Origin: an uncultured Roseateles sp.
GTDB taxonomy: Bacteria; Pseudomonadota; Gammaproteobacteria; Burkholderiales; Burkholderiaceae_C
Reading direction: 5' to 3'
Assembly: GCF_945956965.1 (NCBI RefSeq)
Contig: NZ_CAMFJS010000023.1
Span: 1-64,000, forward strand
DNA: 64,000 bases
The notes beneath the pieces were generated by a model. That model did no database searches. It saw only the letters and a list, made by a program, of their open reading frames with translations, and was not told where the DNA came from. The stretch's first letter is position 1; each line of letters opens with the position of its first letter. Shown one piece after another: positions 1 through 64,000 of this stretch. Made by a program: the position numbers and the translations under genes.

Positions 1-55
1 GGCGCCCTGCGGGCGTTTGCGCGAAGCGCAAGTTATGCGCGCTCAATGCGCGCAT
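1..55. repeat. Palindromic repeat unit, copy 1
   Basis: A 55-bp unit repeated exactly at 120-174. It consists of three back-to-back short hairpins: a 5-bp stem at 3-7/11-15, a 6-bp stem at 17-22/26-31 with a GAA loop, and an 8-bp stem at 35-42/48-55. It resembles REP/BIME-type extragenic palindromes rather than a terminator, as there is no T-run. It begins at the window edge, so it may extend further left. Confidence 0.8.
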
Positions 56-77
56 CAGTCCTGCACTTGTGACAACA

Positions 78-100
78 CTCACATCGCCTTGCGATGTGAG
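78..100. repeat. Perfect hairpin between the two palindromic repeat copies
   Basis: A perfect 10-bp stem (78-87 with 91-100) closed by a CTT loop, lying in the 64-bp spacer between the two copies of the 55-bp unit. It adds a fourth stem-loop to the cluster. Confidence 0.7.
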
Positions 101-119
101 CTGTTGCCGCAATCATTCG

Positions 120-174
120 GGCGCCCTGCGGGCGTTTGCGCGAAGCGCAAGTTATGCGCGCTCAATGCGCGCAT
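120..174. repeat. Palindromic repeat unit, copy 2, overlapping the folE2 3' end
   Basis: Identical over 55 bp to positions 1-55, with the same three stem-loops. The third hairpin (154-161/167-174) overlaps the folE2 stop codon (152-154 on the minus strand) and encodes the final residues ARIERA of FolE2, so the repeat has become part of the coding sequence. Confidence 0.8.
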
Positions 175-949
175 AAGCCGAATGGTTGTGAATCGACTCA
201 AAGTTCTCCACATCCACCGTGTAACGCCCAATCCGAGCGTCAGCATTCAGGCGCAAAGCGACATCGCGCACGAGGTCCTCGACGAACTTGGGGTTCTCGT
301 AAGCGTGCTCGGTGATCCACTTCTCATCGCTGCGCTTGAGCAGGGGCCAGATCTCGCTGGAAGCACTTTCCTCAGCGAAGCGCACCAGCTCTTGCCAGCT
401 GACTGCGGCCGCCTCAGCCATCTCGGCGCGGATGGTCACCAAAGAGCGCTGGTTGTGCGCGCCGTAGTCCGAGATTTCTTTGGAGCAAGGGCACAAGCTC
501 TTCACCGGCACGGCCACCTCGGCCCACACGGACGTGACACCAGCACGGGTCTCGGAGATCAAGGCACCTTGATAGTCCAGCAAGCTTTCGATGCCGGACA
601 CCGGCGCACGCTTGCGGATGAAGAAGGCAAAACGCACCTCGATGCGGCCTTCTTGCGCTTCCAGCTTGCTGAGCATCTGGCCGTGCAGCTCACGCAGCGA
701 GGCGGGCTCCAGTGGGGCCTTGAGCGCGTCCAGCCAGGCGACGAAGCGCGACATATGCGTGCCCTTCTTCTCGGCAGGCAGGGCCACGTCCAGGGTCCAG
801 GTGCCGACTGTCGGCTGGGCTTGCTTGCCCACCAGGACTTGCAAGGGATAGCGAACATCCTTCACGCCAACGCGTTGGATCATCAAATGGCGCTCATCGC
901 GCTCGCTCTGGGTATCGGGGATATGCAGGGCGCTGGTAACTTGGTTCAT
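152..949 (-). CDS. folE2: GTP cyclohydrolase FolE2 (type IB)
   Basis: 265-residue protein of the FolE2/GCYH-IB family, which converts GTP to 7,8-dihydroneopterin triphosphate, the first step toward folate. Family features seen are the central [13 protein letters not shown] segment, whose cysteines include the metal-binding one, and the near-terminal [10 protein letters not shown] motif. FolE2 enzymes work with metals other than zinc and often back up or replace FolE under zinc limitation; no Zur box was recognised here. The start is the ATG at 949. The last six residues (ARIERA) extend past the usual family end and are encoded by a palindromic repeat. It lies downstream of dxs on the same strand, but a terminator-like hairpin separates them, so it may have its own promoter. 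Confidence 0.95.
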
Positions 950-983
950 GCGTAATTATCGACCGGCGGCCAAAAGCCGCATA

Positions 984-1014
984 AAAACAAGGCGGCGCTA
1001 AGTTTGCTAGCGCC
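984..1014 (-). terminator. Probable intrinsic terminator after dxs
   Basis: On the minus strand a 7-bp stem (994-1000 with 1008-1014) is followed by GCC and then TTGTTTTT. It lies 74 bp past the dxs stop and before folE2. The U-rich run is a few bases from the stem, so efficiency is uncertain. Confidence 0.5.
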
Positions 1015-1087
1015 TCAAAGATCCAGCGTAGAGACTAGGTCAGGTGCGCCGCCAGCCTGGCTAACAGGGGAGCAGCACGACCCTCCA

Positions 1088-3046
1088 TCATTGATTGGCA
1101 GCAGGACGCACCAGCGCCGGGCGGGCACCAAAACGCTTGAGAATCGATTGCTCAATACCCGCAGCATCCAAGCCACATTGGGCCATCAGCACACCGGCAT
1201 CGCCGTGCTCAATGAACTCGTCTGGCAAGCCCAGTTGCAAGACCGGCACATTCAGCCCGGCAGCCGCCAGGCTTTCCATCACGGCAGAGCCGGCGCCACC
1301 CATCAGGCAGCCCTCTTCCACCGTCACCAAGGCATCGTGGCTGCGCGCCAACTCAGCCACCAATTCATGGTCCAGCGGCTTGACGAAGCGCATATTCGCC
1401 ACCGTCGCGTCCAGACTTTCGCCCGCAGCCAAGGCGGGATATAGCACGGTGCCGAAGGCAAGAATGGCGATGCGCGGATTGCTTTGCGATAGGCCTGCAT
1501 TGGCGCCACTACGAGATACGGGCTTGCTGGAGCTACGGCGAATCTCGCCCTTGCCCCAAGCCTGGGCTTGCATTTCTTTTTGAACCGCCACGCCGGCACC
1601 GGCACCGCGCGGGTAACGCACCGTCACCGGCCCCTCATGCTGGAAAGCGGTGAACAAGGCCTGGCGGCATTCGTTCTCGTCAGCCGGAGTCAGCACCGCC
1701 ATATTGGGAATGCAGCGGGTGAAGGCGATGTCGTAATTGCCAGCATGGGTGGCGCCGTCGGCCCCCACCAGACCGGCACGGTCCAAGGCAAACACGACCG
1801 GCAGGTTCTGCAGCGCCACGTCATGCAGCATTTGGTCATAGGCACGCTGCAAGAAGGTGGAGTAGATCGCCACCACAGGCTTGAGCCCCTCGCAGGCCAG
1901 ACCGGCAGCGAAGGTCACCGCATGCTGCTCGGCAATGCCCACATCGTGATAGCGAGTCGGGAAGCGCTTGTGGAACTCCACCATGCCCGAACCTTCACGC
2001 ATGGCGGGCGTGATACCGACCAAGCGCTTGTCCTGCTCAGCCATATCGCAGAGCCACTCGCCGAAGACCTGGGTAAAGGTGGTCTTGGCCGGCGCCGTTG
2101 ATTTGACGAAACCCACGGCCGGATCGAACACGCCCGATGCCGCGTGGTACTTGACCGGGTCGGCCTCGGCCAGCTTGTAGCCCTGGCCCTTCTTGGTCAC
2201 GATGTGCAGGAACTGCGGGCCTTTTTTATCGCGCAGATTCTCCAGCGTGGGGATCAAGGCATCGAGGTCGTGACCATCGATGGGGCCGACATAGTTGAAG
2301 CCGAATTCTTCAAAAATGGTGCCGGGCACGACCATGCCCTTGGTGTGCTCTTCAAAGCGGCGGGCAAACTCGTACAGCGGGGTGTTCTTCAACACCGTCT
2401 TGGCACCCTCACGAGCGGCCGCGTAGAAGCTGCCGCTCATCAAGCGCGCCAAATATTTGTTCAGCGCGCCGACCGGGGGGCTGATCGACATATCGTTGTC
2501 GTTCAGGATCACCAACACATCGCCCATCAAGCCGCCGTGCGGCACGCCAGCGTTGTTGAGGGCCTCGAAGGCCATGCCGGCCGTCATTGACCCGTCACCA
2601 ATGATGGCCACTGCCTTGCGGTCTTCGCCCTTGATCTTGGCGGCCATGGCCATGCCGTGCGCGGCCGAAATCGAGGTCGAGGAGTGGCCGGTGCCGAAGG
2701 TGTCGTATTCGCTTTCATCGCGGCGCGGAAAGCCACTGACGCCCCCCAATTGGCGCAGCGTGGACATCTGATCACGGCGGCCTGTCAAGACCTTGTGCGG
2801 ATAGGTCTGGTGGCCCACGTCCCAGACCAGGCGGTCATGCGGCGTGTTGAACACGTAATGCAGGGCGACAGTCAGTTCTACCGCCCCCAAATTGGAGCCC
2901 AGATGCCCACCGACTTTGGAGCGCGACACCGTGTCAAGCACGTAGGCGCGCAACTCACCGGCCAATTTGACCAGTTCCGTGCGCGGCAGGCGGCGCAAAT
3001 CAGCCGGGCTGTTGATCGTCTGCAGGAGGGAATAGCTAGAGGTCAT
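1088..3046 (-). CDS. dxs: 1-deoxy-D-xylulose-5-phosphate synthase
   Basis: 652-residue thiamine-diphosphate enzyme that condenses pyruvate and glyceraldehyde 3-phosphate to DXP, entering the MEP isoprenoid pathway and also feeding thiamine and pyridoxal synthesis. Seen: the N-terminal [13 protein letters not shown] segment, the TPP/Mg site [16 protein letters not shown] near residue 150, the pyrimidine-domain stretch [15 protein letters not shown], and a transketolase C-terminal domain. An insertion of roughly 18 residues rich in Ser, Asn and Gly ([19 protein letters not shown]) sits between the pyrimidine and C-terminal domains and probably explains the slightly greater length. It lies 38 bp after ispA in the xseB-ispA-dxs operon. 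Confidence 0.97.
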
Positions 3047-3084
3047 TGCGGATCTATTCGGAGTCTCGGGAATGACACAGTCGT

Positions 3085-3999
3085 TCAGTGCTGGCGCTCA
3101 ACCACCATATCGGCCAGCATGCTGAGCCAAGCCGTATGGGTCAAACCGCTCTCCAACAAGGCCTTGTGGGCCTGTGCGCGAAGTTGCTCGGCCAACTCAC
3201 GGGCATGTTCCATACCCATCACGCTGACATAAGTCGGCTTATTGGCTTCCTGATCTTTGCCTGCGGTCTTGCCCAGTACGGCGGAATCCTGAGTGACGTC
3301 CAAGATGTCATCCACCACCTGGAATGCTAGGCCCAGGGCCGAGCCGTATTCGGCCAAGGCCGCAGTGGCTTGCGCCGAGGCTTGGCCACAAGCCGCGCCC
3401 ATCATCACGCTGGCCTGCAGGAGCACGCCAGTCTTGCGGCGATGCATATCGCGCAACGTGCACTCATCCAATTGCTGACCAACGCTGGCCAAATCAATGG
3501 CTTGGCCTCCGGCCATGCCGGCATGGCCAGCAGAGCGAGCCAGCAAAGAGCAAAGCCGCGCTTGCAGGGCTGGCGGCATGGCGCTGTCCAGGGCACAAGG
3601 CGTCAGCACCTCAAAAGCCAGGGCTTGCATCGCGTCGCCCGCCAGCATGGCCTGGGCCTCGCCAAACTTGACATGAGCGGTCGGCTTGCCGCGTCGCAGG
3701 ACATCGTCGTCCATGCAGGGCATATCGTCATGCACCAGGGAATAGGCGTGAATCAACTCCACCGCACAAGCGGCCCGCATCGCGGCTTCGGTATCGCCGC
3801 GAACCGCGTCGCAAGCGGCCAAAACCAGCAGGGGGCGCAAGCGCTTGCCGCCATCGAGCACCGCATAACGCATGGCCTCGCCGAGACCCGCGGGCGAGTC
3901 GATCGGCACGAAGCGATCCAAAGCCTGTTCACACGCAGCCAGTGAGCGCTGCATCCATTGTTCAAAAATACCTGCGTCCACGCTCAGGAATCTCCCCAT
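3085..3999 (-). CDS. ispA: Polyprenyl (farnesyl/geranyl) diphosphate synthase
   Basis: 304-residue trans-prenyltransferase. The first aspartate-rich motif DDMPCMDDD (about residues 92-100) and the second, DDILD (about residue 231), bind Mg-diphosphate. With dxs next to it, the expected role is condensing IPP with DMAPP/GPP to make FPP for undecaprenyl and quinone chains. The ATG at 3999 lies inside the end of xseB, giving a 16-bp overlap and probable translational coupling. The family assignment is firm; the exact chain length made (C10, C15 or C20) cannot be read from the sequence. Confidence 0.94.
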
Positions 4000-4235
4000 T
4001 GTTTCAATCCCTCACCCTCCAGCACCTTGACTTGTTGTTCTACGGCCTGAAGGCGAGCACGGCAAAATCCGAGCAATTCAGCGCCTCTTCGGTAACTCTC
4101 AAGTAACTGATCCAGCGGCAACTGGCCCGCCTCCATGCCCATGACCAAGCGTTCCAACTCGGCAAGCGCCTGCTCATAGCTAGGCGCCACCGCTTCGGCA
4201 GACGCATTTTTGGTGGTTTGACTTGATTTAGGCAT
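3984..4235 (-). CDS. xseB: Exodeoxyribonuclease VII small subunit
   Basis: 83 residues, a normal size for XseB. The core [12 protein letters not shown]...[17 protein letters not shown] is the helical-hairpin signature of the subunit that coats the extended helices of XseA, forming the ExoVII nuclease for single-stranded DNA. The N-terminal 18 residues are low-complexity and poorly conserved in the family. It is first in the xseB-ispA-dxs operon, as in many proteobacteria. xseA is not in the window. Confidence 0.93.
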
Positions 4236-4700
4236 AACGGTAGGCGAAAACGCGGATTGTAGTCAGTGCAACTACGGAGGTTGTCATCCAAGTACCACGC
4301 CCTCGCGGGGGGGGTTACTTGACAAGGCGCCCGACTTACGACTGTCAACAGGTACAATCCCCGGCTCGCGGCAGGCGAGGCAAGGCGGGAGGCGATGCGA
4401 ATGCATCGGCAAAGACGATGGCTTCAAGCAGGTTGTCAATGGGGCGGTTTGATCAGGACTGGATCCTGCGGGAATTGTCCTCATATGAGAATCGTCAGCA
4501 GGCCGGTTTGCGCTCAAACATCCTCACTTCTTGCGACGCGGCCATGCTCCCACGGCCGCAATTCAGCCACGCCGGCATGACGAATTGTCACTAGTGCCGG
4601 TTATTTGTTTCACACCCGACGTCCGGGCCGTCATGCTTCTCTGGCCAATTCAATTGGTTTGAGCGGCTGACTATTGGTTTCTTGGAGACCCACTTGGATC
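4236..4700. other. Divergent intergenic region between xseB and the Rieske oxygenase gene
   Basis: 465 bp without a convincing gene. It must hold the promoters of the xseB-ispA-dxs operon (minus) and of the oxygenase (plus). A TACAAT element on the minus strand (4256-4261), about 20 bp from the xseB start, is a possible -10, but no good -35 is seen. A 13-bp palindrome CCAATTcAATTGG (4645-4657), about 45 bp before the oxygenase start, looks operator-like; the binding protein is unknown. Confidence 0.4.
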
Positions 4701-5813
4701 ATGTCCGACCTGAGTATTTCCCTCGCGGCTCTTGAACGCAGCGATACGCAGCTGCCTGTTTCCTCCTATTTCGACGAGGAGCTGTTCCGCAAGGAACAGG
4801 ATGTCATCTTCAAACTTGGGCCGCGCTACCTCGGACACGCGCTGGCGGTGCCCGAGGTCGGCGATTACTACGCGCTGCCGCAGGAACAAGAAGGTCGGGC
4901 CCTGGTGCGCACGCCGCAAGGGCTGGAACTGATCTCCAATGTTTGCCGCCACCGCCAGGCGGTGATGCTGCGTGGGCGTGGCAATACCCGCAGCAATATC
5001 GTCTGCCCCTTGCACCGCTGGACTTACGACCTCAAAGGCGAGTTGATTGGTGCGCCGCATTTCGACCACGACCCCTGTCTGAACCTGAAACGCTATGAGT
5101 TACAGGAATGGAACGGGCTTTTGTTCGAAGCCAATGGCCACGATGTCGCCAGCCATTTGAAATCGCTAGGCCCCAAGGCCGAGCTGGATTTCAGCGGCTA
5201 TGTGCTGGACAAGGTCCATGTGCATGAGTGCGACTACAACTGGAAGACCTTCATCGAGGTCTATCTGGAGGACTATCACGTCGGCCCCTTCCACCCTGGC
5301 CTGGGCCACTTCGTCACCTGCGATGACCTGGCCTGGGAATTTGGCCGCAACCATTCGGTGCAGACCGTGGGCATCCACAAGGATTTGGCCAAGCCCGGCT
5401 CGGCCATTTACCAACGCTGGCATGAGCAGGTGCTCAAGTTCCGCGGCGGCGAGCCACCCAAGGCAGGTGCCATCTGGCTGACCTACTACCCGCACATCAT
5501 GGTGGAGTGGTATCCGCATGTGCTGGTGGTGTCGACCCTGTTCCCGCAAGGTACGCAGAAAACGGCCAATATCGTCGAGTTCTACTACCCCGAGGAAATC
5601 GCCGCCTTCGAACGCGACTTTGTCGAAGCCCATCAGGCCGCCTATATGGAGACCTGCATCGAAGACGACGAGATCGCCCTGCGCATGGATGCCGGCCGCA
5701 AGGCCTTGATGCTGCGCGGTGACAATGAAGTCGGCCCCTACCAAAGCCCGATGGAAGACGGCATGCAGCACTTCCACGAGTGGTATCGGCGCGAGATGAA
5801 GCTGGGACGCTAA
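4701..5813 (+). CDS. Rieske-type aromatic ring-hydroxylating oxygenase, alpha subunit
   Basis: 370-residue oxygenase component. The Rieske [2Fe-2S] ligands are visible as C-R-H followed 17 residues later by C-P-L-H (CPLHRW), about residues 84-106. The catalytic mononuclear iron site is marked by EDYHVGPFHPGL, which supplies the two histidines. The family uses dioxygen and electrons from a partner reductase to hydroxylate aromatic or N-methyl substrates; the substrate here is unknown. No beta subunit, ferredoxin or reductase gene lies nearby. I chose the ATG at 4701 (MSDLSISL), preceded by GGAGA, over a UUG 27 bp upstream. Divergent from xseB. Confidence 0.88.
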   Translation: MSDLSISLAALERSDTQLPVSSYFDEELFRKEQDVIFKLGPRYLGHALAVPEVGDYYALPQEQEGRALVRTPQGLELISNVCRHRQAVMLRGRGNTRSNIVCPLHRWTYDLKGELIGAPHFDHDPCLNLKRYELQEWNGLLFEANGHDVASHLKSLGPKAELDFSGYVLDKVHVHECDYNWKTFIEVYLEDYHVGPFHPGLGHFVTCDDLAWEFGRNHSVQTVGIHKDLAKPGSAIYQRWHEQVLKFRGGEPPKAGAIWLTYYPHIMVEWYPHVLVVSTLFPQGTQKTANIVEFYYPEEIAAFERDFVEAHQAAYMETCIEDDEIALRMDAGRKALMLRGDNEVGPYQSPMEDGMQHFHEWYRREMKLGR

Positions 5814-5895
5814 GCCTCAAGCTCAATCACGACGCAGTCAGCGAGCACGCCAGCCAAGCGCCCCAGAAGCCAAACGTCAGCAACAGGACCCCAGC

Positions 5896-6777
5896 ATGAG
5901 CCCCGTTTTCCAGACCTTAATCACCGTGTCGGAATTGCAGGGCCTGCTGGCTCAAGCCGAGGCGAATGGCAGTGCGGCACCCTTGCTAATCGACGTCAGC
6001 TTCGACCTCGCAGATCCGGCCGCGGGTGAGCGCGCTTACCGCAGCGGCCACCTGCCCGGCGCTCACTATTTGCACCTGGACCGCGACCTCAGCGGCGCGA
6101 AGAGCGGCAGCAATGGCCGCCACCCCCTGCCCGAGCGCCTGACCTTCGCGCAGAAAATGGCCGATCTGGGCCTGTGCGCCGGCCGCCAAGTGGTAGTTTA
6201 CGACGCCCAAGGCAGCATGTATGCGGCACGGCTGTGGTGGATGTTGCGCTGGCTTGGCCATTCGGCGGTGGCCGTGCTGGACGGCGGCCTCAGCGCCTGG
6301 TTGAGCGCGCCCCATGACGGCAAGACGAGTGCCAGCAGCGACAGCATCCCTGTGCCCTGCCCCGCCACGTTCCAAGCCTCCGAATCACTGGTCAGCAGCA
6401 TTGACGCCGATGCACTGCAAGCCCAACTCGGCATGATCCGCCTCATTGATGCGCGCGCACCCGAGCGCTTCCGGGGCGAGGTGGAGCCGCTTGATGCCAA
6501 GGCGGGCCACATTCCCGGTGCCAGCAACCGCCTGTTCAAGAACAATCTGGCGGCGGACGGTCTGCACTTCAAGCCCGCCGCGCAGTTGCGCGAGGAATTC
6601 CTGGCCTTGCTCGGTGCCTACCCAGCGGATCAGGTCGTGCACCAGTGCGGCTCCGGCGTTACCGCCTGCCACAACCTGCTGGCCATGAGCCATGCCGGCC
6701 TGCCCGGCGCCAAGCTCTACCCGGGCTCCTGGAGCGAATGGTCTGCCAACCCGCTGCGCCCCATCGCGACGGCTTGA
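5896..6777 (+). CDS. Sulfurtransferase (3-mercaptopyruvate/thiosulfate type, two rhodanese domains)
   Basis: 293 residues with two rhodanese domains. The N-terminal domain has the usual ERAYRSGHLPGAHYLHLDRDL and is catalytically silent. The C-terminal domain carries the active loop CGSGVTA, with the persulfide-forming cysteine. The CG[SA]GVT loop is typical of 3-mercaptopyruvate sulfurtransferases (SseA-like), which transfer sulfane sulfur to cyanide or thiols; substrate preference from the loop alone is an inference. It starts 82 bp after the Rieske gene on the same strand and may be cotranscribed. A perfect stem-loop lies just past its end. Confidence 0.88.
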   Translation: MSPVFQTLITVSELQGLLAQAEANGSAAPLLIDVSFDLADPAAGERAYRSGHLPGAHYLHLDRDLSGAKSGSNGRHPLPERLTFAQKMADLGLCAGRQVVVYDAQGSMYAARLWWMLRWLGHSAVAVLDGGLSAWLSAPHDGKTSASSDSIPVPCPATFQASESLVSSIDADALQAQLGMIRLIDARAPERFRGEVEPLDAKAGHIPGASNRLFKNNLAADGLHFKPAAQLREEFLALLGAYPADQVVHQCGSGVTACHNLLAMSHAGLPGAKLYPGSWSEWSANPLRPIATA

Positions 6778-6812
6778 CGCACTCCCCTTCGAGCTTGATT
6801 TAGCGCAAGATG

Positions 6813-6837
6813 CAGTTTGGCCGCGCAGGCCAAACTG
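6813..6837. terminator. Perfect 10-bp stem-loop after the sulfurtransferase gene
   Basis: CAGTTTGGCC (6813-6822) and its exact complement (6828-6837) flank the loop GCGCA, 36 bp past the sulfurtransferase stop. There is no T-run, so it is either a weak or Rho-assisted terminator or a 3'-stabilising hairpin. Confidence 0.45.
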
Positions 6838-6905
6838 AACGCTATCGGCCAAGCCTAAACCGCTGCGCTTGATGCCATCTCATCACGCCAAGGAGGATCC
6901 AAACC

Positions 6906-7340
6906 ATGTTCAAACGCATTCTTGTCCCGACCGACGGTTCCGAAATCAGCACCAAGGCGCTGAACACCGCCATCGGCTTGGCACGCATTCACGGCGCCAA
7001 GCTTTTCGCCCTGAGCGTGAAAGAACCCTTCCCCTACAGCGCCGTCTCGGAAATGCAGCCGACACCGCCGCAAGAGTTCTTTGATGCGCAAGAGCGCATC
7101 GCCAGCGCTCGCGTCAAAGCGGCTTTGGAGCTGGCCGCCGCGGCCGATGTGCAATGCGAAGGCTTCACCGTCGAAGCCCTGCACGCCTGGGAAGCCATCA
7201 TCGAGTATGTGGCCGACAATCAATGCGATCTGGTCGTCATGGCCTCCCATGGCCGCCGCGGCGTGCAAGCCCTGCTGCTGGGCAGCGAGACCCAGAAAGT
7301 GTTGACCCACTGCACCACGCCGGTGTTGGTGGTGCGCTGA
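6906..7340 (+). CDS. Universal stress protein (UspA family)
   Basis: 144-residue single-domain Usp. It begins MFKRILVPTDGSEIS, the usual first strand and nucleotide-contacting Asp. It ends with the ATP-binding loop MASHGRRG followed nine residues after the HG glycine by GS, then TPVLVVR. The canonical G-x2-G-x9-G(S/T) motif is present with Ala in the first Gly position, a common variant, so it probably binds ATP. A very strong ribosome site AAGGAGGA (6890-6897) precedes the ATG, suggesting high expression. Cytoplasmic stress-survival role; specific ligand unknown. Confidence 0.93.
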   Translation: MFKRILVPTDGSEISTKALNTAIGLARIHGAKLFALSVKEPFPYSAVSEMQPTPPQEFFDAQERIASARVKAALELAAAADVQCEGFTVEALHAWEAIIEYVADNQCDLVVMASHGRRGVQALLLGSETQKVLTHCTTPVLVVR

Positions 7341-7371
7341 CCGAGCGACTGCTCGAATCAGCCCTTGCGGC

Positions 7372-8151
7372 TCAGTGGTCGTGCGCTGAAACAGCCACGA
7401 CCACGACAACCAAGCCGATGCCCACCGCCAACCAGGCCAGTTGCGCGACCGTTTCGCGCCAAGGCAGGCGGCGCTGCAATTGCGGAATCAAGTCCGCCAC
7501 CGCCACATAGACAAAGCTGCTACTGGCCGCGACCAGCAAGTAGGGGAACAAGCTTTCCCACGGGCCCACGACAAAATAGCCCACCACCCCGCCCAACACC
7601 GCTGCCAAACCTGAAATGGCATTGAAGAGCAGCGCCTTGGAGCGCGAGAAGCCGGCATTGAGCAGCACGATGTAGTCGCCCACCTCTTGCGGGATTTCGT
7701 GCGCAATGATGGCCAGCGAGGTCACCACACCCAGATGCGGGTCAGCCAAAAAGGCGGCCGCGATGATGATGCCGTCGCAGAAATTGTGGATGCTGTCGCC
7801 GACCAACACACTCAGGCCACCGCGCCCCGCTTGCTCGGCATCGAAGTGATGATGGTGATGGTGGCCGTCGCCCTCGTGATGGTGGTTGTGGCGGTACAAC
7901 TCCACCTTCTCCAGCAAGAAAAAGAACATCAAACCGCCCAGCAGCACCATGAAGAGCGCATGCGGGCTGGCCTTGCTCTCGAAGGCCTCGGGCAAGACGT
8001 GCAGCAAGGCCGTGCTCAGCAGCACACCGGTGGATAAACTCACCAGGTTCTTGACGATGCGGCTCAACAGGCTAACGGTCAGGCTCGCCGCAATCAAGAC
8101 GGAGAGCAAGCCGCCGGCGAAGGTGGCCAGCACGATATAAAAAAGAGTCAT
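7372..8151 (-). CDS. ZIP-family divalent metal transporter
   Basis: 259-residue membrane protein with about eight transmembrane helices. Diagnostic ZIP motifs are HNFCDGIIIAAAF in TM4 and HEIPQEVGD in TM5, which form the metal path. The cytoplasmic loop between TM3 and TM4 is very histidine-rich (two runs of three and six His), a metal-sensing or buffering feature of ZIPs. Expected substrate Zn, possibly Fe or Mn; direction is normally into the cytoplasm. The first plausible start is the ATG at 8151, preceded by GGAAA; a UUG immediately upstream is less likely. A strong intrinsic terminator lies in its 5' leader. Confidence 0.92.
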   Translation of the reverse strand: MTLFYIVLATFAGGLLSVLIAASLTVSLLSRIVKNLVSLSTGVLLSTALLHVLPEAFESKASPHALFMVLLGGLMFFFLLEKVELYRHNHHHEGDGHHHHHHFDAEQAGRGGLSVLVGDSIHNFCDGIIIAAAFLADPHLGVVTSLAIIAHEIPQEVGDYIVLLNAGFSRSKALLFNAISGLAAVLGGVVGYFVVGPWESLFPYLLVAASSSFVYVAVADLIPQLQRRLPWRETVAQLAWLAVGIGLVVVVVAVSAHDH

Positions 8152-8175
8152 CAAGTTTCCGTTGCGCGGCAGACC

Positions 8176-8206
8176 AAAAACAAACCGCGCCCAAGGTCGG
8201 CGCGGT
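8176..8206 (-). terminator. Intrinsic terminator in the 5' leader of the ZIP transporter
   Basis: On the minus strand a perfect 8-bp G+C-rich stem (8199-8206 with 8184-8191, 7-nt loop) is followed directly by TTTGTTTTT. It lies only about 25-55 nt before the ZIP start codon and points toward that gene. There is no minus-strand gene upstream for it to end, because ppx diverges. It is therefore likely an attenuator, or the end of a small RNA. Confidence 0.7.
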
Positions 8207-8580
8207 CTGGCTCAGCATGCAGCACTGCTACTTCATCTACAACAAACATCGGCGCCAGACCCGCGTTTCCGCCTGGCCTGCTTGCTCCCATCCTTGGCCA
8301 CCTCCTGGCGCAAGCTGGGTCGGGCATCTGCGCTGAAGACCTGCGGCTCAGCGCACACGATGGCGCCCTCAACAATGCCTTCAACACAGCCCTCATCTTA
8401 TCAACCGTGTCAATAGCCCTGCACTGACGCCGGCTGGCATCCGCTCAAGCGCCCTCGGCAGCCTGAATCGCGTCGATCAGATTCAGCGCGCTGCGCCAAG
8501 GCGTTGCTTTTCAGCCGCCGAGCACCAAGGCCAGGCCTTCCGTCACGCCCATGCCCAAGTTTGCCGCGACAATCGCCCGC
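8207..8580. other. Divergent leader region between ZIP transporter and ppx
   Basis: About 370 bp with no confident gene. It should contain the promoters for ppx (plus) and for the ZIP leader (minus). On the minus strand TTGACA occurs at 8408-8413 without a good -10 at standard spacing. A CAGACC/GGTCTG pair flanks the leader terminator on the minus strand and could offer an alternative fold. No known riboswitch was recognised by eye. Confidence 0.3.
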
Positions 8581-10104
8581 ATGAATTTGCTGCCCATTCC
8601 GGTCACCCCCGACATCGCCGCCCCACTCGCCGCCATCGACATGGGCTCCAACAGCTTCAGGTTGGAAATTGCCCAGCTGCCGCGCGGCCAATACAAGCGC
8701 CAGGAATATCTGAAAGAAACCGTTCGTCTGGGCGCCGGCCTGGACGAAGAAGGCATGTTGACCGAGGCCGCCATGCAGCGCGGCCTGGAATGCCTGCAGC
8801 GCTTTGCCCAGCGCCTGAAGGGCTTCCCGGCCGCCCGCGTGCGCGCCGTGGCCACGCAGACGCTGCGCGAAGCCAAGAACCGCAATGCCTTTCTGGCGCG
8901 CGCGCAAGAAGCCCTGGGCTACCCGATCGAGGTCATCTCCGGCCGCGAAGAGGCCCGGCTGATCTATGCCGGCGTGGCGCGCTTGCAGCCCTCGGACGAG
9001 CCCCGCCTGGTGATCGATATCGGCGGCCGCTCCACCGAGATGATTCTGGGCCGCGGACGCCGCCCCGCCTCGGCTGAATCCTTTCAGATCGGCAGCGTCA
9101 GCCTGTCGATGCGCTTCTTCCCCGAAGGCGTGTTCACCGCCGACGCTTTCCGCGCTGCCCAGGTGGCCGCAGGGGCTGAACTGGAAGAAGCCCTGACCCT
9201 CTTCAAGCCCGCCATGTGGCAGCGCGCGCTGGGCTCCTCCGGCACGGTGGGTGCGGTGGCGCAAATCCTGGCGGCCAGCGGCGTGACCGATGGTCGCATC
9301 ACGCCCGAGGCCTTGCGCTGGTGCATCGAACAATGCATTGCCGCCGGCACCATGAGCCGCCTCGACCTGATGGGCCTGAAGGAAGATCGCCGAGCCGTGG
9401 TGGGTGGCGGCCTGTGCATCCTCTACACCTTGCTGACCCAATTCGGCATTGCCGAGCTGTTCCCGGCCAAGGGCGCGCTGCGCCAGGGCGTGATCTTTGA
9501 TCTGGTGGAGCGCCTGGAAGCCGCGCGCACCAGTGACGGAGCTGCCAAACAAGACATGCGCGAAGCCTCGGTGGAGGCTTTGCAAAAGCGTTTTGCGGTC
9601 GATCTGGCCCAGGCCGCCCGGGTGCAAGCCACCGCGCAAAGCCTCTACAAACAAGTCGCACCCCGCGCACCGCGGGAACGCCAGCGCGAACTGGCCTGGG
9701 CCGCCGCCCTGCATGAGATGGGCATGATGGTCTCGCACCACGACCACCACCGCCACAGCGCCTATCTGCTGGCCCATGTGGACGCGGCCGGCTTCTCGCA
9801 AAGCCAGCTCAAACGCCTGGGCGATCTGGCACTGGGCCAGCGCGGCGGGCTGCGCAAGCTTGAAGGCATCCTCGGTGACGAGAGCCTGCTGCTGCAATTG
9901 CTGAGCCTGCGCCTGGCCGTCATCAAAGCCCATGCCCGCGAAGCGGTGGACAGCCAAGCCCTGCGCCTCAAGCGCGAGGGCAAACGCTTCACCCTGAGCC
10001 TGCCCAAATCATGGGCATTGCAAAACCCGCGCACCGCCTACCTCTTGCAAGAAGAAGCCGCGGCCTGGGCGCGCAGCGGGGTGTTGGAGCTGGTCCTCGC
10101 CTAG
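8581..10104 (+). CDS. ppx: Exopolyphosphatase (Ppx/GppA family)
   Basis: About 507 residues. The N-terminal ASKHA-fold phosphatase shows [15 protein letters not shown] (phosphate loop 1), [23 protein letters not shown], the second phosphate loop [14 protein letters not shown] and GSSGTVGAV. The C-terminal part is an HD-like helical domain with [20 protein letters not shown]. The family releases phosphate from polyphosphate ends and may also hydrolyse pppGpp. It converges on sixA and ppk1, placing polyphosphate breakdown and synthesis side by side. Start uncertain: ATG at 8581 (MNLLPIPV) or ATG at 8551; neither has a clear ribosome site. Confidence 0.93.
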
Positions 10105-10161
10105 TCAGCGGCTGACAGTGAGGCTCGGGGCATAGCCCTCGGGCGGTCTGTCACGCAAGGA

Positions 10162-10623
10162 CTAAAGAAAGTCCGGTGCCTGCACCGCTTGCAGCACAAC
10201 TTCCGAATGGCCGTCGCGCTGGCGCGAACGCAGCCACCAGACGCCACCCTTTTTGACCGCCCAAGGCTGAGCCGTGCCGGTCAAGAGCAGCGAGGCCAAC
10301 AAACCCAGCGTCGGCTGATGGCCCACCATCAGCACCGGCTCGCTGGACTGCGGCCAGCGCGAAGCGGCCAGCAGATCTTGCACCGAGGCATCGGGCGCAA
10401 TGCTGTTGACGATGCGCACTTCGCGCCCCAAGGCCGCCGCAGTGCCACGCGCCCGCTCGGCCGGGCTGACCAGTACGCGGGTGGATGCCGCCAGGCGATG
10501 GTTCAACCAGTCCGCCATGCGCGCGGCCTGGCGCTCTCCCTTGGCGGTCAGGCAGCGGGCCATATCGGTACTGCCTTCGCGCAGCAATTCCGCTTCAGCG
10601 TGACGCCACAGAATCAGGTCCAT
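10162..10623 (-). CDS. sixA: Phosphohistidine phosphatase SixA
   Basis: 153 residues, the usual SixA length. Histidine-phosphatase signature LILWRHAEAE at the N-terminus (the RH catalytic motif), LVSPAERARGTAA, and the second catalytic histidine in VGHQPTLG. In E. coli SixA removes phosphate from phosphohistidine of the nitrogen PTS protein NPr. Here it lies 17 bp downstream of ppk1 and is likely cotranscribed, an arrangement frequent in beta-proteobacteria. The start ATG is at 10623; the reading frame stays open further upstream, but that part overlaps ppk1 and is not coding. Confidence 0.92.
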   Translation of the reverse strand: MDLILWRHAEAELLREGSTDMARCLTAKGERQAARMADWLNHRLAASTRVLVSPAERARGTAAALGREVRIVNSIAPDASVQDLLAASRWPQSSEPVLMVGHQPTLGLLASLLLTGTAQPWAVKKGGVWWLRSRQRDGHSEVVLQAVQAPDFL

Positions 10624-10640
10624 GCCCGCAATCCCCGTGC

Positions 10641-12725
10641 TTAATCGCGCTGCGCCTTGAAGCGCTGCATCAAAGCCTGTTGAGCACTCAGGCCCGTGGT
10701 GGACACCCGGCTGGAGCGGCCATCCGGCCCAAGCTGCCAAGCATCCAAGCCGTCGTGCAGATAAGGCACCAGGGCCTCGTCGATGATGCGCTGGCGCAGC
10801 TTGGGGTCGCTGACCGGCCAGGCGATCTCGATGCGGCGGAACATATTGCGGCTCATCCAGTCGGCGCTGGCCAAGTACAAGGCCACCTCGTCCTCGCTGG
10901 CGCCCCACTGGAAATAGCAGACCCGAGTGTGTTCCAAAAAGCGCCCGACCACCGAGCGCACCACGATGTTGTCGCTGATGCCGGGCAGGCCCGGCGGCAA
11001 CATGCAGGCGCCGCGCACGATCAGGTCCACCTTGGCGCCAGCCTGGCCGGCGGCCAAGATGCCGTTGATCAAGTCGGCATCGGTCAGGGCATTGATCTTC
11101 ACGACGATGCGCGCGGGCTTGCCGGCCCGCGCGGCCTCGGCCACTTGGGCCAAATGCTCCATCATGCGGCTGTGCATATTGAAGGGCGCCAGCAGCAAGC
11201 GCTTGGGCGTCTTGATCTTGCCCAGCGAGGCCAGCTGACGGAAAACCGAGTCGGCATCCGAGGTCAGCTCGGGGTCGGCGGTCAAATAACCCAGGTCGGT
11301 GTAGAAACGCGCCGTCTTGGGGTTGTAGTTGCCGGTGGACAGATGCGCATAGCGGCGGAACTTCGCTCCCTCGCGCCGCGTCACCAGCAGCAGCTTGGCG
11401 TGGGTTTTGAAGCCGACGATGCCGTACACCACCTGCGCGCCCACCGCCTCCAGGCGCTCGGCCCAGTTGATATTGGCCTCTTCGTCGAAGCGCGCTTTCA
11501 ACTCCACCACGGCCATCACTTCCTTGCCGCGCCGTGCCGCCTCGATCAGCAAATCCCCCAGCACCGACTTGCTGCCCGTGCGGTAAATGGTCTGCTTGAT
11601 GGCCAGCACATCGGGGTCTTCCACCGCCTCGCGCAGAAACTGCACCACCGGATCGAAGCTCTCGAAAGGGTGATGCATCAAGACATCGCCCTTGTTGCGC
11701 AGACGCTCGAAGATGGACTTCTGGCGCGGCAGGGACTGCGGCCAAGCCGGCTCATGCGGCTCGAAACGCAACTCGGGCGCATCGGTCTGGTCGATCAGCT
11801 CATTCAGGCGCACCAGATTGACCGGGCCGTTGACGCGGTAGAGCGCTGCGGCCGGCAGATCAAACTGTTCCAGCAGAAACTGCGCCAACTCGCTCGGGCA
11901 GGTGTTGACCACCTCCAGGCGAACCGCGCGGCCGAAATGCCGCGTTGTCAGCCCGGAGCGCAGCGCATTGCGCAGATTGGCAATCTCCTCCTCGTCCACC
12001 TCCAGATCGGAGTCACGGGTGACCCGGAACTGCGAGAAGGCCTCGACCTTGCGGCCCGAGAACAACTCCTCCAGATGGGCGCGAATCACGCTGGTCAGCA
12101 ACACAAAGGCCTGGCGTCCATGGCTGATGGCGGCCGGCAAGCGAATCACCCGCGGCAGCACCCGCGGCACTTTGACAATGGCAATGCGGTTGTCGCGCCC
12201 AAAAGCGTCTTTGCCCGAGAGCCGGGCAATGAAGTGCAAAGACTTGTTGGCCACCTGCGGGAAGGGGTGGGCCGGGTCCAGGCCGACGGGCACCATCAGC
12301 GGGCGCACCTCGCGCTCAAAGAACTTGGCCACCCAAGCCCGCTGCACCTCATTGCGGTCGGCGTGGTTGAGGATGACGATCTTCTGCTCGGCCAGCAAAG
12401 GCATGAGCTGCTCGTTGAAGATGGCGTACTGCTCATCAATCAAGGCGTGAGAGGCGCGCGCCACCCGCTCGACATCGCGGTTGTCCACCGAACCCAGGGG
12501 GTCACGGGCGGCGTCCAGCATGTCGGCAAAGCGCACCTCGAAAAATTCATCGAGATTGGAGGAGACGATGCAGATATAGCGCAAGCGCTCCAGCAGCGGC
12601 ACATCCAGGCGCAGCGACTGTGCGAGCACGCGGCGGTTGAACTCCAGAATGGCTTGCTCGCGGTTCAGCAAGTCGGAGGGAGGCAAAACACTTGGGTTTG
12701 TCGGCATCGATTCAGCAGCACTCAT
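10641..12725 (-). CDS. ppk1: Polyphosphate kinase 1
   Basis: 694-residue PPK1, which reversibly polymerises the gamma-phosphate of ATP into polyphosphate. Order seen: N-domain (LNREQAILEFNRRVL), head domain, then the two PLD-like catalytic domains with FETHAK-type GFKTHAKLLLVTRRE, YAHLSTGNYNPKTARFYTDLG (autophosphorylated His region), RSVVGRFLEHTRVCYFQWG and DWMSRNMFRRIE. All are typical, and length matches the family. It is followed by sixA and faces ppx. No PhoB box was recognised in the short gap to the next upstream gene. Confidence 0.97.
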   Translation of the reverse strand: MSAAESMPTNPSVLPPSDLLNREQAILEFNRRVLAQSLRLDVPLLERLRYICIVSSNLDEFFEVRFADMLDAARDPLGSVDNRDVERVARASHALIDEQYAIFNEQLMPLLAEQKIVILNHADRNEVQRAWVAKFFEREVRPLMVPVGLDPAHPFPQVANKSLHFIARLSGKDAFGRDNRIAIVKVPRVLPRVIRLPAAISHGRQAFVLLTSVIRAHLEELFSGRKVEAFSQFRVTRDSDLEVDEEEIANLRNALRSGLTTRHFGRAVRLEVVNTCPSELAQFLLEQFDLPAAALYRVNGPVNLVRLNELIDQTDAPELRFEPHEPAWPQSLPRQKSIFERLRNKGDVLMHHPFESFDPVVQFLREAVEDPDVLAIKQTIYRTGSKSVLGDLLIEAARRGKEVMAVVELKARFDEEANINWAERLEAVGAQVVYGIVGFKTHAKLLLVTRREGAKFRRYAHLSTGNYNPKTARFYTDLGYLTADPELTSDADSVFRQLASLGKIKTPKRLLLAPFNMHSRMMEHLAQVAEAARAGKPARIVVKINALTDADLINGILAAGQAGAKVDLIVRGACMLPPGLPGISDNIVVRSVVGRFLEHTRVCYFQWGASEDEVALYLASADWMSRNMFRRIEIAWPVSDPKLRQRIIDEALVPYLHDGLDAWQLGPDGRSSRVSTTGLSAQQALMQRFKAQRD

Positions 12726-12743
12726 TCTTTGATTCTAGGTGCG

Positions 12744-13661
12744 CTAAGCCAGCACTTCTGGCCTAGCCGCAGGCAGGCCTGGTTCGGTTAAGGAAGGGGT
12801 TCCAGCAGCCAGCACCTGAGCCCAATCGAGGATCTCCAAGTGCCCATCGGCATGCTCGACCAAGGCGGTCAGGCTTTCCACCCAATCGCCATCGTTGCAA
12901 TACAGGATGCCGTCGATATCGCGCATCTCAGCAAAGTGAATATGACCACAAACCACGCCGTGCACACCGCGCTTGCGTGCTTCCCGGGCCACCGCCTCTT
13001 CGAAGTCAGACACATAGCTGACCGCCCGCTTGACCTTGAGCTTGAGGTATTTGGACAAGCTCCAGTAGGGCAGGCCGAACTTGGCGCGCAGATGGTTCAG
13101 ATAGCGATTGAGCTTGAGTGTCAGCTCATACGCCCAGTCGCCCACATGGGCCAGCCATTTGGCGCACTGGATCACCCCGTCGAACAAATCGCCATGGGTG
13201 ATCCACAGCTTGCGCCCATCGGCGGTTTCGTGGATCCATTCTTTGACCACCTCAATGCCACCGAAATTGTGATTGAGGTATTTGCGGGCGAACTCGTCAT
13301 GGTTGCCGGGCACAAAGTAGACCTTGCAGCCCTTGCGGGCCTTGCGCAGCAGTTTTTGCACCACATCGTTGTGAGCTTGCGGCCAGTACCAGCTGCGGCG
13401 CAGCTGCCAGCCGTCGATGATGTCGCCGACCAGGAAGAGCTCCTCGCACTCCACCTCGCGCAAAAAGTCCAGCAAAGCATGGGCCTGGCAGCCGGGCGTG
13501 CCCAGATGCAGGTCCGAGATCCACACCGTGCGGTAGCGGCGGCTGGGCTTGCCGCCGCCGTCCACGCCCTCGGAATCTGCCGCATCGACCGATGGGGGCA
13601 GGCTGGTCAGGGCACCCGCTGCAGTCGCGGCGGCGCGCATCAAGGCGTGGTCGTTCTGCAT
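12744..13661 (-). CDS. LpxH-like UDP-2,3-diacylglucosamine diphosphatase / metallophosphoesterase
   Basis: 305 residues from the ATG at 13661. Calcineurin-like metal motifs appear in order: SDLHLGT (D-x-H), GDIIDGWQ, GNHDEFARKYL, THGDLFD and CGHIHFAEMRDIDG. This is the COG2908 family, whose LpxH members cleave UDP-diacylglucosamine to lipid X in lipid A synthesis. This version is longer than classical LpxH (about 240-250 aa) and may be a paralog of different function. The first 45 residues are Ala/Ser/Gly-rich and probably disordered. It is upstream of ppk1 with an 18-bp gap, so likely in one operon with ppk1 and sixA. Confidence 0.82.
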   Translation of the reverse strand: MQNDHALMRAAATAAGALTSLPPSVDAADSEGVDGGGKPSRRYRTVWISDLHLGTPGCQAHALLDFLREVECEELFLVGDIIDGWQLRRSWYWPQAHNDVVQKLLRKARKGCKVYFVPGNHDEFARKYLNHNFGGIEVVKEWIHETADGRKLWITHGDLFDGVIQCAKWLAHVGDWAYELTLKLNRYLNHLRAKFGLPYWSLSKYLKLKVKRAVSYVSDFEEAVAREARKRGVHGVVCGHIHFAEMRDIDGILYCNDGDWVESLTALVEHADGHLEILDWAQVLAAGTPSLTEPGLPAARPEVLA

Positions 13662-13805
13662 GGCTAGTGAGTTTGGTCCCGGGCCGTGTCCAGCCCATGG
13701 CAGCTTGATGAAGCTTGTGTGACAGGCGCGCGCCGTCCCTATCGAGTAGCCCGCACCTGCCCAGCCAAAGCCTGCGCAGCGTCTGACCAAGCACCGCACT
13801 CGATA

Positions 13806-14765
13806 ATGGCCACCATGCACCTGATGATTTCCCACGCCAGCGCCCTCGACGAGGCCTGTAAGCACACCCTGAATCACCTGGCCCTGCCGCACCTGGCGGG
13901 CTTGCTAGGCCTGCTCAAACCCGCCGGCCCGGCGCTGGGCAGCGATGAGCAAAGCCTCAACACCCCCTTTGAACACAGCCTGGCCCGCTTGCGCGGTAGC
14001 GTCCAGCCCCACGCTGACAGCGATGGCCTGCTGCCCACCGCCGCTTGGGCTGCCGAAGCCGCCGGCGAAGACCCGCGCCTGCCCTGGGCCCTGCTGACGC
14101 CGCTGCACCTGGCCGTGGGCAGCGATCAGGTCAATGCCTACGCACCCGAGTCTCTTGAGCTGACGGATGAGGAATCGCGCCAGTTCTTCGCCGCCCTGGC
14201 CGAGCTGTGGCCCACCAATGAGGGCTGGCGCGCGCACTGGCTCTCGCGCTACCAATGGCTGCTGACCCACGACAGCCTGGCGGGCCTGAGCAGCGCCAGC
14301 GTTGAGCGGGTGCTGCTGCGCAATGTCGACCCCTGGATGCCCAGCGCGCGACGCCTGCGCACCTTGCAAAACGAGGTGCAGATGCTGCTGCACCGCGAGC
14401 CCTTGAATGCCCAGCGCGAAGCACGGGGCGCCCTGGCGCTTAACTCGGTGTGGATCAGCGGCTGCGGCGCCGCGCCCGACACGCTGACGCCGCTGCCCGC
14501 CAATCTGCAAATCAACAGCAGCTTGCAAGCGCCGCAGCTGGCCGCTGACTGGGCGGCCTGGGCCGAGGCCTGGACGAAGTTGGACGAAGGCGCGGTGTCG
14601 GAACTGCTGCAGCGGGCACGAGTGGGCGAACCGGTGCAACTGACACTGTGCGGCGAACGCTTCGCGCAGAGCTACCAGCTGCCGCCGCGCGGCGCCCTAC
14701 AAAAAACCCTGCAGCGCTGGCTGCCACCCCGCGCCAATGCCGCCGCTGCGCTGGAGGCTTTGTGA
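13806..14765 (+). CDS. Conserved protein of unknown function coupled to recJ
   Basis: About 319 residues, soluble, Leu/Ala-rich, without signal peptide or transmembrane helix. I do not recognise a catalytic motif. My recollection is that proteins in this position upstream of recJ in beta-proteobacteria are annotated as uncharacterised or 'phosphoglycerate mutase' (COG4255-like); I cannot verify that. Notable segments are LGSDEQSLNTPFEH near the N-terminus, LTPLHLAVGSDQVNAY in the middle and ALNSVWISGCGAAP toward the C-terminus, the last two resembling conserved structural blocks. Start is ATG 13806, or a second ATG 9 bp later. Its stop overlaps the recJ ATG by one base, so the two are translationally coupled. 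Confidence 0.75.
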   Translation: MATMHLMISHASALDEACKHTLNHLALPHLAGLLGLLKPAGPALGSDEQSLNTPFEHSLARLRGSVQPHADSDGLLPTAAWAAEAAGEDPRLPWALLTPLHLAVGSDQVNAYAPESLELTDEESRQFFAALAELWPTNEGWRAHWLSRYQWLLTHDSLAGLSSASVERVLLRNVDPWMPSARRLRTLQNEVQMLLHREPLNAQREARGALALNSVWISGCGAAPDTLTPLPANLQINSSLQAPQLAADWAAWAEAWTKLDEGAVSELLQRARVGEPVQLTLCGERFAQSYQLPPRGALQKTLQRWLPPRANAAAALEAL

Positions 14766-16501
14766 TGGCCGCTAACGCCCCCCAACTGCTGACCCGCGAG
14801 GTGCCGCCCCGCGCCGCCTGGGCCCTGGAGCAAGCCGGCCACACTCCGCTACTGGCGCGCCTGTTTGCCGCCCGTGGCGTGCGTGAGCCGCTTGAATTGG
14901 ACGACGGCCTGGCCCGGCTTTTGCCGCCCGAATCCCTGCTCGGCGCCACCGCCGCCGCCCAGCTCTTGGCCGATGCCATCCTTGCCGGTGAGCGCATCTG
15001 CCTGGTGGCCGACTACGACTGCGACGGCGCCACCGCCTGCGTCGTCGCCCTGCGCGGCCTGGCTCTGCTGGGCGCCAAGCCCGAGCAGCTCGGCTACGTC
15101 GTACCCGACCGCGCCGTGCATGGCTACGGACTGACGCCCGCCATCGTCGAGCTGGCCCTGCCGCAGCGCCCGCAGGTCTTGATGACGGTGGACAACGGCA
15201 TCGCCAGCATCGCCGGCGTGGCCCATGCCAAGGCCTTAGGCCTCAAGGTGCTGGTGACAGACCACCATCTGCCCGCCCTCATCGACGGCGAAATCGTGCT
15301 GCCCGCGGCCGACGCCATCGTCAACCCCAACCAGCCCGCCTGCAGCTTCGAGAGCAAGAATCTGGCAGGCGTGGGCGTCGCCTTTTACGTGCTCCTGGCC
15401 CTGCGCAGCGAGTTACGTCGGCGCGGCGCATTCGACGCCGCCAGCCAACCCAAGCTCGACGGTCTGCTGGACCTTGTAGCACTGGGCACGGTGGCCGATG
15501 TGGTCAAGCTCGACGCCAATAACCGCCGCCTGGTCGCCCAAGGCCTCAAGCGCATGCGCGCCGGCCGGGTGCAGCCGGGTGTGCAAGCCCTGTTCACCGC
15601 GGCCGGGCGCGATTGCAGCCGCGCCACTGGTTTCGACCTGGGCTTTGCGCTGGGGCCGCGCATCAACGCGGCCGGGCGCCTGTCCGATATGACCCTGGGC
15701 ATCGAATGCCTGCTCAGCGATGAGCCCAGCCGCGCCCTGGAATTGGCCAAGCAGCTCGACGCCATCAATCGTGAGCGGCGTGAGATCGAGGCCGATATGA
15801 AGCTGCAAGCCGAGGCCAAGCTTGATCACATCATGAGCCAGCTGGACGGCGAAACGCCGGCCGCTTTATGCCTGTTCGAAGCCGACTTCCATGAAGGCGT
15901 GGTGGGCATCATCGCCTCGCGACTGAAGGACCGTGTGCATCGCCCCACCTTCGTCTTCGCGCAAGGCGCCGATGGTCAGCTCAAAGGCTCGGGCCGCTCC
16001 ATTCCCGGCTTTCATCTGCGCGATGCGCTGGACTTGGTCAGCAAGCGCCAGCCCGAGTTGCTGAAAAAGTTTGGCGGCCACGCCATGGCGGCTGGCTGCA
16101 CCTTGGCGGACCCAGAAAGTTTCGCCGCCTTCAACCAGGCCTTGCAAACGGTCGCCGCCGAATGGCTGGACGCGGCTGCCCTGACCCGCACCCTGCGCAC
16201 CGACGGCCCACTCTCGCCCGAGTTCTTCACCCCTGACACCGTGCGCAGCCTGGACGCGCAAGTCTGGGGCCAGGCTTTCGAGGCGCCGCTGTTCTGCGAT
16301 CAGGTGGACGTGATCTCCCAGCGCATCGTGGGCGAACGCCACCTCAAGCTGCGCATCCGCCAGGCCGGCGTGCTGCGCGACGCTATCTGGTTCGGCCATA
16401 TCGATCCGGTGCCTGAGCGCGGCCGCATGGCCTACCGCCTGAGCCTGGATGAGTACCAGGGCCAGCAACGGGTGCAGATGATTGTTGAGGCCCTGGTCTA
16501 G
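14765..16501 (+). CDS. recJ: Single-stranded-DNA-specific exonuclease RecJ
   Basis: 578-residue 5'-3' ssDNA exonuclease used in RecF recombination and mismatch repair. DHH-family motifs: VADYDCDGATA (motif I, about residue 82), DNGIASIAGV, TDHHLPAL (DHH proper) and VALGTVADVVKL. The DHHA1 domain has GVVGIIASRLKDRVHRPTFVF and GSGRSIPGFHLRDAL, and a C-terminal OB-like region ends in EALV. The start is decided by GGAGG at 14753-14757, seven bases before the ATG that overlaps the stop of the preceding gene. Confidence 0.97.
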   Translation: MAANAPQLLTREVPPRAAWALEQAGHTPLLARLFAARGVREPLELDDGLARLLPPESLLGATAAAQLLADAILAGERICLVADYDCDGATACVVALRGLALLGAKPEQLGYVVPDRAVHGYGLTPAIVELALPQRPQVLMTVDNGIASIAGVAHAKALGLKVLVTDHHLPALIDGEIVLPAADAIVNPNQPACSFESKNLAGVGVAFYVLLALRSELRRRGAFDAASQPKLDGLLDLVALGTVADVVKLDANNRRLVAQGLKRMRAGRVQPGVQALFTAAGRDCSRATGFDLGFALGPRINAAGRLSDMTLGIECLLSDEPSRALELAKQLDAINRERREIEADMKLQAEAKLDHIMSQLDGETPAALCLFEADFHEGVVGIIASRLKDRVHRPTFVFAQGADGQLKGSGRSIPGFHLRDALDLVSKRQPELLKKFGGHAMAAGCTLADPESFAAFNQALQTVAAEWLDAAALTRTLRTDGPLSPEFFTPDTVRSLDAQVWGQAFEAPLFCDQVDVISQRIVGERHLKLRIRQAGVLRDAIWFGHIDPVPERGRMAYRLSLDEYQGQQRVQMIVEALV

Positions 16502-16558
16502 GCGGCAGCCAATGACCTTGCGCAAGGCTGGCCGGCGCCGGCCCCATAAAATGGCCGC

Positions 16559-17479
16559 GTGAACAGCAGCCCCACCTCTCAGCCCTCTGCCAACAGCGCC
16601 ATTGGCAGCTCTCGCAGCGTCGACGCCAGCACCAACGCCGACCTGCACTGCCATTCGCGCGTATCCGACGGCACCCTCACGCCCGAAGAACTGGCGCAGC
16701 GCGCCAAAGCCAATGGCGTCGAGCTGTGGGCCTTGACCGACCATGATGAAGTGGCCGGACAGCAGCGCGCGCTGGAGGCGGCCTTGGCGCAAGGCATGCA
16801 CTACCTCACCGGCGTGGAGATTTCGGTCAGCTTTGCCGGCCGGGTGGTGCACATCGTGGGCCTGGGCTTTGATCATCACAACGCGGCCTTGATTCAAGGC
16901 TTGCGTGACACCCGAGGCGGGCGCGAAGCGCGGGCGCGCGAGATGGCCGCCGGCCTGGCGCAAGTGGGCATCAAGGGCGCCTATGAAGGTGCACTGCAAT
17001 TCGTGGGCAACCCCGAGCTGATTTCCCGCACCCACTTCGCGCGCTTTCTGGTTGAGGCCGGGCATTGTCAGGACGTCAACGAGGTGTTCCGCCGGTTTCT
17101 CACCGAGGGCAAGCCGGGTTATGTGGAACACCGCTGGGCGCGCCTGGGCGACGCGCTGCGCTGGATCAAGGAGGCAGGCGGCGAGGCCGTCATCGCCCAC
17201 CCGGCCCGCTATGCCTTCAGCCCCACCGAAGAGTACGCCCTGATCACCGAGTTCATGGCCCACGGCGGGCGCGGCATCGAGGTGGTGACCGGTAGCCACT
17301 CCGCCGCCGAGGCCATCAAATACGCCGACACGGCGCTGGAGTTCGACCTCTTCGCATCCCGTGGCTCGGACTTCCACTCCCCCGAGGAAAGCCGCACCGA
17401 TCTGGGCAGGGTGGACGGCTTGTCAGGCCGCTTGAAGCCGGTGTGGCAGGCCTTGGCCCACCGCATCCACTGGGCCTGA
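16559..17479 (+). CDS. PHP-domain phosphoesterase (YciV / RNase AM type)
   Basis: 306 residues from a GTG start. PHP metal motifs: DLHCHSRVSDGTLTPEEL (H-x-H), ALTDHDEVAGQ, GVEISVSF, VVHIVGLGF, RTHFARFLVE, AHPARYAF and GSDFHSPEE, all nine-ligand PHP positions broadly intact. The E. coli homologue is a 3',5'-nucleoside bisphosphate phosphatase later described as a 5'-3' exonuclease maturing rRNA ends (RNase AM). It is followed by a yciO homologue, as in E. coli, which supports the assignment. The first 20 residues are Ser-rich and probably disordered. Confidence 0.9.
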   Translation: MNSSPTSQPSANSAIGSSRSVDASTNADLHCHSRVSDGTLTPEELAQRAKANGVELWALTDHDEVAGQQRALEAALAQGMHYLTGVEISVSFAGRVVHIVGLGFDHHNAALIQGLRDTRGGREARAREMAAGLAQVGIKGAYEGALQFVGNPELISRTHFARFLVEAGHCQDVNEVFRRFLTEGKPGYVEHRWARLGDALRWIKEAGGEAVIAHPARYAFSPTEEYALITEFMAHGGRGIEVVTGSHSAAEAIKYADTALEFDLFASRGSDFHSPEESRTDLGRVDGLSGRLKPVWQALAHRIHWA

Positions 17480-17592
17480 GCCCGCGCCCACACCCAAGCG
17501 CCCCCAGCAAACACGGGGTCAGCCGTCGCGTTTTCGGCAACAGGCCGGCTGCGCCTGTGCCACAAGCCAGGGGTGGCGATGGACAATGCGGC

Positions 17593-18228
17593 ATGGCCCA
17601 ATATTTCGAAGTCCACCCCGAGAACCCCCAAGCCCGTTTTCTCAAGCAAACCGCGCAGATCCTGCATGGCGGCGGCGTGGTGGCCATCCCCACCGATTCC
17701 AGCTACGCCCTGGTCTGCCGCCTGGACGACAAAACTGCGGTGGAAAACCTGCGCCGCATCCGCGGCATCGATGACAAGCATCACCTGACCCTGCTCTGCC
17801 GCGACCTGAGCGAGCTGGCCAGCTATGCCCGGGTCGACAACCAGCAGTACCGCCTGCTCAAGCTGGCCACGCCGGGTCCGTTTGCCTTCATCCTCGAAGC
17901 CACCAAAGAAGTACCCCGCCGCTTGTCCCACCCCTCACGCCGCACCATCGGCCTGCGGGTGCCGGATCACCGCGTGGCGCAGGATTTGCTGGCCTTGTTT
18001 GGCGAACCCTTGTTGTCGGCAACACTGATTCCCCCCGGCGAGACCGAGCCGCTCAACGACGCGCAGGAAATTTCCGCGCGCTTTGACAAGGTCCTGCAAG
18101 CCATCGTCGATGCCGGTGCCTGCACCTTGCAGCCCACCACGGTGATCGACCTCAGCGGCGACGCGCCGGTGCTAGTCCGCCGCGGCCAGGGCGACCCGGA
18201 AAAGCTGGGCCTGAGCTTCAGCGATTGA
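17593..18228 (+). CDS. yciO: YciO, Sua5/YrdC-like family protein
   Basis: 211 residues starting MAQYFEVHPENPQ, the characteristic YciO N-terminus. Sua5/YrdC fold features are GGGVVAIPTDSSYALVC, DDKHHLTLLCRDLSELA, TPGPFAFILEATKEVPRRL and TIGLRVPDH. Sua5/YrdC enzymes make threonylcarbamoyl-AMP for the tRNA t6A modification. YciO is a paralog with RNA-binding and weak activity whose main function is unsettled. The ATG at 17593 fits family length; an upstream extension of the frame is not conserved-looking. It is paired with the PHP-domain gene upstream. Confidence 0.88.
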   Translation: MAQYFEVHPENPQARFLKQTAQILHGGGVVAIPTDSSYALVCRLDDKTAVENLRRIRGIDDKHHLTLLCRDLSELASYARVDNQQYRLLKLATPGPFAFILEATKEVPRRLSHPSRRTIGLRVPDHRVAQDLLALFGEPLLSATLIPPGETEPLNDAQEISARFDKVLQAIVDAGACTLQPTTVIDLSGDAPVLVRRGQGDPEKLGLSFSD

Positions 18229-18245
18229 GTTTCAGCGCTTGAGAT

Positions 18246-18602
18246 TCAAGGCTTGAGCGACTGAATCAGTCTCGCTGGGTCGAAGCCGAGCTGGGTTTGG
18301 CCTCGCACCACCAGCGTGGGCGTGCCGCGCGCGCCACGCGCTTGATACTCAGCGAGGCAGGCGGCGTCGCTCTCGATAAAGCATTCCCGGAAAGGCACTT
18401 GCCGCGCCGTCATCCAGGCGCGCGCTTTTTCGCAGTAGACGCAGGTCAGGGAGGACAGCATCACGATGTCCCCTGGCTTGGCGAGCGCACGCAACGCTTC
18501 GCTCTGCCCGCGCCCCAGCCACCATGACGCAGCCTGGGAGGCCCCGAGCACCAAGGCCAGGATCAGCGCCAGCGACCAGAAATCAGCCCTGCGCCTGGCC
18601 AT
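18246..18602 (-). CDS. Membrane-anchored glutaredoxin-like protein
   Basis: 118 residues. One N-terminal transmembrane segment (about residues 9-28) is followed by a thioredoxin/glutaredoxin fold. MLSSLTCVYCEKARAWM carries a CxxC (CVYC) redox site, and GTPTLVVRG holds the conserved cis-proline. The helix and topology predict a periplasm-facing redox domain, although a cytoplasmic orientation cannot be excluded given the positively charged N-terminus MARRR. Substrate unknown. Convergent with yciO, 17 bp apart. Confidence 0.75.
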   Translation of the reverse strand: MARRRADFWSLALILALVLGASQAASWWLGRGQSEALRALAKPGDIVMLSSLTCVYCEKARAWMTARQVPFRECFIESDAACLAEYQARGARGTPTLVVRGQTQLGFDPARLIQSLKP

Positions 18603-18741
18603 CAGAAAGACTGCCTCAGCGCAAAGTGTTTAAGGGCTGGCGCCACCCTATCGGGCGCAGCCACAATCTGCAGCAAGTCTGGCGCGTAAGGCGGTGCGGA
18701 AGCACTCATGCGCTCAAGCCCCAGGCGCATGGCGGCGGGCT

Positions 18742-19095
18742 TTAGACCGCAGCCGTCACCACAATTTCCACCTTCCACTCGGCGCGGGCCAGCTTAGCCT
18801 CGACCGTGGCGCGGGGTGGGGTGTGGCCGGGCGCAACCCAGGCGTCCCAGGCGGCGTTCATGCCGGGGAAGTCGGCCAGGTCGGCGATGAAGATCTGGGC
18901 GCGCAAGATCTTGGTCTTGTCGCTGCCGGCCTTGGCCAGCAAGGCGTCGATGGCGGCCAACACCTGGGCGGTTTGGCCGGTGATGTCTTGCGTGGCATCT
19001 TCGGGCACCTGGCCGGCCAGGTAGACCACGCCGTTGTAGACGGCCATCTCGGACATGCGCGCGCCGACGTCAAAGCGTTGGATGGAGTTGCTCAT
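18742..19095 (-). CDS. RidA/YjgF family protein (reactive imine/enamine deaminase family)
   Basis: 117 residues. Family signs: AVYNGVVYLAGQVPED, TGQTAQVLAAIDALLAKAGSDKTKILRAQIFIADLADF, AWDAWV and the C-terminal PPRATVEAKLARAEWKVEIVVTA, where the Arg in PPRATVE is the substrate-carboxylate-binding residue of active RidA. RidA proteins hydrolyse 2-aminoacrylate and related intermediates from PLP enzymes. The trimer fold and active arginine suggest activity, but subfamily (Rid1-7) is not determinable by eye. It starts one base downstream of the plsY stop, so they form an operon. Confidence 0.87.
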   Translation of the reverse strand: MSNSIQRFDVGARMSEMAVYNGVVYLAGQVPEDATQDITGQTAQVLAAIDALLAKAGSDKTKILRAQIFIADLADFPGMNAAWDAWVAPGHTPPRATVEAKLARAEWKVEIVVTAAV

Positions 19096-19096
19096 T

Positions 19097-19819
19097 TCAG
19101 GAACCTTTCTTTTTGGACGGATGGTGGTGCGAATGACCATGCGGCTTGGCGCCCACATGCCCATGCGGATGCTTTTTGCTCGTGCCAGCGGCTGGCACAG
19201 CGCCTGCGGCCTTGTGGCCGAGCTTGCTCTCGGTGCCATTGAGCAGCTTCTTGATGTTCTCAAGATGACGCCACACCAGCAGCAAAGCCATCAGGATCAG
19301 CACGCCGACGATGGGGCCCGTATCCCAGATCAGCATTTGGTAGAAGGGCGCGAAGGCCGCAGCGGTCAATGAGGCCAGCGAAGAGTAGCGGAAGAAGTAG
19401 GCCATGATCACCCAGGTGGCCAAGGTCGACAGGCCCAGAACCGGGTTCAGCGCCAAGATCACACCGGCCGCGGTGGCCACACCCTTGCCGCCTTCAAAGC
19501 GGAAGAACACCGGCCACAAATGTCCCAGGAAGGCGCCCAGGCCCACCAAGGCAGCCGTGCCTTCACCCAGGCCGAAACGGGCGCCGTACAGCGTCACCAG
19601 CAGCACCGGCACATAGCCCTTGAGTGCGTCGAACAGCAGCGTCAGGATGGCGGCCTTTTTATTGCCGGAGCGCAGCACATTGGTGGCGCCGGGGTTGCCC
19701 GAGCCATAGCTGCGCGGGTCCGACAAGCCCATGAAGCGGCTGATGATGACGGCAAACGAGAGCGAGCCGACGAGGTAGCCGCAAATGGCGGCCAGCAGAG
19801 GGAGGAGTTGTTCTTGCAT
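19097..19819 (-). CDS. plsY: Glycerol-3-phosphate acyltransferase PlsY with His-rich tail
   Basis: 240 residues. The membrane core (about residues 1-190) has the PlsY motifs GSLSFAVIISRFMGLSDPRSYGSGNPGATNVLR (phosphate loop, split over the first loop), FFRFEGGKGVATAAG and NPV. PlsY acylates glycerol-3-phosphate from acyl-phosphate, the first step of phospholipid synthesis, in the inner membrane. Unusual: after the last helix there is a tail of about 45 residues rich in His, Lys and Gly (GHVGAKPHGHSHHHPSKKKG) not found in typical PlsY (about 200 aa). It is upstream of ridA and downstream of ybaK on the same strand. Confidence 0.93.
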   Translation of the reverse strand: MQEQLLPLLAAICGYLVGSLSFAVIISRFMGLSDPRSYGSGNPGATNVLRSGNKKAAILTLLFDALKGYVPVLLVTLYGARFGLGEGTAALVGLGAFLGHLWPVFFRFEGGKGVATAAGVILALNPVLGLSTLATWVIMAYFFRYSSLASLTAAAFAPFYQMLIWDTGPIVGVLILMALLLVWRHLENIKKLLNGTESKLGHKAAGAVPAAGTSKKHPHGHVGAKPHGHSHHHPSKKKGS

Positions 19820-19825
19820 GGGGCG

Positions 19826-20320
19826 CTATTCTGCACTGGCGCAGTGGACCGGCCGCGCTGCCAGCAGCTCGACCAGCACCTGCGGCGCCAAGCCGACCAA
19901 AAAACCACGTCGGCCGCCGTTGATGCAGATGCGCGGCAGCTCAAGAATCGTCGCCTCGACATAGATGGGCATGGCCTTTTTGCAGCCAAACGGTGAGGTG
20001 CCGCCCACCATATAGCCGCTGTGGCGTTGCGCCACTTCGGGCTTGCAGGGCTCGACCTTTTTGCAGGGGATTTGCCGCGCCAATTCCTTCAGGCTGACCT
20101 GGCGGTCGCCGTGCATCAGCACGATCAGGGGCTGGGCTTTTTCATCCTGCATCACCAGGGTCTTGATGACCTCATGCTCGGGCACGCCGAGCTGGCGCGA
20201 GGACTCCCCGGTGCCGCCGTGCTCGACATAGTCATACACATGCTCGCTAAAGCTAACGCCTTGGCGGCGCAGCATCTGCGTGGCCGGGGTTTCGCTGACG
20301 TGGACTGTTTTCTTGCTCAT
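19826..20320 (-). CDS. ybaK: Cys-tRNA(Pro)/Cys-tRNA deacylase YbaK
   Basis: About 164 residues of the YbaK/EbsC fold. Features: TPATQMLRRQGVSFSEHVYDYVEHGG, TLVMQDEKAQPLIVLMHGDRQVSLKELAR and the YbaK loop GYMVGGTSPFGCKKAMPIYVE with the catalytic lysine region. It removes cysteine mis-attached to tRNA-Pro by ProRS. Two ATGs are possible: 20320 (MSKKTVHV) with GGAG 11 bases upstream, or 20329 with GGAG only two bases upstream; I prefer 20320. It lies 6 bp before plsY. Confidence 0.93.
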   Translation of the reverse strand: MSKKTVHVSETPATQMLRRQGVSFSEHVYDYVEHGGTGESSRQLGVPEHEVIKTLVMQDEKAQPLIVLMHGDRQVSLKELARQIPCKKVEPCKPEVAQRHSGYMVGGTSPFGCKKAMPIYVEATILELPRICINGGRRGFLVGLAPQVLVELLAARPVHCASAE

Positions 20321-20391
20321 GCCAAGCATTTTCTCCGACTGCGGTCAGAATCTGGCCCATCGCCATTCTTCTGAGCCCGCAGCACCCGCCC

Positions 20392-21462
20392 ATGAGCAAC
20401 ACGCCCCGCCCCGAACTCATCCGCAACTCGCTGGCCATCTTGAGCGTCGCGCTGATGATGGCCGCCTCGCTGTGGGTGCTGCGGCCCTTTCTCGGGCCCT
20501 TGATCTGGGCCACCATGGTGGTGGTGGCCACCTGGCCGATGATGCGCGGCCTGCAAGCGCGGCTGTGGGGCCGGCGCGGGTTGGCCACCGGCGTGATGGT
20601 GCTGGCCCTGCTGCTGGTGCTCTTCGTGCCCTTGTCGATTGCACTGACGGCCATGATCACGCATGCCGACAGCGTGGTCGCCCTGGCCAACAAGCTGGCC
20701 GATGCGAACTTGCCCGAGCCGCCGGAATGGGTGGCCCAGCTGCCCTTGGTGGGCGGCAGCGTGGCCGAAATCTGGCACCGCGTGGCCGTGGATGGTTACG
20801 GTTATGTGATGGCCTTGGTCAAGCCCTATTTCGGCATCTCCTTCAAATGGCTGGCGGGTCAGGCCGGTGGCCTTGGCATGATCGGCCTGCAGTTCCTGAT
20901 CACGGTGGGCATTGCCGGCGTGCTGTACAGCTATGGCGAAACCGCCGCGCGTGGCGTGCGCGGCTTCGCCTTGCGCCTGGCCGGCGCCCAGGGTGACCAG
21001 GTCATCACCTTGGCCGGCCAAGCCATTCGCGGCGTGGCACTGGGTATTGTGGTGACGGCCATCGTGCAATCCTCCATGGGCGGCGTGGCCTTGCTGATCG
21101 TCGGCGTACCCTTTGCCGGCCTGCTGGCCGCCGTGATGTTCATGGCCTGCCTGGCGCAGATTGGCCCGGTGCTGGTGCTCGCCCCGGCCGTGGGCTGGTT
21201 GTACTGGAGCGGTGACAACACCTGGGGCACGGTGCTGCTGATCTTCACGCTGGTCATCACCTCGCTGGACAATGTGCTGCGCCCCTGGTTGATCAGAAAA
21301 GGCGCCGACCTGCCCCTGCTCTTGATCTTCTCCGGCGTCATCGGTGGCCTGCTGGCTTTCGGCTTGGTGGGCCTGTTTGTGGGGCCGGTGGTGCTGGCGG
21401 TGACCTACACCATGCTGATCGCCTGGATCGGCGATGACATGCCGCCCGAAGAGAACCACTAA
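20392..21462 (+). CDS. AI-2E family transporter (YdiK-like permease)
   Basis: 356-residue polytopic membrane protein with about seven to eight helices. The two N-terminal helices are separated by a short loop (LIWATMVVVATWPMMRGL), followed by a soluble stretch and the conserved C-terminal block GPVLVLAPAVGWLYWSGDNTWGTVLLIFTLVITSLDNVLRPWLI typical of the PF01594 family. Members include TqsA (AI-2 exporter) and YdiK; some are Na+/H+ antiporters, so the substrate cannot be assigned. Its stop codon overlaps the convergent pbpC stop by 4 bp. Confidence 0.88.
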   Translation: MSNTPRPELIRNSLAILSVALMMAASLWVLRPFLGPLIWATMVVVATWPMMRGLQARLWGRRGLATGVMVLALLLVLFVPLSIALTAMITHADSVVALANKLADANLPEPPEWVAQLPLVGGSVAEIWHRVAVDGYGYVMALVKPYFGISFKWLAGQAGGLGMIGLQFLITVGIAGVLYSYGETAARGVRGFALRLAGAQGDQVITLAGQAIRGVALGIVVTAIVQSSMGGVALLIVGVPFAGLLAAVMFMACLAQIGPVLVLAPAVGWLYWSGDNTWGTVLLIFTLVITSLDNVLRPWLIRKGADLPLLLIFSGVIGGLLAFGLVGLFVGPVVLAVTYTMLIAWIGDDMPPEENH

Positions 21463-23534
21463 GGCTTCTTCAGCAACTCCGCCCCACGCACCTCAAAAGC
21501 CACCGCCTGCAAGACCTGACCCCGGGCGTCCAAAAGGCGCAAACGGTGCTTGCCAGGCTTGGGCGCCCATTGCCAACTGGCGCCTCGCCCCAGGGCTTTG
21601 CCATTGAGCTCCCACAGCCCCGCCTGGCCTTCGAAGCGGATGCGTTGGGCCTGCGGCGGAATGTCGGGGTCCAGCGCAAAAATGCTGCCATCGCGTGGGC
21701 TGGCAATGCCCATGGCGGCGCGTGCGCCCATCTGAGCGGTGCTGCGCATCAGGGCCTGTTCGGTGCCGGCCACAAACCATTCTTCGCGGGAGGGCTCCCG
21801 CTGGTCCTCGAACTCCACACGCTGATGCAGCACGCCGGCCGGCGGCTGCGGCGCGCGCGAGGAGCGGCCCCGATGCAGATGGCGCATCAAGCCGGCCCAG
21901 ATAGGCGCCGCGCCGCTGATGCCGCTGACCCCATGCATGGGCGCGCCGCTGGCATTGCCGACCCAGACGCCCACCACAAAGCGATCGGAAAAGCCCAGGC
22001 ACCAGTTGTCGCGCATGTCCTTGCTAGTTCCGGTTTTGACGGCCGCAAAACCGCTGGTGGCCAAGGGGCTGTCCAGGCCGAAAGTGAGCGCGCGGGCATT
22101 GTTGTCGGCCAGCATGTCCGCCACGATGAAGGCGGCGGGTGAGCGGTCATTGGCCAGCGTCCGATACGCTTGGGTCAGCTTGAGCAAGCTCACCTCAGAG
22201 CTTCCCAGGGCCAGCGACAGGCCGTAAAAGCCCGCACTTTCACGCAGCCCAAGGCCCAGGGCATTGAGGCGCTCAAACAGCGGGTCCACGCCCAGCATGG
22301 CGGTCAGCTTGACGGCTGGCACATTCAGGCTATTGCCCAGGGCGGCGCGCGCCGAGACATAGCCGCGAAAAGTCTTGTCATAGTTTTGCGGCAGATAAAG
22401 GCCTGACGGGGTGCTGATCTGCGCCGCTGAGTCATCCAGCCAGCTGGCCGCGGTGATCAGCTTTTTCTCCAGCGCCAGCTGGTAGATGAAGGGCTTGAGC
22501 GTGGAGCCCGGCTGGCGCCGCGCCAGCACGCCGTCGACCTGGGCTGCACTGGAATAGTCATCCCCGCTGCTGCCCACCCAGGCCAGCACCGCGCCGCTGG
22601 CCCGGTCCAGCACCAGCACAGCGCCGTCCTCCACATTGCGGGCGGAGAGCTCAGCCAATTGCTGGCGCAGCAGACTCAAGGCCAGGCGCTGCAGAGCGGC
22701 GTCCAGGCTGCTGGGCTGGCGCGACGGGCCGTCCGCCTTGAGCACTTGGCGCGCGTAATGCGGCGCCAGGGCCTCGCCTTGCAGCGGGGCGGCGGGCCGG
22801 GCCAGCAAGGCCTCGACCTGACCCTGTACCGCCGCGCAGTTGGCAGCCGCCCCCTGCAGCTTGAGCAAGGCGCAAGCCCGCTCGGCCACGCGCGCCGGCG
22901 CGGCATTGGGCGCGCGCACCAGGGCGGCGGCCAGGGCGGCCTCCTGGGTCGTCAGCCCGGAAGGATGCTTGCCGAACAGGGTTTGGCTCAGCGCATGGAT
23001 GCCGATCACCTCACCCCGGAACGGCACGCTGTTGAGATAGGCCTCCAGGATCTGCGCCTTGCTCCAGTTGCGTTCCAGCCGCCCGGCCTGCCAGGCTTGG
23101 CCGAGCTTCTGGCCCAGGCTGCGGCCGCCGCTGGGCCGCGCCAAGCCTTCGTCAAGCAAACCCGCCAGCTGCATGGTGATGGTGGATGCACCCCGCGTGC
23201 GGGTGTTCCACAAATTGCCAAAACCGGCGCTGGCCACCGCTGCCCAATCAACGCCGCTGTGGGCGTAAAAGCGCTGATCCTCGCCCAGCAGCATGGCCGT
23301 CAGCAAGGCGGGCGACATCTCGGCCAAGGGAACCCACGCCAGGCTGCGGCGCTGCATATCCAGGCGCAGGGTCTGCAAGACCTGACCCTGGCGGTCCAGC
23401 AAGGTGAAGTCAGACACTTTATGGGCCGCCTTAACCTCGGCAAAGCTGGCCTGCGCCGCTGCCGGCGGGGCCAGCAAGCTCAGCGCGAGGCAAAATGCCA
23501 AAGCCGAGGCAAGCGCCGCCCTCCTCATCCTCAA
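21459..23534 (-). CDS. pbpC: Penicillin-binding protein 1C
   Basis: 691-residue bifunctional class A PBP. Signal-like N-terminus (ALASALAFCLALSLLAPPAAAQA). Glycosyltransferase (GT51) motifs LLGEDQRFYAHSGVDW and RGASTITMQLAGLL. Transpeptidase motifs are GSTLKPF (SxxK), SLN and KTGTS. The C-terminal BiPBP_C domain is present (FALDPDIPPQAQRIRFEGQAG). Its start overlaps the stop of the alpha-2-macroglobulin gene by 4 bp, the conserved partnership first described in E. coli (yfhM-pbpC), suggesting coordinated cell-wall repair and protease defence in the periplasm. Confidence 0.95.
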   Translation of the reverse strand: MRMRRAALASALAFCLALSLLAPPAAAQASFAEVKAAHKVSDFTLLDRQGQVLQTLRLDMQRRSLAWVPLAEMSPALLTAMLLGEDQRFYAHSGVDWAAVASAGFGNLWNTRTRGASTITMQLAGLLDEGLARPSGGRSLGQKLGQAWQAGRLERNWSKAQILEAYLNSVPFRGEVIGIHALSQTLFGKHPSGLTTQEAALAAALVRAPNAAPARVAERACALLKLQGAAANCAAVQGQVEALLARPAAPLQGEALAPHYARQVLKADGPSRQPSSLDAALQRLALSLLRQQLAELSARNVEDGAVLVLDRASGAVLAWVGSSGDDYSSAAQVDGVLARRQPGSTLKPFIYQLALEKKLITAASWLDDSAAQISTPSGLYLPQNYDKTFRGYVSARAALGNSLNVPAVKLTAMLGVDPLFERLNALGLGLRESAGFYGLSLALGSSEVSLLKLTQAYRTLANDRSPAAFIVADMLADNNARALTFGLDSPLATSGFAAVKTGTSKDMRDNWCLGFSDRFVVGVWVGNASGAPMHGVSGISGAAPIWAGLMRHLHRGRSSRAPQPPAGVLHQRVEFEDQREPSREEWFVAGTEQALMRSTAQMGARAAMGIASPRDGSIFALDPDIPPQAQRIRFEGQAGLWELNGKALGRGASWQWAPKPGKHRLRLLDARGQVLQAVAFEVRGAELLKKP

Positions 23535-26500
23535 GGCGCGACCTCCATCTGCTGCTGCGGCAGCACGCCGAAGCTGTCGGGCGCATACATGGCCTCGGCC
23601 CGGGTGCCGGGCAGCTGGAAGCGGCCGGCATTATTCAGGCGCACAAGGTACTCCACCGTGTGCTTGCCGCGCGGCAGATAGTCGAAATAGCCGCGCCAGG
23701 CCTCGAAGCTGCGCTCTTCAAAAGTGGGCCAGATGGTGCTTTGATTGCGCTGGCCTTGCTGGGCCAACTCACTTTCACCGCCCAGCCCTGATCCCAGCAC
23801 CGCCGCGCCGGGCGGCAGCGGGTCGGCCAGCACCACCCAGCTCATATCGCTGCTGGCTTCCAGCTCCAGCCGCACCTTGAGGACATCGCCACGCGACCAT
23901 TTGCCCGCCGTCTTTTGCTCCACCGGCAGCAAGGTGCGCGTGAGGCGGTAGCCCGAGTACAAGGCCTGCTTGAGCGGCACGGCGGCCAACGACTGGGTCG
24001 TCACGAAAGGCTTGCCCGTGCCCTCTTGCGTCAGCGTCAAATTGCCGCTGGCCCAGGGCATCAACAGGCTGCCGCCCTTGGCTTGCGTGGCCCAATCCAG
24101 GCTTTGGGTCTGGCCGCCCAGTTCGGCCCGGGTGCGGCCACTCACAGCGACGCGCTCGAAGCGAGCGCTGAACTTGTCCAGCGCCAGCACACCCCACAGA
24201 TTGGCCGTGGTGGTGGACCAAGCGCCCAGGCGCTGGCGTGCCAGCGTGCCTTGCAGCAAGCGCGGCAGCTCTGTCGCCCAAGTCGCATCCTCCAGCACGG
24301 CCAGCAGCAGGCGCGAGGCATTCGCATCGGCACTGTCCATCAACCACCACCAGGCATCACCCTCCTCAGTGCTGAAGCGCAAGGTGGTGCCGGCATAAGT
24401 GAGACGGCTGCGCAGCAGGTTTTGCGCCTCAAGAATGCGGGCCTGGCGCTGCGGCGCGGACTGCAGGCGCTGGTGAATTTGCAGCCAGTCCAGCACAGCG
24501 GCAGTAGGCCAGGTCGGCAGCGCCTGAGCGTCCACCGTGCTGAGCATGGCCGGCGTGGCGCGGCCGTGGCGCGACAAGGCCTCCAGCGCGGCCAGGCGGC
24601 GCACTTGCTGGTCAAGCTGGCCGGGTTTGGGCGTCCAGGGCTGGCGCAGCAAACGTCCTTCGACAAAAGCCGTCAGGCCGTCCAGCATGCGGGCGCGCGG
24701 CAGCGCGGGAATCTCCCGCCCGGCCTCATGCGCGGCCGCGATCAGATAGGCGGTGAGGCGTTCGCTGCCGGCCGAAGCGGCTTCCGGCGCCGGCGGGAAG
24801 TAGCTGGCCAGACCGTCCCGGTCCAAATAGCCCGGCAGTTTGGCGCCCCAAGCCTGCCACAGCGCGTCGTCATGCAGGCCAATGGCTTTGGACGCCATTT
24901 GCTCCAGGCAGCTATAGGGATAAGTTTCAAAGAAACGCCGCGGGCCGGGCAGATCGCCACCCAACTTGGGCAAGAGGTTGAGCTGAATGCCGCCGCGCTT
25001 AACGCCGCTCAGCGGCAAGGCATCAGCCGGCGGCGCCACCGGTAGGCTGAACTTGCCGTCCAGCTGAGTCAGGCTGGCTTGCAAGACTTGCAAGGGCACG
25101 GCGGGCAGCACGCTTTGCTTGAACTTCAGGCGGTCTTGGGCCGCGCCACTCGCATTGGCGGCAGCGCCCTGCTCTTGCGCTGCGGCCTCCCAGTTCAAAC
25201 TCTGCACGCCGACGGGCACCGTCACCGGCCATTGCACTTGGGCAGCAGCACCAGCGGCCAGCTGAACACTTTGCGCAGGCAAAGGCTTTTCCAGCCCCGG
25301 CGCCTGCAGCGTGGCCTGCAAGCTCATGGCCCGGCTGCTGCTATTGCGCAGGGTCAGCATGGCTTGGAATTGGTCACCCTCACGCACCAGCGGCGGCAGG
25401 CCGGACAGCACTTGCAGATCTTGCGTCACCCGCACCGTGGCCTGGCCGGTGCCAAAGCGCTGGGCGCCGGCATCGGCAATCGCCACCAGGCGGAAGCTGG
25501 TCAGCGAATCATTCAGCGGCACCTCGATCAGCGCCTCGCCCTGGGCGTCCAGCTTCACGCTGGGGCGCCACAAAAGCAAAGTGTCGAACAACTCTCGGGT
25601 GGCGCCCTGTCCGCCGCCGCCTCCGGCCGCCACGGCCTTGCGGCCGTAGTGGCGCCGGCCAATGATTTCGCTCTGCGCGGTGGACGTCTCAACCCCCCAG
25701 GCGCGCTGGCGGATCAAGGCGCCCAGCAGGTCCCAGCTCGTGTTGGCGCGCAGCGTCAGCAAGCCTTCATCCACGGCGGCAAAGGCCACATCGGCATCGG
25801 CCAGAGGCTTGCCGTCGGGCTGCAACACCTTGAGCTTGGCACGCACCGTCTGGCGCACGCCGTACTGGGCTTTGTCTGGCGTGACAGTCACTTGCAGCTG
25901 ATGCGCGGCCTGGCCCACTTGGAAGGCGGCCACGCCGAATTTGTAGGACGGCTTGGCCAGATCCACCAGGGCGGTGGGCGCCGGCATAGCGCGCGACTCA
26001 CGCCAGCTCTGCCACCAGTTCAGCGGCGCACGCCAGCCCCAGCTGAAAAAGCTGTACCAGGGCACATGGTGGATACGGCCCCGCAAGGCCAGCACGCTGA
26101 CGTAAACATTGGGCGCCCAGCTCGGTTCGATCTTGAGCGAGATGGTCGGGTCTTGCCCGCTGAGGGTGATCACGCGGGTGTCGATCACGCCTTCGCGCTC
26201 GATCGCCACCAAGGCCGTGGCCTCGCGGTAAGGCATGCGCACTTGCAGGCGCGCGGTTTCGCCGGGCTCGTAGCGCTGCTTTTCCGGCAGCACATCGATA
26301 CGGTCGTCATTGCTTTGGGCAAACCACTGCTCACCGCCCGCGCTCATCCACATGGTGGTGGCGGCCTGCACGCTGCGGCCTTCGGCGTCCTGGGCCTTTG
26401 CGATCAGCTCCACCTCGCCGTTAGCATCCACCCGCGGCTCGCAGTTCAGCAAGCCCTGAGCATCGCTAGTGCCGCTGCAAACAAGGCCCAAATCACGATG

Positions 26501-29500
26501 CTCCACATGGTTGTCGTAAGCGTAAAAGCCCCCCACCATGCGCTTGCGGCTGCTGATGGTTTGGTTGACCCGTCCGCGCACCTCCAGGCGTTGACCGGCC
26601 TGCGGCTTGCCGGCGGTGTCCAGCGCCAGCACGGTGAATTTCAGTTGACCGTCGCGATTGCTGGTCCAGGACGAAGCTCGCAGGCCCAACACCAGCTTGG
26701 CGGGCCACAGGGCGACGCGCTGGCTGGCGGTCTTGATCTCGCCATTCGGGTCGGCATAGCTCAGCTCGACTTGCAACTCCGAGGCTTGCTCCAGCTTGGG
26801 CAAGGGCTTGAGCAGCAGCTCCGCCGCGCCATTGCGGTCGCTCAGCAAGGCCACTTTGTCGGCTACCAGCTTGGCGCCCAAGGCGGCCTGGCTGGCCTCC
26901 CCCTCACCGTCCTCGCCTGACTCGGCCTCACCAGCACCGATGTATTGCGCATCGCTGCGGGGCGGATCAAAGCTAAAGCCGGGATAAGCCGCGAACTGCA
27001 CGGCACGCGGCCGCAGCAGGGCCGAAAGCTTGAGGGGGGCCTGCGCCATGCCGCCGCCCGACTGGTAGTTCAGCTGGGCACTCAGGCGCAGCTCAGTAGG
27101 CGCCACCGGCACTTGCTTGGGCGCGCTGATCTGGGCCAGCACCAGGGGCACGCGGAACTCTTCCACCCGGAACTCGCCGCTGTCCCAGGCACGGGCCGGC
27201 TGGCCGTTCTTGGCCGCGCGCAGCAGATTGATGCGGTAGCTGCCCAGCTTGGCATTGGCCGGAATCTGCCACTGCGAGCTGCTGCTACGCGGGCTGGGCC
27301 ACTGCAGCGGCAATAGCGTCTTTTGGCCCGTGCCCTCGTGGGTCAGTTGCACTTGGTCGGGCAATTGTGTGGGCGTGAGCAAGGCCAGGCCGCTGCCGGT
27401 CTCGGTGCGCAAGAAGTGCTTCATAGCCACCGTTTCCCCGGCGCGCAGCAAGCTGCGATCCAACACCGTGTGGGCGCGCAGGTCCGGGTTGCGGTCGCTG
27501 GAGGTGGGCAGATTGAAGCGCCAGGGCTCAATGCCCTGATTCCAATTGCTGAACACAAAAGCCATATCCGCCGGCGCCTTGGGGTCGCCGCCCGCGCCAG
27601 ACGCGGTTCTGGCGGTGACGAACAGGCCGTACTCGACCTCGCATCGGGCATTCGATCCGCGCGGCACAAGCGGCAGGCTGTCTTGAATGCGGGCCAGGCC
27701 TTGGGCATCGCTGCGGCCACTCCACACGCGTTTGCCCCGGCAGTCGTAAACGGCCAGCTCGGCATCCGCCACCGGCTTGGCATTGTCCAGGCGGGTCACC
27801 CAGACCAGGCTGTTTTCACGCCCTTGCTTGAAATGCACGCCCAGATTGGTGACCAGCACACCGGTGCGCACAAACATGCTGGTGTTGGCCTTGTCCAGCA
27901 GGGCCGCACCCAGGCGGGGCGAAGCGATTTCGACCACGTGGTAGCCCGGCTCGGCCAGCGGCAGGCCGATCACCTCGAAAGGTCTTGTCGCTTCGCCCTT
28001 TTCCTTGCCATTGCCCTTACCCTCGGCGGGATCGGGCAGCTTGAGTGTCTGCACCGCGTGTTCGGTCTGCAGCAGGGAGACCTCGCGGGTGTGCACATAA
28101 CGCGGCACTTGCCTGCTCTGGCTGCGGCCTTGCTCGTCGGTCCAGGTTTGCGTCTCCTGCCATTGCGCGGCGGGCAGGCCCAGCTCACGGGCCGGCAAGG
28201 TGGTCTCGTGATAGCGGCGCAGCTTGTTGTACCAGGCCAGCACCTCGGCATCACTGCCCAGGCGCTTGATGCGGATCTGGCCACCCGCCTTTGCCGCAGC
28301 AGCTGCCGACGCGTCTGCAGCCCAATCCGCTTGCACATGGCGCATGGTCACCGGCAGCACGGCAGGACCCTGAGCCTCACGCTCGATGATCCCAAAGGGC
28401 GCGGCCGCAAACTTGGCCAGCGGCGGCGCGGTGCCGGTCTGGATCTTCAGTGCGGCAAGATTGGCGGCATTGGCCAGCGGGCGGCCGCTGCGGTCGCGCA
28501 GCTCAGGCGGCAACTGCAGGCTGTATTCGGCGTTCTCGGCCAGGGGCGGGGCAAATTGCAGCTCGCTCAGCTCGGCCTGGGTATTGTCTTTGTCCACGCG
28601 CGGCGCTATTGCCGCGCCGCTCTTGGGCTGCAAGCGCATGCGCAGGGCCTGCTCGCGCGGCACGGCTTCGCTGAACAAGACGCGCAGGGGGCGGATCGGC
28701 AGGCAAGGCGCCTGGGCACGTTCGCGCTCGCAGCTGAACTCCGCCGTGAAGGGGCGGCGGACCTGGAACTGGTAGCGCTGCACGCCAGCATCACCCGTAG
28801 CTGAACCCGTGCCATGCTGCCACTTGATCAGCACCTGGGCTTCGGGCGGCAAGGGGCGCTGGCAGTTGAGCAGCACCGCCCAATCGGCCTGCTTGCCGCT
28901 GATGCGTTTGGCGGCCAGCACGGCGGCGCGCTCGGCGCCCTCCACCCGCTTGACGGGCAGGCGCTCGCCCAAGCCCTCGACCTCGCACCAGGCTTTTTTT
29001 GCCAGCATGGCATCGCTGACCGGGCCGTTGAATTGCAGCAGGAAATGCTGGTCTTCCTCGATCTGGCTGCCCTCCCAGGGCTGCACGCGGCTCACCACCG
29101 GCGCGCCGGTGCGCAACTCAAACTCACGCGGGCCGCTCACACTAATGCCGGCGAGGGGTTTGAACTGCGGATCCAGCGTGACCTTGCAGACCGAGCTGGC
29201 CGGCAGGGGCTGCTGCAGATCCAGCAACCATTCACGCTCGCTGGACCAGCGCCCCTGACCGGCGGGCGGCTTAGGCAAACCGGCACATTGCAGGGTGGCG
29301 GGCGCGGGCAAGCGCGGGTCGCCGGCGGGCACCACGGCATCAGAAAAACTCAGGCGCAGCTGACGCACCTCGCTGACCAGGCCGGCCTGACCGTCGGGGC
29401 TGAGGCGCACCGTCGTGGCGGCAGCTCCTGCGAGCGGCAAAGCCAGCAAACCCAGGACCAACATGGCAGCACGGCCCAAGCGCTGTGAAGCTTGCCCAAA

Positions 29501-29515
29501 AAAACTTTTTCTCAT
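23531..29515 (-). CDS. Bacterial alpha-2-macroglobulin (YfhM/ECAM type)
   Basis: About 1994 residues, the largest gene here. An N-terminal signal peptide (MRKSFFGQASQRLGRAAMLV... LPLAGAAA) is followed by MG domains and the A2M family core (EVPLNDSLTSFRLVAIADAG). A thioester motif C-L-E-Q sits in the alpha-helical domain, with the cysteine at about residue 1536 (codon 24908-24910), followed by the complement-like helical repeats and receptor-like C-terminal MG domains. The protein is thought to trap proteases covalently in the periplasm. Unlike E. coli YfhM there is no lipobox cysteine at the signal cleavage site, so it is probably soluble. I chose the ATG at 29515 because it gives a clean signal peptide; the frame is open another 54 codons upstream. 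Confidence 0.94.
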   Translation of the reverse strand: MRKSFFGQASQRLGRAAMLVLGLLALPLAGAAATTVRLSPDGQAGLVSEVRQLRLSFSDAVVPAGDPRLPAPATLQCAGLPKPPAGQGRWSSEREWLLDLQQPLPASSVCKVTLDPQFKPLAGISVSGPREFELRTGAPVVSRVQPWEGSQIEEDQHFLLQFNGPVSDAMLAKKAWCEVEGLGERLPVKRVEGAERAAVLAAKRISGKQADWAVLLNCQRPLPPEAQVLIKWQHGTGSATGDAGVQRYQFQVRRPFTAEFSCERERAQAPCLPIRPLRVLFSEAVPREQALRMRLQPKSGAAIAPRVDKDNTQAELSELQFAPPLAENAEYSLQLPPELRDRSGRPLANAANLAALKIQTGTAPPLAKFAAAPFGIIEREAQGPAVLPVTMRHVQADWAADASAAAAAKAGGQIRIKRLGSDAEVLAWYNKLRRYHETTLPARELGLPAAQWQETQTWTDEQGRSQSRQVPRYVHTREVSLLQTEHAVQTLKLPDPAEGKGNGKEKGEATRPFEVIGLPLAEPGYHVVEIASPRLGAALLDKANTSMFVRTGVLVTNLGVHFKQGRENSLVWVTRLDNAKPVADAELAVYDCRGKRVWSGRSDAQGLARIQDSLPLVPRGSNARCEVEYGLFVTARTASGAGGDPKAPADMAFVFSNWNQGIEPWRFNLPTSSDRNPDLRAHTVLDRSLLRAGETVAMKHFLRTETGSGLALLTPTQLPDQVQLTHEGTGQKTLLPLQWPSPRSSSSQWQIPANAKLGSYRINLLRAAKNGQPARAWDSGEFRVEEFRVPLVLAQISAPKQVPVAPTELRLSAQLNYQSGGGMAQAPLKLSALLRPRAVQFAAYPGFSFDPPRSDAQYIGAGEAESGEDGEGEASQAALGAKLVADKVALLSDRNGAAELLLKPLPKLEQASELQVELSYADPNGEIKTASQRVALWPAKLVLGLRASSWTSNRDGQLKFTVLALDTAGKPQAGQRLEVRGRVNQTISSRKRMVGGFYAYDNHVEHRDLGLVCSGTSDAQGLLNCEPRVDANGEVELIAKAQDAEGRSVQAATTMWMSAGGEQWFAQSNDDRIDVLPEKQRYEPGETARLQVRMPYREATALVAIEREGVIDTRVITLSGQDPTISLKIEPSWAPNVYVSVLALRGRIHHVPWYSFFSWGWRAPLNWWQSWRESRAMPAPTALVDLAKPSYKFGVAAFQVGQAAHQLQVTVTPDKAQYGVRQTVRAKLKVLQPDGKPLADADVAFAAVDEGLLTLRANTSWDLLGALIRQRAWGVETSTAQSEIIGRRHYGRKAVAAGGGGGQGATRELFDTLLLWRPSVKLDAQGEALIEVPLNDSLTSFRLVAIADAGAQRFGTGQATVRVTQDLQVLSGLPPLVREGDQFQAMLTLRNSSSRAMSLQATLQAPGLEKPLPAQSVQLAAGAAAQVQWPVTVPVGVQSLNWEAAAQEQGAAANASGAAQDRLKFKQSVLPAVPLQVLQASLTQLDGKFSLPVAPPADALPLSGVKRGGIQLNLLPKLGGDLPGPRRFFETYPYSCLEQMASKAIGLHDDALWQAWGAKLPGYLDRDGLASYFPPAPEAASAGSERLTAYLIAAAHEAGREIPALPRARMLDGLTAFVEGRLLRQPWTPKPGQLDQQVRRLAALEALSRHGRATPAMLSTVDAQALPTWPTAAVLDWLQIHQRLQSAPQRQARILEAQNLLRSRLTYAGTTLRFSTEEGDAWWWLMDSADANASRLLLAVLEDATWATELPRLLQGTLARQRLGAWSTTTANLWGVLALDKFSARFERVAVSGRTRAELGGQTQSLDWATQAKGGSLLMPWASGNLTLTQEGTGKPFVTTQSLAAVPLKQALYSGYRLTRTLLPVEQKTAGKWSRGDVLKVRLELEASSDMSWVVLADPLPPGAAVLGSGLGGESELAQQGQRNQSTIWPTFEERSFEAWRGYFDYLPRGKHTVEYLVRLNNAGRFQLPGTRAEAMYAPDSFGVLPQQQMEVAP

Positions 29516-29954
29516 CCCTACGCTCCCTCGGCGCCCGTCAACTGACAGTCTCCCGCAAGAGTCTAAGGCGGCGCCGCCCTGGCCGGGATGGGTCTTCAGC
29601 GCCAAGCGACAGTCAAGGACCAAGCGCAGAGACGTCGACAAGGCTAGCCCGAAGGGGTGAACACGGCGCAATGACATCTGTAGAAAAACAAGGCATCACC
29701 AGGCAGGGTCGGGTGTAGACGCACTTGAGCCATTCACAGATCTCGCTCACACCATGCCAGTTCCTGGTGCGCAAGGTCACCGACGAGGCCAAAGTGAAAA
29801 ATGCCCCGTTGGAACACGCCTTCTTGAGCCACGCTGCGGGCAGCGAGCTCACGCGGCCAATGAATAGAGCCTGCTCGGGCAGTGCCAAGCTCAGCGAAGA
29901 CCGCTCGCAAGCATTGGCCTCTTCTGCCCATTCGACAGATTTGGGCCCGGAATG
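29516..29954. other. Intergenic region upstream of the alpha-2-macroglobulin gene
   Basis: About 440 bp between the A2M start and the tRNA-Pro terminator. It must contain the A2M-pbpC promoter on the minus strand, but I see no convincing -35/-10 pair. Short open frames exist on both strands, none with recognisable similarity or a good ribosome site. Nothing else is evident. Confidence 0.4.
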
Positions 29955-29955
29955 G

Positions 29956-29990
29956 AAAAACGGCCTAGCTGCTTGCGCCGCTAGGCCGTT
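29956..29990 (-). terminator. Intrinsic terminator of tRNA-Pro
   Basis: A perfect 11-bp stem (29980-29990 with 29959-29969) with a 10-nt loop; on the minus strand the stem runs straight into a T-run (A residues 29956-29960 on the plus strand). It begins 17 bp past the tRNA 3' end. A textbook Rho-independent terminator. Confidence 0.9.
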
Positions 29991-30006
29991 AGTCTCTTCT
30001 TATAAA

Positions 30007-30084
<78 letters not shown>

Positions 30085-30089
30085 CTGAG

Positions 30090-30126
30090 CTTTGCATTAT
30101 AGGACAGTTTTTTGTCCTGTGCAAAG
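30090..30126 (-). promoter_or_regulatory. Sigma-70 promoter of tRNA-Pro, embedded in nested inverted repeats
   Basis: On the minus strand TTGCAC (30119-30124), a 17-bp spacer and a perfect TATAAT (30096-30101) precede the tRNA by about 12 bp. The spacer contains AGGACA/TGTCCT (30101-30106/30113-30118), and the whole is flanked by CTTTGCA/TGCAAAG (30090-30096/30120-30126), so both promoter elements lie in one nested palindrome that could extrude or act as a roadblock for upstream transcripts. Confidence 0.8.
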
Positions 30127-30128
30127 AA

Positions 30129-30662
30129 TTACTTTAAAAGATCTTCGCGTATTGAAAAAAGCTCGTCCCGGATCTGTTCGATGGACCAGGGACCTGCCGG
30201 CATTGTACTCGTGCTGGCACGATGAATTTGGCTGACAGCCAACGCTGCGGCCGAAACACTCTGACTAGATGCCACAGGCTTGCGAGGCAGTTCATCCGCA
30301 TCCAAGGCGCCGACATCAAAGCCCTCGATGCCGTCCAGCGCATCGACATCACTGTCGTGGAAATGTTCAAAGGCCAGGGCAGCGTCGCCACGCGAACTGG
30401 CAGCATCGACCAACTGATTGCGGGCGCCGCTGATGGTGAAGCCCTGCTCGTACAACAAGCTACGGATGCGGCGAATCAGCAGCACTTCATGATGCTGGTA
30501 ATAGCGCCGATTACCGCGCCGCTTCATGGGCTTGAGTTGGGTGAACTCTTGCTCCCAATAGCGCAGCACATAGGGCTTCACGCCACAAAGCTCGCTGACC
30601 TCACCGATGGTGAAGTAGCGCTTAGGCGGAATGGCGGGAAGCACGTTGTCCATGCAAATCAA
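30129..30662 (-). CDS. MerR-family transcriptional regulator
   Basis: 177 residues. The N-terminal winged HTH of MerR type is YFTIGEVSELCGVKPYVLRYWEQEF followed by RRGNRRYYQHHEVLLIRRIRSLLYEQGFTISGARNQL. The C-terminal half is variable, acidic and without ligand cysteines, so this is not a metal-sensing MerR. This regulator follows ihfA in many beta- and gamma-proteobacteria; its target is unknown to me. Start: the UUG at 30662 has AAAGG eight bases upstream (30671-30674), a much better fit than the ATG at 30653, which would be 17 bases away. Confidence 0.9.
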   Translation of the reverse strand: MICMDNVLPAIPPKRYFTIGEVSELCGVKPYVLRYWEQEFTQLKPMKRRGNRRYYQHHEVLLIRRIRSLLYEQGFTISGARNQLVDAASSRGDAALAFEHFHDSDVDALDGIEGFDVGALDADELPRKPVASSQSVSAAALAVSQIHRASTSTMPAGPWSIEQIRDELFSIREDLLK

Positions 30663-30688
30663 GGGCTAGACCTTTGGGAGCTCAGACT

Positions 30689-31105
30689 CTACTCGATGTC
30701 GTCTTCATCGCACGCATCGCCTTGCACCGCACTCTTGAGTTTGTGGCTGGCGTGAAAAGTCACCACATCGCGCGCCTTGATCGGGATGGACTCACCGGTG
30801 CGCGGATTGCGGCCCGGCCGCGGTGCCTTGCGACGGATATTGAAATTGCCAAAGCCCGAGAGCTTGACGTCATCACCGCGCACCAGATTGGCATGGATGA
30901 TGTCGAAGAAGGCCTCGACCATGTCCTTGGACTCGCGCTTGTTCAGGCCCAGCTTGTCGAACAGCAGCTCGGCCAGTTCGGCCTTGGTCAAGGTGGGCGT
31001 TTCCAGGCTGGGCAGCAGCACGCGGGCAGGCGCGCTGGGCGTGCTCAAAGCATCCAGCTTGCTGTCGTCGGGGCTGTTGTTCTTATTGTTTTCCATCGTC
31101 ATCAT
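30689..31105 (-). CDS. ihfA: Integration host factor alpha subunit
   Basis: About 138 residues. The DNABII core begins at [50 protein letters not shown] and continues through [36 protein letters not shown], which includes the Pro-tipped beta-arm that bends DNA. IhfA normally has about 100 residues; here roughly 38 extra N-terminal residues (Asn/Asp/Ser/Pro-rich) precede the core, and there is an acidic tail DEDDIE. The start is ambiguous among a UUG at 31108 and ATGs at 31105, 31102 and 31096, none with a clear ribosome site. It is downstream of pheT, as in E. coli. Confidence 0.94.
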
Positions 31106-31164
31106 CAAGCAAGCGTTCGCTGTTCTCAGGTGGGTGGAGCAAGAGCTGGATGGTGCAGAGACTA

Positions 31165-33591
31165 TCAGCCGCGCAAGCGCGCGCCCAGCCCTTGAGCGAG
31201 TGCCGCGATCACAGCCGCCACCGTCTGCTCGATGCGCTCGTCGGTCAAGGTTTGCTTGTCGTCCAGCAATTCCAGGCGCACGGCCATGCTGCGCTCGCCG
31301 TCCTTCAGATCGGCGCTGGCCTGGGTGGGCTTGAACACGTCGAAGAGCTTGGCCGAGCGAATCAGGCCCTGGTGGGGCGAGCCCAGAATGGTCTGCATCA
31401 AAGCATCGTGTGTGACGCCCTCGCCCACGATGACGGCCAAGTCACGCAGAACGGCTTGCTGGCGCGGAATGGCCTGGGCCGCGGGCAAGACGCGCTGCAG
31501 CGCGGCATCGAGATCCAGTTCGAACAGCACCGGCGCGCTAGGCAATTCATAGCCCTGGCGCCATTTGGGATGCAACTCGCCGATCACACCGATGTCAACG
31601 CCGTCCAGCTCCACACGGGCACTGCGGCCGGGGTGCAAAGCAGGATGCTCAGCCGCCACGAAGCGCAGCTGACGCGGAGCGAACAGCGCCTCCAGATCAC
31701 CCTTCACATCGAAGAAATCGATCTGGCGATCACGCTGACTCCACTGCTGCTGCTCGGCCGGGCCAAAGGCCAGGCCGGCCAGGCGCATGGGCTGGTGAAT
31801 GCCGGCCACGCTGGTGTCGCCCTGCTGCACCGAGGCGTCGCGCAGGAACACGCGACCGATCTCGAACAAGCGCACGCGAGAGGCGCGGCGGCTCAGGTTG
31901 TAGCGCAAGGTATTGATCAGGCTGCCGATCAAGCTGGTGCGCATCACGGCCAGTGGTGCAGCGATCGGGTTAAGCAACTGGATGGGGTTCTGATTGCCCG
32001 CCAATTCCTTTTCCCAACGCGCTTCAACAAAGCTGAAGTTGATGGTCTCGAAGTAACCCAGGCCGGCGACGGCACTGCGCAGCGCGTGGGTGGCACGGCG
32101 CGACTCCGAGCCCACCTTGGCCACCACGGGCGCCAGCGGCGGCGTGTCCGGCAGCGTGGGGTAGCCCAGCACGCGGATGATTTCTTCGATCAGGTCTTCC
32201 TCGATGCGCAGATCGAAGCGGAAGCTCGGTGGCGTCACGGTCAGCACGCCGCCATTGGCGTCGCTTTCGGTGAAGCTCAGGCCCAGGCGGGTGAAGACGC
32301 GGGCGCAGTCTTCCTGCGTCACCGGCATGCCGATGATCTTGGCGGCGCGCGCCACGCGCAGGGCCACCGGCTGACGCTCGGGCAGCGTGGTGATGGTGTC
32401 GTCAATCGGGCCAGCCTGGCCGCCGCAAATCTCCAGCACCAGTTGGGTGATGCGTTCGATATGGGCCACGGTCAAGGCCGGGTCAACACCGCGCTCGAAG
32501 CGGTGGCCGGCGTCGGTCGAGAAGGCGAAGCGGCGCGAACGGCCCATCACTGCCTCGGGCCACCAGAAGGCGGCTTCGACGTAAATGTTTTGCGTGTCGT
32601 CCGACACGGCAGTGGCGTCGCCGCCCATGATGCCGGCCAGGGACTCAGGCGCCTGGCTGTCCGCCACCACGCCGACCTTCTCATCCAACTCAACGGTATT
32701 GCCGTTGAGCAGCTTGAGCGTTTCGCCCTTCTTGGCCCAGCGCACCACCAGCTCGTCGTGGATCTTGTCCAGATCGAAGATATGCGAGGGGCGGCCCAGT
32801 TCGAACATCACGTAGTTGGAGATGTCCACCAGCGCTGTCACGGAACGCTGGCCGCAGCGGGCAAGGCGATCCACCATCCAGGCCGGAGTTTGTGCCTTGG
32901 TATTGACGCCGCGCACGATGCGGCCGGAGAAACGGCCGCACAGATCAGCCGCTTCGATGCGCACCGGCAGCTTGTCTTGACGGGCCACCGGCACCGGCGT
33001 GCAATCAGGCTGAGTCAGCGGTGTGCCGGTCAGGGCCGAGACCTCACGGGCGATGCCGTAAACACTCAAGGCGTGAGCCAGATTGGGCGTCAGCTTCAGA
33101 GTGAACAAGGTGTCATCCAAGTTCAGGTGTTCGCGGATGTCTTGACCGACAGGGGCATCGGCAGCCAGTTCCAACAAGCCGCCATGCTCTTCGCTGAGCT
33201 TGAGTTCACGCGCCGAGCACAGCATGCCGAAGCTCTCAACGCCGCGCAGCTTGCCGACGCCGATCTTGAAGGCCTTGCCATCTTCGCCCGGAGGCAATTC
33301 GGCGCCCACAGTGGCCAGTGGCACCTTGATGCCGGCGCGCGCATTGGGCGCGCCGCAGACGATTTGCAGCGGCTCGGCCGCGCCAACATTGACCGAGCAG
33401 ATGCGCAGCTTATCGGCGTTAGGGTGTTGCTCAGCAGACAAGATTTCGGCCACTTTGATGCCGTGGAAAGGCGGCGCCACCGGGCGCAGCTCTTCGACTT
33501 CCAAGCCGGACATGGTCAACAGCTCGGCCAGTTCTTGGGTGTTCAGTGCTGGGTTGCAAAAGGCCCGCAGCCAGGATTCAGGAAATTGCAT
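31165..33591 (-). CDS. pheT: Phenylalanyl-tRNA synthetase beta subunit
   Basis: 808 residues, normal length. N-terminal SWLRAF start, tRNA-binding (EMAP-like) domain with [27 protein letters not shown]3/B4 editing domain, B5 domain, pseudo-catalytic core, and a C-terminal FDX-ACB anticodon-binding domain ([19 protein letters not shown] ... [19 protein letters not shown]). It forms the alpha2-beta2 synthetase with pheS, 53 bp upstream. Confidence 0.98.
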
Positions 33592-33644
33592 GGTGTGTGT
33601 TCTCTCGGGTTCTCAGATGGTGGCGTGGGTGGAGGTACTGGGCC

Positions 33645-34688
33645 TCACTTGAACTGCGACAAGAAGCGCAGATCACCATCAAAGAACTGGCGCAAATCAT
33701 TCACGCCGTAACGCAACATGGCCAGGCGGTCGATGCCGGAGCCAAAAGCAAAGCCGATGTAACGCTCAGGGTCCAGGCCCATATTGCGGATCACCTGCGG
33801 GTGCACCTGGCCGGAGCCAGACACTTCCAACCAACGGCCCTTCAGCGGACCGGACTCGAACATGATGTCGATCTCGGCGCTGGGCTCGGTGAAGGGGAAG
33901 TAGCTCGGGCGGAAGCGCAGCTGGAGCTGGTCGGTCTCGAAGAAGGCGGTGATGAAGTTGAGATAGACCGCCTTCAAGTCCTTGAAGCTGATGTTCTCGC
34001 CAACCCACAGGCCTTCGACCTGGTGGAACATGGGGGAATGCGTGGCGTCGTTGTCGACCCGGTAAGTGCGGCCGGGGGCGATGACGCGGATCTCAGGCAT
34101 GTGGTCCTGACCGGCATAGCGGCGGGCATGGGCCTGGGCATAGCGGATCTGCATCGGGCTGGTGTGCGGACGCAGATTGAAATAGCGCCCGCCTTCGTCC
34201 TTCATATCCACATAGAAGGTGTCCTGCATGGAGCGCGCAGGATGGTTCTCAGGATTGTTGAGGGCGGAGAAGCTGAACCAGTCGGTCTCGATCTCGGGGC
34301 CGTCGGCAACATCAAAACCCATCGAGCCGAAGATGGCCTCGATGCGCGCCATGGCACGCGTGATCGGGTGCAAGGCGCCGGTGCCACGGCTGCGGCCTGG
34401 AAGGGTCACGTCTAGCGCTTCAGCCTTCAACTGCAGAGCCAACTCGGCATCGGCCAGGGCTTGGCGGCGCTCGGTCAGCGCGGCCTCGATGCCACTCTTC
34501 AAGACATTGATCTCGGCGCCGCGCGCCTTCTTCTCGTCCACAGGCAGGGCCGCCAGACCCTTGAGCAACTCGGTCACGCGACCGGCCTTGCCCAGAAAAC
34601 GCGCCTTGGCGTTCTCCAGTTCGGCAGGCGTGCTGGTGGCGGCGAATTCGGCCTGGGCGGCTTGCAGCAATTGTTCGAGATCAGTCAT
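33645..34688 (-). CDS. pheS: Phenylalanyl-tRNA synthetase alpha subunit
   Basis: 347 residues. N-terminal coiled-coil for tRNA binding, then the class II catalytic core: [30 protein letters not shown] (motif 2 region), [50 protein letters not shown] and [25 protein letters not shown] (motif 3). It charges tRNA-Phe together with pheT. A strong intrinsic terminator and a 19-codon ORF in the gap to rplT suggest regulation at its leader. Confidence 0.98.
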
Positions 34689-34715
34689 CTTGAAGAAGAA
34701 ATTTCGGGCGGAAAC

Positions 34716-34746
34716 AAAAAAGGCCGAGCACCAGGGTGTCGGCCTT
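34716..34746 (-). terminator. Intrinsic terminator between rplT and pheS (probable attenuator)
   Basis: On the minus strand an 8-bp stem (34739-34746 with 34720-34727, 11-nt loop) runs into six T residues (plus-strand A's 34716-34721), 28 bp before the pheS start. Two further perfect or near-perfect hairpins (34788-34808 and 34758-34781) lie just before it. Because pheST follows, termination must be conditional or partial. Confidence 0.75.
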
Positions 34747-34754
34747 GAGGTTGC

Positions 34755-34814
34755 TCACCGCGGCTCCCGAAAGAGCCGCGGCTGCAAAGAACCGCCAAAG
34801 GCGGCTCTCTGCAT
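34755..34814 (-). CDS. Possible pheST leader peptide (19 aa)
   Basis: A short ORF whose ATG overlaps the rplT stop codon (TAATG), encoding [19 protein letters not shown]. It spans two hairpins and ends 8 bp before the pheS terminator. The position is that of E. coli pheM, the Phe-rich leader peptide of pheST. However, it has only two phenylalanine codons, so a Phe-sensing role is uncertain. It could also be a chance ORF. Confidence 0.35.
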   Translation of the reverse strand: MQRAAFGGSLQPRLFREPR

Positions 34815-35170
34815 TAAGCCAGTGCGGCCTTAACCTTGGCGAAGACGGTGGCAAAGCCAGCCGGATCGTTGACGGCCATGTCGGCCAAGACCTTGCGGTC
34901 GATCTCGATCTGAGCCTTCTTCAGGCCAGCCACAAACTTGCTGTAGGTGAGTCCCAGGCCACGGCTTGCTGCGTTGATACGAGCAATCCACAGAGCACGG
35001 AACACACGCTTCTTGGCGCGGCGGTCACGGTAGGCGTATTGGCCTGCCTTCATCACCGCCTGTTTGGCGATGCGGAAGACATTCTTACGACGACCACGGA
35101 AGCCCTTGGCCAGAGCCAGGACCTTCTTGTGACGGGCACGAGCGGTAACACCACGTTTAACGCGAGGCAT
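34814..35170 (-). CDS. rplT: 50S ribosomal protein L20
   Basis: 118 residues, fully typical: [66 protein letters not shown]. It binds 23S rRNA early in 50S assembly; in E. coli it also represses its own operon. A strong ribosome site (AAAGGAG) precedes the start. It follows rpmI by 26 bp. Confidence 0.99.
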
Positions 35171-35196
35171 ATTAAATCTCCTTTAGTTAAATGGGT

Positions 35197-35400
35197 TTAC
35201 AGACCAAAGCCGGGCAACATCTGAGCGATGTGACCCATATTGGTTTCGTGCACGGCAGCCGAGCCACGCAGGTGGCGCTTGTTCTTCGTGGACTTCTTGG
35301 TCAGGATGTGGCGCTTGAACGCTTGACCGCGCTTGACGGTACCACCCGGACGGACGCGGAAACGCTTCTTAGCGCCGCTCTTGGTCTTCATTTTGGGCAT
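35197..35400 (-). CDS. rpmI: 50S ribosomal protein L35
   Basis: 67 residues beginning [36 protein letters not shown] in family-typical order and ending [11 protein letters not shown]. The ATG at 35400 is preceded by AAGGAGC. Located between infC and rplT, the conserved order. Confidence 0.99.
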
Positions 35401-35473
35401 GTGAGTGCTCCTTTTAAGATGTCCCTGGGGCGGTTGAGGTCCTCTCAACACTTGCCAGCCTCAGGAGACTAAT

Positions 35474-35631
35474 AAGCCCGCCGATGACCAAATCAGCGGG
35501 CTTGAACTTCATACGGGCGCCATCTTGGCCGCCAGCCGGGCCGCCCCAAAGGCGGCGCTTGCAATTCAAAGCGGGCCACGGCCCGCTTTGAATTGCACCC
35601 CCTGAGGGGGTGTGCCTGCGTACCCGCAGGC
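35474..35631. repeat. Cluster of four stem-loops 3' of infC
   Basis: Between infC and rpmI there are, in series, an 8-bp-plus stem at 35474-35481/35496-35503, a perfect 16-bp stem at 35561-35576/35581-35596 with a CACG loop, a 7-bp stem at 35596-35602/35606-35612 and a 7-bp stem at 35614-35620/35625-35631. None has a T-run on the minus strand, so they look like packed extragenic palindromes, mRNA-processing or stability elements, rather than simple terminators. Confidence 0.7.
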
Positions 35632-35638
35632 AGAGGGC

Positions 35639-36184
35639 TTAGCGCTTCTTCGGCGCCAGCACCATGATCATCTGACGGCCTTCGAGGCGCGGCATGTTCT
35701 CAACCACGGCCACATCCGCCAACTCATCGCGGATACGTTCCAGCAAGCGCATACCGATGTCTTGGTGGGTAATTTCACGACCGCGGTAACGCAGCGTGAC
35801 CTTGCCCTTATCACCATCCTCAGCAATGAAGCGGCGCAGATTGCGCATCTTGATCTGGTAGTCGCCTTCGTCCGTACCCGGGCGGAACTTGACTTCCTTG
35901 ATTTCGATGACCTTCTGCTTGGACTTCGCCTCGGCCGCACGCTTTTGCTCGATGTACTTGAACTTGCCGTAGTCCATCAGGCGGCACACGGGCGGTGTCG
36001 CGGTGGCGGAAATTTCGACAACGTCAACATCCAACTCGCCCGCCATGCGCAGCGCTTCTTGGATGCTCACGATTCCGAGCGGCTCGTTTTCCGGACCGTT
36101 CAGACGAACTTCGGGAGCCATGATTTCGCGATTCAGCCGATGCTTACGCTCCGGTACAGCACGACGGTCAGCAAAAGTAGCGAT
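35639..36184 (-). CDS. infC: Translation initiation factor IF-3, starting at AUC
   Basis: 181 residues. IF-3N contains [26 protein letters not shown] and [21 protein letters not shown]-3C contains [25 protein letters not shown] and the closing [14 protein letters not shown]. It prevents premature 50S joining and polices start-codon choice. Reading upstream of the first ATG (36121) continues in frame with the typical beta-proteobacterial start [20 protein letters not shown], back to an ATC codon at 36182-36184 that has GAAAGG eight bases upstream (36193-36198). Non-AUG starts (AUU in E. coli) are the hallmark of infC autoregulation. Confidence 0.95.
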
Positions 36185-36256
36185 GGTGAAAACCTTTCAG
36201 CGAGCCCCAAGGCGAGAGGCCCAAACAAAACAAAAGCGCGCCTCGCTTGGCAAGAG

Positions 36257-38164
36257 TCAGGTCTTTGAGGAGATATCGGCTGAGGCCTTCGCTTGGAAGT
36301 CTGCCAGAGCCATCACACCCAAATCCTGGTTGCCACGGGCGCGTACCGCAACGGTTCCATTTGCCTTCTCCTTGTCGCCAACGACGAGGATGAACGGAAC
36401 CTTTTGCAAAGAATGCTCGCGGATTTTATACGTGATCTTCTCGTTACGCAAATCGGCCTGAACTCTAAGCCCTTGTTTCTGCAGCGATTTCACGATTTCC
36501 GCGACGTAATCCGCTTGTGCGTCGGTGATATTGGCCACCACCACCTGGGTCGGCGCCAGCCACACCGGCAGCGCGCCGGCATGCTGTTCGATCAGGATGC
36601 CGATGAAGCGCTCCAGACTGCCGACGATGGCGCGGTGCAGCATGACTGGCGCCTTGCGCTCGCCATGCTCGTCCACATATTCGGCACCCAAGCGACCCGG
36701 CATGGAGAAGTCCACCTGCATGGTGCCGCACTGCCACTGGCGGCCCAAGGCGTCTTTCAAGGTGTACTCGATCTTGGGGCCGTAGAAAGCGCCGTCGCCG
36801 GGCGCAATGATGTAGTCCACGCCCGAAGCGCGCAGCGACTCAATCAAGGCGTGCTCGGCCTTGTCCCAGACCTCGTCCGAGCCGATGCGGGCGTCGGGGC
36901 GAGTGGCCACCTTGTAGATGATGTCGGTGAAGCCGAAGTCCTTGTAGACCTTTTGCAGCAGCACCGTGTAGTTCACGCACTCCTGCAGGATCTGGTCCTC
37001 GGTACAGAAGATGTGGCCATCGTCTTGGGTAAAGCCGCGCACGCGCATGATGCCGTGCAAGCCACCCGTGGGCTCATTGCGGTGGCACTGACCGAACTCG
37101 CCGAAGCGCAGCGGCAGGTCGCGGTAGCTCTTGATGCCATGCTTGAAGATCAGGATGTGACCGGGGCAGTTCATCGGCTTGAGCGCGTAGTCACGCTTCT
37201 CCGACTCGGTCGTGAACATATTGTCTTTGTACTTATCCCAGTGGCCCGAGGCCTCCCACAGCGTCTTGTCCAGCAGCTGCGGGCCCTTGACTTCCTGGTA
37301 GCCGTTGTCACGGTAGACGCGGCGCATGTACTGCTCCACCTCTTGCCAGACCGTCCAGCCCTTGGGGTGCCAGAACACCACACCGGGCGCATGCTCGTCG
37401 ATGTGGAACAGCTCCAGCTCCTTGCCCAGCTTGCGGTGGTCGCGCTTTTCAGCCTCTTCCAGCATCACCAGGTACTTCTGCAGATCATCCTTGCTGGCCC
37501 AGGCCGTGCCGTAGATGCGCTGCAATTGCTCGTTACGGTGATCGCCGCGCCAGTAGGCGCCGGCCACCTTCATCAGCTTGAAGTGCTTGAGCTTGCCGGT
37601 GGACGGCACGTGCGGTCCGCGGCACAGGTCGGTGAACTTGCCTTCGGCGTAGAGCGAAACATCCTGATCAGCCGGAATGCTCTCGATGATCTCGGCCTTA
37701 TAGGCCTCACCCAAGCTCTTGAAGTAGGCCACGGCCTCGTCGCGCGGCAAGACCGAGCGGGTGACCTTTTCGTCCAGCTTGGCCAGCGCCGTCATCTTGG
37801 CTTCGATGGCGGCCAGATCCTCGGGTGTGAAGGGGCGCTTGTACGAGAAGTCGTAGAAGAAGCCATGCTCAATCACCGGGCCGATGGTGACCTGCGCCTC
37901 GGGGAACAACTCCTTGACGGCATAGGCCAGCAAGTGGGCGGTGGAGTGGCGGATGACTTCCAAGCCATCGGCATCCTTGTCGGTGATGATGGCCAGCTGC
38001 GCGTCGGCCTCGATCAAGTGGCTGGTGTCCACCAAATTGCCGTCCACGCGGCCAGCGAGCGCGGCTTTGGCCAGGCCGGCGCCGATGGAGGCAGCCACAT
38101 CGGCCACGGTGACGGCTTGCGGAAATTCACGCTTGGAACCGTCAGGCAGTTGAATCGAAATCAT
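36257..38164 (-). CDS. thrS: Threonyl-tRNA synthetase
   Basis: 635 residues, normal size. TGS domain at the N-terminus ([14 protein letters not shown]), the second additional (editing) domain with [20 protein letters not shown], the class II core with [51 protein letters not shown] and [16 protein letters not shown], then the anticodon-binding domain. It charges tRNA-Thr and edits Ser-tRNA-Thr. First gene of the translation operon; its leader has a threonine-rich peptide and a terminator (see those entries). Confidence 0.98.
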
Positions 38165-38229
38165 TGCTCAGTACTCCGAAATTTGCGCGGGCGCTTATGG
38201 CAGAAGATGAGAAAGCCAGCCCGACAATG

Positions 38230-38259
38230 AAAAAAGCGCGGCCACTGTGCCGCGCTTTT
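38230..38259 (-). terminator. Intrinsic terminator in the thrS leader (probable attenuator)
   Basis: Perfect 11-bp stem on the minus strand: AAAAGCGCGGC (38249-38259) and GCCGCGCTTTT (38232-38242) with a 6-nt loop, ending in six T residues (plus-strand A's 38230-38235). It lies 65 bp before the thrS ATG and 54 bp after the stop of a Thr-rich ORF. A segment just past that stop (38301-38310 in complement, GCCGCGGCTT) resembles the terminator's 3' arm and could pair with its 5' arm. Confidence 0.85.
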
Positions 38260-38313
38260 GACTGGGTTGCTGCTTTGCAAACAGCTAAGAAAGACGTGAC
38301 AAGCCGCGGCCGA

Positions 38314-38361
38314 CTAGAGAACCTGTGTGGTTGCGCTCTTAGTTCGCGGTGTCATAACCAT
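38314..38361 (-). CDS. Putative thrS leader peptide, threonine-rich (15 aa)
   Basis: Encodes MVMTPRTKSATTQVL, with four threonines in 15 residues (codons ACA, ACT, ACC, ACA). A ribosome site GAAAGG (38366-38371) lies four bases before this ATG and ten before an in-frame second ATG (38355). The stop codon is followed three bases later by the antiterminator-like segment 38301-38310. Codon bias, ribosome site and position ahead of a terminator fit a ribosome-mediated attenuator sensing charged tRNA-Thr. The role is inferred and no homologue is known to me. Confidence 0.7.
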   Translation of the reverse strand: MVMTPRTKSATTQVL

Positions 38362-38398
38362 GATGCCTTTCTCGCCCTTGTTCGTTGATCGAGCGCAG

Positions 38399-38404
38399 AT
38401 TGTA
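38399..38404 (-). promoter_or_regulatory. Possible -10 element of the thrS operon
   Basis: TACAAT on the minus strand, about 38 bp before the leader-peptide ATG and about 235 bp before thrS. No good -35 hexamer is present at 16-18 bp, so this is tentative. Confidence 0.3.
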
Positions 38405-38467
38405 GACGAGGCCTTGCGGAGCCCGCCATTTTTAGCGCCCCAAGCAGCGCAATCACCACGCTGGCGT

Positions 38468-38812
38468 CTAGCGCCGCTGGCCGCGCTCGATCTCATTGCC
38501 GATCACCGCGCCGCCGATCACGCCAATGGCCGTGCCCAGCCCGGGCTCCACCGCATGACCCAACACACCGCCGACCACGCCGCCCACCAAGGCCCCGCCA
38601 CCCGAGCTGGGTCCAACTGCGCCATAACGACTGGGGCCGTAGCCAGGGCGTCCATGACCATCACCATAGCCGCGCCGGTCCTCATAGTGATGCCCGCCAC
38701 GCGGGGCGACGCACACACAAGCACTCAAGCTGCTGACGGCGCACAGGACGATCAACAAGCGCAGCCCACGCGGCAAGACTTTGCGGGGCTGAAAAGCGAA
38801 GGATTCAGACAT
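38468..38812 (-). CDS. Glycine-zipper outer-membrane lipoprotein-like protein
   Basis: 114 residues. Lipoprotein signal peptide with lipobox LSAC (about residue 32), then a low-complexity Gly/Tyr/His/Arg segment, then a glycine-zipper repeat ALVGGVVGGVLGHAVEPGLGTAIGVIGGAVIGNEIER that can form a transmembrane or oligomerising helical hairpin. This is the arrangement of SlyB/YmgD-like glycine-zipper 2TM proteins of the outer membrane; specific function unknown. The ATG at 38812 (MSESFAFQ) gives the best signal peptide. Oriented like thrS, and upstream of its leader. Confidence 0.75.
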   Translation of the reverse strand: MSESFAFQPRKVLPRGLRLLIVLCAVSSLSACVCVAPRGGHHYEDRRGYGDGHGRPGYGPSRYGAVGPSSGGGALVGGVVGGVLGHAVEPGLGTAIGVIGGAVIGNEIERGQRR

Positions 38813-38901
38813 GGCGAACAACTCCGGCGCGATGGCATTCCAGATCGGAACGCTGACTCAACGCCGCCACGGGCCGCCGGGTTGTCGAAACTTGCTTTGT
38901 T

Positions 38902-40026
38902 TTACAACTGTAAAGCGCGCAGGCTGGGCGCCTCGCAGGCCTGGGCGAACTCATCTGCCAGGCGCTGGCTCTCGGCAATGGCGCGCAGCCAAGCTTTGGC
39001 GCGCGCGGGCATATCGTCGCCGTAGCGCTGAAAATCATTGCGATCCGGCAGCTTGGCATTGGGCAAGGTCGAGATCCAAGCCGGGTTGGGTGCCAGCAGC
39101 ACAACGTTGTCCAGCAGGGGCGTGGCGGCATGGCGCCGCTTCAAGGCCTTGTCCAGCCAACCCGGCACCACTTGCTGCTGGAAGTGCGGGTACAGCACCA
39201 GGCCAGCGCTTTGCTCATTGGCGGCCATGGCCGCGTAGTTGAGGTGCAGGTGATAGTCGGTGATGCCGCCATCCCAATACGCGCCGCGTGGAGCGCCAGG
39301 AATGTCATGCACTGCCTGCAGCCAGAAGGGGATCGCGCAGCTGGCCAGGATGCTGGCCTGGAAATTGGCCAGATTCAGCTCAACCGTGTGGCCGCGGAAG
39401 TCATCCAAGGGCAGGGGCAGCGGCGTGCGCGGGTCAGAAAAAGCCACCCGCTCCAGCCAAGCACCCAGGCTGGGGCGTGAAATCAAATTGGCCGCGAACG
39501 CGGCCGTGTAGCCCAGCGGCGTGCGCCAGCGCCCTTCCCGGCTGAGCAGCTTGCGCCCACGCGAGGCCAGCACATGCAGGCGAAAGCGCGGGTGGCTCAG
39601 GGCCAGCTGCTCGCGCCCACCAAAGACTTGGTCCAGGGTTTGCGCAAAGCCTTGGCTGACCCAGGCGGCGGAGGGCATCTTGCCCTTCTTAGCGCCCGGC
39701 TCATCCGCATAGCTTTGGTGCACATAGCCATGCGCCAGCTGGTCGAACTCATGTTTGACCTCGGCAGCATTGCGGGTCACGCAAGCGGTGGCCATGCGCC
39801 AAGCGCCAATGGAGGCGCCCATCAAATGCACCGGCTGCTCGCTGCGCGCCAGCCATTCGCCAAAGATGAACTGGTCCAGCGGTCCCAGGATCAGGCCCTT
39901 GGGGCCGCCGGCCGCCGCCGGCACCAGCTGCACATCTTCGGGCCGCAGGCCGCGCTCGGCCAAGCGGGCGCGCGCCCGTGGGCCAGCAAAGATCTGCAGG
40001 GCCGGGACGCTGCTACCGCCGCTCAT
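38902..40026 (-). CDS. Patatin-like phospholipase
   Basis: 374 residues. Patatin elements: oxyanion-type glycine-rich AAAGGPKGL near residue 38, nucleophile elbow MGASIGAWRMA (GxSxG), and the catalytic Asp motif in YWDGGITDYHL (DG[GA]). The Ser-Asp dyad is therefore intact and it should act as a lipid acyl hydrolase. No signal peptide, so probably cytoplasmic or peripherally membrane-bound. It starts two bases after the TonB receptor stop, implying cotranscription; substrate unknown. Confidence 0.86.
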   Translation of the reverse strand: MSGGSSVPALQIFAGPRARARLAERGLRPEDVQLVPAAAGGPKGLILGPLDQFIFGEWLARSEQPVHLMGASIGAWRMATACVTRNAAEVKHEFDQLAHGYVHQSYADEPGAKKGKMPSAAWVSQGFAQTLDQVFGGREQLALSHPRFRLHVLASRGRKLLSREGRWRTPLGYTAAFAANLISRPSLGAWLERVAFSDPRTPLPLPLDDFRGHTVELNLANFQASILASCAIPFWLQAVHDIPGAPRGAYWDGGITDYHLHLNYAAMAANEQSAGLVLYPHFQQQVVPGWLDKALKRRHAATPLLDNVVLLAPNPAWISTLPNAKLPDRNDFQRYGDDMPARAKAWLRAIAESQRLADEFAQACEAPSLRALQL

Positions 40027-40028
40027 GC

Positions 40029-42242
40029 TCAGAGCTTGTATTCCAGCACCGCGCCGTACTGGGTGCGGGAGCTGCGCTCGACGCCGATGCTGTTGTCCGC
40101 ACCATTGACCAGGAGCGAGCGGGTATCCAGCGGCGCCAGGTTATTGGCCGAGACCCGCAGCGACAAGCTCTTGCTGAAGGTCCACTGCGCAAACATATCT
40201 AAGGCGCGGCTATTGGACGCATCCAGCGACTGGCTGAGCGTCTGCTGCGTCAGATAGCCCGGCGTGTAGGCCAGCGACACACCCATATTCAGCGGCAGGC
40301 TGCTCAGCCGGTAGTCAAAACCGGCATTGGCCGACCAGGGCTGCTGGCCGTCGAGGCGGTTATTGGCCATGGCAATCGCGTCCACATTGGAGTGGTAGAC
40401 GCTGATATTGCCGCGCAGATTCAGCGCCAGCTTGGGGTCGAACAAGGCGGGCAGCAGCTCACCCGCGCGGCCCTTGACTTCCAGCTCCAAGCCCATGGTC
40501 TGGGCACGCGAGAAGTTCTGCGGCTGCGACACATAGCGTGGCAGCGGCGACCAATCCACGGTCTGCTGGGTCGTGACGTTACGAATCAAGTCGCTGATGC
40601 CGCGGTAGAAGCCGCCCACGCTGACCATGCCGCCGCCGGCCAGATACTTTTCAAACGCGATGTCCAGGCCGGTGGCCAGTTCGGGCTTGAGGTTGGGGTT
40701 GCCAATGCGGTCCGGGTTGAGCGGGTCGTTGGCCTGAGGATTGCCGTTCGCATCCAGCAAGGGCTTGACGTTGCTGATGCTGGGCCGAGCCAAGAGCGCG
40801 TTCAAGTCCGGCGCCTTGTAGCTGCGCGTGACGCTGGCGCGGATCATGTCCTTGCCCTTGGGGTCTAACTTGTAATTCAAGTGCCACAGCGGCGTCACCA
40901 CGGTGCTGGTATTGCTGACCTGATTGCCTTCACCGCTGCTGGTGGTTTGAATGCGCTCGGCGCGCAGGCCGATATAAGTGGACCATTGGGGCGACAGCTC
41001 CCACTCGTCCTGCACGAACAGGGCTTGGCGCTGGATGCGCGCACCGAAGGGCTGGCCTTCGATGCCTGGCTGCTGCGGCCGGCCGTTCTCGGTGATGCTG
41101 CGGGTTTCGTCGCGCTGGCGCCATTCCAGATCCCAGCCCACCGTCAGGCTGTGATCCTCACCCAGCAACTGGCCGTATTTGCCGCCCTGGATCACGCTCT
41201 GGTCGTGGCTTTCTCCCAGATTGACACGCCACACCTGCGCCTCGGTGGCCGGGGCCACGACGCGGAAGCTGCGGTTGTCATTCGTGCCCTTGGAATCCTG
41301 CAAGGCCAGTTTCAACTCAATGCGTTGCGAGTCACTGAAACGGTTGATCCACTGCGCATTGCCGCGCAGGTTCTGCCAAGTGCCGCGGCTGAGCGAGTCA
41401 TCATCCACGCCAGGGAAACCGCTGAGCACCTCGTTCTGGAAGCTCATGCGGTTGCGCCAATAGCCTTTCTGCACAAAGGCTTGCAGGGCCAGCGACTCTT
41501 CATCGCTGATGCGCCAGTTGACGCGCGGGGCCGAGTTGAAGCCATGGCCCCAGTTGTCTTGCACACCGCGCTGAATGACTTCCGAGGGCTGCTCATTGCT
41601 GCCGAGCGCCTTGCGGTCTGTGACCACTTCGGTTTGCTGGCGCCACTCAAAACCGGACAGCGGCACCGAGATCGAGACATTGCCGATCTTCTCGCCATAA
41701 GTGAAGGTGCCCGAAGGCGTAGGCCGCACGGCGTTATAGCCCAGGCCCAAGCGCAGATCGCGCTGCGAAACGCGCGGCGCGTCCTTCAAGATGATGTTGA
41801 TGGCGCCGGCCACGGCCTGCGCGCTTTGGTCAGCGGTCGGACCTTTGGTGACCTCGATGCGCTCCACCTGAGCGGGGTCCAACTGGTCCAGCGCGAAGCC
41901 TGGGGGCGCTGGGTCGCCGTTGATCAGAATCAGGGTGTAGCCCGAGCCAAGGCCACGCATACGCGGTGCGCCCCCGGCGACGGACACGCCCGGCAGGCGT
42001 TTGAGCACATCGGCCACATTGGTGTCGCCGAACTTTTCCAGCTCCTCCCGCCCGTAAATCTGCTTGGCCACCGGCGCGCGGCGGCGCAAATCGGTATCGC
42101 TGCTCTGGCGCGAAATTTCCACCCGTTCCAGCTTGGCGCCGGGGCGAGCCTGCGGCTCGGCACCCGGCTGGGCTTCTTGGGCTTGCGCCAGGGTCACAGA
42201 CAACAAAACACAGGCGGCGGCAATGGGCGACAGGGATTTCAA
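40029..42242 (-). CDS. TonB-dependent outer-membrane receptor
   Basis: About 737 residues. Signal peptide MKSLSPIAAACVLLSVTLAQAQA, plug domain with QIYGREELEKFGDTNVADVLKRLPGVSVAGG, MRGLGSGYTLILINGDPAP, LDPAQVERIEVTKGPTADQSAQAVAGAINIILK, then a 22-strand barrel ending in SRTQYGAVLEYKL with the terminal aromatic-x-Leu pattern. Ligand not determinable; siderophore or other iron complexes are typical, and no Fur box was recognised. Start: UUG at 42242 with GGAG eight bases upstream gives the clean signal peptide; another UUG at 42269 is less plausible. Confidence 0.92.
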   Translation of the reverse strand: MKSLSPIAAACVLLSVTLAQAQEAQPGAEPQARPGAKLERVEISRQSSDTDLRRRAPVAKQIYGREELEKFGDTNVADVLKRLPGVSVAGGAPRMRGLGSGYTLILINGDPAPPGFALDQLDPAQVERIEVTKGPTADQSAQAVAGAINIILKDAPRVSQRDLRLGLGYNAVRPTPSGTFTYGEKIGNVSISVPLSGFEWRQQTEVVTDRKALGSNEQPSEVIQRGVQDNWGHGFNSAPRVNWRISDEESLALQAFVQKGYWRNRMSFQNEVLSGFPGVDDDSLSRGTWQNLRGNAQWINRFSDSQRIELKLALQDSKGTNDNRSFRVVAPATEAQVWRVNLGESHDQSVIQGGKYGQLLGEDHSLTVGWDLEWRQRDETRSITENGRPQQPGIEGQPFGARIQRQALFVQDEWELSPQWSTYIGLRAERIQTTSSGEGNQVSNTSTVVTPLWHLNYKLDPKGKDMIRASVTRSYKAPDLNALLARPSISNVKPLLDANGNPQANDPLNPDRIGNPNLKPELATGLDIAFEKYLAGGGMVSVGGFYRGISDLIRNVTTQQTVDWSPLPRYVSQPQNFSRAQTMGLELEVKGRAGELLPALFDPKLALNLRGNISVYHSNVDAIAMANNRLDGQQPWSANAGFDYRLSSLPLNMGVSLAYTPGYLTQQTLSQSLDASNSRALDMFAQWTFSKSLSLRVSANNLAPLDTRSLLVNGADNSIGVERSSRTQYGAVLEYKL

Positions 42243-42459
42243 GAAACAGGCTCCATGATCGCTGCGCAAGGCAGCTCAATAGTCGATGGCCGAACCATAG
42301 CGGAAGTCGCGGCGCCGGCTGCCACTTTTGCGACCAATGGTGGATTTGAGGGGGTCAGCAACCGGTGCCGACCCTGGCTGGGGTGAGCGGCGCGGGGCCA
42401 AGCTCCCCCTGCCCTCCCCCGGCTACCCACCAAGAGCAGCCGGGAAGCAGTGGCCTGCC

Positions 42460-44814
42460 TCAGCGCTTGGCCTGCAGCTTGGCGAAGGCCGCCGCCATGG
42501 CATTGCCACCCGCCGGAGCGGATGCCGCCGGCGCCGAGCGGCCGCCACCGCCGCTGCGCTCATTGCGGGCGGCGGGGCGGTAGCTGTTGTCGGCCTTGCC
42601 GCCGGAGCTGCCGCTCTTTTGCACCGGTGCATCCAGCTTCATGGTCAGCGAGATGCGCTTGCGGGCCAGGTCCACCTCCAGCACGCGCACCTTGACGACG
42701 TCCCCGGTCTTGACCACTTCGCGCGCATCGTTGACGAATTTATTGGCCAGCTGGCTGACGTGAATCAGGCCGTCCTGGTGCACGCCCAGGTCCACAAAAG
42801 CGCCGAACTGGGCGACGTTGGACACCGTGCCCTCGAGCACCATGCCTTCCACCAGATCCTTGATGTCGTCCACGCCTTCGCTGAAGCGGGCCACCTTGAA
42901 GTCGGGGCGCGGGTCGCGGCCAGGCTTTTCCAGCTCGGCCAGAATGTCTTTGACCGTGATGGCGCCGAACTTCTCGTCGGCAAAGGCCTCGGGCTTGAGG
43001 CTGCGGATCACATCGCTCTTGCCCATCACCTCGGCCGCGGGCCGCTTAACGGCGGCCAGGATGCGCTCAACCACGGGGTAAGTCTCGGGGTGGACACCGG
43101 AGAAGTCCAAGGGGTTCTCACCATCGCGGATGCGCAAAAAGCCCGCCGCCTGCTCAAAGGTCTTGGGGCCCAAGCCCGTCACATCCAGCAACTGCTTGCG
43201 GCTCTTGAAGGCGCCGTTGGCATCACGCCAGCGGACGATAGACGCGGCGACCGTGGCGCTCAGGCCCGAAACGCGCGACAACAAGGGGGCCGAGGCGGTA
43301 TTGAGATCCACGCCCACCGAGTTGACGCAGTCTTCCACCACCGCGTCCAGGGTCTTGGCCATTTCGCTCTGGTTGACATCGTGCTGGTACTGGCCGACGC
43401 CAATGCTCTTGGGGTCGATCTTCACCAACTCGGCCAGCGGGTCTTGCAAGCGGCGGGCGATGGACACCGCACCGCGCAAGGTCACGTCCAGATCAGGCAG
43501 TTCCTTGGAGGCGAATTCCGAGGCGGAATAGATCGAGGCACCGGCCTCGCTGACCACCACCTTCTGAATCTCGGTGCCCGGTGCGAGTTGCTGGATGCGC
43601 TTGATCAGGTCAGCCGCCAGCTTGTCGGTTTCACGGCTGGCCGTGCCATTGCCGATGGCGATCAGGTTCACGCCATGCGTGGCACACAGGCGTGCCAGGG
43701 TGTGAATCGAGCCTTCCCAGTCCTTGCGCGGCTCGTGCGGGAAGACGGCGCAGGTGTCCAGCACCCGGCCGGTGTCGCTGACCACCGCCACCTTGACGCC
43801 GGTGCGAATGCCCGGGTCCAGGCCCATCACCACACGCTTGCCGGCCGGCGCGGCCAGCAGCAGGTCACGCAGATTCTCGGCAAACACCTTGATGGCCACG
43901 GCCTCGGCCGACTCACGCAGGCGGGAGAACAAATCGCGCTCCAAGCTCATGCTGAGCTTGACCTTCCAGGTCCAGGCCACGCATTTGCGGATCAACGCGT
44001 CGCTGGCTCGGTTGGCGTGGCTCCAGCCCAGATGGCGGGCGATGCGGCCTTCGGCCAAGCCGGGTTGACCCGCCACCGTTTCTTCGTCCAGCACCAGCTT
44101 GGCGTCGAGGAACTCCAGCGTGCGGCCACGGAACACGGCCAAAGCGCGGTGCGAGGGCACGGTCTTGATCGGCTCGTCGTAATCGAAGTAGTCGCGGAAC
44201 TTGGCGATGTCCGGATTGTTCTCGTCCTTGCCTTCCATCAGCTTGGAGCGGAACAAGCCCTCTTCCCACAGCCACTCGCGCAGCTTGCCGATCAGCAAGG
44301 CGTCTTCGGCCCAGCGCTCGGACAGCAGATCGCGCACGCCGTCCAGCACCGCGAAAGCATCGGCAAAGCCAGCGTCGGCATTGATGAAGGCCTGCGCCTC
44401 GGCTTGCGGGTCCAGGCTCGGGTCGGCAAACAGCTTGTCAGCCAGCGGCTCCAGGCCGGCTTCGCGGGCAATCATGCCCTTGGTGCGGCGCTTGACCTTG
44501 TAGGGCAGGTAGAGGTCTTCCAGCTCTTGCTTGGTGGGCGCGGCTTCGATCAGGGCGCGCAGCTCAGGGGTGAGCTTGCCCTGCTCATCAATGCTTTTGA
44601 GCACCGCGGCGCGGCGGTCTTCCAGCTCGCGCAAATAGCCCAGGCGCGCTTCCAGATCGCGCAGTTGCGCATCGTCCAGGCCATCGGTCACTTCCTTGCG
44701 GTAGCGGGCGATGAAGGGCACGGTCGCACCTCCATCGAGCAATTCAACAGCGGCGTTGACTTGGGCCGGCCGAACACCCAGCTCGGCGGCAATTTGAAGC
44801 AGGATCTTGTCCAA
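42460..44814 (-). CDS. tex: Tex family RNA-binding transcription accessory protein
   Basis: 784 residues in Tex order: N-terminal helical HTH ([24 protein letters not shown]), YqgF/RNase H-like domain ([18 protein letters not shown]), helix-hairpin-helix pair ([26 protein letters not shown]), and a C-terminal S1 domain ([34 protein letters not shown]). A Gly/Ser/Arg-rich tail follows the S1 domain. Tex binds nucleic acid through S1 and affects transcription and stress tolerance. The start appears to be UUG at 44814: an in-frame stop lies a few codons upstream and no ATG is available; no obvious ribosome site. Confidence 0.96.
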
Positions 44815-44935
44815 AGCAGTCTGGAATCACATGAAAACGGGAAGCGGCGGAGTTTGCCACAGGCCGACCCGGCGGCCGGTGCCGCGGCAAATGGCGGGTT
44901 TGGGGCGCCAGCTCAGAAAGCTCTACAGTAGGCTG

Positions 44936-46435
44936 ATGCGAAATCAACGCCGCTTCAAACGCCACGACCTGGCCGCCCTGGCCAGCCAAGCCATGCTGGA
45001 GCGCGGGCTGGAGCCCGAATTCCCGCCCGCCGTCGAGCTCGAACTCAGCCGCTTGGCGGCGACGCCCAACCGCCCGTCGGCGGATGAGCCGGAACAAGCG
45101 GGCTCAAAGATTGCCGATCTGCGCGCCCTACCCTGGTGCTCATTGGATAACGACGACTCGCTCGACCTCGATCAGCTCACCGCCTGCCAGCGCGAAGCGG
45201 GCGGCGGCCTGCGCCTCTTCGTGGCGGTGGCGGATGTGGACGCGCTGGTGCATCGGGATTCCGCGATTGACCGGCATGCCCGCCACAACACCTGCTCGGT
45301 CTACACCTCGGCGCGCATTTTCCCGATGCTGCCCGAGCGCCTGTCCACCGACCTCAGCTCGCTCAACCCGCAGCAAGACCGCCTGGCCCTGGTGACCGAG
45401 ATGCTGATCGACGGCCAGGGCGATTTGCTGGACTCCACGATTTACCGCGCCCGGGTGCGCAACCAGGCCAAGCTGGCTTATGACGCCACCTCCGCCTGGC
45501 TGCTGGGCGAGGCCGAGTTGCCCGCCGCCGCCCAGGCCTGGCCGGGCATGGACGAGCAGTTGCGCCTGCAGGACGCGATGGCGCAAACCCTGCGTGCGCG
45601 CCGCCATGCCCACGGCTCACTCGAATTCGAGACCTTGCAGCCGCGCGTCATTTTTGAAGGTGAGCGGGTGGTCGATCTGCAGCAGCAGGAACAAAACCGC
45701 GCCCGCCAGCTGATCGAGGAATTCATGATCGCCACCAATGGCTGCTGCGCGCGCTTCTTGGCGAGCCATGGCCGCGCCTCGCTGCGCCGGGTGGTGCGCT
45801 CGCCCGAGCGCTGGGCGCGCATCCGGGAAGAGGCCAACAAATATGGCGAGCAGTTGCCGGGCTCGCCCGACGCGAATGCGCTGGAGGGCTTTCTGGCCCG
45901 GCGCCGCCGCGCCGACCCGCTGCGCTTCCCTGACCTGTCCCTGGTCATCATCAAGCTGATGGGTTCGGGGGAATATGTGGTGGAACGCCCGGGGCGCGAG
46001 CCCATCGGGCATTTCGGCCTGGCCGAACGCGAGTACACCCATGCCACCGCGCCCAACCGGCGCTACCCCGACCTGATCAGCCAGCGCATGGTCAAAGCCC
46101 TGCTGGCCGGCCGCCCCGCCCCCTATAGCCCGGCCGAGCTGGAAGACCTGGCCCTGCACTGCACCCAGCAAGAAGACGCCGCCCGCAAGGTGGAGCGGCG
46201 CATGCGCAAATCAGAAGCCGCACTATTCCTGGAGCCGCGCCTGGGCGAGGTGTTCTCGGCCCTGGTCACCGGTCACGGCGCCTCGGGCATCTGGGTGCGC
46301 CTGCTGACGCCGCCGGTGGAGGGCATGTTGGTGGGCCACGCGCCCGAGCTACGCCTGGGTCAGCGCCTGCGGGTGCGCCTGGTGGGCTGCAATATCGAGC
46401 GCGGCTTTATCGACTTCGCGTATGTGCAGGGCTAA
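44936..46435 (+). CDS. RNase II/R-family exoribonuclease (RNB domain)
   Basis: 499 residues from ATG 44936. RNB catalytic motifs: LPWCSLDNDDSLDLDQLT (the Asp cluster binding Mg), VAVADVDALV, NTCSVYTSARIFPMLPERLSTDLSSLN, RARQLIEEFMIATN and APNRRYPDLISQRMV. A C-terminal S1-like OB domain is short and divergent (GIWVRLLTPPVEGMLVGHAPELRLGQRLRVRLVG). The N-terminal cold-shock domains of RNase R are absent, so it is a compact RNB protein (compare E. coli RNase II, 644 aa, and RNase R, 813 aa). Divergent from tex. Confidence 0.9.
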   Translation: MRNQRRFKRHDLAALASQAMLERGLEPEFPPAVELELSRLAATPNRPSADEPEQAGSKIADLRALPWCSLDNDDSLDLDQLTACQREAGGGLRLFVAVADVDALVHRDSAIDRHARHNTCSVYTSARIFPMLPERLSTDLSSLNPQQDRLALVTEMLIDGQGDLLDSTIYRARVRNQAKLAYDATSAWLLGEAELPAAAQAWPGMDEQLRLQDAMAQTLRARRHAHGSLEFETLQPRVIFEGERVVDLQQQEQNRARQLIEEFMIATNGCCARFLASHGRASLRRVVRSPERWARIREEANKYGEQLPGSPDANALEGFLARRRRADPLRFPDLSLVIIKLMGSGEYVVERPGREPIGHFGLAEREYTHATAPNRRYPDLISQRMVKALLAGRPAPYSPAELEDLALHCTQQEDAARKVERRMRKSEAALFLEPRLGEVFSALVTGHGASGIWVRLLTPPVEGMLVGHAPELRLGQRLRVRLVGCNIERGFIDFAYVQG

Positions 46436-46492
46436 CGAGGCTTTGCTCAAATTTGAATCACTGAGCCGGCAGGCCCAGCCGGCCTCACCGAC

Positions 46493-47767
46493 TCAAGCGC
46501 GGGCGAATGCCGCCGCGCCCTCACCCGCCACCGCGCCGCTGGCCATGCTGGCGGTCAGGAGATAGCCACCGGTCGGCGCTTCCCAATCCAGCATCTCGCC
46601 GGCGCAGAACACGCCCGGCAAGGCCTTGAGCATCAGCTGCTCGTTCAGCTCTTCCAGACGCACACCGCCGGCGGTGCTGATGGCTTCGGCAACAGGGCGG
46701 GTGGCGCGCAGCGTCAGCGGCAAGCGCTTGAGTGTGCGGGCCAGATGCGCAGGGTCGTTGTACTCGTCCTTGCTCAAGACCTCATGCAGCAGGCCGGCCT
46801 TCAGGCCTTCGATGCCCAAACGGCTCTTCAGATGGGTAGACAGCGAGCGCGGGCCGCGTGGGCGCGCCACTTCGGCGGCTACAAAATCTTCGCTGCGGTC
46901 GGGCAGCAAATCGAGGTGGACCGTGGCGGAGCCGAACTCAGCGATCTCCTCGCGCAAGAGGCTGGAGGCGGCATAGACCAGCGAGCCTTCAATGCCGGTG
47001 GCTGTCACCACAAACTCACCCTGGCGTGCGAACTGGCGGCCACTCTGCCCCTGGAAATGCAAGGCCACCGGCTTGATCGGCAGGCCGGCGAATTTGCTGG
47101 CGAACAGCGCGCTCCAGCCCGGCTCGTCCGCGCCAGCACGGCGCGGGCCCAGATCAAAACCGCAGTTGGCGGCGCGCAGCGGCGCCACACTCACGGCGCG
47201 AGCACTCAGCAGCGGCAGCCAGGCCGCGTCAGAACCCAGCTGCGGCCAGGAGGCGCCACCCAGCGCCAGCACCAGCACATCGGCGCGCACCAGGCGCTCC
47301 TGCCCCTCAGCATTCAAAAAACGCAGGCTTTGGCCATCTTCCGCCCAGCCCTGCCAACGCTGGCGCATCGAAAAGCGCACGCCCGCTTCGCGCAGGCGAT
47401 GCAGCCAGGCGCGCAAAAGCGGCGCGGCCTTCAGGCTGACCGGGAAGACCCGGCCGGAGCTGCCGACAAAGGTTTCCACGCCCAGCTTGGCGGCCCAGCC
47501 GCGCAGGCCGGGGCCGTCCAGCTTGTCCAGCCAGCGGGCTACTTCGGGTGCGCGTTCGGCAAAGCGCTGGTCAAACAGCGGGCGGTCTTCGGTGTGGGTC
47601 AGGTTCAAGCCGCCCTTGCCGGCCAGCAGGAATTTGCGCCCCACCGAGGGCATGGCATCGAAGAGTTCGACGTCCAAGCCCGCGGCGCGCAGGCGCTCGG
47701 CCGCCATCAGTCCGGCAGGGCCGCCGCCGATGACGATGGCGGATTTGGTGGGGGCTGGCTGAGACAT
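46493..47767 (-). CDS. HI0933-like flavoprotein (TIGR03862-type, NAD(P)/FAD-dependent)
   Basis: 424 residues. N-terminal FAD dinucleotide fold SAIVIGGGPAGLMAAERLRAAGLDVELFDAMPSVGRKFLLAGKGGLNLTHTED, which is the HI0933/BaiN family opening; central ALGGASWPQLGSDAAW; and C-terminal TRPVAEAISTAGGVRLEELNEQLMLKALPGVFCAGEMLDWEAPTGGYLLTAS. The ALGGASWPQ and GG-x-GYLL segments match the TIGR03862 subgroup. Catalytic role unknown. It converges on the RNase gene and lies downstream of SDR, GNAT and oxidoreductase genes on the same strand. Confidence 0.9.
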   Translation of the reverse strand: MSQPAPTKSAIVIGGGPAGLMAAERLRAAGLDVELFDAMPSVGRKFLLAGKGGLNLTHTEDRPLFDQRFAERAPEVARWLDKLDGPGLRGWAAKLGVETFVGSSGRVFPVSLKAAPLLRAWLHRLREAGVRFSMRQRWQGWAEDGQSLRFLNAEGQERLVRADVLVLALGGASWPQLGSDAAWLPLLSARAVSVAPLRAANCGFDLGPRRAGADEPGWSALFASKFAGLPIKPVALHFQGQSGRQFARQGEFVVTATGIEGSLVYAASSLLREEIAEFGSATVHLDLLPDRSEDFVAAEVARPRGPRSLSTHLKSRLGIEGLKAGLLHEVLSKDEYNDPAHLARTLKRLPLTLRATRPVAEAISTAGGVRLEELNEQLMLKALPGVFCAGEMLDWEAPTGGYLLTASMASGAVAGEGAAAFARA

Positions 47768-47827
47768 CTAGGGCTTTCTGGCACGGGCTGGGGGGCTGCG
47801 AGTGTGCCAGATTCGCCCCGCCCCGGC

Positions 47828-48730
47828 TCAAGAACCCTTCAACAATGCCGCGATCTGCTCACCGAGCTCAGGCTTATCGATGAAGGGGCTGGTCGGATTG
47901 CGCAGCTGCATCACGTCTTCCAGCCGAGTCTGCACACCCACCAAGACCTTGGGGTGGCTGAAGATGTAGAACTGCCGCGCATCCATGGCCTCGAACACCA
48001 GTGCTGCCACTTCGGCCGCGGTGACCTTGCCGGAGGAAACTGCCTTGTCGCTCATGGCTTGCGACACCAGCTGGCTCTTGGTCGGCTTGCTTGCCGCAAA
48101 CTCACCCGGCCGGTTGCGATGGCTTTGCGAGATGCCGGTGGGCACAAAGAAGGGGCACAGCACGGCGGCATGCACCTGATTGCTGACGAGGGCCAGGTCT
48201 TGATAGAGCGTTTCGCTCAACGACACCACGGCATGTTTGCTGACGTTGTACACACCCATGTTCGGCGCATTGACCATGCCGGCCATGGAGGCGGTGTTGA
48301 CGATATGGCCTTCATAAGCCGGGTCGGCCGCGGCGGCCTCCAGCATCATGGGTGTGAACAGGCGCACGCCGTGCACCACCCCCATCAGATTGACGCCCAG
48401 CACCCATTCCCAGTCGGCCAAGGTGTTTTCCCACACCAAGCCGCCCGAGCCGACGCCCGCGTTGTTGAAGACGAAATGCGGGGCGCCGAAGCGCTGCTTG
48501 ACGGCGGCGGCCAGGGCTTCCATCTCGGCCGCCTTGCTGACATCCACCCGCTGCACCAGCATGGGCCGGCCTTCAAATTCAGCCGCCGCGGCCTCCAGGG
48601 CATCGGCTTGCACATCGCACAGCACCAGATTCATGCCGCGCGACGCAGCAATGCGCGCCACCTCCAGGCCGAAGCCCGAGGCAGCGCCGGTGATCACGGC
48701 CGTTTGGCCTGAGCAGTTCTTCATAGTCAT
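47828..48730 (-). CDS. Short-chain dehydrogenase/reductase
   Basis: 300 residues from ATG 48730 (MTMKNCSGQTAVITGAASGFG). Classical SDR features: TGAASGFG cofactor loop, D in LCDVQADAL (NAD preference likely because of an Asp after the second strand), NNAGVG, NTASMAG, and YNVSKHAV (YxxxK). The extended C-terminal half (about residues 200-300) is longer than minimal SDRs. Substrate unknown. It lies 10 bp downstream of the GNAT gene. Confidence 0.9.
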   Translation of the reverse strand: MTMKNCSGQTAVITGAASGFGLEVARIAASRGMNLVLCDVQADALEAAAAEFEGRPMLVQRVDVSKAAEMEALAAAVKQRFGAPHFVFNNAGVGSGGLVWENTLADWEWVLGVNLMGVVHGVRLFTPMMLEAAAADPAYEGHIVNTASMAGMVNAPNMGVYNVSKHAVVSLSETLYQDLALVSNQVHAAVLCPFFVPTGISQSHRNRPGEFAASKPTKSQLVSQAMSDKAVSSGKVTAAEVAALVFEAMDARQFYIFSHPKVLVGVQTRLEDVMQLRNPTSPFIDKPELGEQIAALLKGS

Positions 48731-48740
48731 CCTTGGCCCC

Positions 48741-49202
48741 TCAGGGCAAACGCATGTCGATATGGGGGATGCCGTCGTCGTCGTACACCTCGGAAATCGG
48801 CACAAAGCCGAAGCCGGCATAAAAGCGCTGCAAATGGGCTTGCGCACTCAAGACCTGGGCCAGGCCCGGCCAGAGGCGCCGACCCTCGGCCACGGCCTGG
48901 CTCATCAGCTGCTGGCCCTGGCCTTGGCCACGCGCCTCGGGCGCCGTCAGCACGCGGCCGATGGCCGGCTCGGTCTGCTCGGGGCCTTTGAGCCCCGGCG
49001 GCAGTAGCCGGGCATAGGCCTGCAATTCACCGGCCTCATTGAGGCCACGCAAATGCAAGGCCTCCAGGTCGAGACCGTCCGGGTCCAGATAAACGCACTG
49101 CTGCTCCAACACAAACACCCGCGCGCGCAGCGCCAGGATTTGGTAGAGCTGCGCTGCGCTGAGTGCGGTTAATGGGTCACAGTGCCAGGTCAGTCCCGCC
49201 AT
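48741..49202 (-). CDS. GNAT acetyltransferase, ElaA-like
   Basis: 153 residues. It begins MAGLTWHCDPLTALSAAQLYQILALRARVFVLEQQCVYLDPDGLDLEALHL, the recognisable ElaA N-terminus, and contains the acetyl-CoA loop IGRVLTAPEARGQGQGQQLM (QxxGxG/A variant). Substrate of ElaA proteins is unknown. The ATG overlaps the stop of the upstream oxidoreductase by one base (TGATG), so the two are translationally coupled. Confidence 0.86.
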   Translation of the reverse strand: MAGLTWHCDPLTALSAAQLYQILALRARVFVLEQQCVYLDPDGLDLEALHLRGLNEAGELQAYARLLPPGLKGPEQTEPAIGRVLTAPEARGQGQGQQLMSQAVAEGRRLWPGLAQVLSAQAHLQRFYAGFGFVPISEVYDDDGIPHIDMRLP

Positions 49203-50224
49203 CACACCAGCTTGACCAACTGCTTGCCGAAGTTGCGGCCCTTGAGCAAACCCAAGAAGGCTTCCGGCGCGCTGGCAATGCCTTCGGCCAACGACTCGCG
49301 GTACTTCAAGCGGCCGGTGGCTACCAGGCCGCCCAGCTCCTTGAGCGCCTCGGGCCAGACGTCCATGTGCTCGCTGACGATGAAACCTTCCACCTTCATG
49401 CGGTTGACCAGGATCAGCTGCGGTGCGGCCATCGGGATGGGCTCGCCGTTGTAGCCGGCGATCATGCCGCACATGGCGATGCGGCTGAAGGCATTGGCGC
49501 GCAGCATCACCGTGTCCAGAATCATGCCGCCGACGTTCTCAAAATAGCCGTCCACGCCCTTGGGGCAGGCTGCCTTCAGAGCGGCATTCAGCGACTTCAC
49601 ATCGGGGTGCTGCTTGTAGTCGATGCATTCATCGAAGCCGAGTTCTTCCACCACATAGCGGCATTTGTCTGCACCACCGGCCAGGCCCACTGCGCGCGCG
49701 CCGCGTGCCTTGGCCAGCTGGCCCACCACGCCGCCCACGGCGCCGCTGGCGGCACTCACCACCACGGTTTCACCGGCCTTGGGGTTGATGATCTTCACCA
49801 GGCCATACCAGCCGGTGACGCCGGGCATGCCGACGGCGCCGAGGTAGGCGGACAAAGGGATGTGCGTCGTATCGACTTTTTGCAAGACACCGCGCTGGGC
49901 CGCATCGACCACGAAATACTCTTGCCAGCCGCCCATGCCCACGACCTTGTCGCCCACGGCGAAGGCGCTGTTCTTGCTGGCCACCACCTCACCGGCGGTA
50001 CCGCCCAACATCACGGCGTCCAGCGGCTGGGGGTCGGCATAGCTCTTGCCGTCATTCATGCGGCCGCGCATATAGGGGTCGAGGCTGAGGAAGTGGTTGC
50101 GCACCAGCACCTGGCCCTCGGCCAGCTCGGGCAGGGGCGTCTCCACCAGGCGGAAATTGGCGGCACTGGGCTCGCCGCTCGGGCGCGAGGCCAGCACGAT
50201 CTGGCGGTTGATGGCTTGGCTCAT
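49202..50224 (-). CDS. NADP-dependent medium-chain oxidoreductase (PTGR/YncB-like)
   Basis: 340 residues from ATG 50224, AGGAG ten bases upstream. Family of leukotriene B4 12-hydroxydehydrogenase/curcumin reductase: LDPYMRGRMNDGKSY near residue 49, MPGVTGWYGLVKIINPKAGETVVVSAASGAVGGVVGQLAK (Rossmann glycine-rich loop) and DGYFENVGGMILDTVMLRANAFSRIAMCGMIAGYN. These zinc-independent MDR enzymes reduce alpha,beta-unsaturated ketones and aldehydes. It heads a minus-strand group with GNAT and SDR, divergent from the chemoreceptor. Confidence 0.91.
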   Translation of the reverse strand: MSQAINRQIVLASRPSGEPSAANFRLVETPLPELAEGQVLVRNHFLSLDPYMRGRMNDGKSYADPQPLDAVMLGGTAGEVVASKNSAFAVGDKVVGMGGWQEYFVVDAAQRGVLQKVDTTHIPLSAYLGAVGMPGVTGWYGLVKIINPKAGETVVVSAASGAVGGVVGQLAKARGARAVGLAGGADKCRYVVEELGFDECIDYKQHPDVKSLNAALKAACPKGVDGYFENVGGMILDTVMLRANAFSRIAMCGMIAGYNGEPIPMAAPQLILVNRMKVEGFIVSEHMDVWPEALKELGGLVATGRLKYRESLAEGIASAPEAFLGLLKGRNFGKQLVKLV

Positions 50225-50340
50225 GGGGCGTTCTCCTGCTTTTTGGGTTTGTGGGAAATGAATGCGGCTGATTGAACCACGAGCTTGCGGCCGCTGGCGT
50301 CCCTTCAGCGACAAGACCGCGAGGCCCGCACTGGCGCACT

Positions 50341-50367
50341 TAAAGAAATGCGGCACTCGGTCGATAC
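50341..50367 (+). promoter_or_regulatory. Candidate sigma-28 (FliA) promoter for the chemoreceptor
   Basis: TAAAGAAA, an 11-bp spacer and GTCGATAC match the flagellar sigma-28 consensus TAAAGTTT-N11-GCCGATAA at 6 of 8 and 6 of 8 positions with exact spacing. It lies about 220 bp upstream of the chemoreceptor ATG and points toward it. The leader would be long, so an additional closer promoter is possible. Two copies of AATACGGTTT (50379-50388 and 50453-50462) also occur in this 367-bp gap. Confidence 0.5.
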
Positions 50368-50591
50368 AGAGGGGTTGAATACGGTTTTAGCTTGAGCCCA
50401 AGGGGCCAGGCAGGGCAAAAGTGGCGGCGAAATACCGGTGAAGACAGGTCCAAATACGGTTTCCTCGCGCCGCTAGGCCATGCCTAGAATCAATGCGACT
50501 CGGTGCTGTCCGGCCATGACGGACGCCAGCGAGTCACACAGCCCTCAAGCTGAAACTGAACTGCGATCGCCCTTGTACCCAGGAGGACAGC

Positions 50592-52145
50592 ATGCGTTTA
50601 TCTGACTACCGACTTTCAACCCAGTTGATCGGTGCCTTTGTGATCGTCGCCAGCTTGATGGGCCTGGTTGGCCTGTTCGCTGTGCTGCAGATGAATCGCA
50701 TCAACGATGCCGACACCTTGCTTTACGAGCGTGAGTTGGTGGGGCTGTCCCTGATCAAGGAAGCAAAGACAGATGTCGCTCTGGCGGGACGCGCAGTGCG
50801 AGCTGCCTTGTTGGCGCCGTCGATGGAGGCGCGTAAACAGGCGCAAGAAGTGGTGCAAAAGTCCGTCAAGGACGCCAAGAGCAATCTCGACAAAGCCGCG
50901 CCACTATTCTGGACCGACAAGGGCAAGGAGCAAATGCGTCAGCTGCAGTCGGAATGGAGCGGCTATGAAGCCGTCATTGTCAAACTAGAAAAGCTGACGC
51001 TGTCCGCCCCACTCGTGGATGCGACCGATGCATCAGACTACTTGTTCGGCGATGCCGCCAAGCAAACCGGCCGCGTACAAGAATTGCTGTCGGGCCTGAG
51101 TGCCAGCAAAGAGGCCGCGGCCAAACAAACCTCGGACGACAACGACAGCATCTACTACAGCAGCCGCAATATCTCCATATTGCTGATTCTGCTGGGCATG
51201 GGCTTGGGGATTGGTCTGGGCTGGTTCATCAGCCGCCAAGTGACCGTGCCGCTCGCCCGCGCCGTTGAAGTGGCTGGCGCCATGAGTGGGGGTGATATGA
51301 GCATCGCTCTGCATGCCGAGGGACGCAGCGAAACCAGCCAACTGCTGCACGCGCTCGAAGACATGCGCCAACGACTGCGCGACACCGTCACCACGGTGCG
51401 CGCTAACGCCGAAAACGTGGCAACCGGCAGCGGCGAGATTGCCCAGGGCAATACCGACCTGAGTCAGCGCACCGAGGAGCAGGCCAGCGCGCTGGAACAA
51501 ACCGCCGCCACCATGGACGAGCTCAGCTCCACCGTGCGCAATAACGCCGACAACGCCAAGCAAGCCAATCAGCTCGCACTCAACGCCTCGCATGTGGCCA
51601 CACGCGGCGGCCAGGTGGTGGGCGAGGTGGTGGAGACCATGAAGGGCATCAATGACAGCTCAAAACGCATTGCCGACATCATCTCGGTGATCGACGGCAT
51701 TGCCTTCCAGACCAATATCCTGGCCCTGAACGCCGCCGTCGAGGCCGCCCGCGCGGGCGAACAAGGGCGTGGCTTTGCGGTGGTGGCCTCCGAGGTGCGC
51801 AGCCTGGCGCAACGCAGCGCGGAAGCGGCCAAAGAAATCAAGAACTTGATCAATGCCAGCGTCGAACGGGTCGAGCAAGGCACGGTGCTGGTGGACAAGG
51901 CCGGCGAGACCATGACCGAGATCGTGGGCTCCATCAAGCGGGTGAGCGATATCGTCGGCGAGATCAGCGCCTCCAGCACCGAGCAAAGCCTGGGCATCTC
52001 CCAGGTCGGCGAGGCCATCACCCAGATGGACAAGGTGACCCAGCAAAACGCCGCCCTGGTGGAGGAAAGCGCGGCCGCCGCAGAGAGCCTGCGCCTGCAG
52101 GCCGAACAGCTGGTGGAGGCGGTGGCCTTCTTCAAGACCCGCTGA
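50592..52145 (+). CDS. Methyl-accepting chemotaxis protein
   Basis: 517 residues. TM1 about residues 11-32, a periplasmic helical bundle (about 33-190, TarH/four-helix type), TM2 about 192-213 ([21 protein letters not shown]), HAMP, then the signalling domain with hairpin tip [44 protein letters not shown] and methylation helices. No C-terminal NWETF-like pentapeptide is present (it ends FKTR), so adaptation enzymes would bind elsewhere. Ligand unknown. AGGAGG precedes the ATG. The FliA-like site upstream fits motility-linked expression. Confidence 0.95.
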
Positions 52146-52160
52146 ACTGAGCCACACAAG

Positions 52161-52180
52161 CGGCCGAACTCAGTCGGCCG
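52161..52180. terminator. Stem-loop between the convergent chemoreceptor and thioesterase genes
   Basis: CGGCCGA (52161-52167) and TCGGCCG (52174-52180) form a perfect 7-bp stem with a 6-nt loop. No T-run is present, so it may serve both directions weakly or with Rho. Confidence 0.4.
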
Positions 52181-52189
52181 ATGATGGCG

Positions 52190-52681
52190 CTAAGCCTCGT
52201 CCTTGCGCTGCAAAGCCTTCAAGGCCCTGCCCTGACCCGGCAGGGCCTTGATGTATTTGAAGGTGGCCGTGGCATGGGCGCAAAGCCGGCCGTCCGCCGT
52301 GAAGATGGAACCCTCGCAAAAAGCCAAGGTGGCCGAGCTGTGCAAGAGCTTGCCCAGGGCGCGTAACTCGCCCTCGCCCGGGCGCATGAAGGAAGTCTTC
52401 ATCTCCACCGTCACCACACCCGGCCCCATGCCGGGTTGATCCATATGCACGCTGCGCGCGGCATGCGCCATCGCTACATCCAGCATGGTCATCAAAAGCC
52501 CGCCGTGCGCCACGGCAAATGAGTTGTGATGCTTCTCGCGCAGGTCAACCCGCAGCTCCGCCGCACCGCCGCCCAGGGCGTGCAAGCTCAGGCCCAAGTC
52601 CTCCACGAAGGGGATGTGCACCGGGAAGGGCAGCGGGCCAGGCTCCGCTGACTTCACGGGTTGGCTGTCGGCCTCGCTCAT
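52190..52681 (-). CDS. PaaI-family (hotdog) acyl-CoA thioesterase
   Basis: 163 residues. Hotdog fold with family pattern DLREKHHNSFAVAHGGLLMTMLDVAMAHAARS, where the HGG(L/M)...D cluster is the thioesterase active-site region, followed by VTVEMKTSFMRPGEGELRALGKLLHSSATLAFCEGSIFTADGRLCAHATATFKYI. It hydrolyses acyl- or aryl-CoA. The ATG overlaps the SDR stop (ATGA), so it is the last gene of the beta-oxidation operon, expected to release CoA from stalled intermediates. Confidence 0.88.
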   Translation of the reverse strand: MSEADSQPVKSAEPGPLPFPVHIPFVEDLGLSLHALGGGAAELRVDLREKHHNSFAVAHGGLLMTMLDVAMAHAARSVHMDQPGMGPGVVTVEMKTSFMRPGEGELRALGKLLHSSATLAFCEGSIFTADGRLCAHATATFKYIKALPGQGRALKALQRKDEA

Positions 52682-53475
52682 GCGCCGTGCACCGCGCTGA
52701 CGCCACCGTCCACCGCCAGGATTTGGCCGGTGATGTGCTTGCCGGCGGCCGAGGCGAACATGAGCGCCGCGCCCTTGAGGTCTTCGTCATCGCCGATGCG
52801 GCGTAGCGGCGCATGGGCGGCCAGGTTTTCCTCGCCCAACGCGGCCAGCAAACCCTTGGTCATCTTGCTGGGGAAGAAGCCCGGCGCCAGGGCGTTGACT
52901 GTGATGCCGAACTCGCCCCACTCGCCGGCCAGCGCGCGGGTGAAGTTGACCACCGCGCCCTTGCTGGTGTTGTAGGCAATCGTCTTCATCGCGCTGGGGT
53001 TGCCGCTCAGGCCGGCGATGGAGGCCACATTGATGATGCGGCCATGGCGGCGCGGAATCATGCTCAGCTTGGCCACCGCTTGCGCCATCACGAAGAGGCT
53101 GCGCACATTGAGGTTCATCACCTTGTCCCAGGCCTCGATCGGATGGTCCTCAGCGGGCGCGCCCCAGGTGGCGCCGGCGTTATTAATGAGGATGTCGATC
53201 TGGCCCAGGCGCTCCAGCGTTTCGTTCACCACGCGCTGAGCCTCGGCGGCGTCGGACACATCGGCGGCGATCCAGCGGGCATCGATGCCACGATCTTGCA
53301 GATGCGCCACGGCCTGCTCCAGATCGGCCGCCTTGCGCGAGCAAAGCATGATCTTGGCGCCGGCCTCACCCAGGCTTTCGGCGATTTGCAGCCCCAGGCC
53401 GCGTGAACCACCGGTGACCAGGGCCACCTGGCCGGTCAAATCAAAAAGGCTTTGCACCGTGCGGGCTGTCGTCAT
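52678..53475 (-). CDS. Short-chain dehydrogenase/reductase (beta-oxidation cluster)
   Basis: 265 residues from ATG 53475 (MTTARTVQSLFDL). SDR motifs: TGGSRGLG, CSRKAADLEQAVAHL, NNAGATWGAP, INVASIAGLSG, YNTSKGAVVNFTRALAGEWG (YxxxK) and NALAPGFF. Close relatives act as gluconate 5-dehydrogenase-like or 3-oxoacyl-ACP/CoA reductases; the neighbourhood suggests a 3-hydroxyacyl-CoA or related substrate. Overlaps paaI-type gene by 4 bp. Confidence 0.9.
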   Translation of the reverse strand: MTTARTVQSLFDLTGQVALVTGGSRGLGLQIAESLGEAGAKIMLCSRKAADLEQAVAHLQDRGIDARWIAADVSDAAEAQRVVNETLERLGQIDILINNAGATWGAPAEDHPIEAWDKVMNLNVRSLFVMAQAVAKLSMIPRRHGRIINVASIAGLSGNPSAMKTIAYNTSKGAVVNFTRALAGEWGEFGITVNALAPGFFPSKMTKGLLAALGEENLAAHAPLRRIGDDEDLKGAALMFASAAGKHITGQILAVDGGVSAVHGA

Positions 53476-53522
53476 GCGGAACACTCCAAAAAAGATTAAA
53501 CGTCGTCAGTGAATTTATTGGC

Positions 53523-53738
53523 TCAATCGGCCTTGAGCCGCGAGCGCAGCCAGATCAGCAGCACGCCAAGCGCCGCGCCCAGTGCGCCGCCCAGCATCAA
53601 AGCAAGGCCAAAGTTCTGGCCCATTTGCTCATCAATGCCCTGGCGCAGCACGAACAGGCCCAGCACAAAAGCCAGGCTGCCGAGGTAGATGAAGATCCAC
53701 ACCAGGCGCTCGATCCAGGCAATGGCCTTGGGGCTCAT
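53523..53738 (-). CDS. Small two-helix membrane protein of unknown function
   Basis: 71 residues. Two predicted transmembrane helices (about residues 11-31, IFIYLGSLAFVLGLFVL, and about 43-63, LALMLGGALGAALGVLLIWL) joined by a short polar loop with RQGIDEQMGQ, and a basic C-terminus LRSRLKAD, predicting both ends in the cytoplasm. No recognisable domain. Embedded between the acyl-CoA dehydrogenase and SDR genes, same strand. Confidence 0.7.
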   Translation of the reverse strand: MSPKAIAWIERLVWIFIYLGSLAFVLGLFVLRQGIDEQMGQNFGLALMLGGALGAALGVLLIWLRSRLKAD

Positions 53739-53780
53739 CGCTCAAGCCTTGCGCTGCAGCGCTGCGTGCTTGCTGCAGGC

Positions 53781-55604
53781 TCAGAACCACTCATCTTGCA
53801 TCTCCCGGCACAGTGACTCGCGCCGCGCCACCACGCCCAGCCAGGCGTCGATCTTGGGCAACTCATAAGCAAAGAAATAGCGCGCGGCGCTGCGCTTGCC
53901 TCGGGCGAACTCGTCATCGCGCGCGCCCAAATGGCACACCACATCCAGCCACAGCCAAGCCAGCACCAAGTGGCCAAAGGCTTGCAGATACGGCGTGGCA
54001 TTGGCCAGCGCTTCCTCGGGCTGGCCGGTTGACCAGGCCTTCTTGGTGGCCCCGCCCACCTGGCCCAGGGCCGCAGCGAGTTGGTTGCCCAGCGCCGCCA
54101 AGCTCGGCTCTTGCAAGGCCTGCTGCACGCTGGTGTTGATGCGCCCAGCAAGTGCCAGCAAGGCCTGACCCCCATCCATGGTCACCTTGCGGCCCAGCAG
54201 GTCCAGGCCCTGAATGCCATGCGTGCCTTCGTGAATCATATTGAGGCGGTTATCGCGCCAATACTGCTCGACGGGGAAGTCACGCGTATAGCCATAGCCA
54301 CCCAGCACCTGGATGGCCAGGGAGTTGGCCTCCACGCACCACTCGCTGGGCCAGCTCTTGACGATGGGCGTCAGCACCTCCAGCAGCAGGCGTGCTTCTT
54401 TCGCTGCCTCGGGCGTGCCGGTGTGCTGTTCATCTACCAAGCGGGCGCAGAACAGGGCCAGGGCCAAGCCGCCCTCTACATAGCTCTTCTGCGCCAGCAG
54501 CATGCGCTTGACATCGGCGTGCTCAATGATGGGGCGCTGCGGCTGGCTGGCGTCTTTGCCGGTGGCGGTGAGCGCGCGGCCCTGCGGGCGTTGGCGCGCA
54601 TAGGCCAGGCTGGCCTCATAGCCGGCATAACCCAGCATCACCGCGCCCAGGCCCACGCCGATGCGGGCCTCGTTCATCATGTGGAACATGCACTTCAGGC
54701 CCTCGCCTGGCTGGCCCACCAAGTAGCCGATGGCACCGGCCGCGCCGCCGGGCTTGAAGCGCCCTTCGCCAAAGTTCAGCAAGCAGTTGCTGGTGCCGCG
54801 AAAGCCCAGCTTGTGGTTGAGCCCGGCCAGGGCCACATCGTTGCGTTCGCCAGTCAACTCGGCTTCGGCGTTGACCAAATGCTTGGGCACGATGAACAAA
54901 GAGATGCCGCGCGCGCCGGCGATCAGCTTGCCCTCGGCATCCGGGATCTTGGCCAGCACCAGATGGATGATGTTCTCACCCAGCTCATGCTCGCCGGCCG
55001 AGATCCACATCTTGTTGCCCTTGAGGCGGTAGCGCGGGCCCAGCGGGTCAGCGGCAAAGTCGGCGCCATCGGGTGTGGCCCGGGTGACGATGTCAGAAAG
55101 GCTGGAGCCCGCCTGCGGCTCGCTCAAGCACATGGTGCCAAACCAGCGCCCGGCCAACTCCTGCCGGGCAAAGACCTCACGCTGCATCGCCGTGCCATGG
55201 GCCAGCAGCAAATTCGCATTGCCGCTGGTGAGCATGGCGTAAGCGCCCATGGCCACACTGGCCTTGCTGAAAAAGGCATTGGCCGCCATCTCAACCACGC
55301 AGGGCAGCTGCATGCCACCCCAGTCATAGTCTTGCGAGGCCGCCAACATGCCCGACTCAGCATAGGCGCGCACCGCCTGCGCGGTGGGCTCGGGCAGATG
55401 CACCCGCTCGCCGTCGAAGCGGGGTTCCTCTACATCGCTGAGGCGGTTGAAGGGTGCGAACTTCTCGGCGGCGATGCGCTCGCAGCTGTCCAGCACCGCG
55501 CCAAAGGTCTCGGCCGAATGCTCAGCAAAGCGCTCGCGCGAGCTCAGGTCTTGCGCGTGCAGCCAGTCGCTCAGCAGAAAGTCCAGGGTTTGGCGCATGC
55601 TCAT
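53781..55604 (-). CDS. Acyl-CoA dehydrogenase (long form with C-terminal domain)
   Basis: 607 residues from ATG 55604. FAD-binding acyl-CoA dehydrogenase core: GMQLPCVVEMAANAFFSKASVAMGAYAMLT, MCLSEPQAGSSLSDIVTRA, KMWISAGEHEL, HKLGFRGTSNCLLNFGEG, AQKSYVEGGLALALFCARLVDE and GGYGYTRDFPVEQYWRDNRLNMIHEGTHGIQGLDLLGRKV, with the catalytic-type Glu in IHEGTHGIQ. An extra C-terminal helical domain (about residues 475-607) marks the large ACAD subfamily that uses medium or long-chain substrates. It starts two bases after the thiolase stop. Confidence 0.95.
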   Translation of the reverse strand: MSMRQTLDFLLSDWLHAQDLSSRERFAEHSAETFGAVLDSCERIAAEKFAPFNRLSDVEEPRFDGERVHLPEPTAQAVRAYAESGMLAASQDYDWGGMQLPCVVEMAANAFFSKASVAMGAYAMLTSGNANLLLAHGTAMQREVFARQELAGRWFGTMCLSEPQAGSSLSDIVTRATPDGADFAADPLGPRYRLKGNKMWISAGEHELGENIIHLVLAKIPDAEGKLIAGARGISLFIVPKHLVNAEAELTGERNDVALAGLNHKLGFRGTSNCLLNFGEGRFKPGGAAGAIGYLVGQPGEGLKCMFHMMNEARIGVGLGAVMLGYAGYEASLAYARQRPQGRALTATGKDASQPQRPIIEHADVKRMLLAQKSYVEGGLALALFCARLVDEQHTGTPEAAKEARLLLEVLTPIVKSWPSEWCVEANSLAIQVLGGYGYTRDFPVEQYWRDNRLNMIHEGTHGIQGLDLLGRKVTMDGGQALLALAGRINTSVQQALQEPSLAALGNQLAAALGQVGGATKKAWSTGQPEEALANATPYLQAFGHLVLAWLWLDVVCHLGARDDEFARGKRSAARYFFAYELPKIDAWLGVVARRESLCREMQDEWF

Positions 55605-55606
55605 GG

Positions 55607-56782
55607 TCAGAGCACCTCGAACACACCCGCCGCGCCCATGCCGCCGCCAATGCACATGGTCACGCACACCAGCTTGGCGCCGCGCCGCTTGCCTTCGATC
55701 AGCGCATGGCCGGTCAGGCGCTGACCCGACACGCCGTAGGGGTGACCCACCGCAATCGCGCCGCCGTTCACATTGAGGCGATCCATCGGAATACCCAGCG
55801 TATCGGCGCAATACAGCACCTGCACGGCAAAGGCTTCGTTGAGTTCCCACAGATCGATATCGGCCACCGTCAGACCCAAACGCTTCAAGACCTTGGGCAC
55901 GGCGAAGACCGGGCCAATGCCCATCTCATCGGGCTCACAACCGGCCACGGCAAAGCCAAGGAAGCGGCCCAGGGGCTGCAGGCCATGGCTTTGGGCATAG
56001 CTCTCGCTGGTCAGCACGCAAGCACCCGCGCCATCGGAGAACTGGCTGGCGTTGCCGGCGGTGATCAGGCCGCCGGGCAGCGCCGAGCGCAGGCCTTGAA
56101 TCGCCTCCACCGTCGTGCCTTCGCGCAGGCCCTCGTCTGCGCTAACGGTGACTTCACGCGTCGTCAGGCCCAGGGTCTTGTCGGCCACGCCCATGGTCAC
56201 AGTGATGGGGGCCAGCTCGGCATTGAAGTAACCGGCCGCTTGAGCGGCGCAAGCGCGTTGCTGGCTTTGCGCGCCGTAGGCGTCCATGCGCTCGCGGCTG
56301 ATCTGATAGCGCTTGGCCACTTGCTCGGCGGTTTGCAACATATTCCAGTAGATCTCCGGCTTGGCCCCCCGCAAGGCCGGGTCGGTGATCATGTGGCGGT
56401 TGGCTTCGTTTTGCACGCAGGAGATGCTCTCCACCCCGCCGGCCACATACACATCGCCCTCACCGGCAATGATGCGCTGCGCTGCCATGGCGATGGTTTG
56501 CAGGCCGCTGGAACAAAAGCGGTTGATGGTGACGCCGCTGACGCTGATCGGCAGGCCGGCGCGCAGGGCGATCTGGCGGGCGATATTGCTGCCGGTGGCA
56601 CCCTCGGGCGTGGCGCAGCCCATCAGCACGTCTTCAATGCTGTCGGGGGCGATGCCGGCGCGCTCAACGGCGGCCTTGACCGCGTGGCCACCCAGGGTGG
56701 CGCCGTGGGTCATATTGAAAGCGCCCTTCCAGCTCTTGGCCAGAGGAGTGCGGGCGGTGGAAACGATGACGGCTTTGCTCAT
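55607..56782 (-). CDS. Acetyl-CoA acyltransferase (3-ketoacyl-CoA thiolase)
   Basis: 391 residues. Thiolase signatures: the nucleophilic cysteine in [19 protein letters not shown] (about residue 90), [25 protein letters not shown] with the conserved histidine, and the second active cysteine in [20 protein letters not shown]. It cleaves 3-ketoacyl-CoA to acetyl-CoA plus shortened acyl-CoA. It is 23 bp after the fadB-like gene, forming the matching partner of the multifunctional enzyme. Confidence 0.96.
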
Positions 56783-56805
56783 GATCTGTTCTCGTCTCTA
56801 TTGAA

Positions 56806-58899
56806 TCAGGAGAAGGATTTGCCTTCGGCCACCAGGCGGGCCAGCAGGGGGGCGGGTTGCCAGAACTCGGCATCGTCCAGCGGATTTTTGGCGAAGCGCT
56901 GCATGGTCTGCACCACGTTGAACAGGCCCACCGTGTCGGCGTAGCACATGGGGCCGCCGCGCCACAGCGGGAAGCCGTAGCCGGTCAGATAGACCATGTC
57001 CACATCCGAGGCGCGCTGGGCAATGCCCTCTTCCAGCAAATGCGCGGCTTCGTTGACCAGGGCATAGACCAGGCGGTGCACGATCTCTTCATCGCTGATC
57101 TGGCGCGGCGTGATGCCCAGCGCTGCGCGGTGCTTGTCCAGCATCTCGGCCACCACCGCCGAAGGCAGCGCGTCGCGCTTGCCCGGCGCATAGTCATACC
57201 AACCCGCGCCGGTCTTCTGGCCGTAACGGCCCAGTTCACACAAGAGGTCAGCGCTCTTGGAGTAACGCAGATTGGGTTTCTCTTGATAGCGGCGCTTGCG
57301 GATGGCCCAGCCGATGTCGTTGCCGGCCAGGTCGCCCATGCGGAAGGGGCCCATGGCGAAGCCGAATTTTTCCGCCGCGCGGTCCACTTGCGCGGGTGAG
57401 CAGCCCTCGTCCAGCAAGAAGCCGGCTTGGCGGCTGTATTGCTCGATCATGCGGTTGCCGATGAAGCCGTCGCACACGCCAGACACCACCGCCGTCTTGC
57501 GAATCTTCTTGGCCAGGGCCATCACGGTGGCCAGCACATCCTTGGCCGTGTGCGCGCCGCGCACCACTTCCAGCAGCTTCATCACATTGGCCGGGCTGAA
57601 GAAGTGCATGCCAACCACATCCTGCGGGCGCTGGGTGAAGCTGGCGATTTTGTTGACGTCCAGGGTCGAGGTGTTGGAGGCCAGGATGGCGCCGGGCTTC
57701 ATCACCGCGTCCAACTGCTTGAACACCGATTCTTTGACGCCGATTTCTTCGAACACGGCTTCAATCACCAGATCGGCATCGCCAATCTCGGCATAGCTCA
57801 GCGTAGTGCTCAACAAGGCCATGCGCTGCTGGTACTTGTCTTCCTTGAGCTTGCCCTTTTTGACCTGCGCTTCGTAGTTCTTCTTGATCGTGGCCACGCC
57901 GCGGTCCAGCGCCTCTTGCTTGGTCTCCAGAATGGTGACCGGGATGCCGGCATTCAGGAAGTTCATGCTGATGCCGCCGCCCATGGTGCCGGCGCCAATG
58001 ACGGCCACCTTGGCAATCGTGCGGGTTGGCGTGCTCTCGGGCACATCGGCAATCTTGCTGGCGGCGCGCTCGGCGAAGAAGGCGTGGCGCAAGGCCTTGG
58101 ACTCGGGCGTCATCATCAGCGCGGCAAAGCCTTCGCGCTCAGCTTTGATGCCTTCGTCAAACGGCTTGCTGACGGCTGCCGCCACCGCCTCCAGGCAGCG
58201 CAGCGGCGCGGGGAAGTTCTTGCTCATGCCGCCCACCATATTGCGGGCGAATTGGAAGTAGGCCTCGGGGTTGGCGTGGCGGGCTTTGAGGTCACGCACG
58301 CGCGGCAAAGGGCGCACTTGCGCCACTTCGGCAGCCAGGGCCAAAGCCTCTTCCATCAGGTCGCCGCTGGCGACACGGTCAAACAATTTCTGGCCTGGCA
58401 CTTGGGCCAGCAGCTCGGCATTGACCGGCTCGCCGCTGACGATCATGTTCAGCGCCGGCTCCACGCCCAGGGCGCGCGGCAGGCGTTGCGTGCCGCCGGC
58501 ACCGGGCAGCAAGCCCAGCTTCACTTCCGGCAAAGCCACCTTGGTGCCGGGCGCCACCACGCGGTAATGGCAACCCAAGGCCAGCTCCAAGCCACCGCCC
58601 ATGCACACACTGTGGATGGCGGCCACGACCGGCTTGCTGCAAGCCTCCACCACGCCGATCAGGTCCAGCAAATTGGGTGCGGCCATGGCCAGCGGCGAGC
58701 CGAATTCCTTGATGTCAGCACCGCCCGAGAAAGCCTTGCCCGCGCCGGTGATCACCACCGCCTGCACTTGGGCATCGCTCTCGGCTTGGCCGATGGCCGC
58801 CGCAGCCGCCTTGCGGGTGGCAAACCCTAGTCCGTTGACGGGCGGGTTGCTCAGGGTGATGACGGCAATATGGCCGCGGACTTCGTAAGTGGCTGTCAT
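56806..58899 (-). CDS. Bifunctional enoyl-CoA hydratase / 3-hydroxyacyl-CoA dehydrogenase (FadB/FadJ-like)
   Basis: 697 residues. The N-terminal crotonase domain has SNPPVNGLGFATRKAAAAAIG, VITGAGKAFSGGADIKEFG (oxyanion GGADI) and CMGGGLELALGCHYRV plus the catalytic Glu region PEVKLGLLPGAGGTQRLPR. The 3-hydroxyacyl-CoA dehydrogenase part has VAVIGAGTMGGGISMNFLNAGIPVTILE (NAD loop), SNTSTLDVNKIASFTQRPQDVVGMHFFSPANVMKLLEVV, and two C-terminal helical domains. It carries out steps two and three of beta-oxidation and heads the operon. An operator-like palindrome lies 31 bp upstream. Confidence 0.95.
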   Translation of the reverse strand: MTATYEVRGHIAVITLSNPPVNGLGFATRKAAAAAIGQAESDAQVQAVVITGAGKAFSGGADIKEFGSPLAMAAPNLLDLIGVVEACSKPVVAAIHSVCMGGGLELALGCHYRVVAPGTKVALPEVKLGLLPGAGGTQRLPRALGVEPALNMIVSGEPVNAELLAQVPGQKLFDRVASGDLMEEALALAAEVAQVRPLPRVRDLKARHANPEAYFQFARNMVGGMSKNFPAPLRCLEAVAAAVSKPFDEGIKAEREGFAALMMTPESKALRHAFFAERAASKIADVPESTPTRTIAKVAVIGAGTMGGGISMNFLNAGIPVTILETKQEALDRGVATIKKNYEAQVKKGKLKEDKYQQRMALLSTTLSYAEIGDADLVIEAVFEEIGVKESVFKQLDAVMKPGAILASNTSTLDVNKIASFTQRPQDVVGMHFFSPANVMKLLEVVRGAHTAKDVLATVMALAKKIRKTAVVSGVCDGFIGNRMIEQYSRQAGFLLDEGCSPAQVDRAAEKFGFAMGPFRMGDLAGNDIGWAIRKRRYQEKPNLRYSKSADLLCELGRYGQKTGAGWYDYAPGKRDALPSAVVAEMLDKHRAALGITPRQISDEEIVHRLVYALVNEAAHLLEEGIAQRASDVDMVYLTGYGFPLWRGGPMCYADTVGLFNVVQTMQRFAKNPLDDAEFWQPAPLLARLVAEGKSFS

Positions 58900-58930
58900 A
58901 CAGAAAATCCTCTGTTCGTTAGCAAAAATA

Positions 58931-58942
58931 GAACGCTCGTTC
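58931..58942. promoter_or_regulatory. Operator-like inverted repeat upstream of the beta-oxidation operon
   Basis: GAACG-CT-CGTTC is a perfect 12-bp inverted repeat in the 95-bp divergent gap between the fadB-like gene and the alpha/beta hydrolase. Its form is typical of TetR-family repressors of fatty-acid degradation in proteobacteria, but I do not assign a specific regulator. TAGAA...TTCTA arms with a slightly shifted centre surround it. Confidence 0.5.
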
Positions 58943-58994
58943 GATTCTAGGCAGCAAAGCCAACAAATCGATGTCCCTGCAGTGACAATGGTGC

Positions 58995-60275
58995 ATGAGC
59001 ACAGCCAAGCCGGAACGCGCGCCCAAGCAGCGCCGCAGCAGCATTGCCCGCCACTGGCAGGCCAGCGATGCGCGTGCCCTCAGCCAACTGGCCGTGCAGG
59101 CCACGCTGGGCGTCACCGAAATGGTGGAAGGCGTGCACCAATCCGTCTGGCGGCGCCTGGGCCTGGCCAAGCCGGAGCAGACGCAAGCCAGCGGCATCAG
59201 CGGCCTGGTGTTTCGCAGCGTTAAGGGCGGCACCAAGTTGGTCGGCCTGGGCCTGGACATGATGTTGCGCGGCCTGGAGCCCTGGTTGGCACAGTCGCTG
59301 GCTGGGCCCGTCAGCTCACCCGAACGCGAGGCCGTACTGGCCGCCCTGAACGGCGTGATGGGCGACCACCTGCAAGCCAGCAGCAATACCCTGGCCACCC
59401 CCATGAGCTTGCGCTGGCAGGGTCAGGTCTTGCAGGAAACGCCACAAAGCTGGCCGGCCGCTGCAGCCGTGCAAGGCAAGGTTCTGCTGCTGCTGCACGG
59501 CCTGTGCATGAATGATTTGCAATGGCGCCCGCCGGGCGACAAGCAGCTTCACGGCGGCCATGCGCAGGCGCTTTGCGATGCGGGCGGCATGACACCGGTA
59601 TTCCTGCGCTATAACTCCGGCCTGCATATTTCGCAGAACGGGCATTTGCTGGCCTCGCAGCTGGAGTTGCTGTGCCGGCGCTGGCCGCGCGCCATCGACG
59701 AGTTGCAAGTGCTGGCCCACAGCATGGGCGGCCTCTTGCTGCGCAGCGCTTATCAAAGCGCCTTGAGCCAGGGCATGCTGTGGCCGGCACGGCTGAGCAG
59801 GGTTTACTTTTTGGGCACGCCCCACCACGGCGCGCCGCTGGAGCGGGCCGGCAATTGGATCGACGTGCTGCTGGGCAGCAGCAGCCACTCCGCCCCCTTT
59901 GCCAAGCTGGGCCAGTTGCGCAGCGCCGGCATCACCGATCTGCGCTACGGTAATTTGCTGGACTCCGACTGGCACGGCCAAGAACGCTTCGCGCGCCGCC
60001 CCGATCAGCGCGAACACCTGCCCTTACCCGCCCGCGTGGACTGCTTCGCCATTGCCGCCACCACCGCCGCCAAACGCAGCCCGCTGGCCGAGCGCTTGAT
60101 TGGCGACGGCCTGGTGCCCTTGTCCAGCGCCGTGGGTGAACACGAAGACCCAGCACGCTGCCTGCACTTCGCGCCAGAGCGGCAATGGATCGCCTTCCGC
60201 ACCGGCCACCTGGCCCTGCTGCATGACCCGGCGGTGACCAAGCAGTTGCTGCTCTGGCAGGGCCAAGCGCACTGA
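58995..60275 (+). CDS. Alpha/beta-hydrolase (lipase-like)
   Basis: 426 residues. The hydrolase domain occupies the C-terminal two thirds: KVLLLLHGLCMNDLQW (oxyanion HG), nucleophile elbow VLAHSMGGLLLRSAY (G/A-x-S-x-G with AHSMGG), and FLGTPHHGAPLERAG, a PGAP1/lipase-type segment. A late His (SFHTGHLALL-like, FRTGHLALLHDP) could complete the triad. The N-terminal 150 residues (basic start, MVEGVHQSVWRRLG) are helical and unassigned. No signal peptide. Divergent from the beta-oxidation operon, suggesting a role in ester or lipid use, which is inference. Confidence 0.85.
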   Translation: MSTAKPERAPKQRRSSIARHWQASDARALSQLAVQATLGVTEMVEGVHQSVWRRLGLAKPEQTQASGISGLVFRSVKGGTKLVGLGLDMMLRGLEPWLAQSLAGPVSSPEREAVLAALNGVMGDHLQASSNTLATPMSLRWQGQVLQETPQSWPAAAAVQGKVLLLLHGLCMNDLQWRPPGDKQLHGGHAQALCDAGGMTPVFLRYNSGLHISQNGHLLASQLELLCRRWPRAIDELQVLAHSMGGLLLRSAYQSALSQGMLWPARLSRVYFLGTPHHGAPLERAGNWIDVLLGSSSHSAPFAKLGQLRSAGITDLRYGNLLDSDWHGQERFARRPDQREHLPLPARVDCFAIAATTAAKRSPLAERLIGDGLVPLSSAVGEHEDPARCLHFAPERQWIAFRTGHLALLHDPAVTKQLLLWQGQAH

Positions 60276-60784
60276 GGCTAACGCTAGGACTGCAGTGCTT
60301 GCCAAGGCAGATACTGGCAAGCGAGCGTGGCGCTGAAGTTGCGTTGCCGTCAACAGTGAGCTTGATAGGCGCGCTCAGCCCGAGCACATCAGCGTCCTCG
60401 GTACCCCGACCGACGCAACGGAGAAACCAGACGAGTTCGCGAAGTTGCCGTCTTGACCTCAATGCGAGCAGGTCTGCCGCAGCAATTTCTGGACGAAGCG
60501 TCTTGCGCCGAACTCCCCCAATGGTGCGATGGACGAATCACGCAGATGCATCTCCAATGCACCAAGCTGCCCGGGTGTGGGTTGTTACCGAGCAACCCAA
60601 CCTGCAATGCAACTCAAAATCTGGGCGAGGTTTTTCCTTGTTATTTAATGTCCTTGCTTTGCACAGCAGAAGCCACACAAATCCAAGCTGCAAGCCGCTT
60701 GCAGCTTATCGACATCAGAAATGTTATGGAGACGGGACGCCAAGTTATGCGGCACGGCTGTCCCCATAAATCCAAGTTAGGCTC
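60276..60784. other. Region without a convincing gene, left flank of the cassette-like islet
   Basis: 509 bp. Several overlapping open frames exist on both strands, but none has a ribosome site, typical codon use or a recognisable product. A perfect 10-bp hairpin AAGCTGCAAG/CTTGCAGCTT lies in the AT-richer right part. The heptamer GTTAGGC (60776-60782), which matches the attC right-core consensus GTTRRRY, sits three bases before the next ORF's ATG, preceded by an imperfect palindrome (TTATGG...GGGAC / GTCCCCATAA). No matching left core is visible, so any attC here is degraded. Confidence 0.4.
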
Positions 60785-61441
60785 ATGCTCAAAGAAACAG
60801 CCGATCTACGCTACTACGTGTACGCTCATCTAGACCCAGATGGGCGAGTCTTCTACGTAGGAAAAGGAACAGGTAACCGAGCGTGGTCTACAGATAGACA
60901 TATCGTCTGGCACCGCTATGTTGATCACCATCTTGGTGGGAACTACTCCGTCAACATCATCCAGGACGGCCTCTCAGAAGATGAGGCGCTTGAGATTGAG
61001 GCAGGCTTGATATCAAAGCTAGGGCATCAACTTGTTAACTGGGAAAATCCTGGCCGCGCCTTTGACTTTCAGGCTCTCGAGAAATATCACGAGATGCGCA
61101 ATGCAAATCGGCAATTCTTTTCGGAAACCAAACCTCTGGAAAAAACAGCTACTGCACTTGCTATTGATCGGTACAAAGCTGCGATTGTGCGAATGAAGGA
61201 ATATGAAACACTAACTCTTGAGCGAGGTCTAGTCGCCGAACTGGCTGGCCCCAACACATGGGGAGACGTAGAGATGTTGGATCGACTTACCATTTGCATG
61301 CAGAGCCTATCCATGCACAAAGAGCTACTCGAGGCCTGTGCGGACTACTTCGCGACCTTTCCTGATGCAGCCAGCACTACGCGAGGAATCACTATCGTCA
61401 AACGAATGAAGCGCGCGAAAGAAAAGATAGAAACGGCTTAG
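60785..61441 (+). CDS. GIY-YIG nuclease-domain protein (accessory)
   Basis: 218 residues. N-terminal GIY-YIG domain: RYYVYAHLDPDGRVFYVGKGTGNRAWS (the Y-Y...YVGKG pattern), followed by the conserved Arg/His region HIVWHRYVDHH and Glu in DEALEIEAGLISKLG. The C-terminal half (about residues 100-218) is helical, Lys/Glu-rich and unassigned. GIY-YIG domains cut DNA; the biological role here (mobile-element, repair or defence-related) is unknown. Base composition is clearly less GC-rich than neighbours, and it lies between attC-type sites, which points to recent acquisition. Confidence 0.8.
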   Translation: MLKETADLRYYVYAHLDPDGRVFYVGKGTGNRAWSTDRHIVWHRYVDHHLGGNYSVNIIQDGLSEDEALEIEAGLISKLGHQLVNWENPGRAFDFQALEKYHEMRNANRQFFSETKPLEKTATALAIDRYKAAIVRMKEYETLTLERGLVAELAGPNTWGDVEMLDRLTICMQSLSMHKELLEACADYFATFPDAASTTRGITIVKRMKRAKEKIETA

Positions 61442-61496
61442 CATCGTCATCAGCCATGATTTCACTCGACTCTAAGCACCGTGCCTTCGCGCCCCA

Positions 61497-61613
61497 GCCT
61501 AACTGGGGGTTCAACGCGGACGCCAACATGGGCCATGCCTTCGGCATTTTCATGGCCCATGTCGGTACCCTCCGCACTTCGTGCTCCGGCGCCGGTTAAC
61601 CAGGGCGTTGTGC
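61497..61613 (+). mobile_element. Integron-type attC recombination site (attC1)
   Basis: 117-bp imperfect palindrome between two small ORFs. It has left core GCCTAAC (61497-61503, fits RYYYAAC) and right core GTTGTGC (61607-61613, one departure from GTTRRRY). The inner arms (left GGTTCAACGCGGACGCC against right GGCGCCGGTTAACC) pair except for single extra bases on one strand, the extrahelical bases expected of attC. A perfect 12-bp central arm is at 61526-61537/61551-61562. Orientation matches the plus-strand ORFs. Confidence 0.75.
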
Positions 61614-61635
61614 CCCTGGGACTAGAGGAAAACCA

Positions 61636-62037
61636 ATGAATCGCTTTTTGCTTGTACTTACCGGATTGGCTGTTTCGGGCGCATCACACGCAGTCGAATC
61701 GTGTGCAGTTCAAGCCGCGCGCCTGATGTCGCAAGGTAGGCTCTCCGAGCTTTCAGCAATGTTCACGGCGCCAGGGGAGGATGTTTCTCGTGGCCTCGTG
61801 CAGTTGGCAAGTTATGTTGGCCCTATCGAGGTGGTGTTGCCGAATTCCCGTCAAATTGATGGCTCGTACACGCGGAAGTCCGTTGCGGTGGCTTCGCTGC
61901 CTTCAAATTACAAATTTGACGGCAGTTGGGCGGTCGCAACTACTGGAAGTGGGGGGCGCTATGAGTTCCAAGCGTCCTCCGAGCCCGGCTCATCCTGCAG
62001 GTTGCTGGCATTGCACGTGAGCAAACTCTCCAAATGA
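61636..62037 (+). CDS. Small secreted protein of unknown function
   Basis: 133 residues. Sec signal peptide MNRFLLVLTGLAVSGASHA with likely cleavage before VESCA. The mature part (about 114 residues) has two cysteines (CAVQAA near the start and SSCRLL near the end) that could form a disulfide, and ends LHVSKLSK. No domain recognised. GAGGAAA seven bases before the ATG is a good ribosome site. It starts 23 bp after the attC1 right core, the usual cassette arrangement. Confidence 0.7.
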   Translation: MNRFLLVLTGLAVSGASHAVESCAVQAARLMSQGRLSELSAMFTAPGEDVSRGLVQLASYVGPIEVVLPNSRQIDGSYTRKSVAVASLPSNYKFDGSWAVATTGSGGRYEFQASSEPGSSCRLLALHVSKLSK

Positions 62038-62062
62038 GGAGTTTTCCTCAGACGGAGATTTG

Positions 62063-62174
62063 GCATAACCCTTCACTCAACCGGATTGGCCACGGCACGA
62101 CGCTTGCGGGCTTCATTGGATTCAGGCCCTTCAGCGTCTTGCCCTCGCGGGTCGGTTAGCTCAATCATTACAGC
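62063..62174 (+). mobile_element. Degenerate attC-like site (attC2)
   Basis: About 112 bp between two ORFs. Left core-like GCATAAC (62063-62069); left inner box CTCAACCGGA against right TCGGTTAG with extra unpaired bases; near-perfect inner arms GGCACGACGC / GCGTCTTGCC (9 of 10 pairs). The right side GGTCGGTTAGCTCAA is typical of attC, but the expected GTTRRRY core has decayed (ATTACAGC at 62167-62174). Probably an attC relic that is no longer recombination-proficient. Confidence 0.55.
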
Positions 62175-62234
62175 GCAACCCTGTTTCCACATCCCCTCAT
62201 TGGCACCATTCAAATTTGGCATTAGCTTGCTGCA

Positions 62235-62684
62235 ATGACATTCGAATTCAAAAAGGGCACAGGGCGCGAGGACGTCTTGCTGATCACCCGGCCAGATGGC
62301 TCTTCACAAACCCTTGTCTGCCCCAAGCAAGGCATCATTCCGCATGAAATGGTGCATTACGCGGTGGAGTCGGTGTTGAAGCGGAATGGCTTTTTGGCCA
62401 AGGTGATCCAGGGAGAGGTGCCTGGCTACATCATGTCGCCGTCCGACGAAGCTGAGAGCGTTGAGCGCCTGGTGGAGACGATGCAGGCGGATGGCTGGTC
62501 GGGCTGGGCGTCCGATCCTGCAGCGATCTTGGACATGTACGCGGTGACTTGCAATGCCCGTGCATCCAAGCCATTGCCGATACAGGAGAGGGATGTCCAA
62601 GAAGTCCGTGACTTCATCTTGACGCTCACTGCCAAATGGTCAGCAGTTGCGACAGGGCAGTCCCTCAAGCTTCCAGGCTTGTGA
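62235..62684 (+). CDS. Hypothetical protein with HExxH motif
   Basis: 149 residues, no signal peptide. The segment GIIPHEMVHYAVESVL contains an HExxH sequence (HEMVH), the zinc-binding motif of many metalloproteases, though no third ligand can be assigned. In families I recall with a similar context (PHD/E-x-x-H-YAVE), the function is unknown, so protease activity should not be assumed. The C-terminal half is helical. It is about 60 bp downstream of attC2 and the third plus-strand ORF of the islet. Confidence 0.65.
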   Translation: MTFEFKKGTGREDVLLITRPDGSSQTLVCPKQGIIPHEMVHYAVESVLKRNGFLAKVIQGEVPGYIMSPSDEAESVERLVETMQADGWSGWASDPAAILDMYAVTCNARASKPLPIQERDVQEVRDFILTLTAKWSAVATGQSLKLPGL

Positions 62685-62694
62685 GCCTTGCGGG

Positions 62695-62728
62695 CTAGCC
62701 ATTGCTTGCGCCAAGCCACTGGCTAGCA
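62695..62728. terminator. Stem-loop between the HExxH ORF and the EamA transporter
   Basis: GCTAGCCA (62695-62702) and TGGCTAGC (62721-62728) form a perfect 8-bp outer stem about 10 bp past the HExxH ORF stop, with an inner CTTG/CAAG. No T-run. Possibly a Rho-assisted terminator or the right boundary hairpin of the islet. Confidence 0.4.
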
Positions 62729-62830
62729 AGGGCTTGCATCCTTGAGGGATTCATTTCATTCAGGGCGGGCAGCGACCTGCCGTCGCAGGCCATTAAGCTC
62801 GAACCTCAAGCAGCTCAAACACCCCAAGCC

Positions 62831-63781
62831 ATGACCAGCCCCACGTCCGCCGCCCTCCCCCAATCCTCAACAACAGGCTTGGCATTTCTTTCGGCTTGCG
62901 GGGCGGGCGTGCTATGGGGCACGGGCGCGCTGATCGTGAATCTGCTGGTCGAGAAGCATGGCTTCACACCCGCCAATATCTCGTTCTGGCGTTTCCTTGT
63001 GGGCGCCGTCGTGCTGCTGGCTGTTTTCGGAAGGCAGATTTCCTGGACCCGGCTGCGCCCGCAGCTGAGGACGGTGCTGCTGGCGGGCATTGGCATGGCG
63101 GGCTATGTGCTGCTGTGGTTTCTGGGCATCGAGCAAATGGGGGCGGCGGTGCCCACCTTGATTGCACTTTGTCTGCCACCGGTGATCGTCACGGCCATCG
63201 CCGTTGCACGCGGGCAAGAACGCGCCGACGCCCAACTCATGCGGGTGCTTTTGGGCGCCATCGTCGGGACTGTGCTCATCGTTGCTCAGCACGGCTCGCA
63301 AGCCAGCAGCACAAGCAGCGGTGGCTCAAGCCATGGCGCCGTAGTGCTCGGCGTCCTTTTTTCCATCGGCTCAGCGCTGCTCTACGCAGGCTTCTCGACG
63401 GTCAGCGGCCGACTGTCTACGGCGCTCGGCGCCGGGCCTGCCACGGCATGCCTGACCCTTGTTGCCGCCGCAGCCATGGGCCTGTTTGGCTTGTATCTCC
63501 CGCTTTCGTGGCCCAGCGATGTGCCGCCGCAAGCCTGGTTCCTCTACTTGGGCATTGTGACGGCAGCGCTTGCACTGCTGGCCTTCAGCTGGGGCGCTGC
63601 ACGCTTGAAGCCCACGGCCTTGACCGTTGCGACCCTGCTGGAGCCGCAGACCGCAGTGGTGTTATCAACCGCCCTGCTCGGCCAGCAACTCAGCGCCACG
63701 CAGTGGTTCGGCGGGGTGCTGCTTTTGCTGAGCATTTTCGTGCTGGGCAAGCGCGCTGCAGGCAAGAGCGGGAGTCACTGA
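62831..63781 (+). CDS. EamA/DMT-family transporter
   Basis: 316 residues with ten predicted transmembrane helices in two EamA repeats. First repeat: CGAGVLWGTGALIVNLL, ISFWRFLVGAVVLL and LIALCLPPVIVTAIAVARGQ; second: GVLFSIGSALLYAGFSTVSGRL to LLEPQTAVVLSTALLGQQLSATQWFGGVLLLLSIFVLGKR, with the typical E-P near the end. The family exports metabolites such as amino acids; substrate unknown. Start ATG 62831; the frame is open further upstream but without a ribosome site. Confidence 0.9.
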   Translation: MTSPTSAALPQSSTTGLAFLSACGAGVLWGTGALIVNLLVEKHGFTPANISFWRFLVGAVVLLAVFGRQISWTRLRPQLRTVLLAGIGMAGYVLLWFLGIEQMGAAVPTLIALCLPPVIVTAIAVARGQERADAQLMRVLLGAIVGTVLIVAQHGSQASSTSSGGSSHGAVVLGVLFSIGSALLYAGFSTVSGRLSTALGAGPATACLTLVAAAAMGLFGLYLPLSWPSDVPPQAWFLYLGIVTAALALLAFSWGAARLKPTALTVATLLEPQTAVVLSTALLGQQLSATQWFGGVLLLLSIFVLGKRAAGKSGSH

Positions 63782-63839
63782 GGGCTCAGCGCCAATTCAA
63801 GCGCGCTTGCGGTGCTGACTCGATCACCTTGAGCGCTGG

Positions 63840-64000
63840 TCAAGCCAGCCCTTCTTTCACCGGGGGCGCAAACATCTGAAAAGTATTGCGCCCCGCTTTT
63901 TTGGCCTCGTACATCGCAGCATCGGCGGCCGGGCAGAGGTCATCAAAGCTCTGGTGCCCTTCGTTCATCAAGGTTGCACCGATGCTGACCGTGCTGGAGT
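63840..64000 (-). CDS. GGDEF-domain protein, C-terminal fragment (runs off the window)
   Basis: Minus-strand 3' end of a larger gene whose start lies beyond 64000. The 53 visible residues, STVSIGATLMNEG ... CPAADAAMYEAKKAGRNTFQMFAPP..., match the end of a diguanylate cyclase (GGDEF) domain: the VSIG strand, then ADxAMYxAKxxGRN(x)F. The GGDEF active loop itself is outside the window, so activity cannot be judged. Confidence 0.9.
   Translation of the reverse strand, partial: SSTVSIGATLMNEGHQSFDDLCPAADAAMYEAKKAGRNTFQMFAPPVKEGLA

Follow-up and report, generated by a model that had tools for sequence, protein, structure and literature searches.

Several bacterial attenuators are known to use a leader peptide to sense the supply of a charged tRNA. 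In Escherichia coli, the pheST operon is preceded by a leader peptide rich in phenylalanine codons (pheM) and a terminator, coupled through alternative pairings of RNA segments (1:2, 2:3 and 3:4), and the his and trp leaders are likewise known leader-peptide attenuators. The leader of the E. coli thr operon (Thr_leader, which we take to be Rfam RF00506) carries threonine codons that are sensed by its leader peptide, and the genes it controls are those of biosynthesis. The same organism's thrS gene, which encodes threonyl-tRNA synthetase, is the textbook example of translational self-repression by a synthetase, exerted at a tRNA-like operator. A survey of attenuators was reportedly made by Vitreschak and co-workers in 2004. 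A short open reading frame upstream of thrS in Streptomyces lividans has been proposed as a threonine-dependent leader, with a peptide, MKRVRPFLETTPGFVPAR, that holds two threonines; in the part of that report considered here the proposal is weak, the leader being described as leaderless and with no clear terminator (PMC8079986).

The locus described here lies in a 64,000-nucleotide stretch of DNA from an uncultured Roseateles sp., which was analysed as a whole and is called the window. A short open reading frame with threonine codons and a terminator precede thrS on its minus strand, and we consider it very probable that the two make up a ribosome-mediated attenuator of thrS transcription with charged threonine tRNA as its signal, the response to the tRNA being what we infer. 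The case is built by sequence and comparison on a threonine-rich frame, the terminator, the position of one RNA segment, a switch in excess over shuffled sequences and the lack of any other promoter-like site. An attenuator of this kind had been proposed from the letters of the window (the sequence-only reading), and the conserved threonine codons, the lack of a promoter-like site after the terminator and a shuffle-controlled model of the folding states have lent it support.

The leader region in the window

The elements of the locus are the following.

36257 to 38164, minus strand: thrS, threonyl-tRNA synthetase, the gene proposed to be regulated (Pfam TGS, tRNA_SAD, tRNA-synt_2b and HGTP_anticodon)
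31165 to 36184, minus strand: infC, rpmI, rplT, pheS and pheT, on the same strand as thrS (Pfam and sequence)
38399 to 38404, minus strand: predicted -10 element TACAAT, with a transcript start estimated at about 38392
38366 to 38373, minus strand: Shine-Dalgarno-like region GAGAAAGG
38314 to 38361, minus strand: leader reading frame as first read, MVMTPRTKSATTQVL, with its stop codon TAG at 38316-38314
From 38355, minus strand: probable true form of the leader, MTPRTKSATTQVL, 13 codons from the second in-frame ATG
38340 to 38359, minus strand: near-invariant nucleotide core GGTTATGACACCGCGAACTA, defined by conservation and containing the dicodon CGA-ACT (Arg-Thr)
38345 to 38354, minus strand: segment 1, UGACACCGCG, paired with 38308-38297 in the minimum free energy (MFE) fold of the free leader
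38301 to 38310, minus strand: segment 2, GCCGCGGCUU, which mimics the terminator 3' arm and can pair with segment 1 or with segment 3, the latter in the MFE fold of the stalled state
38249 to 38259, minus strand: segment 3, the 5' arm of the predicted terminator, AAAAGCGCGGC
38232 to 38242, minus strand: segment 4, the terminator 3' arm, GCCGCGCUUUU, with a U tract that runs on to 38230

Along the minus strand, TACAAT is followed by GAGAAAGGCATC, the two ATG codons at 38361 and 38355, the rest of the leader, TAG, the mimic segment, the terminator and thrS. The ribosome site and the 15-codon frame MVMTPRTKSATTQVL with four threonines are thus present as first read, and the mimic GCCGCGGCTT (38310-38301) and the terminator stem (38259-38232, followed by T's) sit where they had been placed. 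Two details of the sequence-only reading have to be amended: the terminator does precede thrS, but by count its stem ends 67 and not 65 nucleotides before the thrS ATG; and the short threonine frame is there, but probably starts at the second ATG, 38355 (MTPRT...), since the first ATG is kept at only 21 of 123 leader loci of the family, with GTG or TTG in its place in 12 more. The terminator stem spans 11 bp, and a further small hairpin lies between it and segment 2. In 119 aligned family sequences, the Shine-Dalgarno-like region shows a conservation of 0.95-0.98 from the second G of GAG on. At the leader in the window, no full match to a sigma-70 promoter was found. With up to three mismatches allowed, a 20-mer around the leader start has a single match in the 4.96-Mb genome.

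We propose the following course of events. Transcription is predicted to start just before the leader. When threonine tRNA is plentiful, the ribosome would reach the leader stop codon, where its footprint would cover segment 2; after its release, segments 1 and 2 would pair. With segment 2 covered or paired, segment 3 would be free for segment 4, and RNA polymerase would halt before thrS. When threonine tRNA is short, the ribosome would stall on the early threonine codons and mask segment 1, so that segments 2 and 3 could pair, no terminator would form and thrS would be transcribed.

The folds of the window RNA offer a structure for each of these states. In RNA free from 38330, as with a ribosome stalled on the early threonine codons, the MFE fold pairs GCCGCG(G)CUU with AAGCGCGGC; this is the pairing of the mimic segment with the terminator 5' arm, with one bulged G, that had been foreseen, and it is matched by 1% of shuffles (p 0.01 for the 2:3 duplex against 100 shuffled spacers; the window is locus L035). 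In the whole free leader, the weaker pairing expected between the early leader and the mimic segment is realised as a 1:2 hairpin of UGACACCGCG with CGCGG-CU-UGUCA, which is matched by 3% of shuffles (p 0.03); here the Shine-Dalgarno region pairs with a downstream CUUUC, and the terminator 5' arm is mostly unpaired. In RNA free from 38301, as with a ribosome at the stop codon, the terminator forms. The terminator stretch alone is unusually stable relative to shuffles (z -3.25) and the whole 246-nt leader gives z -1.68, while the fold energies of the stalled and released stretches do not lie below those of shuffles (z 0.05 and -0.23).

The genes downstream on the same strand, from infC to pheT, are possibly co-regulated with thrS, as the sequence-only reading had suggested for infC through ihfA. 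The apparent start of infC is an ATC (36184-36182, minus strand), the IF3 frame extending upstream of the listed ATG at 36121; E. coli IF3 is autoregulated, and a rare start codon would fit such autoregulation. A weak hairpin (AAGCG/CGCTT) with a T-rich tail, at 36248-36234 on the minus strand, lies directly after the thrS stop codon and before infC, and it could lower read-through into infC.

Conservation, geometry and coding of the leader

The sample of the window's family (f1) comprised 150 genomes from 126 genera, of which 149 yielded thrS; the upstream region was read at each of these 149 loci. With presence defined as at least 15 of 21 bases and a start codon in place, the core GGTTATGACACCGCGAACTAC occurs at 123 of these loci, at 122 of them with at least 17 of 21 bases and at 81 perfectly; the weakest match (L163) is doubtful. 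Within the genus, where 17 genomes have thrS and 16 loci are readable (the gene is split in G017), the core is present at 14. Among the 26 family loci that lack the core, 17 have some terminator match, and three (L091, L140 and L156) have CGA-ACT leaders. A terminator match with no visible leader was observed at the two remaining loci of the genus (L019 and L020) and at up to 14 further family loci (e.g. L066, L082 and L083); a -10-like hexamer lies close upstream in several of them, and the matches at L086 and L120 may be unrelated hairpins.

The leader attenuator appears, by its sequence, to sit before thrS in many Burkholderiales. A pattern search of 300 genomes of the order, allowing at most two mismatches, matched 72, some of the two-mismatch matches lying away from thrS, and in the loci fetched the core stands directly before thrS in nine families (f1, f3, f7, f9, f22, f31, f34, f38 and f46). 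For named species, 80 loci were returned out of at least 119 stretches with a 17-base pattern; thrS lies just 3' in 74 of the 80, four are cut by the locus end and two (L295 and L300) are without it. The genera there include Variovorax, Acidovorax, Comamonas, Rhodoferax, Roseateles, Massilia, Janthinobacterium, Cupriavidus, Burkholderia and Paraburkholderia, and the leader peptides of Burkholderia, Paraburkholderia and Cupriavidus resemble those of f31. Of 20 further thrS loci picked, which include L248 with a core of 15/21, nine have a short frame that carries CGA-ACT in phase close to its start, as in MSFRTTTTGTLYLG and MAVRTTTTHP, against a mean of 0.10 and a maximum of 1 in shuffles; a tenth has CGC-ACA, and the leader of L243 has TTA-ACT by eye. 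No CGA-ACT leader was found at the 29 loci of the class outgroup. The leader variants total 161, namely the 123 family loci and 38 more. None of three leader peptides matched NCBIfam, and one scan of viral contigs gave no match.

The terminator proved to be conserved with the leader, as the sequence-only reading had suggested checking, at 119 of the 123 family leader loci; the finder missed L062, L077, L085 and L137, in some of which a hairpin is visible by eye. Over the 119 loci, the distance from the stem end to the thrS ATG has a median of 27 nt (5th-95th percentile 19-70) and stays below 45 nt in 86. A thrS transcript starting downstream of the terminator would have spoken against attenuation, and no -10-like hexamer occurs in this gap at any of the 119 loci, in a scan that reached to 18 nt before the thrS ATG. 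Upstream of the leader, a -10 element (at least 5/6) is found at 96 of 121 family leader loci, mostly 43-62 nt before the leader start.

It was further expected that the threonine codons would be conserved if they served regulation, and threonine does stand almost always at codons 2 and 5 and at about a quarter of the later ones. The 123 family leaders comprise 121 distinct ones, of which 118 have ACA as codon 2 and all have ACT or ACG as codon 5; of the 38 further leaders, 37 come from other families and one (L190) from the window's own. Beyond codon 5, threonine makes up 278 of 1136 in-frame codons in the family (24.5%) as against 1.5% and 2.8% in frames 1 and 2 and 7.4% after base shuffling, and 15.1% in the further leaders of the order as against 1.9% and 3.8% in the other frames and 6.3% after shuffling. 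Individual leaders vary: codons 6-8 hold two or three threonines in the closest relatives of the window leader (e.g. MTPRTTSTTSQVL in L006) but none in the window leader itself, MTPRTKSATTQVL, and some leaders have threonine at codons 2 and 5 only (L138). The codon pattern suggests that the leader frame is translated and senses threonine.

The alternative pairing and the modelled switch

Segment 2 would lie under a ribosome that has halted at the stop codon, and the position of this segment can be followed across the family. Counted from the first base of the stop codon, the first CGCG after codon 8 starts at a median distance of 8 nt; this word is present in 107 of 119 spacers (36% in shuffles), and in 96 of the 107 it lies within -12 to +20. 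The CCGCG mimic itself occurs in 63 of 119 spacers (16% in shuffles); since the reversed word GCGCC occurs in 50, composition explains part of this excess. In f7 (L199, L200 and L205-L207) a different arrangement was observed by eye: a small hairpin that recurs there, e.g. CGACGCUAGUCG, has the stop codon in its loop, and the U run that follows the hairpin can pair with a run of A's ahead of the terminator. This hairpin is possibly a lineage-specific form of segment 2.

When the duplexes of each spacer were scored against 100 dinucleotide shuffles, the 119 family loci gave mean z values of -1.27 for 1:2 and -1.56 for 2:3, with p <= 0.05 in 31% and 41% of loci. The duplexes are weak at the 38 further loci (z -0.56 and -0.79; p <= 0.05 in 11% and 21%), where the 2:3 value differs by family: it reaches -1.57 in f46 and f34, and the duplex is absent in f7 (-0.30) and f31 (+1.03).

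A state model was used to follow how far the terminator 5' arm is paired while the 3' arm has yet to be synthesised. It distinguishes stalled, terminating and released states and was compared with 20 shuffle replicates. The difference between stalled and released is 0.159 at the 119 family loci against 0.017-0.064 in shuffles, and 0.171 at the 38 further loci against -0.009 to 0.054; f7 and f31 reach 0.30 and 0.27 against 0.06 and 0.07. Between stalled and terminating, the difference is 0.107 against 0.045-0.088 in the family and 0.204 against 0.032-0.122 at the further loci, while the share of family loci at which it exceeds 0.2 is not raised over that in shuffles (0.18 and 0.18). In the window, the pairing is 0.82 when stalled, 0.80 when terminating and 0.60 when released, so its contrast is one of stalled against released. 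At equilibrium the terminator dominates most states, with a mean probability of 0.84 even when the ribosome is stalled, and the switch must therefore be kinetic, decided during RNA synthesis; in known attenuators, too, the choice is made while the RNA is being synthesised.

Comparative support for the 2:3 pairing comes mainly from its retention. Of the cells for the six 2:3 pairs in the family alignment, 94% hold a canonical pair, as against 21-51% when the pairing is slid. The covariation that had been looked to as a check is slight: the pairs are kept mostly by constancy or by one-sided change from C-G to U-G, and a both-sided change, C-G to U-A, occurs at one of the six pairs in 5 of 119 sequences. 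RNAalifold, run on the 119 family sequences, recovered nothing beyond the terminator and, at the core, a hairpin of 4 bp. In a swap test on 40 loci with other terminator arms, the spacer native to a locus did not outperform foreign f1 spacers (on average a fraction of 0.73 was as good, one empty-spacer row included). Covariation noted by eye in L055, L058 and L062 was not borne out; L055 and L058 are unremarkable in the swap test, and L062 stood outside it because no terminator was found there. Taken together, the duplex, state-model, alignment and swap results give the 2:3 pairing good support within the window's family, while outside it the pairing is only modelled.

Neighbouring tRNA genes, rare codons and other forms of thrS control

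The surroundings of thrS differ between lineages. A tRNA-Val signature within 450 nt upstream of the gene is present at 19 of 29 outgroup loci, 36 of 58 loci of the order set and 1 of 149 in the family, and ARAGORN identified tRNA-Val(GAC) in all eight loci checked. Terminator and leader could accordingly be imagined as a relic of the tRNA-Val gene, the short frame having no regulatory role or merely aiding thrS translation, as might be suggested by the signature at 17 of 20 core-less loci of the order (beside 19 of 38 with the core and the 19 of 29 in the outgroup) and by L234 and L240, which have tRNA-Val and a terminator with no leader visible. This account is very unlikely: tRNA-Val stands at only 1 of the 123 family leader loci, yet leader and terminator persist there, mostly with a -10-like site of their own, and a relic can accommodate neither the threonine enrichment nor the shuffle-controlled switch. 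Sub-threshold matches to Rfam HPnc0260 were observed antisense over the tRNA-Val gene and leader (L242 348-502, L250 394-526 and L239 375-539); they are probably an artefact of tRNA complementarity in the model.

The near-invariance of codons 2-5 (ACA CCG CGA ACT) over the family sample calls for a separate explanation, given that in five genes of the window operon ACA makes up 5 of 93 threonine codons, ACT 8 of 93 and CGA none of 155 arginine codons. CGA occurs in 115 of 121 leaders, and CGA-ACU persists where other codons differ (the 9 of 20 picks, shuffle maximum 1). The nascent peptide or CGA-ACU might on these grounds stall the ribosome on another cue, such as arginine tRNA or translation speed, and work the same RNA switch, but we give this even less credence: the codon after the CGA position encodes threonine in 121 of 121 family and 38 of 38 further leaders, five leaders, from two other families, have CTG in place of CGA (L209, L210, L217, L231 and L232), and further threonine codons are enriched. 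The 1:2 pairing was considered as the cause of the rare codons and rejected. In 11 sequences from the genus, between 10 and 68% of 384 synonymous codon sets pair equally well, or 13 to 91% with weighting by codon usage, so the pairing does not demand them. A second function of the leader core, at the nucleotide level, is likely.

Outside the Burkholderiales, many Gammaproteobacteria have a hairpin that mimics the tRNA-Thr anticodon arm before thrS, e.g. GUGGUCCCUCGUAUCGACCACCACUG in L268, and a similar hairpin is seen by eye upstream of E. coli thrS. A scan for hairpins of the ThrRS operator type was fitted by loosening the loop size after the outgroup sequences had been viewed, and was checked against a reversed control. 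It matched 17 of the 29 loci in the outgroup, where the control gave 2, and 8 of the 207 in the Burkholderiales, where the control gave 10; a first, stricter scan had matched 4 of 29 outgroup loci. Among the eight Burkholderiales matches, the one at a core-less f1 locus and three of the five at other core loci are terminator stems, and two more lie at f1 leader loci. In one Gammaproteobacterium (L276), three tRNA-Thr anticodon-like hairpins were seen by eye in tandem within the last 130 bases before thrS; at most one such hairpin was noticed at the other outgroup loci.

That the leader RNA is itself an operator bound by ThrRS as in E. coli, with the short frame incidental, would suit the hairpin's frequency in the outgroup, the nucleotide-level conservation of the core, which a protein site would also show, and one subset with hairpins at 5 of 38 loci against none in the control (though three of the five are those terminator stems), but it is the least credible of the alternatives, since the hairpin in Burkholderiales does not exceed its reversed control, the threonine enrichment is strictly confined to one frame and no NGU-type loop was seen by eye in the window leader.

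With ribosome-mediated attenuation as the preferred reading, the control of thrS seems, as far as sequence can tell, to have been exchanged, the Burkholderiales using attenuation and other Gammaproteobacteria the ThrRS operator. The simplest story would be one ancestral tRNA-Val / thrS locus at which the Burkholderiales line swapped the operator for attenuation. A combined and more tentative proposal, to which we give somewhat less than even weight, is that this exchange took place at the tRNA-Val / thrS locus and that the start region GGUUAUGACACCGCGAACUAC (CGA-ACU in distant families) carries a second signal, either a slow CGA that synchronises ribosome and polymerase before the sensing threonine codon or a site for a trans-acting factor.

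While the principle of attenuation is known, this thrS member, its breadth and its exchange with the ThrRS operator were not found described among the papers listed in searches of the open-licence literature, and the same holds for any thrS leader in Betaproteobacteria. In the parts considered, a survey of premature terminators names threonyl-tRNA synthetase for the E. coli autoregulation only (PMC2965389), and three further papers hold no description of this thrS leader (PMC4833913, PMC4603805 and PMC7373986). Rfam, including Thr_leader and T-box, gave no match at gathering score over positions 33000-42000 of the window, and in eight relatives tRNA alone scored above gathering, all else being sub-threshold.

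The proposed attenuator would provide a threonine-tRNA sensor native to the Burkholderiales. The 161 natural variants of one attenuator should make it possible to test how regulation is swapped at one essential gene, why the control codons are rare and how far the start region of an attenuator is constrained. Among described systems, the Streptomyces lividans proposal shares no visible similarity with MTPRT in the part of the source considered. The E. coli thr operon leader has threonine codons in its leader peptide as here, whereas the present leader has no Rfam match and its gene is thrS. The E. coli ThrRS operator concerns the same gene, but it is a protein-binding tRNA mimic, and its hairpin is at control level in Burkholderiales loci overall; a large sister group seems to control thrS by a different principle. 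Like E. coli pheST with pheM, the locus combines a leader of cognate codons and a terminator before an aminoacyl-tRNA synthetase operon; unlike it, the codons are those of threonine, the operon is that of thrS, the start core is near-invariant and contains rare codons, and the lineage is another.
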